47,245 nt of DNA from Gaiellales bacterium (GTDB taxonomy: Bacteria; Actinomycetota; Thermoleophilia; Gaiellales; JAICJC01). The notes beneath the pieces are model-generated. The model did no database searches and had not been told where the DNA came from. It worked only from the letters and a program-made list of their open reading frames with translations. This document shows, one piece after another, positions 1 through 47,245 of this stretch. Position 1 is the first letter of the stretch. Each line of letters begins with the position of its first letter. Both the position numbers and the translations under genes were made by a program. The DNA lies in the NCBI GenBank assembly GCA_036273515.1, contig DASUHM010000050.1:1-47245 (forward strand), written 5' to 3'.

Positions 1-10
1 CGAGGGGCGC

Positions 11-2361
<2,351 letters not shown>

Positions 2362-2365
<4 letters not shown>

Positions 2366-3588
2366 CCTTCGGCCGTCGCCAGATCGTTGAGGCTGGGCGC
2401 GCGCCGGATCGCCGGGCTGAGGACGCCCCAGGTGAGCAGGACGACGTTGAACAGGCAGAAGAACGCGATCGTCTCGCGCGCCGAGATCTTCTCGAGCAGG
2501 AACCCGGCGACCAGCGGTCCCAGCGGCGTGATGGAGAGCGCGATCGAGCTGCGCACCGCCTCGACCCGGCCCAGCAGCCGGTCGGGCGTGACCGCGATGC
2601 GGTAGCCGACGACGACCGAGTCGGTCATCGGCATGGCGATGCCCTGCGGCAGGATGCCGGCCGCCAGCACGAACACGCTCGGCCGGACGAGGAACGCGGC
2701 GCTGCCCATCCAGGCCACGAGCTCGATCCACAGGATCGTCCGCATCGAGAGGCGCCGCCGGGCGATCGGGGAGAGCAGCGACCCGGCCAGCAGGCAGATG
2801 CCGAACGCCGCCAGCAGCGCGCCGATCCGGCCGCCGCTCAGGCCCTGCTCGCGGCCGGCGACGACGATCACGAGCAGGATCCCCGGCAGGGCGAAGTTCC
2901 CCAGGCCGTAGAGGAAGGCGCACGTGCGCAGGAACGGGTGCCCCCATAGGAAGCGCATGCCCTCCGCGATCTGCGCGCGGATGGTCGCGTCGCTGGGCTC
3001 GCGCACCTGCTGGAACGGAGTGGGGATCAGGGCGAGCGACGCCAGCGAGGCCGCATACGAGCAGGCGTCGACGGCGAATGGGAGCGACCGCGCGATCCCG
3101 AACAGGAACCCGCCGAGCGGCGGGCCGGCCAGGTTGACCGTCGCGATCCGGGCCGTGACGGTCGCGACCGCGTCCGGGAGCTGGGCCGCCGGCACGACCG
3201 AGCGCAGCGCCCCGGTCGCCGCGACGGTGAAGGCGACGGTGGCTGAGCCCTCGATCAGCGCGACCACGGCCAGGAGGGCGAAGGACGCGTCCCCCATCGC
3301 AATCGACGCAGCCAGGACGCCGATTGTCGTGGCACGCACCAGGTCGGCCCCCACCATCATGCGGCGGCGGTCGAACCGGTCGGCCGCCAGCCCTGCCGGG
3401 AGCTGGAGCACGGCGAACGGCACGAGGCGGGCGAACGCGACCAGGCCGGCGCGGGCGGGCGAGTGGGTCAGCGCGAGCGCCAGCAGCGGGTAGGCGATGG
3501 CCGTAGCCTCCGACCCCATCGCCGAGAACAGCTGCCCGGACTGGAGCAGGACGAAGTCGCGATTGCGCCGCAGAGGCGTCGGAGCCAC
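2362..3588 (-). CDS. MFS transporter, EntS/MFS_3-like exporter
   Basis: A 408-residue inner-membrane protein with about 12 hydrophobic segments and the MFS loop motif GLAADRFDRRRMM between helices 2 and 3. The opening (NRDFVLLQSGQLFSAMGS) is typical of the MFS_3 and enterobactin-exporter-like group of drug or metabolite exporters. The substrate cannot be read from sequence. The start is GTG. TAGCGT on the same strand (3603-3598) lies 9 bases before it and may be a -10 box giving a very short leader. It converges on the UvrA-like gene with a 4-base overlap. If the UvrA-like protein has a drug-protection role, a neighbouring exporter would fit, but that link is inference. Confidence 0.88.
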
Positions 3589-3650
3589 GAGACGAAGACG
3601 CTAGCAGCGGCCGCGGCGGGATTCGGGCCGCGGGCGTCGAACCCGGCAGG

Positions 3651-4709
3651 ATGCTTCCCGGCCCGCAGCGGATCGTCGTCGACCTGCCCCTACGCACCAT
3701 CGTGCGCGTCGTCGCGGTCGTGCTCGTCACGATCGCCGCCGTCGACATCCTCGCGCACGTCGCCCGGATCCTGATCTGGATGGCCACGTCGCTCTTCCTG
3801 GCGGTGGCGCTGCAGCCGGCCGTCCGGCTGGCCGAGCGGCGCATGTCGCACACGCTGGCCGTGTTCGCGGTGTTCGCCGCGCTGCTGCTGCTCGTCGTGG
3901 CGTTCCTGGCGCTCCTGATCATCCCGATCGCGAGCCAGGTCGACGAGCTGCGCAGCGCCGCCCCGACCTACATCAACGACCTGCGCCACAACGAGACGAT
4001 CAACAGCCTGAACACGCGCTATCACCTCGTGCAGAAGGCCGAGGAGGCCGCGAACGCCTATCCGGGCAAGGCGTTCGGGGCGCTGAGCAAGATCGTGAGC
4101 GGCGTCGTCGCCACGATCACCGTGCTCTTCCTGACGCTGTTCCTCTTGCTCGAGATGCCGGCGCTGGCCGAGGGGCTCCTGCGCTTCTTCCCGCCCGAGC
4201 GGGCCGAGCAGGTCCGCCGCATCGGCGGCGACATCAACCGCAACGTGGCCGGCTACGTGCTCGGCAACCTGATCATCTCCGTCATCGCGGGAACGGTGAT
4301 CGGGATCTCGCTGTGGATCCTCGGCGTGCCCTTCGCGCTCGCGCTCGCGGTGTTCATGGGCGTGTTCGACCTGGTGCCACTCGTCGGCGCGACCGTCGGC
4401 GCACTGGCGGCGATCGGGGTCGCCTTCGCGACGCAGGGCGTGACCGCCGGCATCGTGATGATCGTCGTGAACATCGTCTACCAGCAGATCGAGAACCATG
4501 TCCTGCAGCCGATCGTGTACCGGCGCACGGTGCAGCTCTCGGCGTTCCTCATCCTGATCGCGGTGCTGATCGGCGGGGAGCTGCTCGGCGTGCTGGGCGC
4601 GCTGATCGCGATCCCGGTCGCCGGGTCGCTGCAGCTGCTCTTCCGCGAGCTGACCTCGGGCTCGATCCACGCGCCGCGGCAGCCGGCGCCCGAACCGCCT
4701 CCCGGCTAG
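3651..4709 (+). CDS. AI-2E family transporter (YdbI/PerM-like permease)
   Basis: A 352-residue membrane protein. Two N-terminal hydrophobic segments (residues about 15-60) are followed by another, a soluble stretch (about 95-150), then five or so C-terminal helices. This is the usual arrangement of the AI-2E family (formerly UPF0118). The segment FMGVFDLVPLVGATVGALAA is the conserved glycine/proline-rich core of the family. Members export autoinducer-2 or act as cation/proton antiporters in different bacteria, so the substrate is open. The final residues are proline-rich (QPAPEPPPG). No strong ribosome site is visible; CAGG lies directly before the ATG. Its 3' end overlaps the convergent decarboxylase gene by 4 bases. 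Confidence 0.87.
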   Translation: MLPGPQRIVVDLPLRTIVRVVAVVLVTIAAVDILAHVARILIWMATSLFLAVALQPAVRLAERRMSHTLAVFAVFAALLLLVVAFLALLIIPIASQVDELRSAAPTYINDLRHNETINSLNTRYHLVQKAEEAANAYPGKAFGALSKIVSGVVATITVLFLTLFLLLEMPALAEGLLRFFPPERAEQVRRIGGDINRNVAGYVLGNLIISVIAGTVIGISLWILGVPFALALAVFMGVFDLVPLVGATVGALAAIGVAFATQGVTAGIVMIVVNIVYQQIENHVLQPIVYRRTVQLSAFLILIAVLIGGELLGVLGALIAIPVAGSLQLLFRELTSGSIHAPRQPAPEPPPG

Positions 4710-6145
4710 CGCGCGGCCCCCTCGCGGAGCAGGTCCCAGGCCCGGTCGACGTGCTCTGCCGTCGTCGCCGCGTTCCCGATCGCGACCCGCAGCGCGTAAC
4801 GGCCCTTGAGATCGGTGTGGGAGACGAGCGCGCGGCCGCTCGCATTCACGCGCTCGAGGATCGCCTCGTTCACGGCCCGCAGCTCGGCCTCGTCATCGAC
4901 GCCGCCGGGCCGGTAGCGGAAGCAGACCGTCGAGAACGGCACCGGCGCGAGCAGCTCCCAGCCGGGCTCGGCCCGCACCGCCGCCTCGAGCCGGCGGGCC
5001 AGCTCGACGTGGCCGGCGACGATCGCGGCGAGGCCGTCCGCCCCGTAGGCGCGCAGCACCATCCACAGCTTCAGCGAGCGGAAGCGGCGGCCGAGCGCGA
5101 CGCCGTAGTCCATCAGGTTGACGACGTCGTCCTCGTTCGAGCGCAGGTACTCGGGAACGAGCGAGAAGGCCGCCCGCATATCGTCCGGGCGGGCCGTGTA
5201 GAGCAGGCTGCAGTCGACGGGCGTGAGCAGCCACTTGTGCGGGTTCACGACCAGGGAGTCGGCCCGCTCGCAGCCGGCCACGACAGCGCGCATCTCCGGC
5301 ACGACCGCGGCGGCGCCGCCGTAGGCCGCGTCGACGTGCAGCCACATGCCGTGCCCGGCGCAGACGTCCGCGACCGCGGAGACCGGGTCGATGCTCGTCG
5401 ACGACGTGGTGCCGACGGTGGCGACGGCCGCGATCGGGCGGCGGCCGGCGGCGACGTCGGCCGCGACCGCGTCGCGCAGCGCGTCGGGCCGCATCCGGAA
5501 CTCGGCGTCGGTCGGGATCTTGATCAGGCCCTCCTGTCCGAACCCGAGCACGATGCAGGCCTTCTCGACCGACGAGTGGGCCTCCTGGGAGGTGTAGACG
5601 CGCAGCGGCGGCAGGTCGTCGCGGCCGGCCATCCCGCGGCCGCGGATGTCCAGGCCGGCCGCCTCGCGGGCGGCGGCGAGCGCCCACAGGGTCGACGAGC
5701 TGGCGGTGTCGGTGATCTGCCCGAACCAGCCGGTCGGGAAGCCCAGCAGCTCGGCCGTCCAGCGCAGCGTCACCTGCTCGAGCTCGGTCGCGGCGGGCGA
5801 CGTCCGCCAGAGCATCGCGTTCACGTTCAGGGCGGCGGCGATCGTCTCGCCGAGGATGCCCGGCGGCGAGCCGGTGATGCCGAAGTAGGCCATGAAGCCG
5901 GGGTGGTTCCAGTGCGTCAGGCCGGGCACGATGACGCGGTCGACGTCGGCCAGGATCGCCTCGAGCGGCTCGCCGTGCGCCGGCGGGTGCTCGGGGAGCG
6001 CCGCCGCGATCTCGCCCGGCTTCACCTGCGCCAGGACGGGCAGGCGATCGACGTCGTCGAGATAGCGGGCGATCCATTCGGCCGCCTGCTCGAGCGCCGC
6101 CCGCAGCTCGCCGGTGGTCGGCAGGCTGACCGGCTCGGCGGCCAT
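4706..6145 (-). CDS. PLP-dependent group II amino acid decarboxylase
   Basis: A 479-residue fold-type I PLP enzyme of the aromatic-L-amino-acid/glutamate/diaminobutyrate decarboxylase family. The cofactor lysine is K304 in NPHKWLLTP. The aspartate that contacts the pyridine nitrogen is D272 in HVDAAYGG, and H190 in SQEAHSS is the usual ring-stacking histidine. The N-terminal HPGFMAYF (about 81-88) matches the HPxF motif of the aromatic amino acid branch. It should remove CO2 from an amino acid to give an amine; tryptophan, tyrosine, DOPA, glutamate or 2,4-diaminobutyrate are all possible. It starts immediately after the stop of the upstream class III aminotransferase, so the two are surely co-transcribed and probably act on one pathway. 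Confidence 0.92.
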   Translation of the reverse strand: MAAEPVSLPTTGELRAALEQAAEWIARYLDDVDRLPVLAQVKPGEIAAALPEHPPAHGEPLEAILADVDRVIVPGLTHWNHPGFMAYFGITGSPPGILGETIAAALNVNAMLWRTSPAATELEQVTLRWTAELLGFPTGWFGQITDTASSSTLWALAAAREAAGLDIRGRGMAGRDDLPPLRVYTSQEAHSSVEKACIVLGFGQEGLIKIPTDAEFRMRPDALRDAVAADVAAGRRPIAAVATVGTTSSTSIDPVSAVADVCAGHGMWLHVDAAYGGAAAVVPEMRAVVAGCERADSLVVNPHKWLLTPVDCSLLYTARPDDMRAAFSLVPEYLRSNEDDVVNLMDYGVALGRRFRSLKLWMVLRAYGADGLAAIVAGHVELARRLEAAVRAEPGWELLAPVPFSTVCFRYRPGGVDDEAELRAVNEAILERVNASGRALVSHTDLKGRYALRVAIGNAATTAEHVDRAWDLLREGAAR

Positions 6146-7444
6146 CTAGAGCGTCGCCTCGACGACCGCCAGGGTCTCGTCGAGGAGCGCGGCGATCTCG
6201 TCGATCTCGGCCTCGGTCACGGTCAGCGGCGGCGCCAGCAGGAGCGCGTCCATGTGCTCGGTGCCGACGGGCGTCGGGCACGAGTAGATCATCAGCCCCC
6301 GCCGCTTCGCCTCGGCCGAGACCTTGCCCGACACGCCGTCCGCGGCGGCGAAGCGACCTCCGCCGGGCGCGCGCAGTTCGATCCCGCGCAGCAGCCCGAG
6401 GCCGCGCAGCTCGGCGACGATCGGGTGGCGAGCGGCGATCTCGGCCAGGCGGGCGTGCAGCTGCTCGCCGCGCACGGTCGCCGCCTCGAGCAGGCCCTCC
6501 GACTCGATCACGTCGATCACCTCGCACCCGACCGCGCAGGCGAGCGGGTTGCCGGAGAACGTGTGGCCGTAGGAGAAGCCGCTCGGGTTCGTCTCGACGA
6601 CCTCGCGCAGCCGCCGCGACGCGACCATGCCCGAGAGCGGGACGGCGCCGCCGCCGATGCCCTTGCCGAACGTGATCACGTCGGGCACGGCGCCGAAGTG
6701 CTCGACGCCGAACCAGCGGCCGGTGCGCCCGAAGCCCGTGATCACCTCGTCGGCGACCAGGAGGACGTCGTGGCGGTCGCACACCTCGCGCACAGCGGCC
6801 AGGTAGCCGTCGGGCAGCGGCACGGCCGCGCCGGACGACCCCGTCACCGGCTCGACGACGAACGCGGCGACGTGCTCGGCGCCGCGCGACATGATCGCCG
6901 CCTCGAGCGCCGCGGCCCCCTCCTCGGCCGTGTCGGCGTTGGGGACGACCGCGTACTTGCGCAGGAGGAGCTCGAACGGCGCCCGCCAGCGCGACCCGGA
7001 CAGCGAGAGCGCCCCCATCGTCGAGCCGTGGTACGACGTGACCCGGCTCAGGAACTCGATCTTGCCCGCGTGGCCCTGGAGCTCCCAGTAGAGCACGGCC
7101 AGGTGCAGCGCCGACTCGTTGGCCTCGGAGCCGGAGGAGTTGAAGAAGCACCACTCGAGGTCGCCGGGCGCGATCCGGGCGATCCGCTCGGCCAGGTCCA
7201 TCATCGGCTCGTTCGAGAACGAGAACCGGTACGTGAAGGCGATCCGCTCGGCCTGGCGCTGGAGCGCCTCCACGATGCGGGGATGGCCGTGGCCGAGCAG
7301 CATCACCATGGCGCCGCCGCAGGCGTCGAGGTAGCGCTTGCCGTCGGAGTCCTCGATCACGCACCCGCCCGCGCGAACGGCCACCGGCAGCCGCCGCCCG
7401 GGGCTGGCGGTCATCGAGAAGTCGGTGCGGGCGGGGGCGCTCAC
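6146..7444 (-). CDS. class III PLP-dependent aminotransferase
   Basis: A 432-residue omega-aminotransferase-type enzyme. With the GTG at 7444 as residue 1, the PLP lysine is K261 in TFGKGIGGG, and the cofactor aspartate is D232 in LLVADEVITGFGRTG. SSGSEANE (about 104) binds phosphate. Class III enzymes transfer amino groups of omega-amines, GABA, ornithine or diaminobutyrate to a keto acid. I chose GTG 7444 because the reading frame upstream is not protein-like and crosses the divergent promoter; ATG 7414 is the alternative. It leads a two-gene operon with the decarboxylase. The pairing resembles diaminobutyrate aminotransferase/decarboxylase or GABA-type modules, but the decarboxylase looks more aromatic-type, so the substrate stays unknown. 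Confidence 0.88.
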   Translation of the reverse strand: MSAPARTDFSMTASPGRRLPVAVRAGGCVIEDSDGKRYLDACGGAMVMLLGHGHPRIVEALQRQAERIAFTYRFSFSNEPMMDLAERIARIAPGDLEWCFFNSSGSEANESALHLAVLYWELQGHAGKIEFLSRVTSYHGSTMGALSLSGSRWRAPFELLLRKYAVVPNADTAEEGAAALEAAIMSRGAEHVAAFVVEPVTGSSGAAVPLPDGYLAAVREVCDRHDVLLVADEVITGFGRTGRWFGVEHFGAVPDVITFGKGIGGGAVPLSGMVASRRLREVVETNPSGFSYGHTFSGNPLACAVGCEVIDVIESEGLLEAATVRGEQLHARLAEIAARHPIVAELRGLGLLRGIELRAPGGGRFAAADGVSGKVSAEAKRRGLMIYSCPTPVGTEHMDALLLAPPLTVTEAEIDEIAALLDETLAVVEATL

Positions 7445-7455
7445 GGGTCGCCGCC

Positions 7456-7465
7456 ATGCTACCGT
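7456..7465. promoter_or_regulatory. putative overlapping divergent -10 boxes
   Basis: The ten bases contain TAGCAT on the minus strand (7461-7456), 11 bases before the aminotransferase GTG, and TACCGT on the plus strand (7460-7465). The latter would give the DUF805 gene a leader of about 64 bases. The hexamers resemble actinobacterial TANNNT -10 boxes. No clear -35 boxes are seen. This is inference from position and resemblance only. Confidence 0.35.
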
Positions 7466-7535
7466 GGCGGCGCTCCCAAACGCGCGCGACCCGGACTCCG
7501 CCGGGCTCGCGGCAGGCGCACGGAAGGAGGCAGCG

Positions 7536-7907
7536 ATGCTGCACTGGTACACCGACGTGATCAAGCAGTACGCCGTGTTCGACGGGCGGGCGAGCCGGCC
7601 CGAGTACTGGTGGTTCTTCCTGATCAACACCGTCATCTCGGTGATCCTGGACGTCGTGATCCCCGGCACCACCGGCCAGGTGCTCGGCGCGATCTATGCC
7701 CTCGCGGTGCTGTTGCCCTCGATCGGCGTCGGCATCCGCCGCCTCCACGACACGAACCGGACCGGCTGGTGGCTGCTCGTCAGCCTCGTCCCGGTCGTCG
7801 GCTGGATCTGGATCATCGTGCTCCTCGCGCTGGCAGGCGACGTCGGCTCGAACCGCTACGGCCCGCCTCCAGGTACGGCGAGGGAACCGGACACGATCGT
7901 CGCGTAG
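7536..7907 (+). CDS. DUF805 family membrane protein
   Basis: A 123-residue inner-membrane protein of the DUF805 (YhaH-like) family. It opens with WYTDVIKQYAVFDGRASRPEYW, the usual family N-terminus (F..RasR.EyWwF), followed by three to four hydrophobic helices and the conserved IGVGIRRLHDTNRTGWW loop. The function of the family is unknown. The ATG at 7536 is chosen because a strong ribosome-binding site, AAGGAGG (7524-7530), lies 5 bases upstream; the open frame continues further upstream without protein-like sequence. It is divergent from the aminotransferase operon and converges on the ThDP enzyme gene, leaving only 10 bases between stops. Confidence 0.9.
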   Translation: MLHWYTDVIKQYAVFDGRASRPEYWWFFLINTVISVILDVVIPGTTGQVLGAIYALAVLLPSIGVGIRRLHDTNRTGWWLLVSLVPVVGWIWIIVLLALAGDVGSNRYGPPPGTAREPDTIVA

Positions 7908-7917
7908 CCGCGGCTGA

Positions 7918-9537
7918 TCAGACGGACTGGCCGGGGGCGCGCAGCGCGGTCTGGAGCTCGACCAGGGCCGGCCCGGAGCGGTCGGCGAGCGCGTCGGCGA
8001 GCGCCGCGCCGAGGCCGCCGATGCCGTCGGCGCGCAGGTAGCGCACGTCGCAGGCGCGGGCGAGGCCCTCGAAGTCCGGCGCGTTCAGCTCGACCGCCAC
8101 CGTGCGCCCGAACATCGTCTCCTGGTAGTTGCGCAGGATGCCGTAGGCCGAGTCGTTCACGACGAGCGCGATCAGCGGCAGGCCCTCGGCCCGCGCCGTC
8201 AGGAGCTCGTGCCCCGCCATCAGGAAGCCGCCGTCGCCGCACACCGCCACCGTCGGCCGGCCGGGGTTGGCAGCGACCGTGCCGAGCGCGAGCGGGATCC
8301 CGCAGCCGAGCGCGCCCGACGACGGGTAGACGAACGCGCCGGGCCGCTTCGCGTCGAGGTAGAGCGCCGCCCAGTACGCGGCAATTGTCATGTCGGCGAC
8401 GACAATTGCGTCATCAGGGAGCGCCTCGTGGAGCACGCGCATGAGCTCGACCTCGGCGTCGGCGCCCTGCGCCGCCACCTCGGACGACCGGGCCTGCAGC
8501 GCGGCCCGGGCAGCCGCCTCGCCGTCGCGGCTGCCGGCCGACGGCGGGTCGGCGAGGAGCGTCCGGCAGAAGAGCCCGACGTCGGCGACGAGCCCTTCCG
8601 TCACCGGGAAGGTGCGGCCGAAGCGGCCCTCGTCGAGGTCGACCTGGACGATCGTCGCCGGCATGGGCAGCCCCCAGTCGGCCGTGCCCTCCTGGGAGAA
8701 GCGCGTGCCGAGGGCGAGGACGAGGTCGGAGCGCTCGACCAGGCTTCGCATCGACGGCTCCTCGATCGACGAGCCCGCGTGGAGGGCGTGGCCGGTCGGG
8801 AGCGCGCCCTTGCCGTTGTACGTCGTGAGGACGGGCGCGTCGAGCAGCTCCGCCAGCCGCTGCACGTCGGCGGCCGCGCGCCGCGTCCCGCCGCCGGCCC
8901 AGATCAGCGGCGCGTCGGCGGCCTCGAGCAGCGCCCGGACGCGGGCGACTGCCTCGGGATCGGGCGCGGGCAGCGCGACCCGGGTGACCCGCGGCGAGGC
9001 GGGCTCGACGGCCGCCGCCATCACGTCGGTGGCGACCTCGATCGTGACCGGACCGGGGTCGAGCGCCATGTGCCGGAACGCCTCGTCGACCGCCTCGACG
9101 AGCGCCTCGGGCGAGGTCGGCCGGGCGTGGAAGCGCGACACGGCCGCGAACGCCTGTGACTGGCCGCGGCTCTCGTGCAGGTAGCCGCGGCCGGCGCCGA
9201 CGAGGTGGGTGGGGATCTGCGAGGTCAGGTGCAGCACCGGCGCGCTCGACGCGTCGGCCTCCGACAGCGCGGCCAGCGAGTTGAACGCGCCCGGGCCGGT
9301 GCTCGTGAGATAGACGCCGGGGCGGTCGCCGGTGCGCGCGTAGCCGACGGCGCCGAACCCGGCGGCCTGCTCGTGACGGACGACGATCCGGCGGATGGGC
9401 GAGCCGATCAGCGCGTCCCAGACCGGCAGGGCGTGGATACCGGGCAGGCCGAAGACGATCTCGACGCCGTGCGCTTCGAGGGCCGCGACGAGCGCGCCTG
9501 CGCCGGTGCGAACGCCGGGCTCTGAGGCAACCGTCAT
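7918..9537 (-). CDS. ThDP-dependent enzyme, acetolactate synthase large-subunit family
   Basis: A 539-residue three-domain enzyme of the acetolactate synthase/pyruvate oxidase/2-keto acid decarboxylase superfamily. The catalytic glutamate is E56 in RHEQAAGFGAVGYAR. The ThDP/Mg motif starts at GDGGFLMAG and ends at NDSAYG. The N-terminal FGLPGIHALPVWDAL and the segment GAGRGYLHE resemble 5-guanidino-2-oxopentanoate decarboxylase (AruI)-type proteins rather than housekeeping IlvB. It could decarboxylate a branched or guanidino keto acid, but this is not decisive. It begins 10 bases after the cytochrome c stop, so it is probably the second gene of that operon. A paired CAATTG element lies inside at 8382-8408. 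Confidence 0.85.
   Translation of the reverse strand: MTVASEPGVRTGAGALVAALEAHGVEIVFGLPGIHALPVWDALIGSPIRRIVVRHEQAAGFGAVGYARTGDRPGVYLTSTGPGAFNSLAALSEADASSAPVLHLTSQIPTHLVGAGRGYLHESRGQSQAFAAVSRFHARPTSPEALVEAVDEAFRHMALDPGPVTIEVATDVMAAAVEPASPRVTRVALPAPDPEAVARVRALLEAADAPLIWAGGGTRRAAADVQRLAELLDAPVLTTYNGKGALPTGHALHAGSSIEEPSMRSLVERSDLVLALGTRFSQEGTADWGLPMPATIVQVDLDEGRFGRTFPVTEGLVADVGLFCRTLLADPPSAGSRDGEAAARAALQARSSEVAAQGADAEVELMRVLHEALPDDAIVVADMTIAAYWAALYLDAKRPGAFVYPSSGALGCGIPLALGTVAANPGRPTVAVCGDGGFLMAGHELLTARAEGLPLIALVVNDSAYGILRNYQETMFGRTVAVELNAPDFEGLARACDVRYLRADGIGGLGAALADALADRSGPALVELQTALRAPGQSV
8382..8408. repeat. dyad element E1: paired CAATTGNCRY half-sites
   Basis: Two facing half-sites, CAATTGTCAT on the plus strand and CAATTGTCGT on the minus strand, are separated by 7 bases. 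The outer arms form a perfect 9-base inverted repeat, GCAATTGTC/GACAATTGC (8381-8389 and 8401-8409). It lies in the coding sequence of the ThDP enzyme and encodes AIVVADMTIA using ATT and ACA codons that are otherwise scarce in this gene. It is one of four such elements between 8.4 and 17.5 kb. Confidence 0.6.
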
Positions 9538-9547
9538 CCGTCCGCGC

Positions 9548-10063
9548 CTACGAGGACTGGCTGGACTCGATCAGCGCGACGAGGTCGTCGATCTGCGTCG
9601 GGCTGAGCGACGAGCCGAAGGTGGTCGGCATGGGCGTCGACCACGGCCCGCCGGACGCCGTGAAGGCGGCCGGGTCGGTGATCGACTGCTTGATGAACGC
9701 CGCCAGCGGCATCTTGTCCTTCTGCGCGTCGCCCGAGACCGCCTTGTCGAGGTCGGGGCCGATCGTGCCGGTCGCCCCGGCCGCGCTCAGCGTGTGGCAG
9801 CTGCCGCAGCCGTTCGAGGCGAAGACCGCCTTGCCCGCCGTCGCGTCGCCGGTCGCGCCGCTCGAGCTGCCGCCGCTGCTGCCTCCGGGCGTCGACACGG
9901 GCGCCGAGGAGGCCGGCGTCGAGAGGGCCGCGGTCGAGACGGACGGGTTCAGTCCGACGCTGCTCGAGTTGTCCGTCGTGCTGCCTGTGGCGACGATGAC
10001 GACCACCATCACGGCGATGCCCGCGACGGTGCCGAGCAGCCCTGCGATCAAGACCTTCAGCAT
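9548..10063 (-). CDS. membrane-anchored class I cytochrome c
   Basis: A 171-residue protein. A single N-terminal hydrophobic segment (residues about 4-26, LIAGLLGTVAGIAVMVVVIV) is an anchor or uncleaved signal. A long Ser/Thr/Gly-rich linker (about 30-72) follows, then a monohaem domain. CGSCH binds haem covalently, and the methionine in STPMPTTFG is the likely distal ligand. The domain (GKAVFASNGCGSCHTL to the LVALIESS helix) is the usual small cytochrome c fold acting outside the membrane in electron transfer. The redox partner is unknown. It is followed after 10 bases by the ThDP enzyme, suggesting co-transcription. TATAGT (minus strand, 10078-10073) ends 9 bases before the ATG and may be a -10 box. 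Confidence 0.9.
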   Translation of the reverse strand: MLKVLIAGLLGTVAGIAVMVVVIVATGSTTDNSSSVGLNPSVSTAALSTPASSAPVSTPGGSSGGSSSGATGDATAGKAVFASNGCGSCHTLSAAGATGTIGPDLDKAVSGDAQKDKMPLAAFIKQSITDPAAFTASGGPWSTPMPTTFGSSLSPTQIDDLVALIESSQSS

Positions 10064-10121
10064 GGCGCGGGGACTATACCCCGCTCCCCGGCGATATACC
10101 GCAAGCAGGGGATGCCACCCG

Positions 10122-10136
10122 CGGCGTCGAACGCCG
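10122..10136 (+). other. small hairpin in the leader of the 56-residue gene
   Basis: CGGCG and CGCCG (5-bp stem, TCGAA loop) lie 14 bases before the next start codon. An AT-rich patch, GATATACC (10093-10100), could be a -10 region upstream, giving a short leader containing this hairpin just before the ribosome site. It may be chance in GC-rich DNA. Confidence 0.2.
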
Positions 10137-10149
10137 ACGTGGAGTGACG

Positions 10150-10320
10150 ATGCTCGACAAACGCGACATTCAGAATCTGATGTACTGCGTGCGGGTGACC
10201 GAGACCAGCGGTCAGTGGCAGTCCGGCTACCCCGTGCGCACGCCGAACGACCTGGAATGCAAGCTGGCCGAGCTCCTGCGCGAGCTCGACAGCCGCCGTC
10301 CGGCCGTCCGCGCCGCCTGA
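10150..10320 (+). CDS. 56-residue hypothetical protein
   Basis: A small open frame of 57 codons including stop, starting ATG with GGAG (10141-10144) five bases upstream. The product opens MLDKRDIQNLMYCVRVTETS, has the middle GQWQSGYPVRTPNDLECKL and ends in a charged helix ending DSRRPAVRAA. It is soluble, has two cysteines and no signal or membrane segment. Codon third positions are GC-rich in the body as in neighbouring genes, and the ribosome site is good, so I regard it as real. It is divergent from the cytochrome c operon. I do not recognise the family. Confidence 0.55.
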   Translation: MLDKRDIQNLMYCVRVTETSGQWQSGYPVRTPNDLECKLAELLRELDSRRPAVRAA

Positions 10321-10418
10321 CTCACGGCGGGTGCGTGACCCACGCGCCGCTGGGAGTACCCGCGCTGCAGCGTGCGCCTGCTCGGCGGGCGCGCCGCAGC
10401 TCTCCGCGCACCTGCGGG

Positions 10419-10583
10419 CTACAGCCAGCCGACCGCCCACATGACGACGAAGACGCAGGCGACGGCGAGCCAGCCTTCGAGCGAGAGGCGGCGCAGCGTC
10501 GCGCGGGTCGCGCGGGCGGCGTCGCGTAGCTGGTCGACGGTGTCGGCGTGGCTCGGCGTGGGCGTCATGCGGTCGGCGGGCAT
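10419..10583 (-). CDS. 54-residue single-pass membrane protein
   Basis: A small protein with a charged N-terminal helix (residues about 12-33, TVDQLRDAARATRATLRRLS) and one C-terminal membrane helix (LAVACVFVVMWAVGWL) running to the end. The ATG at 10583 is preferred over an upstream start at 10649 because GAGGAG (complement of 10589-10594) lies 5 bases before it. It resembles small tail-anchored DUF3618/YqjD-like proteins in layout, but I cannot assign a family. It is tail-to-tail with the 56-residue gene and divergent from thpR. Confidence 0.55.
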   Translation of the reverse strand: MPADRMTPTPSHADTVDQLRDAARATRATLRRLSLEGWLAVACVFVVMWAVGWL

Positions 10584-10662
10584 GCAGGCTCCTCGGGTGA
10601 GGGTGAAGGTCATCGGAGGCGAATCCCCCCAGGAGCAGGGAGTTTTCATCGCCGGTCGAGTT

Positions 10663-10684
10663 GGGACGTCCCCCGGAAGGGGGG
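10663..10684. other. palindromic and hairpin-forming stretch in intergenic DNA
   Basis: The palindrome GGGACGTCCC (10663-10672) overlaps a hairpin TCCCCCGGAAGGGGGG (10669-10684), a C5/G5 stem closed by a GGAA tetraloop of GNRA type. It lies between the start codons of the divergent 54-residue gene and thpR. It could be an operator, an attenuator or structural noise. No U-tract follows on either strand, so it is not a classical terminator. Confidence 0.3.
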
Positions 10685-10756
10685 TACGGGCTCCCCGCCT
10701 TAGAGCAGATCGGAGGCCGGAGCGCCCGGCGCGCGCCCGCTACGCTCGGCAGCACC

Positions 10757-11314
10757 GTGCGCCTGTTCGTCGCCGCCATCCCACCGCCGGGGCTCGCGCA
10801 GCGGCTCGCCGCGGCCGCCGCATCCATCGCCCCGCCGGAGCTGCGAGTGACGCCGGCGGAGAACCTGCACGTGACGATCCACTTCCTCGGCGAGGTGCCG
10901 CCGGACGCCGTCCCGGCGCTCGAGGCCGACCTTGCGGCGGCCGCCGCCCGGCACACCCCGACCGAGCTCACGCTCGACGCGATCAGGCCCGGCCCGCCCG
11001 GGCGGCCGCGGATGCTGTGGGCGACGGCGGAGGCAACGCCCGGCTATACGGCGATCGTGAACGACGCGGCGGCTGCGACCGCTCCCCACGCCCCGGACGC
11101 GCGGCCCGCGCGTCCGGGCACGCCCCACCTCACGCTCGCGCGTCTACGCGGCCGCGCCGACCTGCGGCGCTGGCCCGATCGCCAGCCGCTCGACGACGCG
11201 GCCTTCCCGCTCGCCCAGCTCGCCCTCGTGCACTCGACGCTCGGGAAGCACGGCGCCACCTACACCCCGCTTGCGACGCTCCCGCTCGGCGGTCAGTCCG
11301 CCGGACGCCGGTAG
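10757..11314 (+). CDS. thpR: RNA 2',3'-cyclic phosphodiesterase (2'-5' RNA ligase family)
   Basis: A 185-residue protein of the 2H phosphoesterase superfamily. Both catalytic HxTx motifs are present: HVTI at residue 38 (ENLHVTIHFLGEV) and HLTL at residue 124 (GTPHLTLARL). The N-terminal RLFVAAIPP and the length are typical of ThpR/LigT, which opens 2',3'-cyclic phosphates on RNA to 2'-phosphates and can join 2'-5' ends in vitro. The start is GTG 10757; the open frame upstream (10661) adds non-homologous residues. TACGCT (10741-10746) lies 10 bases before the GTG, a possible -10 box for a near-leaderless message. The 3' end overlaps the convergent methyltransferase gene by 22 bases. Confidence 0.9.
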   Translation: MRLFVAAIPPPGLAQRLAAAAASIAPPELRVTPAENLHVTIHFLGEVPPDAVPALEADLAAAAARHTPTELTLDAIRPGPPGRPRMLWATAEATPGYTAIVNDAAAATAPHAPDARPARPGTPHLTLARLRGRADLRRWPDRQPLDDAAFPLAQLALVHSTLGKHGATYTPLATLPLGGQSAGRR

Positions 11315-11970
11315 CGCGCCCGCCAGACGCGCACCTCGAACTCGGGCGCGCCGATCATCTGCCGCACCCGCCCCGCCGCCGGCTCGGTCGTCCCGGCGAC
11401 GGCCAGCCACCGGTCGACCCGCGAGGTCCGCAGCCACGTCTCCTCGGAATCGAGGTGCATGCCGGCGGCCTGCAGCGGCCCGCGCGTGTCGCCCGGCGAG
11501 ATCAGCCGCCCGTGTTCGGGATCGCGCAGCCGCTCGATCTCCTCCCAACGGCGGGCCCGGCGCGGGTCGGGGTCGGCCACCATGTCCTCCAGCACGAGCC
11601 GCCCGCCGGGCCCGAGCACCCGCGCCATCTCGTCGAGCGCCCGCGCCGGCCGGGCGATGTGGTGCAGCGAGTTGACGCACGTCACCAGGTCAAATGACGC
11701 ATCCGCGAACGGCAATTGCTCCGCCCGCCCGACCACCGTCTCGATGCCCTCCGGCGCATGGTCGAGCAGCGCCGGCGCGGCGTCGAGCACGGTGACCGAC
11801 CCGACCCGCCCGACCAGCGCGGCCGCCAGCGCTCCCGGGCCGCCGGCGACGTCGAGCACGCGGTCGCCGGCCTTCGGCTCGCACCAGGCCACGAACGCCG
11901 TCCAGTCGCGATTGGCCGCGTGGGCGGCATAGAGGTCGGCGGTGCGGTCGAACCGGTTAGCCCCGGACAA
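11293..11970 (-). CDS. SAM-dependent methyltransferase, class I (Methyltransf_11)
   Basis: A 225-residue Rossmann-fold methyltransferase. Motif I is VLDVAGGPGALA (residues 39-50), the acidic ribose-binding position follows in VTVLDAAP, and EQLPFADASFDLVTCVNSLHHI is motif II/III of UbiE-like enzymes. Substrate specificity cannot be inferred; the sequence is close to generic ubiquinone/menaquinone-methyltransferase-like proteins. It is the last gene of the minus-strand acpS-nnr-alr-cca operon, its ATG overlapping the cca stop by 14 bases. The EQLPFADASFD codons contain a degenerate CAATTG element (11691-11718). Confidence 0.88.
   Translation of the reverse strand: MSGANRFDRTADLYAAHAANRDWTAFVAWCEPKAGDRVLDVAGGPGALAAALVGRVGSVTVLDAAPALLDHAPEGIETVVGRAEQLPFADASFDLVTCVNSLHHIARPARALDEMARVLGPGGRLVLEDMVADPDPRRARRWEEIERLRDPEHGRLISPGDTRGPLQAAGMHLDSEETWLRTSRVDRWLAVAGTTEPAAGRVRQMIGAPEFEVRVWRARYRRPAD
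11691..11718. repeat. dyad element E2: degenerate paired CAATTGNCRY half-sites
   Basis: The left half-site is CAAATGACGC (one mismatch to CAATTGNCRY). The right half-site read on the minus strand is CAATTGCCGT, and the spacer is 8 bases. It is inside the methyltransferase gene, where it supplies CAA, TTG, TCA and TTT codons in an otherwise G/C-ending gene. It fits the same consensus and spacing as E1, E3 and E4. Confidence 0.45.
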
Positions 11971-13327
11971 GCGCGATCGCCTCCTCCCGCGTTGTCACCG
12001 TGCCGGCCGCCTGCTCCTCGGCCAGGAGGGCGACGAGCTCGCCGATCCGCGGCCCGCTCGCGCCGGCGATCTGCGCGATCTCGTCACCGCGCAGGAGCGG
12101 CTCGCGCTCCTCGGACTCGAGCTCGCCCAGCAGGTGGATCAGCTCGACCGCCGCCTGCGAGTGGGCGCGCACGTACGCCTGCCGGGCCCGGACGCCGCGC
12201 GTCGCCAGACGGTCGGCCAGCGAGAGCACGATGCTCTCGTACGCGTACGGCGCGGTCGCCTGCAGGTACCGGTAGGCCGTGCGCCGGTCGAACGGACGCT
12301 CGCGGACGAGGAACCCGAGCCGAAGGTGCTCGGCGACCAGCACCCGGCAGAAGCGGATGAGCGCGTGCGACGCCCGCCATCGCTCGAGCACGTGCTCGGC
12401 CGTGTCGGCGCCGAACCGGTCGTGGCCCATGAAGCCGACCCGGCCCTCGTCCGAGACCGTCCGCGTGGCCGGCTTCTCGATGTCGTGGAAGAGGGCCGCG
12501 AGGCGCAGGCCGGTGTGGCCGGTGAAGTCGTTCCCGACCTCGGCGTCGAGCGCCGCCTCGACGGGCCCGGCCGCATCCCGCAGGTAATGCTCGACGTTCG
12601 CCGAGACGTCGGCGGCCGCGTCGAGCACCTTCAGCGTGTGCTCGAAGACGTCCAGGTGGTGGAACGGGCTCTGGCCCACGCCGCGCATCGCGACGGCCTC
12701 GGGCAGGACGACGTCGAGCACGCCGAGGCGGTCGAGCAGCCGGATGCCCTCCTCGGGATGATCGGGCTCGAGCAGCCGCCGGATCTCGGTGAGCACCCGC
12801 TCGCCGCTCGGCCGGACGGCCAGGTGGGCGTCGCGGCGGGCGAGCCGCTCGGCCTCGGGGTCGACCGTGAAGCCGAGCTCGTGCGCCAGCCGGGCCAGGC
12901 GCAGCAGCCGCAGCGGATCGTCGGCGAAGACCTGCTCGGACACCGCCCGCAGCCGGCCCGCCTCGAGGTCGGCCCGGCCGCCGTGCGGGTCGAGCACCTC
13001 GCCGCCCGCGAGCGGCACCGCCATCGCGTTGATCGTGAAGTCGCGCCGGCCGAGGTCGGCGGTGACCGGGCCGTGGCTGCGGCTGATGTCGACCGTGTGG
13101 CCGTCGCGGACGACCCGCCAGGCGCCGTGGCGGTCGGACAGCGGGAACGGCGCGCCGCCGGCCGCGCGGGCCAGCCCGCGCGCCGCCGCGGCCGGGTCGT
13201 CGGCGACCACGAGGTCGACGTCGACGACGTCGCGGCCCAGCATGAGGTCGCGGACGCTGCCGCCGACCAGCCATGCGTCGGGCACGGGCGCGAGCGCCCG
13301 TACGGCCTCAAGGCCCGGCAACGACAT
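11957..13327 (-). CDS. cca: CCA tRNA nucleotidyltransferase (PcnB/Cca class II with HD domain)
   Basis: A 456-residue enzyme adding or repairing the 3' CCA of tRNA. The nucleotidyltransferase head has GGSVRD (residues 22-27) and the metal-binding DxD at D36/D38 (DVDLVV). RRDFTINAMA and the helix ADDPLRLLRLARLAHEL follow. An HD domain (LAALFHDIEKPATR) with further metal ligands lies in the C-terminal half, as in actinobacterial Cca proteins. Poly(A) polymerase is the alternative, since the two families share this architecture. The ATG at 13327 overlaps the end of alr by 20 bases, and the 3' end overlaps the methyltransferase start by 14, so translation is probably coupled. Confidence 0.92.
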   Translation of the reverse strand: MSLPGLEAVRALAPVPDAWLVGGSVRDLMLGRDVVDVDLVVADDPAAAARGLARAAGGAPFPLSDRHGAWRVVRDGHTVDISRSHGPVTADLGRRDFTINAMAVPLAGGEVLDPHGGRADLEAGRLRAVSEQVFADDPLRLLRLARLAHELGFTVDPEAERLARRDAHLAVRPSGERVLTEIRRLLEPDHPEEGIRLLDRLGVLDVVLPEAVAMRGVGQSPFHHLDVFEHTLKVLDAAADVSANVEHYLRDAAGPVEAALDAEVGNDFTGHTGLRLAALFHDIEKPATRTVSDEGRVGFMGHDRFGADTAEHVLERWRASHALIRFCRVLVAEHLRLGFLVRERPFDRRTAYRYLQATAPYAYESIVLSLADRLATRGVRARQAYVRAHSQAAVELIHLLGELESEEREPLLRGDEIAQIAGASGPRIGELVALLAEEQAAGTVTTREEAIALVRG

Positions 13328-14407
13328 GCTCCACCCGCCGTGGCCGCGGCGCCAGCGACGTCACGATCTCGTAGTTGATCGTCCCGGCCAGCCGGGCCCA
13401 CTCCTCCGCCAGGATGCGCTCGTCGCCGTCGCGGCCGATGAGCGTCACGGCGTCTCCCGGCTCAACATCGCAATTGGCGCCGATCACGAATGTCAATTGA
13501 TCCATGCTCACCGTGGCCGCAACCCTCCGGCGACGGCCGCCCACCAGCACGTCGGCCTGTGCCGAGAGGGCGCGGGGCACGCCGTCTGCGTAGCCGGCCG
13601 GGGCGAGCCCGACCCAGGTCGGCTCGGAGGCGACGAAGCGACGCCCGTAGCCGGAGCTCTCGCCGGGCTGGAGCAGCTTGACGGCCGCAACGTGGGTCTC
13701 CATCCGCAGCGCCGGCGCGATCCCGTCGGCGTCGGGGTCGCCCGCGAACGGCGAGAGGCCGTACATCGCGATCCCGCAGCGGACGGCGTCGAAGCGGGCC
13801 TCGGGGAAGCGCAGCGTCGCCGCGCTGTTGGCGAGATGGCGCGGACACGGCGGGAACCGCCCCGCCACCTCGGCGAACCGCTCCACCTGCGTGTGGGTGA
13901 ACTCCGCGTCCGTGTCGGCGACGGCCAGGTGGCTCATCAGGCCGGCCGGCCGAAGGCCGCCGTCGGAATCGAGCTGGTCGGCGACGCGCAGCGCCTCGGC
14001 GGGCGACATCCCCCACCGGCCCATGCCGGTATCGACCTTCACGTGCACGCCAAGTGGCGCACGCGCGCCGGCCTGCAGGCGCGCGAACCCCTCGACCGAC
14101 GAGACCGCCACGTCGACGCCCGACACATGCGCCTCCTCGCCAGGGGCGAGCGGCCCCATGACGAGCACCGGCACCTCGCCCAGCTCCTCGCGCAGCCCCC
14201 GCGCCTCCTCCCACGTGGCGACACAGAGGCGCCGCGCGCCGGCGCGCAGCGCCGCGCGTCCGACCGCCGTGGCGCCGTGGCCGTAGCCGTCGGCCTTCAC
14301 CACCGCCCACACCTCCGCGGGACCAGCCGCGTGGCGCAGGCGGGCGACGTTGTCCTCGACCGCGCCGAGGTCGACGGTGACCGTCGCCCGCGCGCGCTGG
14401 GTGCCGA

Positions 14408-14411
<4 letters not shown>
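13308..14411 (-). CDS. alr: alanine racemase
   Basis: A 367-residue PLP enzyme interconverting L- and D-alanine for peptidoglycan. The cofactor lysine is K39 in VVKADGYGHG. The tyrosine in PAGYADGVPR is the opposite catalytic base. Other family blocks are HVKVDTGMGRWG, ANSAATL and CGIAMYGLSP. The start is GTG 14411: it gives the standard length and places the initiation codon in a GTGA overlap with the stop of nnr, a sign of translational coupling. The open frame continues upstream but is antisense-like there. A paired CAATTG element sits at 13471-13499 within the MDQLTFVIGANCD codons near the C-terminus. Confidence 0.95.
13471..13499. repeat. dyad element E3: paired CAATTGNCRY half-sites
   Basis: CAATTGGCGC on the plus strand faces CAATTGACAT on the minus strand, with a 9-base spacer, total 29 bases. 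It lies inside alr and uses CAA, TTG, ACA, AAT and TGC codons. Read on the minus strand it matches element E4 along its first ten and last eight bases (GCCAATTG), an agreement beyond the hexamers alone. Confidence 0.6.
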
Positions 14412-15861
<1,450 letters not shown>

Positions 15862-15865
<4 letters not shown>

Positions 15866-16221
15866 GCGTCGCCGACGACGGCCACCGCGGCCGCCATCCC
15901 CTTCGAGTGGGTCATGCTCAGGTCGATCGCGCCCGCCTTCACCCGCTGCGCCCACGCGGCGGTGCGCCCGGACAGGCTCACGCCGGGCTTGGGCCGGCCG
16001 GCGATCTCGATCTCACGCCAGGTGAACGGCACCCCGAACCCGAGCGCCTTGCCGACCGCCTCCTTGCCCGCGAAGCGGGCGGCGAAGTGCTGCGCCGGGT
16101 TCGCGCGCGAGAGGCAGTAGTCGCGCTCGATCTGGGTGAACACGCGCTCGACGAAGCGCGGGTGCCGCTCGAGCGCACGGGCCACGCGGTCGATCTCGAT
16201 GAGGTCGATCCCAACCCGCAT
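15862..16221 (-). CDS. acpS: holo-[acyl-carrier-protein] synthase
   Basis: A 119-residue phosphopantetheinyl transferase that moves 4'-phosphopantetheine from CoA to acyl carrier protein. The Mg-binding aspartate is D6 in GIDLIEIDRV and the second acidic ligand is E54 in FAGKEAVGKALG. The C-terminal LSMTHSKGMAAAVAVV is also standard. It leads the minus-strand operon. Exactly 6 bases before its ATG lies TAGTAT (16233-16228, minus strand), which suggests a leaderless message and overlaps the promoter of the divergent MBL-fold gene. Confidence 0.95.
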
Positions 16222-16227
16222 CGGGCC

Positions 16228-16237
16228 ATACTATGCT
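16228..16237. promoter_or_regulatory. putative overlapping divergent leaderless promoters
   Basis: Within ten bases the minus strand reads TAGTAT (16233-16228), six bases before the acpS ATG. The plus strand reads TATGCT (16232-16237), six bases before the ATG of the MBL-fold gene at 16244. A -10 box ending 6 bases before the start codon is what a message beginning at its own ATG would need in actinobacteria. The only 22 bases between the two genes leave no room for ribosome-binding sites. This is an inference from spacing; transcription starts are not known. Confidence 0.5.
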
Positions 16238-16243
16238 AGGGCG

Positions 16244-17065
16244 ATGCCAAGGGCGATCCCGCTGACGGGCACGGCGACGTGGTGGCCCAGCACCCTCTAC
16301 CAGACGACGACGCTCGAGCTGCGGCGGGCGGGCGAGCGGCTCCTGGTCGACCCCGGAATCTCGCCGTGGGAGATCGAGGAGGTCGTCGGCGCGTCGGCCA
16401 TGCCGGTCACGCAGGTGCTGGTGACGCACTCCGACTGGGATCACGTGATGGCCCTCGGGGTCCTCTCCGACGTGCAGGTCACGGCCAGCTCGGCGGCGGC
16501 CGAGCGCATCCGCTCGGGCGTTGCCCGCCAGGAGATCGAGCGCGAGACCGCCGAGTTCCTGATCGGCCACCGCTCGATCGACCGGCTGCGCGTCGATCAG
16601 GAGGTCGACCCGCCGGCCGAGGTGCGCATGGGGCCGTGGCGCGGCGTCTGCCGGGCCGCGCCCGGGCACACCGACGACGGCATGATCGTGTCACTTCCCG
16701 ACGAGCACCTGCTCGTCGTCGGCGACTACCTCTCGGCGCTCGAGATCCCGGGCGTCTACGACTCGGTGGCCGCCTACCGGACGACGCTGCAGGAGCTCGC
16801 GGGCGTGATCGAGCGCGAGCGGCCGCTGTACGTGGTCGTCGGCCACGGCAAGCCGCACACGAGCGACGAGGCGCTTCGCATCGCCGAGGAGGATCTGACC
16901 TACCTCGAGGCCGTGCTGGCGCACGCCGAGGCGGGCCACCCGGCGGAGGATGCCGGGCAGATCTCGTTCCCGCAGCGGTCGGCCGGGACGGCGGATCGCA
17001 CCATGCACGCGGCCAACGTCGCCCGCGCATGCGAGGCGGCCGGTGCCGCCGTCGCTCAAGGTTGA
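16244..17065 (+). CDS. metallo-beta-lactamase fold hydrolase
   Basis: A 273-residue MBL-fold protein. THSDWDHV is the THxHxDH-type metal motif with the first histidine position replaced by serine-aspartate spacing (TH-S-D-WDH). Other ligands appear in APGHTDDGMIV, GDYLSAL and VVGHGKPH. Because the canonical HxHxDH is altered (H-S-D-W-D-H), metal occupancy may be unusual. The substrate is unknown. The ATG at 16244 lies 6 bases after a TATGCT box and gives a normal N-terminus (GTATWWPSTLYQTTTLEL); the frame further upstream runs antisense to acpS. No Shine-Dalgarno site precedes it. Confidence 0.85.
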   Translation: MPRAIPLTGTATWWPSTLYQTTTLELRRAGERLLVDPGISPWEIEEVVGASAMPVTQVLVTHSDWDHVMALGVLSDVQVTASSAAAERIRSGVARQEIERETAEFLIGHRSIDRLRVDQEVDPPAEVRMGPWRGVCRAAPGHTDDGMIVSLPDEHLLVVGDYLSALEIPGVYDSVAAYRTTLQELAGVIERERPLYVVVGHGKPHTSDEALRIAEEDLTYLEAVLAHAEAGHPAEDAGQISFPQRSAGTADRTMHAANVARACEAAGAAVAQG

Positions 17066-17095
17066 GCGAGCGCCAGACCTGCCGATAACGAGGGC

Positions 17096-17404
17096 ATGGC
17101 CCGAACGCTCCGCGCGCTGCTGGACGTGCGCCACCACCCGCTGGGACCGCGGGTGTACGTGGTCGGCTTTCGCGTGCACGAGTGCTGGGCCGGGCTCGTC
17201 GCGACGCTCGTCGTCGCCGCCGGCTGGGTGGCCGACCGCTCCGGCCCCATCGTCCTCGACGCCGCCATCCTGCTGGTCGCCGCCTGGATGATGCTGAAGG
17301 ACTGGCCCGACTTCTTCCCGTCCCGCCGCGACACCTACAGCTGGCGGGTCGGGTTCCACCGGCGCGACGTCGAGGTCGTCCCGGTGCGCCGCGAAGAGAG
17401 CTAG
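17096..17404 (+). CDS. 102-residue hypothetical membrane protein
   Basis: A small protein with a basic, histidine-containing N-terminus (residues 1-30, RTLRALLDVRHHPLGPRVYV), a hydrophobic region of about two helices (residues 30-65, including VATLVVAAGWVA and IVLDAAILLVAAWMMLKDW) and a basic C-terminal tail. GAGG precedes the ATG by only 2 bases. It follows the MBL-fold gene after 30 bases on the same strand and may be co-transcribed. The family is not recognised. Confidence 0.6.
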   Translation: MARTLRALLDVRHHPLGPRVYVVGFRVHECWAGLVATLVVAAGWVADRSGPIVLDAAILLVAAWMMLKDWPDFFPSRRDTYSWRVGFHRRDVEVVPVRREES

Positions 17405-17409
17405 CCAAC

Positions 17410-17446
17410 CACGCAATTGACATCCACGCCGGATGCCAATTGGCGT
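17410..17446. terminator. dyad element E4 as intergenic hairpin, possible bidirectional terminator
   Basis: CAATTGACATCC (17414-17425) and its near-complement GGATGCCAATTG (17431-17442) form a 12-bp stem with one mismatch and a 5-base loop (ACGCC). Flanking CACGC and GCGTG extend it with one bulge. It lies between the convergent stop codons of the 102-residue gene and the VOC gene, so it could end transcription both ways, but no T-tract follows. It is also the most symmetric copy of the paired CAATTGNCRY element and the only one outside a gene. Confidence 0.5.
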
Positions 17447-17460
17447 GATGAGGGCCTGAC

Positions 17461-18030
17461 CTAGGGCGCCTCGGTCAGGAGCTGGTCGAGGTCGAGCTCG
17501 CCGTCGGCATAGGCGGCGTGCCCGTCGCCGTCGCGCGGCCACTGCTCCGGCGGCCGGTCCCACATCAGCTCGAGGTCGTTCCCGTCGGGATCGCTCAGGT
17601 AGATGGCCTCGTGCGTGCCGTGGTCGGTGGCCTGGCGGATCGGCCAGTCGATCTCGCGCAGGCGTCGCAGCGCGTCGGCGAGCGCGGGCCGGGTCGGATA
17701 GCGGATGGCGACATGGTGCAGGCCGGCGACGCCGTCGGGCTGCGGCCCGCCCCCTGCCGACTTCCAGGTGTTGAAGCCGAGGTGGTGGTGATAGCCGCCC
17801 GCCGACACGAACAGGAGGTCGCCGGTCGTGCCCCAGCCCGGGACGTCGCGGGCCTCGGCGGTGACGTCGAAGCCGAGCACGTCGACGTAGAAGTGGCGGA
17901 TGCGGTCGATGTCGGCTGTCCGCAGGTGGACGTGGCCGATGGTGACGCCGGGATCGATCGGCCGCGCGCTCCGCTGCGCCGCGACGATGCTTCCCTGCGG
18001 CCCGTGGCCCTCCTTCGGCGGTGTGCTCAT
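17461..18030 (-). CDS. VOC family protein (glyoxalase/extradiol dioxygenase-like)
   Basis: A 189-residue protein with two vicinal-oxygen-chelate modules. The first starts at GHVHLRTADIDRIRHFYVDVLGF and carries YHHHLGFNTW. The second carries LHHVAIRYP and ends AIYLSDPDGNDLELMWD. The histidines and the final glutamate are the usual metal ligands. The closest recognisable type is CatE/YfiE-like catechol-2,3-dioxygenase or a glyoxalase-related enzyme; the substrate is unknown. ATG 18030 is chosen because AGGGAGGGTGA lies just upstream. TATCAT on the minus strand (18072-18067) is a possible -10 box, giving a short leader with that ribosome site. Confidence 0.85.
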   Translation of the reverse strand: MSTPPKEGHGPQGSIVAAQRSARPIDPGVTIGHVHLRTADIDRIRHFYVDVLGFDVTAEARDVPGWGTTGDLLFVSAGGYHHHLGFNTWKSAGGGPQPDGVAGLHHVAIRYPTRPALADALRRLREIDWPIRQATDHGTHEAIYLSDPDGNDLELMWDRPPEQWPRDGDGHAAYADGELDLDQLLTEAP

Positions 18031-18120
18031 GTGGGTCACCCTCCCTGGGTCCGTGGCGTCCGCGGATGATATGTGTGCGTCCGCGCAAGGCTGAAGAAAC
18101 CGACGCCGCCGGGGTTCTTC

Positions 18121-18714
18121 ATGGCAGTGGTTCAAAACCAGTCGCACCAGGTCACCACCGCAGACCCTGCAGCGCGCGGGCGCCGCCGTCGCCGAGATCG
18201 AGGCCGTCTACCGATCGCGGCTCGACGCGCGTCGGGGAAGACGCAGGCTGTGCAGCTCGTCGATCCCCGGGCCTTCGACCTGAACGCGCTCCGGCGACTC
18301 GACGACAAGATGATGCGCCGGCTCAACATCCTGTACCTGGCTCACAACGCCTCTCATGGCGCCCTTCGCGACCAGATCAGCCAGTTCGACCGGGTCTCAA
18401 CGACGCCGCGGAAGATCGCCCGGATGTTCGGCGGCCGGCCGAGCTCCTACCCAGCGCATCCCGTCGTGGTCGTTCTGCGCGGGCCGTTCGACGTCAAGAT
18501 CCGGCGCCTCGGCTGCACGGCGACGCCGCAGGTCTGCCCGTGGCCGCGCGGCCGGTGGGAGTACCTCGCCTTCGTGCTCGATCCCGACGTCTCCCTCGCC
18601 GGCCACGTGCCACACGGGGCGATTGCCTGGCTCGAGAAGGCGCCCGCCGGCACGGCCTTCCCCGACCTCCACCTCCGGCCGCTGGGCGCGCTGCTCGAGG
18701 CACTCGAGCGGTGA
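18121..18714 (+). CDS. hypothetical protein, possibly frameshift-damaged
   Basis: An open frame of 197 residues with no recognised domain. From about residue 44 (GTG 18250, VQLVDPRAFDLNALRRLDDK) it reads like an ordinary protein, ending WLEKAPAGTAFPDLHLRPLG. Before that, residues 15-40 are arginine-rich and unconvincing, while the +1 frame over 18164-18240 reads TLQRAGAAVAEIEAVYRSRL, which is more protein-like. This suggests a frameshift near 18240 or a true start at GTG 18250 (154 residues). No ribosome site is seen at either start. It lies next to an ABC ATPase pseudogene, so the locus may be decaying. Confidence 0.4.
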   Translation: MAVVQNQSHQVTTADPAARGRRRRRDRGRLPIAARRASGKTQAVQLVDPRAFDLNALRRLDDKMMRRLNILYLAHNASHGALRDQISQFDRVSTTPRKIARMFGGRPSSYPAHPVVVVLRGPFDVKIRRLGCTATPQVCPWPRGRWEYLAFVLDPDVSLAGHVPHGAIAWLEKAPAGTAFPDLHLRPLGALLEALER

Positions 18715-18729
18715 GCTGCGCCGGCCGCC

Positions 18730-19091
18730 GTGGAGATCCGCGACCTGCGCGTCCGCTTCGGCGAGACGACCGCCGTGGACGACGTCGATCTCGAGGTCGG
18801 CGCGGGCGAGGTGTTCGGCCTCCTCGGTCCGAACGGGGCCGGTAAGACAACCACGATCCTCGTGCTGACGACCCTGCTCCCGGCCACGAAGGGCACGGCG
18901 CGCGTGTTCGGCGTCGACGTCGCCCGCCACCCGATGGACGTACGCCGCCTGCTCGGGCGTCGTGGCCGAGATGCTCGAGACGGTGGGCCTCGGACTCGGC
19001 CGACCGGCTCATCTCGACCTACTCCGGCGGGATGATCCGCCGGCTCGAGCTGGCCCAGGCGCTCGTCGACCGGCGGCCGCGTCGCTCCTGC
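18730..19091 (+). pseudogene. ABC transporter ATPase (DrrA-like), degraded
   Basis: A GTG start leads into a normal ABC ATPase N-terminus: EIRDLRVRFGETTAVDDVDL, Walker A GPNGAGKTTT, then FGVDVARHPMDVRRLLG. The frame then breaks near 18957. The +1 frame reads GVVAEMLETVGL, which belongs much later in the family, so an internal deletion of tens of codons is likely. A second shift leads to ADRLISTYSGGMIRRLELAQ, the signature motif region. Sequence resembling Walker B, the D-loop and the C-terminus is missing. The intact homologue would be an ATPase of a daunorubicin-type exporter of about 300 residues. No permease gene is found next to it. Confidence 0.85.
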
Positions 19092-19114
19092 CCGCCTCAC
19101 CCGCGAGATGAAGC

Positions 19115-19144
19115 GGGGCGCCCCGGCCGCACCCGGGGCGCCCC
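19115..19144 (-). terminator. strong GC hairpin downstream of the S53 peptidase gene
   Basis: GGGGCGCCCCGG (19115-19126) and CCGGGGCGCCCC (19133-19144) form a perfect 12-bp stem with a 6-base loop. It starts 11 bases beyond the stop codon of the minus-strand peptidase. There is no T-tract, as is common for GC-rich actinobacterial terminators. It may also insulate the pseudogene region. Confidence 0.6.
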
Positions 19145-19155
19145 CTGCGATCAGC

Positions 19156-21060
19156 TCAGGCGCCGCCGCTTCCGAACGCCTTCAGGAAGACGGCGTTCGG
19201 GGAGCCGACGCCCGTCACGTCATCCCAGCCCGGCCCGGTGGTCAGGCTCGAGTCCTGGTCGAACGTGCGAACGCTGTAGAGGATCCCGTCGGCCTTGTTC
19301 AGGCCGTTCGCGAAGTCCGGGCGGATGTTCGCACCCGGGATCGAGCGGACATCCCTGAACGCACCGAAGTGCGCCTTCGCCATCTTGTAGATGGCGATGT
19401 TCAGGAAGCCGAGGCGGCTCTTGGCGTGCTGGACCGCGTCGGCGACGATGCCGGCCATCAGCGGCGAGGCGAGGCTCGTGCCGCCGATGCGGTACTCGCC
19501 GTAGAACGTCCCCTTCGGGAAGATCTGCGTCTCCCCGACCAGCATGCCGGTCGTCGGATCGGCGTCCAGCGCGACGTCCGGGTAGCCGCGGCCGTTCGCG
19601 GACACGACGCCGTTCTGGTAACTGGGCCGCGGGAACACCGGCGAGATGCCGCCGCCCGCGCCGTACAGGAACGGGTTGGGCGCGAAGGGCACCCATCCCT
19701 TGCCAGTGTCCGAGAGGTTGAACTTCTCGGTGCCCCAGCCGGTCTGCCACAGCAGGTTGTTCTTGCGACCGATGGCCGTGCTGGTGCCGCCGACGGCGGT
19801 GACGAACGGGTCGGACGCCGGATAGTCGGTGTCCTTGAACCCCTCGATCGCCTGCCAGTCGCCGTTGTCGCCCGACGAGAACAGGAACGTGATGCCCTGC
19901 ATCTCGCCCTGCAGGACGACCTGCTCCTGGGCGGCGATGTCGCCCGAGGTCTCACCGGACATCGGGCCGCCGTACGAGTTGGAGACGACCGACACCTTGT
20001 TCTGGTCGTCGACCCGCGCGAGCGCGTCCTGGAGGTCCTGGTTCAGGCAGCTCTTGGCGCCGTAGTAGACGACGTTCGCCTTGGTGGCGAGACCGTGCGC
20101 GGCCTCGACGTCGAGCGTCTCTTCGCCGGCCCAGTCGGCCGGGGTCTGGCACTGGTTCGGGTGCAGCGCGAACGAGCTCGGGAGCACCTGCGAGAACTGG
20201 CGCCCGTGGAAGGGCTCGTCCCCGTGGCGGCTCGCGTAGATGTTCGCGTCCTTGCGGATCGTCCCCGCGGCGAAAGCGTCGACGATGCCGATGCTGGTGC
20301 CCTTGCCCGTAAGGCCGGTGGCGCTCACGCCGTAGGCCCCGCGGAACTGCTTCGGCGTGTATCCGCAGACGGCGAAGTCACGGTGGCTGCCCCGGAACTT
20401 GGGCAGCGACGTCGCCTTGACCGCGCCGTAACTCTGGGAGCACGGGCGGGCGTTCCGGAATCCCGCCGGCGGCGGGCCGATCTGGACGCGCGACGCGCTC
20501 GGCGTCGAGAGCCCGGTCACGCCCAGGACGGACGCGGCCACTGCGGCCGGGACGCGGGCGTTTCCGGCAGGCCCGCGAACGAGCCGGCCGTGATGCTCGT
20601 AGATGTTCAGCCTGCGCCCGAACGCCTTCTCGGCGGCGGCGACGCTGCCGCTTGCGCTCACGTAGCGGTGCGAGGCCTCGACGGCCGTCACCCGCAGCCC
20701 GGCGGATCGCAGCCACGCGCTCACGGACGAGACGGCTGCCGCCGTGGGCTCGTACTTCGCGCGGTACTGCGCGGGCGTGAGGAAGCGGTGGTACGTCGCG
20801 CTGCCCGGCGTGGCCACCGCGGCCACGGCGGCCCGAAGCGCCGCCAGGCCGCCCCGGGGAGCGAGGTACACCCGCAAGCTCACCCGGCCGGACGCGTTCG
20901 CCGGCCGGACGGCGGCGTGCGCCGTCCACGCGGGGGCACTCCCCCGCAGCGCGACGGCGTGGCTGCTCGCGCCCGTCGCCGTCGCGACACCACCCGCGGC
21001 GACGACCGCCGCGAGGCCGCACGAAGCCATGGCTCCGCGCACCAAGAAACGTGTACCCAC
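19156..21060 (-). CDS. S53 family serine-carboxyl peptidase (sedolisin-like), secreted
   Basis: A 634-residue exported protease precursor. A signal peptide covers about residues 1-33 (hydrophobic CGLAAVVAAGGVATA). The activation pro-domain (about 55-185) contains VYLAPRGGLAALRAAV and YHRFLTPAQYRAKYEP. The catalytic domain has the Glu/Asp pair E313/D317 (GEETLDVEAAHG), the FLFSSGDNGDW block and the nucleophile S529 in GGTSLASPLMAG. The C-terminal GPGWDDVTGVGSPN is the calcium-site motif of the family. Sedolisins work at acidic pH and degrade extracellular protein. The frame begins at GTG 21060; ATG 21030 is an alternative. A strong hairpin follows the gene. A second S53 peptidase lies at 41.7 kb. 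Confidence 0.93.
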   Translation of the reverse strand: MGTRFLVRGAMASCGLAAVVAAGGVATATGASSHAVALRGSAPAWTAHAAVRPANASGRVSLRVYLAPRGGLAALRAAVAAVATPGSATYHRFLTPAQYRAKYEPTAAAVSSVSAWLRSAGLRVTAVEASHRYVSASGSVAAAEKAFGRRLNIYEHHGRLVRGPAGNARVPAAVAASVLGVTGLSTPSASRVQIGPPPAGFRNARPCSQSYGAVKATSLPKFRGSHRDFAVCGYTPKQFRGAYGVSATGLTGKGTSIGIVDAFAAGTIRKDANIYASRHGDEPFHGRQFSQVLPSSFALHPNQCQTPADWAGEETLDVEAAHGLATKANVVYYGAKSCLNQDLQDALARVDDQNKVSVVSNSYGGPMSGETSGDIAAQEQVVLQGEMQGITFLFSSGDNGDWQAIEGFKDTDYPASDPFVTAVGGTSTAIGRKNNLLWQTGWGTEKFNLSDTGKGWVPFAPNPFLYGAGGGISPVFPRPSYQNGVVSANGRGYPDVALDADPTTGMLVGETQIFPKGTFYGEYRIGGTSLASPLMAGIVADAVQHAKSRLGFLNIAIYKMAKAHFGAFRDVRSIPGANIRPDFANGLNKADGILYSVRTFDQDSSLTTGPGWDDVTGVGSPNAVFLKAFGSGGA

Positions 21061-21168
21061 ACGATCACCAACCCCGGAGACGTTGACCCTCCTGGCCGGC
21101 GCGGGCCGCCTCCTCTACCCGCGGGCGAGGCATCTTAGCCTCGACGGCGGATGCCGGGCCAGTGTGAA

Positions 21169-22491
21169 CTACGCGGCCTGCTCGAGCCGACCCGGCGCAT
21201 GCGCGCCGGCGACCGCGACGAGCGCATCGACGACGGCCGGATCGAAGTGCGTCCCGGCGCAGCGGTGGAGCTCGGCGACCGCGGCCTCGTGAGTCATCGC
21301 GGCCCGGTAGCTGCGGTCGGTCGTCATCGCGCTGAAGGCATCGCACGCGCACACGATCCGGGCCACGAGCGGGATGTCGGCGCCGGCGAGCCGGTCGGGG
21401 TAGCCGCCGCCGTCCCAGCGCTCGTGGCACGAGCGGACGAGCGTGCCGATGTCGCCGAGAAGGCCGCCGACCTGCTTCAGCATTCGTTCGCCCTCGACGG
21501 TGTGCGTCTCGATGACCCTGCGCTCCTCTGGCGTCAGCGCGCCGGGCTTGCGGATGATCTCGTTGGGGATGCACACCTTGCCCACGTCGTGGAGCAGCGC
21601 GGTCAGACGGGCCTTATGGCGGGCGTCCTCGTCGAGGCCCATGCGGTCGCTGACGTCCAGCACGAGGGAGACGACGTCGCGGCTGTGCAGGCCGGTGTAG
21701 GAGTCGTCGGCCTCGACCACGTCGCCGAGCAGGAGCGCCGTCCCCAGGTAGGCCTCGGACAGCTCCTCGGCCTGGCCGACGCTGGCGCTGCGGTGGTTGG
21801 CGAACTCGGCCAGCAGGGCGACCAGCGGGAGGCCGAGCAGGAAGGCGTAGCGGTGGCCGCCAGCGGCGGCAACGAGGGCGAGTGCGAGCGGCGTCAGGGC
21901 GAGGTCGACGCGCCAGGCGACGGCGAGGGCGCGGGCCTGGCCGCGCGGCGAGTGGCCGAGCGCCGCCCACGTGCCGACGTCGATCGCGAACTGGGCGACG
22001 AGGCCCGCCGCGACGATCGCGAGCGTGCGCGGCGCGAGCGTCGGGCCGGGACGGCCCGCGAGCGCGAGCACGACCACCGGCCCGATCGCGTAGCAGGAGC
22101 TGACCACGTGCAGCCCGAGCCGGCCGGGATGCCAGTCGCCGCGCAGGTGGCGCGGAAGGGCGCTCAGGGCATAGCCGAGCACGACCAGGAGCGGTACCAC
22201 GGCCGGGGCGGCGAGGAACAGCATGGGGACGAAGACGAGCTGCGTCAGGACGGCGGCGCCGGCGCCGACCTCGAACTGCACGCGGGCGACGGCGGCGTAG
22301 CAGAGCACGAGCAGGGCGGCGGTGAGCACGCTGTGTCCGGCCGGGTCGGGCGCCCAGGCGTGAATCGCGCCCTCGCAGACGCCGAACGCCGCGACGACGA
22401 CGGCGGTCGCGACGGCCTCGCGCCGGATCGGCGCCCGGCGCATGCGCGCGCGCGACTGCTCGACCAGCCGATCATCTTCGGAACGCGACAT
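21169..22491 (-). CDS. HD-GYP domain protein with N-terminal membrane sensor region
   Basis: A 440-residue protein. Six to eight hydrophobic segments occupy residues about 27-230, forming an integral membrane input region. A short linker leads to an HD-GYP-type phosphohydrolase domain with HD at 301-302 (LLHDVGKVCIPNEI), HTVEGERML, CHERWDGGGYPD (GYP at 363-365) and DAFSAMTTDRSYR. Proteins of this type hydrolyse cyclic di-GMP or act as related signalling hydrolases, so it probably couples a membrane signal to second-messenger turnover. No receiver or PAS domain is visible. It is followed in the same direction by the S53 peptidase, about 110 bases apart. Confidence 0.87.
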   Translation of the reverse strand: MSRSEDDRLVEQSRARMRRAPIRREAVATAVVVAAFGVCEGAIHAWAPDPAGHSVLTAALLVLCYAAVARVQFEVGAGAAVLTQLVFVPMLFLAAPAVVPLLVVLGYALSALPRHLRGDWHPGRLGLHVVSSCYAIGPVVVLALAGRPGPTLAPRTLAIVAAGLVAQFAIDVGTWAALGHSPRGQARALAVAWRVDLALTPLALALVAAAGGHRYAFLLGLPLVALLAEFANHRSASVGQAEELSEAYLGTALLLGDVVEADDSYTGLHSRDVVSLVLDVSDRMGLDEDARHKARLTALLHDVGKVCIPNEIIRKPGALTPEERRVIETHTVEGERMLKQVGGLLGDIGTLVRSCHERWDGGGYPDRLAGADIPLVARIVCACDAFSAMTTDRSYRAAMTHEAAVAELHRCAGTHFDPAVVDALVAVAGAHAPGRLEQAA

Positions 22492-22644
22492 CTTATCAGA
22501 GTCATCGGCAAAAACACCAACAGGTTGATATCACGATCACCGAAACAGGGGACGCGCGGCGGCCGTTCCCTCTCCACTCTGAGGCTCGGCGCGACGCTCC
22601 CCCGTGTCCGCGCCTTCGCCTCGACCCCCGCTGCAAGGAGCACC

Positions 22645-23295
22645 GTGGCTCTCCGCATCCCCGCTCGCATCCTCCTCGGCCTGGCCACGCTCGCGTCGGC
22701 CGCCGCCGTGACCGCCTCGGCCGCCGCGCCCGCACACGCGGCGTCGCTCGGCCTCGCATGTCCCAATCCCACCTCCCCAGTGTTCCAGCCGGTCGACCGC
22801 ACCGATGGCGCCTACTACGCGGCGGCTCCCGATGGCGGCTTCGAGCACGGCGCGACTGGCTGGACGCTCGCGGGCGGCGCGCACGTCGTTTCCGGCAACG
22901 AGCCGTGGATGGTCGGCAGCGTCGCCGACAGCCACTCGCTGTCCCTCCCCGCCGGGAGCAGCGCCACCTCGCCGCCGATGTGCATCGGCCTCCTCGACTC
23001 GAAGATGCGGCTGTTCATCCAGAACACCGGCGCGGCCAGCTCGAACATGCGCGTCCAGGTGATCTACAACGGCGGCGTCGGCGCCCTCCTCGGTGGGCTC
23101 GGCAGCACGCTGCGGATCTCCGACCAGGCCACGTTCGCCGGCACCAAGACCTGGCAGGCGACCCAGCCGTACCCCATGCTCGGCGGCGTCCTTCCCCTGC
23201 TGACCCAGTCGGTGCAGTTCCGGTTCACGCCACTCTCCACCGGCGGCAACTGGCGGATCGACGACGTCTACCTCGATCCCCTCATGCACCGCTAG
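22645..23295 (+). CDS. secreted hypothetical protein
   Basis: A 216-residue protein with a clear signal peptide (ILLGLATLASAAAVTASAAAPAHA, cleavage near residue 33). The exported part has a Cys-containing start (GLACPNPTSPVFQPVD), then DGGFEHGATGWTLAGGAHVV and a C-terminal NWRIDDVYLDP, a pattern of jelly-roll carbohydrate-binding-like modules that begin with GFE..GW and end with IDDV. Binding to a polymer is plausible but not shown. GTG 22645 is chosen for AAGGAG (22635-22640) four bases upstream. The 153-base gap to the divergent HD-GYP gene is relatively AT-rich at 22493-22545 and probably holds both promoters. Confidence 0.7.
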   Translation: MALRIPARILLGLATLASAAAVTASAAAPAHAASLGLACPNPTSPVFQPVDRTDGAYYAAAPDGGFEHGATGWTLAGGAHVVSGNEPWMVGSVADSHSLSLPAGSSATSPPMCIGLLDSKMRLFIQNTGAASSNMRVQVIYNGGVGALLGGLGSTLRISDQATFAGTKTWQATQPYPMLGGVLPLLTQSVQFRFTPLSTGGNWRIDDVYLDPLMHR

Positions 23296-23385
23296 AACCT
23301 TCGCGGATCCCCGGGCCGGCGCCGGCTCGGGGTGTGGGCACGGCAGGCGCCGCGCCCTGGGCTGGCCGTCTGGCATTCTGCCCGG

Positions 23386-24582
23386 GTGCGGCGCCCGGTC
23401 GTCCTTCTGCTGTTCGCGGCCGTGTTCGTCGGCGAGGCGATGTGGAGCGCAATCATCCCGCTCGTCCCCGAGTACGCGCACCGCTTCGCGCTCTCCCCGC
23501 TCGAGTCGGGCTTCCTGCTCGCCAGCGCAAGCGTCGCGATCCTGATCGTCTCGATCCCCGCCGGCATGGTCGGCGACCGCTTCGGCGTGCGCCGGGTGAC
23601 GCTCGTGGCGCTCGCCCTGATCGCCCTCGGCGACGCCGGCCAGGGAGTCGCGTCGAGCTTCTGGGGGCTCGTCGCCGCGCGCACCCTCTTCGGCGTCGGG
23701 TTCGGCGCCCTGTGGACGACCGGCCTCGCCTGGCTCAGCGAGGCCGCCGGCGAGCGCGGCTCGAAGGCGCTCGCGCTCACCGTGACGACGGCCGGCGTCG
23801 GCAACGTCGCCGGGCCCGCCTTCGCCGGCGTCCTCGTCGACCGCTATGGCCTCGCCGCCCCGTTCACCGTCGCCGCGGTCGTCACCGGCCTGATCGTCAC
23901 GGCGCTCGCGCTGGAAACGTCCGGGACCGGCCACCGCGAGGCGAGCAAGGACATCGCTGCCGGCGGCGCCGTCCTCGCCGCCCTCCACGACCGCCTGGTG
24001 GTGACGAGCCTCGTGCTGATGGCGCTCGGCGGCATGATCGGCGGGGCGGTCAACCTGCTCGTGCCGCTCGAGCTGCATCGCGACGGCGTGACCGCCGCCG
24101 GGATCGGCGCCGCCTTCGCCGCCTCGGCCGTCCTCTTCATCGGGATCAGCGCAGGCGTCGCCCACCTCGGCGACCGGGCGGTGCGGGCGAGCGTCGGCGC
24201 GGCCGCGTGTGCCTTCGCCGCGGCGATCATGCTGATCCCGCTCGCGAGCACGGCGTCCGCGTCGGTGGTGGTGTTCCTGCTCGCGCGCGGGCCGGTTGCC
24301 GCGGTGCTCTACACGGTCACGTTCCCGCTCGGCGCCGTCGGCGGGCGGGAGGCCGGGATCGGCGTCGCCACGGTCGCCGCGCTGCTCAACATCGTCTGGG
24401 CGGCCTCGATGCTCGTGGCGCCGGTCGCCGCCGGGGCCGTCTCGCAGGCCGCCGGCGACCGGGCCGCCTATGCGGCGGTGGCCGCCATGTCGGTCGCGGT
24501 CGCGGTGTGGATCGCGTCCACGAGCCCGCCCGCGCCGGCCCGGAGGCCGGCGCTCGGCGAGTCGCGGTCTACCAGCGCTTGA
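23386..24582 (+). CDS. MFS transporter
   Basis: A 398-residue inner-membrane protein with about 12 hydrophobic segments. PAGMVGDRFGVRRVTLVALA is the MFS signature between helices 2 and 3, and VARTLFGVGFGALWTTGLAW is typical of helix 4 in drug/proton antiporters. The substrate is unknown. GTG 23386 is chosen as start: RRPVVLLLFAAVFVGEAMW begins the first helix directly, and CATTCT (23374-23379) lies six bases before it as a possible -10 box for a leaderless message. Its end overlaps the convergent CAP gene by 14 bases. Confidence 0.86.
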   Translation: MRRPVVLLLFAAVFVGEAMWSAIIPLVPEYAHRFALSPLESGFLLASASVAILIVSIPAGMVGDRFGVRRVTLVALALIALGDAGQGVASSFWGLVAARTLFGVGFGALWTTGLAWLSEAAGERGSKALALTVTTAGVGNVAGPAFAGVLVDRYGLAAPFTVAAVVTGLIVTALALETSGTGHREASKDIAAGGAVLAALHDRLVVTSLVLMALGGMIGGAVNLLVPLELHRDGVTAAGIGAAFAASAVLFIGISAGVAHLGDRAVRASVGAAACAFAAAIMLIPLASTASASVVVFLLARGPVAAVLYTVTFPLGAVGGREAGIGVATVAALLNIVWAASMLVAPVAAGAVSQAAGDRAAYAAVAAMSVAVAVWIASTSPPAPARRPALGESRSTSA

Positions 24583-25075
24583 CCCAGTCGGCCGTCCAGA
24601 CGCAGGCGCCGGTGTGGCCGAGGAAGCGGCCGCAGGCCCGGCTGATGCCGATGCGCGACCAGGTGGGCGAGAGCAGGATGGCGCGATGCTCGGGGCTGTT
24701 CAGCCAGGCGACGATCACGTGGCCCGGCTTGCCGAGGACGCCGGTGCCCCACGCGAGCGTCTCGCCGGCCTCCCACGAATAGCCGGAGACGAAGCCGCTC
24801 TTCGTGATGCGGTCGAGGAACGTGCCGCCGCCAGGGCTCGTGTGGCTGAAGTAGTCGCGGATCACCATGTCGTCCGAGTGCCGCTGCGCCGTCAGCCGGA
24901 GCAGGAGCGCCGGGCGCACGGCCCCCAGGCCGTGTGCGGCCCGCACCTCGTTCAGCTTCTCCAGCATGACCGTCCGCGGGCGCAGCGTCGCCCCCGTCGC
25001 CACGGCCGCTCCGAGCGTGCCCACGCTCATCACCACTACCAGCCCCACCACGAATGCGCGAAGTCGAGTGTTCAT
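24569..25075 (-). CDS. CAP (SCP/PR-1) domain secreted protein
   Basis: A 168-residue exported protein. The signal peptide covers residues 1-29 (FVVGLVVVMSVGTLGAAVA). The CAP domain follows: LNEVRAAHGLGAV, H66 in AQRHSDDM, E105 in AGETLAWG and H130 in NSPEHRAILL, i.e. the conserved His/Glu cavity residues. Two C-terminal cysteines (ACGRFLGHTGACVW) may form a disulphide. Bacterial CAP proteins (YkwD-like) have no settled function; lipid or metal binding is proposed. It converges on the MFS gene and is divergent from lgt. Confidence 0.88.
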   Translation of the reverse strand: MNTRLRAFVVGLVVVMSVGTLGAAVATGATLRPRTVMLEKLNEVRAAHGLGAVRPALLLRLTAQRHSDDMVIRDYFSHTSPGGGTFLDRITKSGFVSGYSWEAGETLAWGTGVLGKPGHVIVAWLNSPEHRAILLSPTWSRIGISRACGRFLGHTGACVWTADWVKRW

Positions 25076-25240
25076 GGAGGGTGTCTCGGCGCCTCAGGCG
25101 CGGCCGCCCCCCGCCGAAACAGCGTGATCGGCATCCGCCGAACCGTGGAACGCCCGCCTCCCCGCCTCGGCGGAGGCCACCTCCCCGTCCAGGCCAGGGC
25201 CATGTAACCGCCTGCGCCCCCGTTCAGGGCCCTTCGGGAC

Positions 25241-25246
25241 TACGAT
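25241..25246 (+). promoter_or_regulatory. putative -10 box of lgt
   Basis: TACGAT lies 8 bases before the TTG start of lgt, and no ribosome-binding site can be seen. This is the same spacing class as other TANNNT boxes in this window. It is inference from sequence alone. Confidence 0.35.
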
Positions 25247-25254
25247 CCGGCGCG

Positions 25255-26175
25255 TTGATCCTGCTTGCGATCCCCAGCCCGTCGAGTCCCTACATCTTCC
25301 GGTTGGGGGCGCTGCAGCCCCGCTGGTATGGGCTCCTGCTCGCGTGCGGCGTGCTGCTCGCGGGGTGGATGGCGCGGCGCGAGTTCCGCCGCCGCCGCAT
25401 CGACCCCGACCTCGCCTACACGATCGCCGTGTGGACGGTGCCGTTCGGCCTGGTCGGCGCGCGCCTCTACCACGTCATCACCGACTGGGGGGCCTTCTGG
25501 CCGCACCACCTCGCCGACACGCCGAAGATCTGGCAGGGCGGGCTCGGCATCTGGGGCGCGGTGCTCGGCGGGATGCTGGGAACGTGGATCGGCTGCCGGC
25601 GGGCGCGGCTGCCGTTCTGGCAGGTGGCCGACTGCATCGCCCCCGGGCTCATCCTCGCGCAGGCCCTCGGCCGCTGGGGCAACTATGCGAACCAGGAGCT
25701 CTACGGGCATCCGTCCAGCCTGCCCTGGGCGGTCAAGATCGACCGGCCCCACCGCTACCAGGGCTATGAGAACTACTCGACGTTCCAGCCGATGTTCCTC
25801 TACGAGTCGATCTGGGACGCGCTCATGTGCCTGGTGCTCCTGTGGTTCACCCGTCGTTACTGGCGCCGGGTGCCCATCGGGACGATCTTTGCGCTCTACG
25901 TCGTGCTCTACGACCTCATCCGGCTTCCGCTCGAGACGATGAAGATCGACCCGGCCGACCACGTCTTCGGCCAGCGCATCAACGTATGGGTGGCTGCCAC
26001 CACGCTGGTGGTCGCACTCGTCATCTTCATCGTCCTCTTCCGCCGCCGGACGCCCGAGCCGGCACCGGAGACCGTCGAGACGTCGCCGGTCGTCCCCGGC
26101 CACGTGCCGACCGCGCGGCCCGAGGCGGCCATCGCCGCCCGCCGCGCCTCGCAGCGCCGCCGCAGACCCGGCTGA
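25255..26175 (+). CDS. lgt: phosphatidylglycerol-prolipoprotein diacylglyceryl transferase
   Basis: A 306-residue inner-membrane enzyme that attaches diacylglycerol to the lipobox cysteine of prolipoproteins, the first step of lipoprotein maturation. The Lgt signature GRWGNYANQELYG (residues 139-151) contains the essential arginine and asparagine. Other family features are IFRLGALQPRWYG near the N-terminus, GLVGARLYHV, WQGGLGIWGAVLGG and FLYESIWD. The arginine-rich tail (about 260-306) is variable in the family. TTG 25255 is the only start that gives a normal N-terminus; the frame upstream is proline- and arginine-rich non-coding sequence. It has no Shine-Dalgarno site. Confidence 0.93.
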   Translation: MILLAIPSPSSPYIFRLGALQPRWYGLLLACGVLLAGWMARREFRRRRIDPDLAYTIAVWTVPFGLVGARLYHVITDWGAFWPHHLADTPKIWQGGLGIWGAVLGGMLGTWIGCRRARLPFWQVADCIAPGLILAQALGRWGNYANQELYGHPSSLPWAVKIDRPHRYQGYENYSTFQPMFLYESIWDALMCLVLLWFTRRYWRRVPIGTIFALYVVLYDLIRLPLETMKIDPADHVFGQRINVWVAATTLVVALVIFIVLFRRRTPEPAPETVETSPVVPGHVPTARPEAAIAARRASQRRRRPG

Positions 26176-26186
26176 CATCCGGGTGC

Positions 26187-26211
26187 ATAACCGGTGCCTG
26201 GCACCGGGTAT
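26187..26211. terminator. bidirectional hairpin between lgt and chrA
   Basis: CCGGTGCC (26191-26198) and GGCACCGG (26200-26207) are perfect complements; as RNA they give a stem with a CCTGG-type loop, extended by ATA/TAT flanks across one mismatch. It lies exactly between the convergent stop codons of lgt and chrA. The loop resembles that of the hairpin at 44520-44552. Confidence 0.6.
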
Positions 26212-27516
26212 TCAGCCGAGCGCGGTGTGGACGATGCCGACCGCGGCGCAGGTGAGGACGACCGGGACGACGCCGGCGCGGAACCGCCAGACCGCCACGA
26301 ACGCCGCGGCAGCCAGCGTCGCGAGGACGAGATCGACATCCCCGTTGACCACGAGCGCGTGGCGGGCGACGAAGACGGCGAGGGCGGCGATCACGCCGAC
26401 GACCGAGATGGTCACGCCGTTCAGCCCGTTCCCGAAGCTGCCCGTCGACCGGATGCGGTCGATGACCGGCGCACCGGTGATGACGAGCACGAAGCAGGGC
26501 ACGAACGTCGCGAGCGTCGCGATCACCGCTCCGGCGACGCCCCACGCCAGGTTGCCCTCGACGCGATAGCCGGCGACGAACCCGACGAACGTGTTCACCA
26601 TGATCAGCGGCCCCGGCGTCGACTCCCCCAGGGCGAGGCCGGCCACCATGTCCTTGGAGGACAGCCAGCCGTAGTGGTTCACGGCCGCGCTGGCGACGAA
26701 CGGCAGCACCGCGTAGGCGCCGCCGAAGGTGACCAGCGCCGCGATGGTGAAGAACCCGGCCAGCTGCCCCACGAGGCCGCCCGCGAGCACGAGCAGCGCA
26801 ACGGGCACCAGCCAGATCAGGAGCCCCCGCACGAGCCGGCGGCGCACGTTCACGCCGGCGCCGGCATCGTCGTCCACGTCGTCGTCGCCGTGGCTCGCGG
26901 GACGGCCGAGGAGCGATGGCCGCGAGCGCCCGGCCGCGTACCCGATCGCGCCCGCCACCACGATGATGACGGGGAACGGCACGCCCGCGACGATCGCCGC
27001 GAACGCGACGGCCGCCAGCGCCACGGCCGCGCGCGTGTGGATGACCCGGCCGCCGACGCGGAGCACGGCCGCGCTGACGAGCGCGACGACCGCCGCGCCG
27101 AGGCCGCTCACGGCGCCCTCCACGACGGTCACGTCGCCGTACTCCACGTAGACGCCGCTCATCACGCAGAGCAGCACGAACGACGGAGCCACGAAGAGCC
27201 CGCCAGACGCGATCGCGCCGCGAACGCCGTAGAGCGTGTACCCGACGTACGTCGCGAGCTGCTGGGCCTCCGGCCCGGGCATGGCCATGCAGAAGTTGAG
27301 CGCGTGCAGGAACCGGCGTTCCGTGATCCAGCGGCGGCGCTCGACCAGCTCGTCGTGCATGATCGCGATCTGCCCGGCGGGCCCGCCGAAGCTGATGCAC
27401 CCGAGCTTGAGCCAGAAGCGGAGGGCCTCGAGCTCGCTCGGCGTCTCCGTCGCCGGCGCGTCGCTAGTGCGGCGTGACGGTGATGGCGTCGAGCTTGAAG
27501 GTGCCTGACTGGACAT
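26212..27516 (-). CDS. chrA: chromate transporter (CHR family)
   Basis: A 434-residue two-domain membrane transporter. The first half has CISFGGPAGQIAIMHDEL and CMAMPGPEAQQLATYVGY. The second half repeats the pattern with LVTFGGAYAVLPFV and LGESTPGPLIMVNTFVGFVAGY. Both FGG(P/A) and PGP motifs are hallmarks of ChrA, which exports chromate or takes up sulfate-like anions depending on the member. The first 26 residues (SSQAPSSSTPSPSRRTSDAP) are low-complexity and are encoded by DNA that overlaps the last 53 bases of the upstream HAF-repeat gene. No later start codon exists before the conserved sequence, so this overlap appears real. It ends at a bidirectional hairpin. Confidence 0.9.
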   Translation of the reverse strand: MSSQAPSSSTPSPSRRTSDAPATETPSELEALRFWLKLGCISFGGPAGQIAIMHDELVERRRWITERRFLHALNFCMAMPGPEAQQLATYVGYTLYGVRGAIASGGLFVAPSFVLLCVMSGVYVEYGDVTVVEGAVSGLGAAVVALVSAAVLRVGGRVIHTRAAVALAAVAFAAIVAGVPFPVIIVVAGAIGYAAGRSRPSLLGRPASHGDDDVDDDAGAGVNVRRRLVRGLLIWLVPVALLVLAGGLVGQLAGFFTIAALVTFGGAYAVLPFVASAAVNHYGWLSSKDMVAGLALGESTPGPLIMVNTFVGFVAGYRVEGNLAWGVAGAVIATLATFVPCFVLVITGAPVIDRIRSTGSFGNGLNGVTISVVGVIAALAVFVARHALVVNGDVDLVLATLAAAAFVAVWRFRAGVVPVVLTCAAVGIVHTALG

Positions 27517-28897
27517 CGACGCGGAGCGTATGCGTCCCGGGTGTCGCGAAGAAGATCCGGTCGAGGCGGACGCGGGTCTTGGCCGCGCCGGCCTCGCTCA
27601 CCGTGCCCTTGGCCTTCCCGTCGATCTGGATGGACGCCGAGCCGAGCCCCGGCCCGCGCGCGCCGATGACCGATACGCTCACGCCCGTGAAGGTCAGCGT
27701 CGCCGTCGCGCCGGACGTCGAGGACCGCTCGACGAAGCCGCCGTACGCGCCGGTCAGGGCCGTGCGCGTCCAGCCGCTCGAGTACTGGATGGCCGGGCTC
27801 GTCTCGTCGTGGATCGCGATCGGCGTGAAGAGGTAGAGGGTGTTCGAGCCGTTGTCGTTCGGCCCGAGCGCGGTGATCAGGCCGTGGAGGTTGTTGCTCG
27901 TCGCCTCGCCCGACCATCCCGGCGTGACCCCGGGGTGCGTGGACGGCGGGTCGAACGGCGTCTGCGCGGCGGTGATCCGCGCGACGGCACCACCCTGGTA
28001 GACGACCGGCTGGAGAAGCCCAGGCGAGACGGTGATCCCGCCGACGACCTGGCCGGTGTTGGCGATGTGCCCGGGATTGTTCGGCAGGCTGCTTCCACCC
28101 GGGATGGAGCCCGGCAGGATGCACTGGGCATTCAGCTTGGGGAGCACCGTGCGCGTCCCAGCGTGCCAGAGCCAGGTCGCGCACCCGCCGCTGCCGTTCA
28201 GCGCGTACCCGAGCACCGTGCCGGAGGAGTTGACCGAGGTCGCACAGCCCTGGGTCATTCCGGCCGGGAGGCCGAGGTCGGTAATGGTTCCGGCCTGATA
28301 GCGGAACGGGTGGTACTTGCCGCCCGCCGTCTGCGCGCAGCCCACGGCCTGGCCGGTGGCATAGGTCGCGTAGGCGACGCTGTTCTGTCCGCCGAGGGTG
28401 CCGAGGTCCTTGACCGTCGAGCCGTTCCAGAGGAACGCGTGCGTCTCGCCCGAGGCCAGGTCGGCCTCGCCGACCACCTGCCCGGCGCCGTTGATGCCCT
28501 CCCCAGCGGCGCTGACCCCACCCAGCGTCGGGATCAGGGTCGTCATCCCGGTCGCGATCGAGTATCTGTACGCCTGGTTGAAGTCCCGCTGGGTCGTCGT
28601 GTCGAAGTTCGACACGCTGCCCGTGATCTGTCCGGCCCCGTTGATCGCGGAGGCGGACGCGCCGAAGCCGTTGCAGAGCATGCAGGCCGGCGGCAGGATC
28701 GTGACCGTCCCGTGCGACCAGTAGCCGGCGTCGTCGCAGCAGCTGCCCTGGAAGACGGAGAGAGCGACCTGGCCGTCCGCGTTCAGGCTGGCGCTGTCGA
28801 TCCCGGCCTCGTCGGTGATCGGCACCACGGCGTAGTTCGTCGCCGCCTGCGCCGACGACGCCGCGAGCGCACCGATCACAAGACACGCGGCCACCAC
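27464..28897 (-). CDS. secreted HAF-repeat protein
   Basis: A 477-residue exported protein. The signal peptide is AACLVIGALAASSAQA at the start. Residues about 50-290 hold degenerate HAF repeats, the clearest being HAFLWNGSTVKDLGTLGG, with others at YRYSIATGMTTLIPTLGG, HPFRYQAGTITDLGLPAG and TWLWHAGTRTVLPKL. They are interleaved with INGAGQVVGEA-type strands, suggesting a beta-propeller-like fold. The last 120 residues look like a carbohydrate-binding beta-sandwich ending LDAITVTPH. The HAF function is unknown. The start is uncertain: GTG 28897 is used, but in-frame codons upstream encode a basic stretch (RRIRRA) typical of a signal-peptide n-region, with no start codon near the GAGGAGG at about 28937. 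Confidence 0.8.
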   Translation of the reverse strand: MVAACLVIGALAASSAQAATNYAVVPITDEAGIDSASLNADGQVALSVFQGSCCDDAGYWSHGTVTILPPACMLCNGFGASASAINGAGQITGSVSNFDTTTQRDFNQAYRYSIATGMTTLIPTLGGVSAAGEGINGAGQVVGEADLASGETHAFLWNGSTVKDLGTLGGQNSVAYATYATGQAVGCAQTAGGKYHPFRYQAGTITDLGLPAGMTQGCATSVNSSGTVLGYALNGSGGCATWLWHAGTRTVLPKLNAQCILPGSIPGGSSLPNNPGHIANTGQVVGGITVSPGLLQPVVYQGGAVARITAAQTPFDPPSTHPGVTPGWSGEATSNNLHGLITALGPNDNGSNTLYLFTPIAIHDETSPAIQYSSGWTRTALTGAYGGFVERSSTSGATATLTFTGVSVSVIGARGPGLGSASIQIDGKAKGTVSEAGAAKTRVRLDRIFFATPGTHTLRVDVQSGTFKLDAITVTPH

Positions 28898-28992
28898 GGC
28901 ACGGCGAATCCGGCGAGCGTCTACTGGAGGCCTCCTCTCGGCTGACCGAAGGGATACTCCCCTGACCTCGCCAAGTCAACCGGCGGGACACA

Positions 28993-28998
28993 TATCAT
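28993..28998 (+). promoter_or_regulatory. putative -10 box of the serine hydrolase gene
   Basis: TATCAT within ACACATATCATC (28988-28999), an AT-rich patch in the gap between divergent genes. The identical 12-mer occurs on the minus strand at the VOC promoter (18076-18065). A start about 6-7 bases later would leave a leader of about 22 bases. Confidence 0.35.
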
Positions 28999-29026
28999 CG
29001 CCGCCATCGACGACGCCTCCGGACTC

Positions 29027-30199
29027 ATGCAGGGCCTGCCGCCGTCGGGCGACCGCGTCGTCGGCGTCCACAACTGGTCGACCTACCCGCATCTGCGGTG
29101 GGGCTTCCTGCACACGCGCGAGATCGTGCCGACGGCGCGGATCGAGCGCGGCACGGGGCCGGTGCTCTCGCTCGAGACCGACCTGCGCGACGTCGCCGCC
29201 ATCACGTTCTCCTGGGCGGGCGAGCGCCTGACGGTCGCCGACATGCTCGAGCGCACGTACGCCGACGGCTTCCTCGTGCTGCGGGGTGGCCGGGTGGCGA
29301 TGGAGCACTACGGCGCGGGCATGACGCCGGCGACGACCCACCTGCTCCAGTCGGTCTCGAAGTCCATCGCGGGCACGGTCGCGGGGGTCCTCGCCGGCCG
29401 CGGGCTGATCGATCCCGACGCGCCCGTGACGGGGTACATCGACGAGCTCGCGGGCACGAGCTTCGAGGACGCGACCGTGCGCCACGTGCTCGACATGCGC
29501 ACCGGCACCGCCTACGACGAGACCTACGACGACCCGGCGTCGGACGTGTTCCTGACCGAGGTGCTGGCCGGCTGGAGGCCGGCGGCCGGCGAGCCCGCCG
29601 CCGCGCACGTGTACGAGCAGATCACCCAGCTCGGAAACGCCCGCCCGCACGGCCAGGTGTTCGACTACCGCTCGATCCTGACCGAGCTACTCGCATGGGT
29701 GCTCGAGCGCGCGTCGGGGATGCGCTACCCGGAGCTCGTGAGCGAGACGCTGTGGTCGCGGATCGGCGCGGAGCAGGACGCCGACATCACGATCCGCCAC
29801 GGCGTCGCCCTGCCGGACGGCGGCGTCTGCGCCACCCTGCGCGACCTCGGCCGGTTCGGGCTCATGCACCTGCGCGAGGGCCGGGTCGGTGACGCCGAGG
29901 TCGTCCCCCGCGACTGGGTGCTCGACACCCGCCACGGCGACGACGAGTGCATCGCCGCCTACGCGCGTGCCGAGGACGTCGAGGTGCACGCGGGCGAGAT
30001 GTACCGCAGCCAGTTCTGGGTGCTCGAGCGCGACACGGTCTACGCCGCGCTCGGAATCCACGGCCAGATGGTCTGGATCAACGTCCCGGTGGACATCGTC
30101 TGCGTCAAGCTCTCGACCTGGCCCGCGCCGACCGACGAGGAGCTCGAGGGCTGCTGCCTGGCGGCGTTCGCGGCCATCGCGGACGCGCTGGGCGGCTGA
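29027..30199 (+). CDS. class C beta-lactamase-like serine hydrolase (NylB-like)
   Basis: A 390-residue protein of the penicillin-binding-like serine hydrolase superfamily. The SxxK nucleophile motif is SVSK in LLQSVSKSIAGTVAG (about residue 110). The tyrosine motif is Y in FDYRSILTELLAWVLE, and the third motif position reads GIHGQ. FSWAGERLTVADML, YGAGMTPATTH and the FDYRS block resemble 6-aminohexanoate-dimer hydrolase (NylB)/EstB-type enzymes more than true beta-lactamases. No signal peptide is visible, so it is probably cytoplasmic. The natural substrate, an amide or ester, is unknown. ATG 29027 has no ribosome site; TATCAT at 28993 may be its -10 box. Confidence 0.85.
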   Translation: MQGLPPSGDRVVGVHNWSTYPHLRWGFLHTREIVPTARIERGTGPVLSLETDLRDVAAITFSWAGERLTVADMLERTYADGFLVLRGGRVAMEHYGAGMTPATTHLLQSVSKSIAGTVAGVLAGRGLIDPDAPVTGYIDELAGTSFEDATVRHVLDMRTGTAYDETYDDPASDVFLTEVLAGWRPAAGEPAAAHVYEQITQLGNARPHGQVFDYRSILTELLAWVLERASGMRYPELVSETLWSRIGAEQDADITIRHGVALPDGGVCATLRDLGRFGLMHLREGRVGDAEVVPRDWVLDTRHGDDECIAAYARAEDVEVHAGEMYRSQFWVLERDTVYAALGIHGQMVWINVPVDIVCVKLSTWPAPTDEELEGCCLAAFAAIADALGG

Positions 30200-30255
30200 G
30201 GACTGACCGAGCGGGGTTCTGGGCCGGCGGGACCGCCCGTACGCTGGAAAACAGC

Positions 30256-30561
30256 GTGTGTCGCCGCCTCCTGATTTCGCTGCTCGTCGTCATCGCTGGC
30301 GCTCCCGCGTGCGCGGGCATGCAGCCGCACCATCCGACCGCGGCGTCCGGCACCGGCGAGGCGCAGGCGGCGGCCGTCGCCCAGAGTCTCGTCGCCGGGT
30401 TCGGTGACAGCCAGTCCGTCCGCTACCAGGATGCGCGCTGCGCCAGGGTGCACGGGCTCGGCGGCGCCGGCTACGTGTGCGCGCTCGAGGAGATCGGCCT
30501 CCACCGCGCCCTGCGCTCACGCCCGAGTGCTCCGCGATCCGGTCGATTGCTAGAATTCTAG
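30256..30561 (+). CDS. small exported protein, C-terminus probably disrupted by the HipBA island
   Basis: A 101-residue frame. The N-terminus (CRRLLISLLVVIAGAPACAG) is a signal peptide, possibly a lipoprotein signal with a non-ideal lipobox. A body with VAQSLVAGFGDSQSVRYQDARC and GLGGAGYVCALEEIG follows. From about 30515 the base composition drops and the predicted residues turn arginine/serine-rich (RALRSRPSAPRSGRLLEF). The stop lies inside the palindromic operator of hipB. I infer that the original 3' end was cut off when the toxin-antitoxin module arrived. TACGCT (30240-30245) lies 10 bases before the GTG start. The family is not recognised. Confidence 0.5.
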   Translation: MCRRLLISLLVVIAGAPACAGMQPHHPTAASGTGEAQAAAVAQSLVAGFGDSQSVRYQDARCARVHGLGGAGYVCALEEIGLHRALRSRPSAPRSGRLLEF

Positions 30562-30592
30562 ACCTTACGTCCTTTATGGTCTATTATTCTAG
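30550..30592. promoter_or_regulatory. hipBA operator: 15-bp inverted repeat overlapping the promoter
   Basis: CTAGAATTCTAGACC (30550-30564) and GGTCTATTATTCTAG (30578-30592) are inverted repeats with two mismatches, separated by 13 bases. The left arm also contains the perfect palindrome CTAGAATTCTAG. The right arm ends two bases before the hipB ATG and contains TATTAT (30582-30587), a likely -10 box placed 7 bases before the start. This layout fits autorepression by HipB, or HipB with HipA, by direct blockage of the promoter. Confidence 0.75.
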
Positions 30593-30594
30593 AT

Positions 30595-30924
30595 ATGCCC
30601 CGTTCTCGCGCTCATTCTCCGATCGCCGCTGAGGCAGCCCGAATCCTGGGGGATCTGATCCGTGCTGCTCGCATCGAGCGGCGATGGACGCAGAACGATC
30701 TCGCCGAGCGGGTCGGAGTCGCTCGACACACGATCTGGAAGCTCGAGCACGGCGATCTCAGTGTCGCACTCGGAACGGCGTTCGAGGCCGCGGTCGTCTG
30801 CGGCGTTCCGCTGTTCGAGCCGGAGCGATCGCGGTTGGTCATGGAGGAGCGACAGCTCGCTGACCGCCTGACGCTGTTGCCGAAGCGAGCGCGCCGGGAG
30901 GCTGAGGTTGATGATGACTTCTAA
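30595..30924 (+). CDS. hipB: HipB-like XRE-family antitoxin
   Basis: A 109-residue DNA-binding protein. A Cro/C1-type helix-turn-helix occupies residues about 20-72: LIRAARIERRWTQNDLAERVGVARHTIWKLEHGD. The tail is acidic (EAEVDDDF), as in antitoxins that contact a kinase toxin. It should bind the inverted repeat just upstream and neutralise HipA. The gene has lower GC and more A/T-ending codons than its neighbours, a sign of horizontal transfer. Its stop overlaps the beginning of hipA by 11 bases. No ribosome site precedes the ATG, which lies 2 bases after the operator, so the message is probably leaderless. Confidence 0.9.
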   Translation: MPRSRAHSPIAAEAARILGDLIRAARIERRWTQNDLAERVGVARHTIWKLEHGDLSVALGTAFEAAVVCGVPLFEPERSRLVMEERQLADRLTLLPKRARREAEVDDDF

Positions 30925-32167
30925 CGATCATGCCTTCGTCTGGATCTGGCTTCCCGGGCAGACGTCCCCAGTTCCCGCTGGCAGATTGGATCGCCGCGCC
31001 GGCGGATTGATCAGCTTCACCTACGGTCGAAGCTACCGGGGACGCGCGGATGCGATCCCTGTCTACCTGCCGGAGCTGCCTCTCCGCGCGGGCCGGATTC
31101 ACCCGTTGAACGCCCTCTCGATCGCCGGCTGCATCAGCGACGCCGCTCCGGACGCCTGGGGGAAGAGGGTCATTCTTCAGACCCTCGTCGGCCGATCCGC
31201 GACAGACACCGCCGACCTGGACACGTTGACCTACCTGCTCAGATCGGGGAGCGATCGGATCGGCGCGCTCGACTTCCAGGAATCGCCCGATGTCTATGTG
31301 CCGAGAGCGTCCAAAGCCACCTTGGAGGAGCTCGAGCAGGCGGCATGGCTCGTCCAGGAGAACGAGCCGCTCTCACCCGAACTCGATCAGGCGCTCCTCC
31401 ACGGCGGTTCGATCGGCGGAGCGCGGCCGAAAGCCACCTTGACTGACGGGAATCGACACCTGATTGCCAAGTTCAGCGCGACCGACGATCCCCACCCCGT
31501 CGTCAAGGGAGAATTCGTGGCGACAACGCTGGCGCGACTCGTCGGCCTCGACGTCTGCGCTGTCTCGCTGACCCAGGTTCTTGGCCGAGACGTGCTCCTG
31601 ATCGATCGGTTTGATCGCACGCCCAGCGGTGAACGCCGATTGATGGTCTCCGCGCTGACCCTCTTCGAGCTCGATGAGATGTTCGCCCGCTACGCGAGCT
31701 ACTCGGAGCTGGCCGACATGATCCGCAGCCGCTTCGCCAACCCGCAAGAAACGCTCCGCGAGTTGTTCTCCAGGATCACCTTCAACATTCTCGTCGGCAA
31801 CAACGATGACCACGCCCGTAACCATGCCGCCTTCTGGGACGGCCAGTTGCTCAGCCTCACCCCCGCCTACGACCTCTGTCCCGGGCCCCGCTCCGGCCAG
31901 GTCATGCAGCAACTCATGGGAATCGGATACCCCTCGACACCCGGTCAAGGCGACGGCTGGCGAGACAGCCAGGTCGCCGGCTGCATCGAGCGCGCATCCA
32001 TCTACCGACTGGCAGAACACGAGGCTCGATCCATCGTCGATCACCAGATCGAAACGATCCGACGATCGTGGAACGACGTCTGCGACCAGGCGAACCTCAC
32101 GACCGCTGACCGTGGGTTCTTCTGGGGCCGCCAGTTCCTCAACCCGTACGCACTCGAGGGCCTCTAG
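30914..32167 (+). CDS. hipA: HipA-family serine/threonine kinase toxin
   Basis: A 417-residue HipA toxin. It has a HipA N-terminal domain (IPVYLPELPLRAGRIHPLNAL, then DAAPDAWGKRVI), the glycine-rich loop GGSIGGARPKATL (about 165), the ATP lysine in HLIAKFS (K186), the catalytic segment NILVGNNDDHARNHAAFW (about 291-308) and the metal aspartate in PAYDLCPGP (D320). All key kinase motifs look intact, so it should be active. Classical HipA phosphorylates glutamyl-tRNA synthetase and triggers growth arrest; the target here is not known. ATG 30914 is preferred (GAGG six bases upstream) over TTG 30908 and ATG 30911. It overlaps hipB, so expression is coupled. Confidence 0.93.
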   Translation: MTSNDHAFVWIWLPGQTSPVPAGRLDRRAGGLISFTYGRSYRGRADAIPVYLPELPLRAGRIHPLNALSIAGCISDAAPDAWGKRVILQTLVGRSATDTADLDTLTYLLRSGSDRIGALDFQESPDVYVPRASKATLEELEQAAWLVQENEPLSPELDQALLHGGSIGGARPKATLTDGNRHLIAKFSATDDPHPVVKGEFVATTLARLVGLDVCAVSLTQVLGRDVLLIDRFDRTPSGERRLMVSALTLFELDEMFARYASYSELADMIRSRFANPQETLRELFSRITFNILVGNNDDHARNHAAFWDGQLLSLTPAYDLCPGPRSGQVMQQLMGIGYPSTPGQGDGWRDSQVAGCIERASIYRLAEHEARSIVDHQIETIRRSWNDVCDQANLTTADRGFFWGRQFLNPYALEGL

Positions 32168-32481
32168 AGGCTCCGACTCGAACGCCGGCGAAGAGCAGGT
32201 TTCATGAGTCTTATGGGTTGCCGGGCCTTAAGTGGGTAGGGGTTCCTATAGCCGCGTCCGGGGCGACAAACCGGAGGATGTGAACGTGCGGGTGCGCCGG
32301 CCGATACCGCCACTCGCGCTCGCTCACGCCGCAGCGGCCCGACGGCGCCGGCGCACCTCTTCCATCGCCTTCGTGAACGGCGACAAAACGCACCACGATC
32401 AGGCCGTTCGCGCTCTCAGCGAGAGGCGCCCGCGAATCCCGGCGAGTTTCTCAATTCGTTTCTCAACCGCGCCGACGGCGC
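32168..32481. other. intergenic region between hipA and glmS
   Basis: This 314-base gap holds no convincing gene. Short open frames on both strands are arginine-rich and lack start signals; GGAGG at 32273-32277 is followed by ATGTGA, a start codon directly meeting a stop. A tandem GTTTCTCAA, TTC, GTTTCTCAA lies at about 32450-32470. A weak hairpin, GCGCC-GAC-GGCGC (32469-32481), directly follows the glmS stop on the minus strand and may help termination. The right edge of the HipBA island probably lies in this gap, but I see no flanking direct repeat. Confidence 0.4.
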
Positions 32482-34305
32482 CTACTCCACCGTGACGGTC
32501 TTCGCCAGGTTCCGCGGCTTGTCGACGTCGAGGCCGCGGCGCGTCGCGATGGCGTAGGCGAGCTGCTGGAGCGGTAGCACCGCCAGCACCGGCTGAAGCT
32601 CCGGCTCGGTGCGCGGCAGGTAGAGCACGTGCTCGGCCAGCTCGCGGATGCCCTCGTTGCCCTCGGTCGCGATGGCGATCACGTGGGCGCCGCGGGCGCG
32701 CACTTCTTCGATGTTCGAGACGACCTTCTCGTAGACGTGGCCGTCGGTGGCGATCACGACCACCGGCGTCGAGTCGTCGAGGAGCGCGATCGGGCCGTGC
32801 TTCATCTCGCCTGCGGCGTACGCGTCGGTCGAGATGTAGGAGATCTCCTTCAGCTTGAGCGCGCCCTCGAGCGCGATCGGCAGGCCGATGTTGCGGCCCA
32901 GGTAGAGGAAGAACTCGTTGCCGGCGAAGCGGTCGGCGATCGGCTCGACCAGCTCCCCGCGCTCGAGCGTCTGCTGGACGAGGTCGGGCAGCGACCGCAC
33001 CTGCTGGAGCAGCGTCTCGGCCCGCTCGCCCGTGACGGTGCCGCGGATCGTGCCGAGGCGCAGCGCGAGCAGGTAGAGCAGCGTCAGCTGCGCGGTGAAC
33101 GTCTTCGAGGCGGCGACGCCGATCTCGAGCCCGGCCCGGGTGTAGAGCACCGAGTCGCACTCGCGCGTCATCTGGCTGCCCATCACGTTCGTGATGGCGA
33201 GGACGTGGGCGCCGCGGGCGCGGGCCTCCTTCATCGCCGCCAGCGTGTCGATCGTCTCGCCCGACTGGGCGATCGCGATCACGAGCGTGTTCTCGTCGAT
33301 CACCGCGTGGCGGTAGCGCCACTCGCTGGCGATGTCCGACTCGGACGGGATCCGCGCCCACTCCTCGAGCAGGTAGCGGCCGACGAGGCCGGCGTGGTAC
33401 GAGGTCCCGCAGGCGAGGAACACGATCCGGGAGAGGCCGCGGATCTGCTCGTCGGTCAGGTTGAGCCCGTCGAGCTGCAGCTGCCCGTGGTAGAGCCGCT
33501 CGCCGATCGTCTCGGCGATCGCGTCGGGCTGCTCCCAGATCTCCTTGAGCATGAACGTCTCGTAGCCCTGCTTCTCGGCCGCGTCGTCGTCCCACTCGAC
33601 CTCCTGCACCTCGCGCTCGATCACGGTGCCGTCGCCGGAGAGGAACGTCGCGCCGTCGGTGCGGGCGACGACGATCTCGCCGTCGAACACGTGCTGCACC
33701 TTCCGCGTCTCGGCCAGGAACGCCGGGATGGCGGAGGCCATGAACATCTCGCCCTCGCCGACGCCGACGACCAGCGGGCAGCCGCGCCGGGCGGCGACGA
33801 GCACGCCGGGGCTGTCCTGGTGGGCGACCGCGAACGCGAAGTGCCCGTCGAGCCGCTGGTAGGCCTTGTGCACCGCCTCGACGAGGTCGCCGTCGTAGCA
33901 CTCCTCGACCAGGTGCGCGATCGCCTCGGTGTCGGTGTCGGAGTGGTAGACGTGGCCGGCCTCGGCCAGCTCGCGCCGAAGCGCCGCGTAGTTCTCGATG
34001 ATGCCGTTGTGGACGACCGTCACACCCGAGCCCTCGCAGGCCTCGATCGGGTGCGCGTTGGCCTCGATCACGCCCCCGTGGGTGGCCCAGCGGGTGTGGG
34101 CGAGGCCGGTCGTCGCCGGGTGCGACGCGGCGCCGACGGCATCGCGCAGGGCCGACACCTTGCCGACCCGCCTGGTGATGTCCGCCCGCCCGTTGATCAG
34201 GCAGATGCCGGCGGAGTCATATCCGCGGTACTCCAGCCGCTCGAGCCCCGTCAGCAGGAGCTCCTTGCACGGGCGTCCGCCCACGTATCCGACGATCCCG
34301 CACAT
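32482..34305 (-). CDS. glmS: glutamine--fructose-6-phosphate aminotransferase (isomerizing)
   Basis: A 607-residue enzyme making glucosamine-6-phosphate, the entry step to UDP-GlcNAc for peptidoglycan. The N-terminal nucleophile is Cys2 (MCGIVGYVGGRPCKELLL). The glutaminase domain has HTRWATHGGVIEANAHPI and VVHNGIIENY. Two SIS sugar-isomerase domains follow (ACGTSYHAGLVGRYLLEEWA, AIAQSGETIDTLAA and LGRNIGLPIALEGALKLKE). The C-terminal NLAKTVTVE is invariant. Length matches the family (about 609). The ATG at 34305 overlaps the glmM stop by one base (TGATG), so the genes are coupled. No GlmS ribozyme leader can fit here. Confidence 0.97.
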   Translation of the reverse strand: MCGIVGYVGGRPCKELLLTGLERLEYRGYDSAGICLINGRADITRRVGKVSALRDAVGAASHPATTGLAHTRWATHGGVIEANAHPIEACEGSGVTVVHNGIIENYAALRRELAEAGHVYHSDTDTEAIAHLVEECYDGDLVEAVHKAYQRLDGHFAFAVAHQDSPGVLVAARRGCPLVVGVGEGEMFMASAIPAFLAETRKVQHVFDGEIVVARTDGATFLSGDGTVIEREVQEVEWDDDAAEKQGYETFMLKEIWEQPDAIAETIGERLYHGQLQLDGLNLTDEQIRGLSRIVFLACGTSYHAGLVGRYLLEEWARIPSESDIASEWRYRHAVIDENTLVIAIAQSGETIDTLAAMKEARARGAHVLAITNVMGSQMTRECDSVLYTRAGLEIGVAASKTFTAQLTLLYLLALRLGTIRGTVTGERAETLLQQVRSLPDLVQQTLERGELVEPIADRFAGNEFFLYLGRNIGLPIALEGALKLKEISYISTDAYAAGEMKHGPIALLDDSTPVVVIATDGHVYEKVVSNIEEVRARGAHVIAIATEGNEGIRELAEHVLYLPRTEPELQPVLAVLPLQQLAYAIATRRGLDVDKPRNLAKTVTVE

Positions 34306-35603
34306 CAGCCCTCCCCGATCTCCGTCTGGACGATCCCGACCAGATGGTTGCAGATGGCCGCGCACGACGCGGCATCCGCGGCCTCGACCATGACCCGGAC
34401 GACCGGCTCCGTGCCCGAGGCCCGGAGCACCACCCGCCCGTCCTCCCCGAGCTTCGCCTCCGCCGCCGCGACCTCCTGCCAGATCCGCTCCGACCCGGCC
34501 AGCGCCGTGCGGTCGGCGCGCACGGCCACGAGCTTCTGCGGGAAGGGCACGATCAGGTCGGCCAGCTCGGCCATCGACATGCCCAGCTGCGGCAGCGCCG
34601 CGAGCAGCATGAGCGCCGTCGCCAGGCCGTCGCCGGTCGTGTGGTGGGCGAGGTCGACGACGTGGCCCGACTGCTCGCCGCCGAGCGTCGCGCCGGTCGC
34701 GAGCATGCGCTCGAGCACGTAGCGGTCGCCGACGTCGGTCACCTCGACCACGATCCCGTGGTCGCGCATGACCCGGTGGAAGCCGAGGTTCGTCATCGAG
34801 GTGACGACGACCCGGTCGACCCGGCGGGCGAGCGCGACGGCCGCGATGATGGCGTCGCCGTTCACCGGCCGGCCGGCGGCGTCGACGGCCAGGCAGCGGT
34901 CGGCATCGCCGTCGAACGCGATCCCGCAGGCCGCACCCGCGGCGTGCACCGCGTCGCCCACGGCGTCGAGGTGCGTCGAGCCGACGCCGGCGTTGATGTT
35001 GCGCCCGTCGGGCGCGTCGCCGAGGAAGGTCGCGTCCAGCTCCAGCCGGCGGAAGACGAGCGGCGCCGCGGCGTGGGCGGCCCCGTTTGCGCAGTCCACG
35101 ACGAGGCCGCCCGGTACCTCGACTCCCTGGCCATATGTCGAGGCGAGCCAATCCACGTACTCGTCGACCGCACCACCGAGCTCCACGGCCGAGCCGCCGG
35201 ACCCCGCCGGCGCCGAGCCGACCAGGCGTTCGATCGCTGCCTCCAGGTCGTCGCCCAGCTTGCGCCCGTCGCCGCCGAGGAACTTGATGCCGTTGTCCTG
35301 GTAGGGGTTGTGCGACGCCGAGATGACGCAACCGAGGTCGGCCTCGCCGAGACGGACGAGGACGGCGACGCCCGGCGTCGGGATCACGCCCCCGTGGACG
35401 GCCCGGCCGCCGCCGGAGACGATGCCCTCCGCCAGCGCCTCCTCGAGCTCGGGCCCGGACTCGCGGGTGTCGCGGCCGATCAGGACGCGCGAGCCCTCGC
35501 CCGCCCAGGCGGCGGCCGCAGCGCCCAGGTCGCGGGCGAGCTCGGCGGTCAGGTCGACGCCGGCAACGCCTCGCACCCCGTCGGTGCCGAACAGCGTGCG
35601 CAC
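34305..35603 (-). CDS. glmM: phosphoglucosamine mutase
   Basis: A 432-residue alpha-D-phosphohexomutase converting glucosamine-6-phosphate to glucosamine-1-phosphate. The phosphoserine is S97 in ISASHNP. The metal loop is DGDADR, the sugar-binding motif GGEQSGH is present (TLGGEQSGHVVD), and the C-terminal phosphate-binding loop is RASGTEPVVRVMVEA. The start is GTG 35603, ten bases after the rpsI stop. It forms the operon rplM-rpsI-glmM-glmS, an order common in actinobacteria. The enzyme works next to GlmS in the same pathway. Confidence 0.96.
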   Translation of the reverse strand: MRTLFGTDGVRGVAGVDLTAELARDLGAAAAAWAGEGSRVLIGRDTRESGPELEEALAEGIVSGGGRAVHGGVIPTPGVAVLVRLGEADLGCVISASHNPYQDNGIKFLGGDGRKLGDDLEAAIERLVGSAPAGSGGSAVELGGAVDEYVDWLASTYGQGVEVPGGLVVDCANGAAHAAAPLVFRRLELDATFLGDAPDGRNINAGVGSTHLDAVGDAVHAAGAACGIAFDGDADRCLAVDAAGRPVNGDAIIAAVALARRVDRVVVTSMTNLGFHRVMRDHGIVVEVTDVGDRYVLERMLATGATLGGEQSGHVVDLAHHTTGDGLATALMLLAALPQLGMSMAELADLIVPFPQKLVAVRADRTALAGSERIWQEVAAAEAKLGEDGRVVLRASGTEPVVRVMVEAADAASCAAICNHLVGIVQTEIGEG

Positions 35604-35613
35604 GGTAGGGCCG

Positions 35614-36012
35614 CTAACGCTTCGAGAACTGCGGGCGCTTGCGGGCCTTCTTGAGACCCGCCTTCTTGCGCTCGACCTGGCGGTCGTCGCGGGTCAGGAA
35701 GCCCTGGCGCTTCAGCTCCGTGCGCAGGTTCTCGTCGACGCCGATCAGCGCGCGCGAGATGCCGTGCCGCAGGGCGCCGGCCTGGCCGGCGATGCCGCCG
35801 CCGTCGATGCGGGCGCGCACGTCGTACGCCGAGTCGGTGCCGGTCAGCTGCAGGGGCGCGGTCGCGATCGCGCGCAGCGTCTGGCGGGGGAAGTACTCCT
35901 CGATCGCCTTGCCGTTGACCGTGATGGCGCCGGCGCCGGGAACGAGCACGACCCGGGCCACCGACGTCTTGCGCTTGCCGGTGCCGCGGTACGAGACGGC
36001 GGTGTCTGCCAC
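35614..36012 (-). CDS. rpsI: 30S ribosomal protein S9
   Basis: A 132-residue ribosomal protein with the S9 hallmarks [26 protein letters not shown] and the basic C-terminal [12 protein letters not shown] tail that reaches the P site. The start is GTG 36012, overlapping the TAG stop of rplM by one base (TAGTG). It is the second gene of the operon. Confidence 0.98.
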
Positions 36013-36446
36013 TACGCTCTCTCCTGCAGGGGTTCGGGGTTCTGGGCCGCGTGCGGATGGTCGGGGCCCGCGTAGACCTTCAGCTTCTTGAGCTGTGCGG
36101 CGGCGAGCCGGTTCTTCGGCAGCATCCCCCGCACCGCCTTGCGGATGACCTCCTCGGGCCGGCGCTCGAGCTGCTCGCGCAGCGTCCGGGTGCGCAGGCC
36201 GCCGGGGTAGCCGCTGTGGCGGTAGTACACCTTCTGGTCGAGCTTCTGTCCGGTGACGTGGATCTTCTCGGCGTTCACGACGATCACGAAATCGCCGGTG
36301 TCGACGTGGGCTGTGTAGGCCGGCTTGCCCTTGCCACGGAGCACGTCCGCGATCTGCGTGGCGAGCCGCCCGAGCGTCTTCGACTCGGCGTCGACGACGT
36401 ACCAGCTGCGCTCGATCTCACCCGGTTTGGCGGTGTAGGTCTTCAT
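36012..36446 (-). CDS. rplM: 50S ribosomal protein L13
   Basis: A 144-residue protein with L13 motifs: [56 protein letters not shown]-type core and [25 protein letters not shown] 36446 gives the standard N-terminus [15 protein letters not shown]; an upstream in-frame start would add non-family residues. TACAGT on the minus strand (36463-36458) lies 11 bases before the ATG and may be the -10 box of the operon, leaving almost no leader. It is divergent from the XdhC-like gene, with 85 bases between them. Confidence 0.97.
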
Positions 36447-36519
36447 GGCGACCCGGAACTGTAGACGAACGCGCGTGGGGCGGGCCACATCCGCGTGATT
36501 GCGTGCGCAAACGACCTGC

Positions 36520-36525
36520 TACCGT
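36520..36525 (+). promoter_or_regulatory. putative leaderless promoter of the XdhC-like gene
   Basis: TACCGT ends exactly six bases before ATG 36532, and TTGCGT (36499-36504) lies 15 bases further upstream as a possible -35 box. No ribosome-binding site is present. Confidence 0.4.
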
Positions 36526-36531
36526 GTCCAC

Positions 36532-37527
36532 ATGCGCGAGGTTCTGGTCGACGTCCGCCGGATGCTGGCGGCCGGGGACAGGGTCGCGGTGGCGACCGTC
36601 GTCGACACCCGCCGCTCCGCCCCGCGCCCGCTCGGCTCCCGGCTCGCGCTCAGCTCGAGCGGCGAGATGGTGGGGTCGGTCTCGGGCGGCTGCGTCGAGT
36701 CAGACGTGGCGCTGCGGGCCGAGGAGGTGCTGGCCGGCGGACCGCCGCTCCTGCTGCGCTACGGCATCTCCGACGACGATGCGTTCGACGTCGGTCTGCC
36801 CTGTGGCGGCGAGATCGAGGTGTTCGTCCAGCCCGTCGACGCCGAGGAGCTCGACCGGGTCGAGGCCGCGCTCGAGTCCGGCCGCCGCCTGTCGGTGACG
36901 ACGACGCTCGCCGGCGACGCCGCCGGCGCGAAGGTCTACGGCGAGGGCGAGGCCCACTCTGCCGCGACCCGCACCGACGAGAGCACCTTCGTCGAGCACT
37001 ACGCGCCGGCCCCGGTGATGATGGTCTTCGGCGCCGTCGACACCGCCCAGGCGCTGTGCCGGATGGCGAAGACGGTCGGCTTCCGCACGATCGTCTCGGA
37101 CGCCCGCGGCAAGTTCGCGACCCGCGAGCGGCTACCGGACGCCGACGAGGTCGTGGTCGGCTGGCCCGCGATGGCCTACGACATGCACGCCCCGGACGAG
37201 GCCACCTACGTCGTCGTCCTCACCCACGACGCCCGCTTCGACGAACCGGCGCTAGGCCCGGCGCTGCGGTCACAGACGCCCTATATCGGCGCCCTGGGCA
37301 GCCGGCGGGCGCAGGACGCCCGCCGCCGGCGGCTGCTGAACGCCGGCTACTCCGAGGACGACATCGCCCGCATCCGCGGCCCGCTGGGCCTCGACATCGG
37401 CGCGGTCACGCCGGCCGAGACCGCGGTCTCGATCCTGGCCGAGGTGCTCGCCGTCCGCGCCGACCGCCAGGGTGGCCCGCTCTCGCAGAAGGCCGGCCGC
37501 ATCCACCCCGAAGCGGTCGCGAACTAA
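36532..37527 (+). CDS. XdhC/CoxI family protein
   Basis: A 331-residue protein of the XdhC/CoxI family, which helps insert or sulfurate the molybdenum cofactor of xanthine dehydrogenase or CO dehydrogenase-type enzymes. The N-terminal domain has VVDTRRSAPRPLGSRLAL, SVSGGCVESDVALRAEEV and VGLPCGGEIEVFV, with the two conserved cysteines. The C-terminal Rossmann-like domain has VFGAVDTAQALCRMA and PYIGALGSRRAQDARRRRL, ending with PLGLDIGAVTPAETAVSILAE. No molybdoenzyme genes are nearby, so the client must be encoded elsewhere. Its 3' end overlaps the convergent membrane-protein gene by 4 bases. Confidence 0.9.
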   Translation: MREVLVDVRRMLAAGDRVAVATVVDTRRSAPRPLGSRLALSSSGEMVGSVSGGCVESDVALRAEEVLAGGPPLLLRYGISDDDAFDVGLPCGGEIEVFVQPVDAEELDRVEAALESGRRLSVTTTLAGDAAGAKVYGEGEAHSAATRTDESTFVEHYAPAPVMMVFGAVDTAQALCRMAKTVGFRTIVSDARGKFATRERLPDADEVVVGWPAMAYDMHAPDEATYVVVLTHDARFDEPALGPALRSQTPYIGALGSRRAQDARRRRLLNAGYSEDDIARIRGPLGLDIGAVTPAETAVSILAEVLAVRADRQGGPLSQKAGRIHPEAVAN

Positions 37528-38039
37528 CCGGGCTTCGTCGTCGGGCCGACGATCCGCCACGCGGCGGCGATCCCGAGGCCGACCCAGAGCAGGTAGAAGG
37601 CGCTGAACTCGCTGCTCAGGTGGGAGTGGAAGAGATCCCACGTGTGGCCGCTCAGGTACCCGTAGTAGCGGCCGCCGAGCGCGCCGAAGCGGTGCTCCGC
37701 GTCGCGATGCAGGAGGTAGGCGAAGGCGGCGTACTTGCCGACGACGAGCGCGACGACGACGGCCAGGGCTGCGAGGACGGCCTGGAACACGCCCCGCTCG
37801 CCGCCCGTGAAGCGATGCACGAGCCGGCCCGCCAGGAACCCGAGCCCGACGGCGGCGATCCCGATCGAGTGGTTCGTGAGCGCGACCATGAGCGCCCAGG
37901 CGGCCGCGCCCAGGGCGGCGGCGAGAGCCGCGGCCAGGACGGTGCGGCCGACCGGCGGCCGGGCGGCCTCGCGGACGACGCCGGCGAGCGGCGACTCGGC
38001 CGGGACGGGGTCGAGCGTGAGCGATTCGGACTCGGACAT
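37524..38039 (-). CDS. hypothetical membrane protein
   Basis: A 171-residue protein with about four hydrophobic segments: residues about 33-53, 57-70, 85-110 and 148-165. The N-terminal 30 residues are acidic and proline-containing. SIGIAAVGLGFLAGRLVHRFTGG resembles the conserved core of small DUF4199/YIP1-like proteins, but I cannot place it. It lies 34 bases downstream of the MMPL transporter gene on the same strand and could be co-transcribed. Confidence 0.65.
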   Translation of the reverse strand: MSESESLTLDPVPAESPLAGVVREAARPPVGRTVLAAALAAALGAAAWALMVALTNHSIGIAAVGLGFLAGRLVHRFTGGERGVFQAVLAALAVVVALVVGKYAAFAYLLHRDAEHRFGALGGRYYGYLSGHTWDLFHSHLSSEFSAFYLLWVGLGIAAAWRIVGPTTKPG

Positions 38040-38073
38040 GGGGGCCTCGCGCGGTTCGGGAACGCGGTACCCG

Positions 38074-40167
38074 TCAGTCTTCGACGTGCGCGGGCGTCGA
38101 CTTGAGCCCGCGTACCGCCCGCCGGCTGCGGCCCGACGGCCACCAGTTCCAGTCGCCCAGGACGCGCATGGTCGCGGGCACGAGCAACGACCGGATCAGC
38201 GTCGCGTCGAGGCCGATCGCGAGCGCCAGGCCGAGCCCGAGCTCCTTCACGATCACGACGTCCGCGGTCGTGAACGCGAGCCCGACGACGACCAGGATCG
38301 ACGCCGCCGACGTGATGATCCGGCCGGTGGCGACGAGGCCCGTCGCGACGGCGTCGCGGTTGCTCGCGCCGGCCCGGTAGGCCTCGGCGATGCGCGAGAG
38401 CATGAACACCTCGTAGTCCATGGACACGCCGAACAGGGTGCAGACGATCACGACCGGCATCGTCGACTCGATGTAGCCGAGCCTGGTGAGACCGAGGAAG
38501 CCGTCCAGATGACCGTCCTGGAACACCCACACGAGCACGCCGAACGCGCCCGCGATCGAGAGGCTGTTCATCACGATCGCCTTCACCGGGAGCAGGACCG
38601 AGCGGAAGGCCAGGGCGAGCACGAAGTAGGTGGCGAGGATGATGAACGCGGCCGCCCACGGCGCCCTGCCCTTGATCTGCGCGAGAAAGTCGAGCTCGCC
38701 GGCCGTCTCGCCCGTGACGAGGAACTGCGGGCCGTGCCCCGGCAGCGCCCGGATGCGGTCGACGACGGCCCGGCCGGCGTCGGTGAAGGGGCTGACGGCC
38801 GGCGTCAGGTCGATCGCGGAGCCGCGCGGGCCGCGCTCCACCCGCGCCACCCGGGCGACGCCGGGCACGGCGACGAGCCGATGCACCAGCGGTTGAAGCG
38901 GCACGCCCGGCTTGACCACGACCACGATCGGGTTCAGGGCGGCCTGCGAGAAGTCGGTGTCGAGCAGCTGCTCGCCCTGGCGGGAGTCGAACCTCGTCGG
39001 CAGCACGTCCGCCCGGGCCACGTTCAGGGTGGCCGAGAGCACCGGTGCCGCCAGCACCCCGATGATGGCGAGCGTCGTCACGATGAACGTCCACGGCCGC
39101 GCCATCACCGTCCGGGCCAGCCGCTCCCAGAAGTGCGAGCCGACCCCCTCACGGCCGCGCCGGCGGGGCAGGAGCGGCGCCCGTTCGACCCGCGGCCCGA
39201 GCATCCCGAGGATCGCCGGCAGGAGCGTCACCGCGGCGAGCGCCGAGACGGCGACGACGATCGTGCCGCCCGCCGCGATCGACGACAGCACGCGCAGGCC
39301 GAACGCCCACATCCCGGAGAGCCCGATCAGGACGGCGAGCCCGGAGAAGGCGATCGCCCGGCCGGCCGTCTCGACGGTGCGGACGACCGCCGCCTCGACG
39401 TCCTTGCCGGCCCGCAGCTCCTCGCGGAAGCGCGAGACGGCCAGGAGGGCATAGTCCACCCCCACGCCGAGCCCGAGCATCGTCGCGATGTTCAGGACGA
39501 AGATCGAGAGCGGCACCTGGTGGGCCAGCATCCACAGGAGCCCGAGGGTCGTGAGCACGGCGACGCCGCCCACGACGAGCGGGATGCCGGCGGCGACGGC
39601 CGTGCCGAACGCGAGCGCCAGCACGATCAGGGCGGCCGGGATGCCGATCGACTCGGCCCGGCGGAGGTCGGCCGAGGTGGCGAGCTGGATGTCCTCGAAA
39701 ACGGCCGGCGGCCCGGTCACGTCGACGGCGAAGCCGGGCGGCGGTCGCAGCGCGGCCCGGAAGCGCTCGACGTAGGCGCGGGCGGTGTCGGGGTCGACGT
39801 CGAGCGGGAAGGCGGCGTAGGCGACGTGGCCGCGGCCCGAGCGCACGATGTGCGGACCGGTCGGCGGCAGCACGACGTGCGGGAAGCGCACGAGCGGCGC
39901 GATCGTGCGGCGCAGGTCGGCGACGTTGCCGTTGGGCGCAACGACGATGAGCTCGGACCGCGGCCGCTGCGGCAGCCAGCGGTAGAGCATGTTCCCGGCC
40001 TGCACGGCCTCGGAGTCCTGGGCGATGAACCCGCCGGAGGCGAGGATGCCCTGGAGCTGCGGCGCGAGCGGCGCGAGCACGGCGACGGCGGCGAGCCACA
40101 GGCCGACCACCACGCGCCGCCGACGGTAGACCCACCGGCCGAGGGAGGCGAATCGCTGCGCCGGCAC
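38074..40167 (-). CDS. MMPL family RND transporter
   Basis: A 697-residue RND-superfamily transporter of the MMPL group. A first helix (VVVGLWLAAVAVLAPL) is followed by an extracellular loop domain, then five helices including GLGVGVDYALLAVSRFREEL. A second loop domain follows, and then the repeat with LFGVSMDYEVFMLSRIAEAY. The GVDY and SMDY aspartates are the proton-relay positions. MMPL proteins export lipids or other hydrophobic compounds to the envelope; the substrate is unknown. GTG 40167 is chosen: TACGGT (minus strand, 40179-40174) ends exactly six bases upstream, a leaderless arrangement, and the frame further upstream is not protein-like. Confidence 0.9.
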   Translation of the reverse strand: MPAQRFASLGRWVYRRRRVVVGLWLAAVAVLAPLAPQLQGILASGGFIAQDSEAVQAGNMLYRWLPQRPRSELIVVAPNGNVADLRRTIAPLVRFPHVVLPPTGPHIVRSGRGHVAYAAFPLDVDPDTARAYVERFRAALRPPPGFAVDVTGPPAVFEDIQLATSADLRRAESIGIPAALIVLALAFGTAVAAGIPLVVGGVAVLTTLGLLWMLAHQVPLSIFVLNIATMLGLGVGVDYALLAVSRFREELRAGKDVEAAVVRTVETAGRAIAFSGLAVLIGLSGMWAFGLRVLSSIAAGGTIVVAVSALAAVTLLPAILGMLGPRVERAPLLPRRRGREGVGSHFWERLARTVMARPWTFIVTTLAIIGVLAAPVLSATLNVARADVLPTRFDSRQGEQLLDTDFSQAALNPIVVVVKPGVPLQPLVHRLVAVPGVARVARVERGPRGSAIDLTPAVSPFTDAGRAVVDRIRALPGHGPQFLVTGETAGELDFLAQIKGRAPWAAAFIILATYFVLALAFRSVLLPVKAIVMNSLSIAGAFGVLVWVFQDGHLDGFLGLTRLGYIESTMPVVIVCTLFGVSMDYEVFMLSRIAEAYRAGASNRDAVATGLVATGRIITSAASILVVVGLAFTTADVVIVKELGLGLALAIGLDATLIRSLLVPATMRVLGDWNWWPSGRSRRAVRGLKSTPAHVED

Positions 40168-40255
40168 GCTTGAACCGTACCCAGGCACGCCGCTCGGCCG
40201 TGCATCCAACCGGGGGATTGTGACGATGGCGACGCGGTGCCGATTAACAGAGGTG

Positions 40256-41644
40256 ATGAGGCGGATCGCGCTTGCCACCATGCTGCTCGCCCTGCTCGCG
40301 ACGGGCGTGCCCGGCCCTGCCGCCGCGACGGGCGACTGCGTCGCGCACGTGACGAAGCTGCGCTACCGGCCCGAGATCACCTGGTCATGTGCCGCGCCCG
40401 TCACGACGGCCAACGCGGTGGTCAAGCGCACGTCGAACCACGCCGTCGTCGGGGCCGACCCGATCGCGGGCGTCGGCGGGCAGACGCTCTCGCTCTCCCT
40501 GCACGGCGACCTGGCCTCGGCCGCGACGTATGCGGTGACGCTCTCCTACGCCGACGGCGCCGGCCCGGCGACCCTCAAGACGACGTGGAAGACGCTTCCG
40601 CCGCCGGCCCACCCCGCCCTGCACGTCAAGTTCATCACCGCCATTCCGGCCGCCGCGGTCATGGACATCGCCCACCGGATGGACGCCGCCAACCTGCTCG
40701 CCGTCCCGCGGCCGTCCGACTTCGTCGACGCGCACTCGAGCTCCCTCTCCGCCAAGACCTACACCGCCACGCTGCGCGGCCACCAGTCCGCCCTCGTCGT
40801 CACCGACCTCTCCGTGCAGGACCGGTTCGGGCTCGACCTGGCCCTGGCCGCCTACTGCAACGCCGGCCACGGCGTCGTCCTCGGCGGCCAGACGCACTGG
40901 CTCGCGGGCGCGAACGAGGGCTGGCAGGAGCCGAGCGCCGTCGGCGGCCAGACGACCCGCTTCGCGTCGAAGTGGGCGATGTACACGTACGACGACGTCT
41001 TCCCGAACCAGGTCACCGCCGGCGCCCACCAGCTCGCGCCGGGCTCCATCGAGCCGCACTTCCTCACCCGGGGGCTGAGCCACTTCACCCTGATCGGGCC
41101 GGGCTCCGGCGAGCCGATCATCCAGGACTACTCCTCCGGCCACATGCTGGCCCGCCTCAAGCCCTCGGCGGGGCCGTTCTCGACCTTCGGCCAGGTGTTC
41201 CTCGCCGAGCGCCAGATCGGCGCCGGCCGGGTGGTCGACCTCGGCTTCCGGCCCTGGGACGCGGCGGTCGCGAGCGGCGGCTTCGACCCGGCGGTGAGCG
41301 CCGGCGGCGCCCTCACCGCCCGGTCGCTGTGGTGGGCGACCAACCGGATCCCGCCGACGGCAACGCACTTCACGACGAAGCCGGCCAACCCGTCCGACCG
41401 GGCCACCGTCGTCTTCGCGATGGCGGCGAAGGACGCCGACCCCGACGGCTTCCGCGACCTGCGCTTCCGCTACCGCATCGGCAGCGGACGCTGGAAGTGG
41501 GCGGTGGGCAACTCGTTCGTCCTCTACGGCCTCGCCCACGGCAGCGTCCACACCGTCTGGGCGCAGGCGGTGGACTCCGGCGGAAACCTCGATCCGCACC
41601 CCGCGCGGTACACATTCCGTGTCAGCGCGAACGCCCTCGGCTGA
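40256..41644 (+). CDS. secreted protein of unknown function
   Basis: A 462-residue exported protein with a clean signal peptide (MRRIALATMLLALLATGVPG, cleavage near PAAATG). The early part (about 25-120) looks like a beta-sandwich. Residues about 125-340 contain ALVVTDLSVQDRFGLDLALAA, GHGVVLGGQTHWL and GRVVDLGFRPWD, a pattern that recalls flavodoxin-like or glutamine-amidotransferase-like secreted domains. The C-terminal part (about 365-460) has DLRFRYRIGSGRWKWA and VHTVWAQAVDSGGNLDP, an Ig-like domain. ATG 40256 is chosen for the AGAGG just upstream. It is followed after 52 bases by the large S53 peptidase, suggesting a shared exported role. Confidence 0.7.
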   Translation: MRRIALATMLLALLATGVPGPAAATGDCVAHVTKLRYRPEITWSCAAPVTTANAVVKRTSNHAVVGADPIAGVGGQTLSLSLHGDLASAATYAVTLSYADGAGPATLKTTWKTLPPPAHPALHVKFITAIPAAAVMDIAHRMDAANLLAVPRPSDFVDAHSSSLSAKTYTATLRGHQSALVVTDLSVQDRFGLDLALAAYCNAGHGVVLGGQTHWLAGANEGWQEPSAVGGQTTRFASKWAMYTYDDVFPNQVTAGAHQLAPGSIEPHFLTRGLSHFTLIGPGSGEPIIQDYSSGHMLARLKPSAGPFSTFGQVFLAERQIGAGRVVDLGFRPWDAAVASGGFDPAVSAGGALTARSLWWATNRIPPTATHFTTKPANPSDRATVVFAMAAKDADPDGFRDLRFRYRIGSGRWKWAVGNSFVLYGLAHGSVHTVWAQAVDSGGNLDPHPARYTFRVSANALG

Positions 41645-41696
41645 CCGCCGGGACAGGGCACTTCAACACCCAGACACCACCAGGCCGTGCGATACA

Positions 41697-44069
41697 GTGA
41701 CGGTCGAGTTGACGGGCCGTTCACCTATCCGCGTTGCGGCATTTGCGGCCTGCTGCGCCCTCGCGGGTGTCACGGCCGGTCCCACAACCGCTTCGTCGGT
41801 CGTGCACGCGCGGACTGCCCCGCTCGCGGCCCTGCCGGGGTCGGCGATCCCGGCGACGACGGGCGCCGACGTGGTCGGAGCCGTCGCGCCCACGCGACCG
41901 GTTCAGGCGGTGGTCACGTTCAAGCCGCGAAACGCCGCCCTGCTGCACCGGCTGGCTCCCCAGTGGAGCGGCCGGCGGGGCATGACCGAGGCGCGCATCA
42001 GGAGCCTCTTCGCGCCGTCGCCGCAGAGCGTCCAGGGCGTCGAGACGTACCTGCGCGCGCACGGGCTCACGGTCACCGGCCGCACCGACATGACCATGAC
42101 CGTGGCCGGCACTGCCGCCGCGGCCGAGCACGCGTTCGCGGCGCCGCTGCGGACGTTCGCCGAGGCGGGCCGGACGTTCTCCGCCCCGGCCGGCCCCGTC
42201 CATCTGCCGGCGACGCTGGCCCGCTCCGTGGCGACGGTGGGCGGCCTCGACACGTCCGTGAAGCTGCGCCCGGCGACCAAGCAGCCGAAGCTGGGGGCGG
42301 CGGTCGTCGTCACGCCGAGCTGTAGCGGAGCTCGCGCCGCGCAGCGGGCGCTGGGCGGATACCTCCCGTCCAACCTCGGCCGCTCCAGCGCCTACGGCCA
42401 CAACAGCCTGCTCTCGAGCGGCGCCGACGGCAGCGGGGAGCTGATCGGGATGGTCGAGTTCTCCGGCTACTCCCGCTCCGACGTGAACCACTTCCGCAGC
42501 TGCTTCCCGAGCATCACCGGCACCTACCGCCCCGACGCGATCGTCGGCCAGCCCAACTTCGACTCGAGCGGCAAGAGCGAGGTGGCGCTCGACCTCGAGG
42601 TGGCCATGGCGGCCGCCCCCGACGCCGCCGTGCGCGCGTACGTCTCGCCGAACGACCCCGCCTTCGCCCCGGCGATCCTCGACCAGATGCGCCAGGACGG
42701 CGTCAACATCATCAGCGACAGCTGGGGCGCGTGCGAACCGCTGATCTCGCCGCAGCTGCTCACCGCCGAGAGCACCGCGCTCGAGCTCGCCGCCGTCGCC
42801 GGCATCTCCACCTACGTCGCGACCGGCGACTTCGGCTCGAGCGACTGCTTCCCGTTCACCGGCTCCACCAACCTGCTGATCGACGACCCCTCGTCGCAGC
42901 CGTTCGCGACCGCGGTCGGGGGCACCGCGCTCGAGATCCCACCGGTGTTCAAGAAGCACCAGGAGACCGCCTGGCGCGGCGCCGGCGGGGGCGTCTCGAT
43001 GTTTTGGCGCAAGCCCGGCTACCAGCTGGGCAAGACCGTGCCGGTGGCCGGCCGCAAGTGCCGCGGCGGCAAGGCCCAGTGCCGGGAGACGCCGGACGTC
43101 TCGCTCGACGCCCGCCCCCGCCGCACCGGCTACATCATCTACTGCAACCGCTGCGGCAACGGGCCCGGCCTGCCCTGGGCGCCGATCGGCGGCACGAGCG
43201 CGGCCGCGCCGCTCATGGCCGCGCTCACGGCCGACGCCGACGAGGCCGCCGGGAAGCAGCTCGGCTTCGCCAACCCGTTCCTGTATGCGCACGCCGGGAC
43301 GAGCATGTTCCACGACATCGTGTCGGGGACGAACAACATCTTCGGCGGCCGCCGCTACACGGCCCGGCCCGGATACGACCTGGCGTCGGGCCTCGGATCG
43401 ATCCGGGCGGGCGCGTTCGCGACGGCGCTCGCGGCGTGGACGCCGCCGCCGATCTCGCGCGACTCCAGCCGGCTGCGCCTGATCGGGCCGCCCGACGGCC
43501 ACCGCCTGATCTACGGCCGCAAGGTGACGTTCCGCGGCCGGCTGACGGACACGACGACGGGCAAGCCGATCGCGAACGCCCAGGTGCTCGTGATCACGTC
43601 GGTCGACACCTACCGGGTGCGGACGAACGCGGGCGGCGCGTGGTCGGTCTCGCGGTCGCGGGCGATCGGGCGCGACATGAGCTGGCACGCGACCTACCTC
43701 GGCTCCGAGGTCAACGAGGCGGCGGCGACGCCGTCGCGCAAGCTGCTCGTCCAGCCGCACCTCGGCCTGCGCATCCACCTGCCGTTCAGCAAGGGCCACT
43801 ACGTCGCCACGGCGGCGAAGCCCTTCTCGGCCTTCGGCCGGTCGCAGCCGCTGATGGCGGGCGCGGTCGTCATGCTGCAGGTCCGACGCGGGACGGGCGT
43901 GTGGCGCAACGTCGGGCCGAGCCCGGTCGTCGGCGGCGGCCGCTACCAGCACGACGGCATGCGCCTGCAGCCCGGCCAGGCCGTGCGGCTGCGCTGGGCC
44001 TACCTGGGCGGGTCGTTCAAGCGGTGGCTGCCGACCCACTCGCGGGCCGTCACGGTGGTGGCCCCGTAG
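41697..44069 (+). CDS. S53 family peptidase with C-terminal Ig-like extension, secreted
   Basis: A 790-residue precursor protease. A hydrophobic signal (IRVAAFAACCALAGVTAG) is followed by the pro-domain (RIRSLFAPSPQSVQGVETYL, VGGLDTSVKL). The catalytic domain carries Glu/Asp at about E295/D299 (GKSEVALDLEVAMAAAP), IISDSWGACE, YVATGDFGSSD and the nucleophile S501 in IGGTSAAAPLMAA. About 200 further residues form Ig-like/carboxypeptidase-regulatory-type beta domains (KVTFRGRLTDTTTGKPIANA), absent from the S53 protein at 19-21 kb. Cysteine pairs (CRGGKAQC, CNRCGNG) suggest disulphides. The start is GTG 41697 or TTG 41709; TACAGT at 41693-41698 would fit the latter with a 10-base gap. Confidence 0.9.
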   Translation: MTVELTGRSPIRVAAFAACCALAGVTAGPTTASSVVHARTAPLAALPGSAIPATTGADVVGAVAPTRPVQAVVTFKPRNAALLHRLAPQWSGRRGMTEARIRSLFAPSPQSVQGVETYLRAHGLTVTGRTDMTMTVAGTAAAAEHAFAAPLRTFAEAGRTFSAPAGPVHLPATLARSVATVGGLDTSVKLRPATKQPKLGAAVVVTPSCSGARAAQRALGGYLPSNLGRSSAYGHNSLLSSGADGSGELIGMVEFSGYSRSDVNHFRSCFPSITGTYRPDAIVGQPNFDSSGKSEVALDLEVAMAAAPDAAVRAYVSPNDPAFAPAILDQMRQDGVNIISDSWGACEPLISPQLLTAESTALELAAVAGISTYVATGDFGSSDCFPFTGSTNLLIDDPSSQPFATAVGGTALEIPPVFKKHQETAWRGAGGGVSMFWRKPGYQLGKTVPVAGRKCRGGKAQCRETPDVSLDARPRRTGYIIYCNRCGNGPGLPWAPIGGTSAAAPLMAALTADADEAAGKQLGFANPFLYAHAGTSMFHDIVSGTNNIFGGRRYTARPGYDLASGLGSIRAGAFATALAAWTPPPISRDSSRLRLIGPPDGHRLIYGRKVTFRGRLTDTTTGKPIANAQVLVITSVDTYRVRTNAGGAWSVSRSRAIGRDMSWHATYLGSEVNEAAATPSRKLLVQPHLGLRIHLPFSKGHYVATAAKPFSAFGRSQPLMAGAVVMLQVRRGTGVWRNVGPSPVVGGGRYQHDGMRLQPGQAVRLRWAYLGGSFKRWLPTHSRAVTVVAP

Positions 44070-44083
44070 CCGGCGAGATCAGC

Positions 44084-44521
44084 GTGCGGAACGCCGTCTC
44101 CGCAGACTACGACCGGATCGCGCCCCTCGTCGACGAGTGGTGGGGCGGCAGGCAGATGATCGACATGCTGCCGCGGCTCTTCTTCGTCCACTTCTCCGAG
44201 ACGGCATTCGTTGCCGAAGACGGCGGCGAGCTATGCGGCTTCCTGGCCGGGTTCCTGTCCCAGTCGAAGCCGGACGAGGCCTACATCCACTTCGTCGGCG
44301 TCTCCCCCGGCCACCGCGGCCGCGGCGTCGGCCGGCTGCTCTACGAGCGCTTCTTCGCCGTCGCCCGCGAGCACTCCCGAGGCGTCGTGCGCTGCGTGAC
44401 GGCGCCGATCAACGAGCGCTCCGTCGCGTTCCACCGCGCGCTCGGCTTCGAGGTCGACGAGGTGGCCGAAGGCTACGACGGCCGCGGCGGCGACAGGGTG
44501 CTGATGTCGAAGCGGGTGTGA
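44084..44521 (+). CDS. GNAT family N-acetyltransferase
   Basis: A 145-residue acyl-CoA-dependent acetyltransferase. RNAVSADYDRIAPLVDEWWGGR is the usual first strand and helix. The acetyl-CoA loop is VGVSPGHRGRGVGRLLYERFF (Q/RxxGxG/A type), and NERSVAFHRALGFEV is the C-terminal motif of RimI-like proteins. The acceptor is unknown. The start is GTG 44084, 14 bases after the peptidase stop, so it may be co-transcribed with it. It converges on guaA through a hairpin. Confidence 0.87.
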   Translation: MRNAVSADYDRIAPLVDEWWGGRQMIDMLPRLFFVHFSETAFVAEDGGELCGFLAGFLSQSKPDEAYIHFVGVSPGHRGRGVGRLLYERFFAVAREHSRGVVRCVTAPINERSVAFHRALGFEVDEVAEGYDGRGGDRVLMSKRV

Positions 44522-44546
44522 ATGAACGGGGTCTGGCCCCGTTGAT

Positions 44547-44552
<6 letters not shown>
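44520..44552. terminator. bidirectional hairpin between the GNAT gene and guaA
   Basis: AACGGGG (44525-44531) and CCCCGTT (44537-44543) form a 7-bp stem with a TCTGG loop. Outer GAATG and CATTC extend it with a bulge. It lies between convergent stop codons and overlaps the end of guaA. It shares the YCTGG loop and position type with the hairpin at 26187-26211. Confidence 0.65.
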
Positions 44553-46129
<1,577 letters not shown>

Positions 46130-46133
<4 letters not shown>

Positions 46134-47245
46134 CGGCTCATCCCGATCGCCTGCTCCCGCTGGAGCTTCTTGCCCTCGGTCTGAAGCGCGGGCGCGAACA
46201 TGATCTCGGCCTTCTGGAAGGCCTGGATCGAGTCGTAGCCCGTGGTCGCCATCGACGTGCGGAGGGCGCCCATCAGGTTGAGCGTGCCGTCGTTCTCGGT
46301 GGCCGGGCCGGTGACGATCTCCTCGAGCGTGGCGACCTGGTCGGTCTGGACGCGGGCGCCGCGGGGGAGGCTCGCGTGGAACGTCGCCATGCCCCAGTGG
46401 TAGCCGTGCCCCGGCGCCTCGTAGGCCCGGGCGAGCGGCGAGCCGACCATGACGGCGTCGGCGCCGCACGCGATCGCCTTGGAGATGTCGCCGCCGGTGC
46501 GCATGCCGCCGTCGGCGATGACGTTCACGTACTGGCCGGTCTCGAGCAGGTGCTGGGTGCGGGCCGCCGAGGCATCGGCGATGGCCGTCGCCTGGGGCAC
46601 CCCGACGCCGAGGACGCCGCGAGTCGTGCAGGCGGCCCCAGGCCCGACGCCGACGAGGACGCCGGCGGCGCCGGTGCGCATCAGGTGCAGCGCCGCCTGG
46701 TAGGAGGCGCAGCCGCCCACGATCACGGGCACCGGGATCTCGTTGATGAACTGCTTCAGGTTGAGCGGCTCGACGACGGTCGAGACGTGCTCGGCCGAGA
46801 CGACGGTGCCCTGGATCACCAGGACGTCGAGGCCGGCCTCGAGGGCGATCTGCCAGTACTCGCGCACCCGCTGGGGCGTGAGCGACGCGGCGGCGAGGAC
46901 GCCCTCGGCCTTGATCTCGGCGATCCGCCGGCCGATCAGCTCCGGCTTGACCGGCTCGGCGTAGATCTGCTGCATCTCGCGCGTCGCCTCGGCCTTCTCG
47001 TACTCGGAGATGCGCTCGAGCTCGGACTCGGCGTCGTCGTAGCGCGTCCAGATGCCCTCGAGGTTGAGCACCCCGAGGCCCCCCAGCTTGCCGAGGATGA
47101 CGGCCGTCTCCGGCGAGACCACACCGTCCATCGCCGATGCCAGGAGCGGCAGCTCGAGCAGGTGCGGGCCGAGCCGCCAGGCGATGTCGACGTCTTCCGC
47201 GTCGCGGGTGCGCCGGCTCGGCACGATCGCGATGTCGTCGAACCC
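46130..47245 (-). CDS. guaB3: GuaB3-type IMP dehydrogenase-related protein, N-terminus outside the window
   Basis: At least 371 residues of an IMP dehydrogenase/GMP reductase-family barrel. The frame is open to the window edge, with [15 protein letters not shown] at the visible start, which is the GuaB3 N-terminal region, so about 10-20 residues are missing. The active-site loop is [17 protein letters not shown], with the cysteine in the place of the IMPDH nucleophile. Phosphate loops appear as [29 protein letters not shown]. There is no CBS domain pair, which separates it from canonical GuaB. It precedes guaA directly, which supports a role in guanine nucleotide metabolism. Confidence 0.93.

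What the first reader, a model, noticed from the sequence alone, without database searches (positions are those of the whole stretch)
8382..17442. A recurring dyad element of two facing CAATTGNCRY half-sites
In my manual reading the hexamer CAATTG occurs seven times, all between 8382 and 17442. Six form three pairs 21-23 bases apart (8382/8403, 13471/13494, 17414/17437); the seventh (11713) pairs with CAAATG at 11691. All eight half-sites, read inward, fit CAATTG-N-C-R-Y, with 7-9 bases between them. The outer hexamers alone do not require the NCRY extension. Three copies lie inside the ThDP enzyme, methyltransferase and alr genes and use CAA, TTG, ATT, ACA, TCA, TTT and AAT codons that are scarce there, so nucleotide-level selection is likely. 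The fourth is an intergenic hairpin. About two helical turns between half-sites suggests a dimeric DNA-binding protein, a chromosome-organising or uptake site, or a restriction-related motif. I do not know of a described element of this form.
Basis: partly seen in the sequence, partly recalled or inferred. Interest (0 to 1): 0.75.

Follow-up and report, generated by a model that had tools for sequence, protein, structure and literature searches.

The report
Chromosome-wide paired DNA-binding sites, protein unknown
This bacterium's chromosome carries about 30-40 selectively preserved copies of a 29-base mirror-image DNA sequence between unrelated genes, and in distant relatives a close version of it sits almost only where replication ends, so it looks like an undescribed chromosome-organising site whose protein is not yet known.

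Summary
The window's Thermoleophilia genome has 41 CAATTG pairs, 31 of them exactly 29 bp; the reversed pattern gives 0. The element is CAATTGRCRYNC-N5-GNRYGYCAATTG, mostly with fixed spacing. The 8382 (21-bp spacing) and 11691/11713 copies are not kept in a congener. The two halves vary independently, and at R/Y positions 29 of 32 substitutions between congeners are transitions, so duplex DNA is read, not an RNA hairpin. Sites are 73% intergenic (background 7%), enriched between convergent genes, beside unrelated housekeeping genes, at orthologous positions in a second species. Among 80 class genomes only one distant genus shares the 23-bp phasing. There, on two complete chromosomes, the GCGCCAATTGGCGC subtype clusters opposite dnaA, at the coding-strand switch. 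In the window's own genus the sites are not terminus-restricted: one lies 46 kb from dnaA. Best reading: binding sites for pairs of dimers of an unidentified chromosome-organising protein, which works like matS/MatP. MatP is absent and there is no ParB paralogue in the window's genus. The protein and the function remain unproven.

The parts
17414..17442 (.). 29-bp dyad CAATTGACATCCACGCCGGATGCCAATTG, intergenic, between the stop codons of two convergent genes (9 and 18 bp away)
   Evidence: kept in G002 as CGATTGGCATCCCCGGCGGATGCCAATTG while the flanks have deletions
13471..13499 (.). 29-bp dyad CAATTGGCGCCGATCACGAATGTCAATTG inside alr (alanine racemase)
   Evidence: 28/29 identical in G002; does not fold as RNA (z -0.23 and +0.97)
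8382..8408 (.). 21-bp-spaced CAATTG pair inside the ThDP enzyme gene; probably not a member of the 29-bp family
   Evidence: 27 bp long; G002 has CGATCGTCATGTCCGCGACCACGATCG
11691..11718 (.). CAAATG/CAATTG pair at 22-bp spacing inside the methyltransferase gene; rejected as a member
   Evidence: not conserved in G002; one hexamer imperfect
13308..14411 (-). alr, alanine racemase, host gene of the 13471 dyad
   Evidence: PF01168, PF00842
17096..17404 (+). 102-aa ORF ending 9 bp before the 17414 dyad
   Evidence: own gene caller; no Pfam match; 88% identical orthologue in G002
17461..18030 (-). glyoxalase-superfamily gene ending 18 bp after the 17414 dyad
   Evidence: PF00903

Best explanation
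The 29-bp dyad is a double-stranded binding site for an unidentified protein. Each CAATTG-centred arm is itself close to a palindrome (most clearly in the relatives: GCGCCAATTGGCGC, GGTCCAATTGGACC). The likeliest geometry is therefore two dimers side by side with centres 23 bp apart, and in one relative up to about eight in a row. The sites are scattered around the chromosome in gaps between unrelated genes and are kept by selection. They most likely serve chromosome organisation: the bound protein compacts, bridges or positions DNA. In the related genus g48 one subtype marks the replication terminus, as matS does in E. coli. Shown: the motif, its spacing, number, conservation, context and the terminus clustering in g48. 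Inferred: a protein, two dimers per site, and an architectural function.
For: 41 pairs against 0 control, 31 at one exact spacing. AATTG-N17-CAATT gives 32 in G000, while AATTG-N19-CAATT, off register by two, gives 0 in G000, G002 and all four g48 genomes. Halves vary independently at positions 7, 9 and 10, and in sense orientation A.C mispairs outnumber G.U (13 to 7 and 10 to 5), so RNA pairing is not selected. Between congeners CAATTG is 97% and C8 100% identical; R7/R9/Y10 change freely but 29 of 32 changes are transitions, against 10 of 28 in the centre. 33 of 45 sites intergenic vs 7% background, p=1.6e-28; convergent gaps enriched (g1 9/33 vs 11%; g48 13/26 vs 16%) and divergent gaps depleted in g48 (1/26 vs 36%). 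Neighbours are unrelated: purA, a methionyl-tRNA synthetase gene, coaBC, alr, SDRs, aldehyde dehydrogenase, EamA. Same 23-bp phase in g48 with other arms, and in arrays. g48 subtype TTGGCGY-N9-RCGCCAA: all 9 in G145 within 1.80-1.95 Mb of 3.68 Mb; 16 of 17 in G046 within 0.98-1.85 Mb of 3.37 Mb; dnaA at position 1; the majority coding strand flips at 1.53-1.65 Mb and about 1.9 Mb; permutation p at most 5e-6 for both.
Against: No binding protein was found; MatP is absent and only one ParB exists in genus g1. In the window's own genus the sites are not terminus-restricted: one lies 46 kb from dnaA (G000:C16:91393 against 45560), and the assembly is in 98 contigs, so no map could be drawn. Conservation was measured mostly on loci chosen because they carry CAATTG in both species, which inflates hexamer retention (not the R/Y result). 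Enrichment at 3' gene ends would also suit a role in transcription termination.
Confidence: 0.5

Rival explanations
1. A 3'-end element: the dyad, as RNA hairpin or as a protein roadblock, terminates or insulates transcription, often in both directions between convergent genes.
For: Enrichment in convergent gaps and close behind stop codons, depletion at divergent promoters in g48; the 17414 copy folds well as RNA on both strands (z -3.7 and -4.3).
Against: No T-run and no terminator call at 17414. Halves do not covary and A.C mispairs are the commoner ones in the sense strand. The alr copy does not fold and lies inside a gene. It would not explain terminus clustering of one subtype in g48. 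A protein roadblock version is not excluded.
Confidence: 0.17
2. A large regulon: operators of one global transcription factor.
For: Dimeric operator-like dyad, purine/pyrimidine degeneracy; some sites lie in divergent gaps (7 of 33 in g1) and one follows a GntR-family gene.
Against: Convergent gaps between stop codons are enriched, genes are functionally unrelated, divergent gaps are depleted in g48.
Confidence: 0.13
3. A terminus system in g48 that stops replication forks, working like RTP/Ter of Bacillus subtilis, where two dimers bind adjacent half-sites (PMC10331603).
For: Two-dimer architecture and terminus clustering of the GCGC subtype.
Against: The dyads are near-symmetric, so they lack the strong/weak arm asymmetry that gives RTP sites polarity; the related g1 sites also occur near the origin. 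The RTP family was not searched for.
Confidence: 0.08
4. A selfish repeat of the REP/MITE kind.
For: Dispersed intergenic palindromes; in G101/G133 a one-sided 14-bp flank accompanies the dyads and short tandem arrays occur.
Against: In g1 most paralogous copies match only over the dyad itself, about 29-34 bp, some with a few dozen flanking bases; sites sit at orthologous places with arms kept while centre and flanks change; independent arm variation is not expected of copies of one mobile unit.
Confidence: 0.07

Closest known systems
matS/MatP of enterobacteria (23 matS sites in an 800-kb Ter region, PMC7394560)
   Same: Short palindromic sites, tens per chromosome, unrelated neighbouring genes; in g48 one subtype confined to the terminus; paired-dimer geometry recalls the MatP tetramer.
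   Different: Different sequence, two palindromes per site at 23-bp phase, no MatP, and in the window's genus the sites are not limited to the terminus.
ZapT sites at the Caulobacter terminus (PMC7858052)
   Same: A second, unrelated solution for marking the terminus, with binding sites preferentially in the terminus region.
   Different: No sequence relation was tested; ZapT was not searched for here.
RTP/Ter of Bacillus subtilis
   Same: Two dimers on adjacent half-sites within about 30 bp, several sites in the terminus region.
   Different: RTP sites are functionally asymmetric; the dyads here are near-symmetric and in g1 genome-wide.
Noc/NBS and SlmA/SBS nucleoid-occlusion sites (own knowledge)
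   Same: Tens of dispersed palindromes that organise the nucleoid.
   Different: Those avoid the terminus; no ParB-like Noc paralogue in g1.
CIRCE/HrcA operator (own knowledge)
   Same: TTGGCACTC...GAGTGCCAA resembles half of CIRCE (TTAGCACTC-N9-GAGTGCTAA).
   Different: Spacing 5 instead of 9, tens of copies, not at chaperone promoters in the loci examined.

Membership tests
matS/MatP | MatP homologue encoded | tested here: not met
   PF06303: 0 of 16 genomes, E. coli control positive
matS/MatP | 13-bp matS consensus GTGACRNYGTCAC (own knowledge) | tested here: not met
   the consensus found here is CAATTGRCRYNC-N5-GNRYGYCAATTG
matS/MatP | sites confined to the terminus region | tested here: inconclusive
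   met for the GCGC subtype in g48; not met in g1, where one site lies 46 kb from dnaA
Noc/NBS (ParB paralogue) | second ParB-family protein on the chromosome | tested here: not met
   one HTH_ParB match each in G000, G001, G002, the one near dnaA in G000
RTP/Ter fork trap | RTP homologue | not tested
RTP/Ter fork trap | asymmetric strong/weak half-sites giving polarity | tested here: not met
   both arms carry the same consensus and vary independently; binding strength itself not testable
intrinsic terminator | covarying G+C-rich stem followed by a T-run | tested here: not met
   no covariation; no terminator call at 17414
REP/MITE repeat | copies homologous beyond the palindrome and mobile | tested here: not met
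   most g1 copies align only over the dyad; orthologous positions kept; in G101/G133 a short one-sided flank is shared
DNA uptake sequence | hundreds to thousands of single short motifs | tested here: not met
   148 half-site matches in 4.07 Mb, mostly paired

The most novel reading that the evidence does not exclude
Thermoleophilia own an independently evolved chromosome-organising system. An unknown protein binds 23-bp-phased pairs of CAATTG-centred palindromes as adjacent dimers, and lineage-specific arm sequences give domain-specific subtypes, one of which defines a terminus domain as MatP/matS does in enterobacteria.
Probability: 0.4. Interest if true: 0.85.

Novelty: new variant of a known kind. 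Interest (0 to 1): 0.7.

Why it matters
Sequence-specific organisers of the chromosome terminus have been found in few lineages, and the paper searches here found none for Thermoleophilia. A motif with a fixed architecture, strong conservation and, in one genus, terminus-only placement gives a direct handle: a labelled 37-mer can be used to fish out the protein, and the two complete g48 chromosomes allow contact maps to be compared with the site map. It would show how often bacteria have re-invented terminus or nucleoid organisers.

Tried and rejected
RNA element: no Rfam match in the window, no covariation. ParB paralogue and MatP as the binding protein. Regulon: neighbouring genes unrelated. 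Extended mobile repeat in g1: none found. Phage origin: one chance-like match among 2.9 million viral contigs. One search used the wrong gap (N19 for N17) and serves as an off-register control. Most genome-contig hits outside Thermoleophilia are single sites in other phyla (several of them Bacteroidota), close to chance expectation. Literature searches for a described element of this form found nothing.

Full report
What is in the window. CAATTG occurs seven times between 8382 and 17442 and nowhere else in the 47-kb window (1.3 expected, none of 100 shuffles reaches seven). Three pairs lie at 8382/8403, 13471/13494 and 17414/17437. Local G+C is 66-78%.

Genome-wide test. CAATTG-N(10-22)-CAATTG occurs 41 times in the genome and the reversed control 0 times. 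Thirty-one pairs are exactly 29 bp long (start-to-start 23), 6 are 27 bp, 2 are 28 bp and 2 are 30 bp. AATTG-N17-CAATT gives 32; the same pattern with N19 gives 0 in this genome. From 90 half-sites of 29-bp copies the consensus is CAATTG R C R Y N C G; C8 is invariant, R7 and R9 are always purine, Y10 is nearly always pyrimidine and C12 is 89%.

Read as duplex DNA. At positions 7, 9 and 10 the arms vary independently: Watson-Crick pairs are 17, 25 and 19 of 45, with 22.8, 26.5 and 20.4 expected. Oriented with transcription, A.C mispairs exceed G.U (13 to 7 and 10 to 5), the opposite of RNA pairing. The alr copy does not fold above shuffles and 17414 has no terminator signature.

Selection. Dyads are found at orthologous positions in congener G002 while the flanks diverge. 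In 16 aligned pairs the hexamers are 97% identical (partly by choice of loci) and C8 100%. R7/R9/Y10 are only 67% identical, yet 29 of 32 changes are transitions inside the R/Y class; in the N5 centre 10 of 28 are. A synonymous-codon plus intergenic shuffle gives 5.3 CAATTG where 90 are seen, in loci picked for having them.

Against the syntenic 20 kb of G002, 13471 keeps 28 of 29 bases and 17414 keeps the dyad despite deletions next to it. 8382 (21-bp spacing) and 11691/11713 are not kept. The 21-bp class is therefore doubtful: six in the genome, roughly 0.8 expected by extrapolation from the codon shuffle, and one of five testable copies kept (L052).

Context. With my own gene caller, 33 of 45 g1 copies of the 29-bp form (G000 and G002 together) are intergenic against 7% of the DNA (p=1.6e-28). 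Convergent gaps are over-represented (9 of 33 against 11% of intergenic DNA, p=0.009); in g48 13 of 26 are convergent (16% expected) and 1 of 26 divergent (36% expected). The neighbours are unrelated: adenylosuccinate synthetase, methionyl-tRNA synthetase, CoaBC, alanine racemase, short-chain dehydrogenases, aldehyde dehydrogenase, EamA transporter.

Who has it. Of 80 class genomes searched with AATTG-N17-CAATT, only genus g1 (G000 32, G002 15, G001 1) and the distant genus g48 (16, 12, 3, 3) have more than single matches. The sister genus g2 in the same family has none. G001 has a diverged form, CAATTGGCAY...CGGCCAAGTGGCC, with 22-23 bp phase. g48 has two kinds of arm, GGTCCAATTGGACC and GCGCCAATTGGCGC, and when two mismatches are allowed 44 and 127 sites in its two finished genomes against controls of 1 and 0, including arrays with a 23-bp period. 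The self-palindromic arms and the arrays point to dimers laid side by side every 23 bp (inference).

Terminus clustering in g48. dnaA lies at the start of both complete chromosomes, with dnaN-, gyrB- and gyrA-like genes after it in G046 (gene identity by reading). All nine TTGGCGY-N9-RCGCCAA sites of G145 fall within 1.80-1.95 Mb of 3.68 Mb, eight of them within 60 kb; 16 of 17 in G046 fall within 0.98-1.85 Mb of 3.37 Mb. The majority coding strand flips at 1.53-1.65 Mb in G046 and about 1.9 Mb in G145. Permutation p is at most 5e-6 for each. In the window's own species at least one dyad is 46 kb from dnaA, so terminus restriction is not a property of the whole family.

Mechanism and rivals. 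The best-supported reading is a double-stranded site for a pair of dimers of an unknown protein that organises the chromosome; the placement in g48 makes one subtype work like matS. It is not a member of matS/MatP: the sequence differs and MatP is absent. It is not Noc-like: there is one ParB per g1 genome. Transcription termination or insulation, a regulon, a fork trap and a selfish repeat remain as rivals, with the confidences given. The decisive missing piece is the protein.

Noticed in passing
L188:7572-8027 and L228:4431-4536 (G046 and G145): In both complete g48 chromosomes three GCGC-type dyads, in tandem units of about 210 bp and 83 bp, lie directly upstream of an AlkZ-like DNA glycosylase gene (PF06224; the two proteins 68% identical). 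AlkZ is a possible regulated gene or a candidate binding protein.
   Followed up: partly
L147-L177 (G101 and G133): A one-sided flank CAGGCGYTTCGGGG sits 9 bp outside one CAATTG of GGTC-type dyads; all 14 occurrences found in the fetched loci are next to a dyad or a single CAATTG.
   Followed up: partly
L164:4852-5033 (G145): Array of about eight near-palindromes GGCCAATTGACC with alternating 22/23-bp spacing behind a gene end.
   Followed up: no
G000:C18:94373-94461 (L029) and G002:C56 (L135): Two dyads 60 bp apart, conserved as a double site in both congeners, upstream of an EamA transporter gene.
   Followed up: no
L021:2940-3090 (G000) and L072 (G002): The dyad is nested inside a second, longer inverted repeat (ACTTGACC...GGTCAAGT), also conserved between the two species.
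   Followed up: no
L118-L133 (G001): The third congener uses a heterotypic pair, CAATTGGCAY arm plus CGGCCAAGTGGCC arm, which suggests co-evolution of site and protein within one genus.
   Followed up: partly
G046:C1:455736 and 2889321, G145:C1:218507, 637784 and 3182012: g48 genomes carry extra large proteins (531-668 aa open frames) with a partial ParB HTH match, absent from g1.
   Followed up: no
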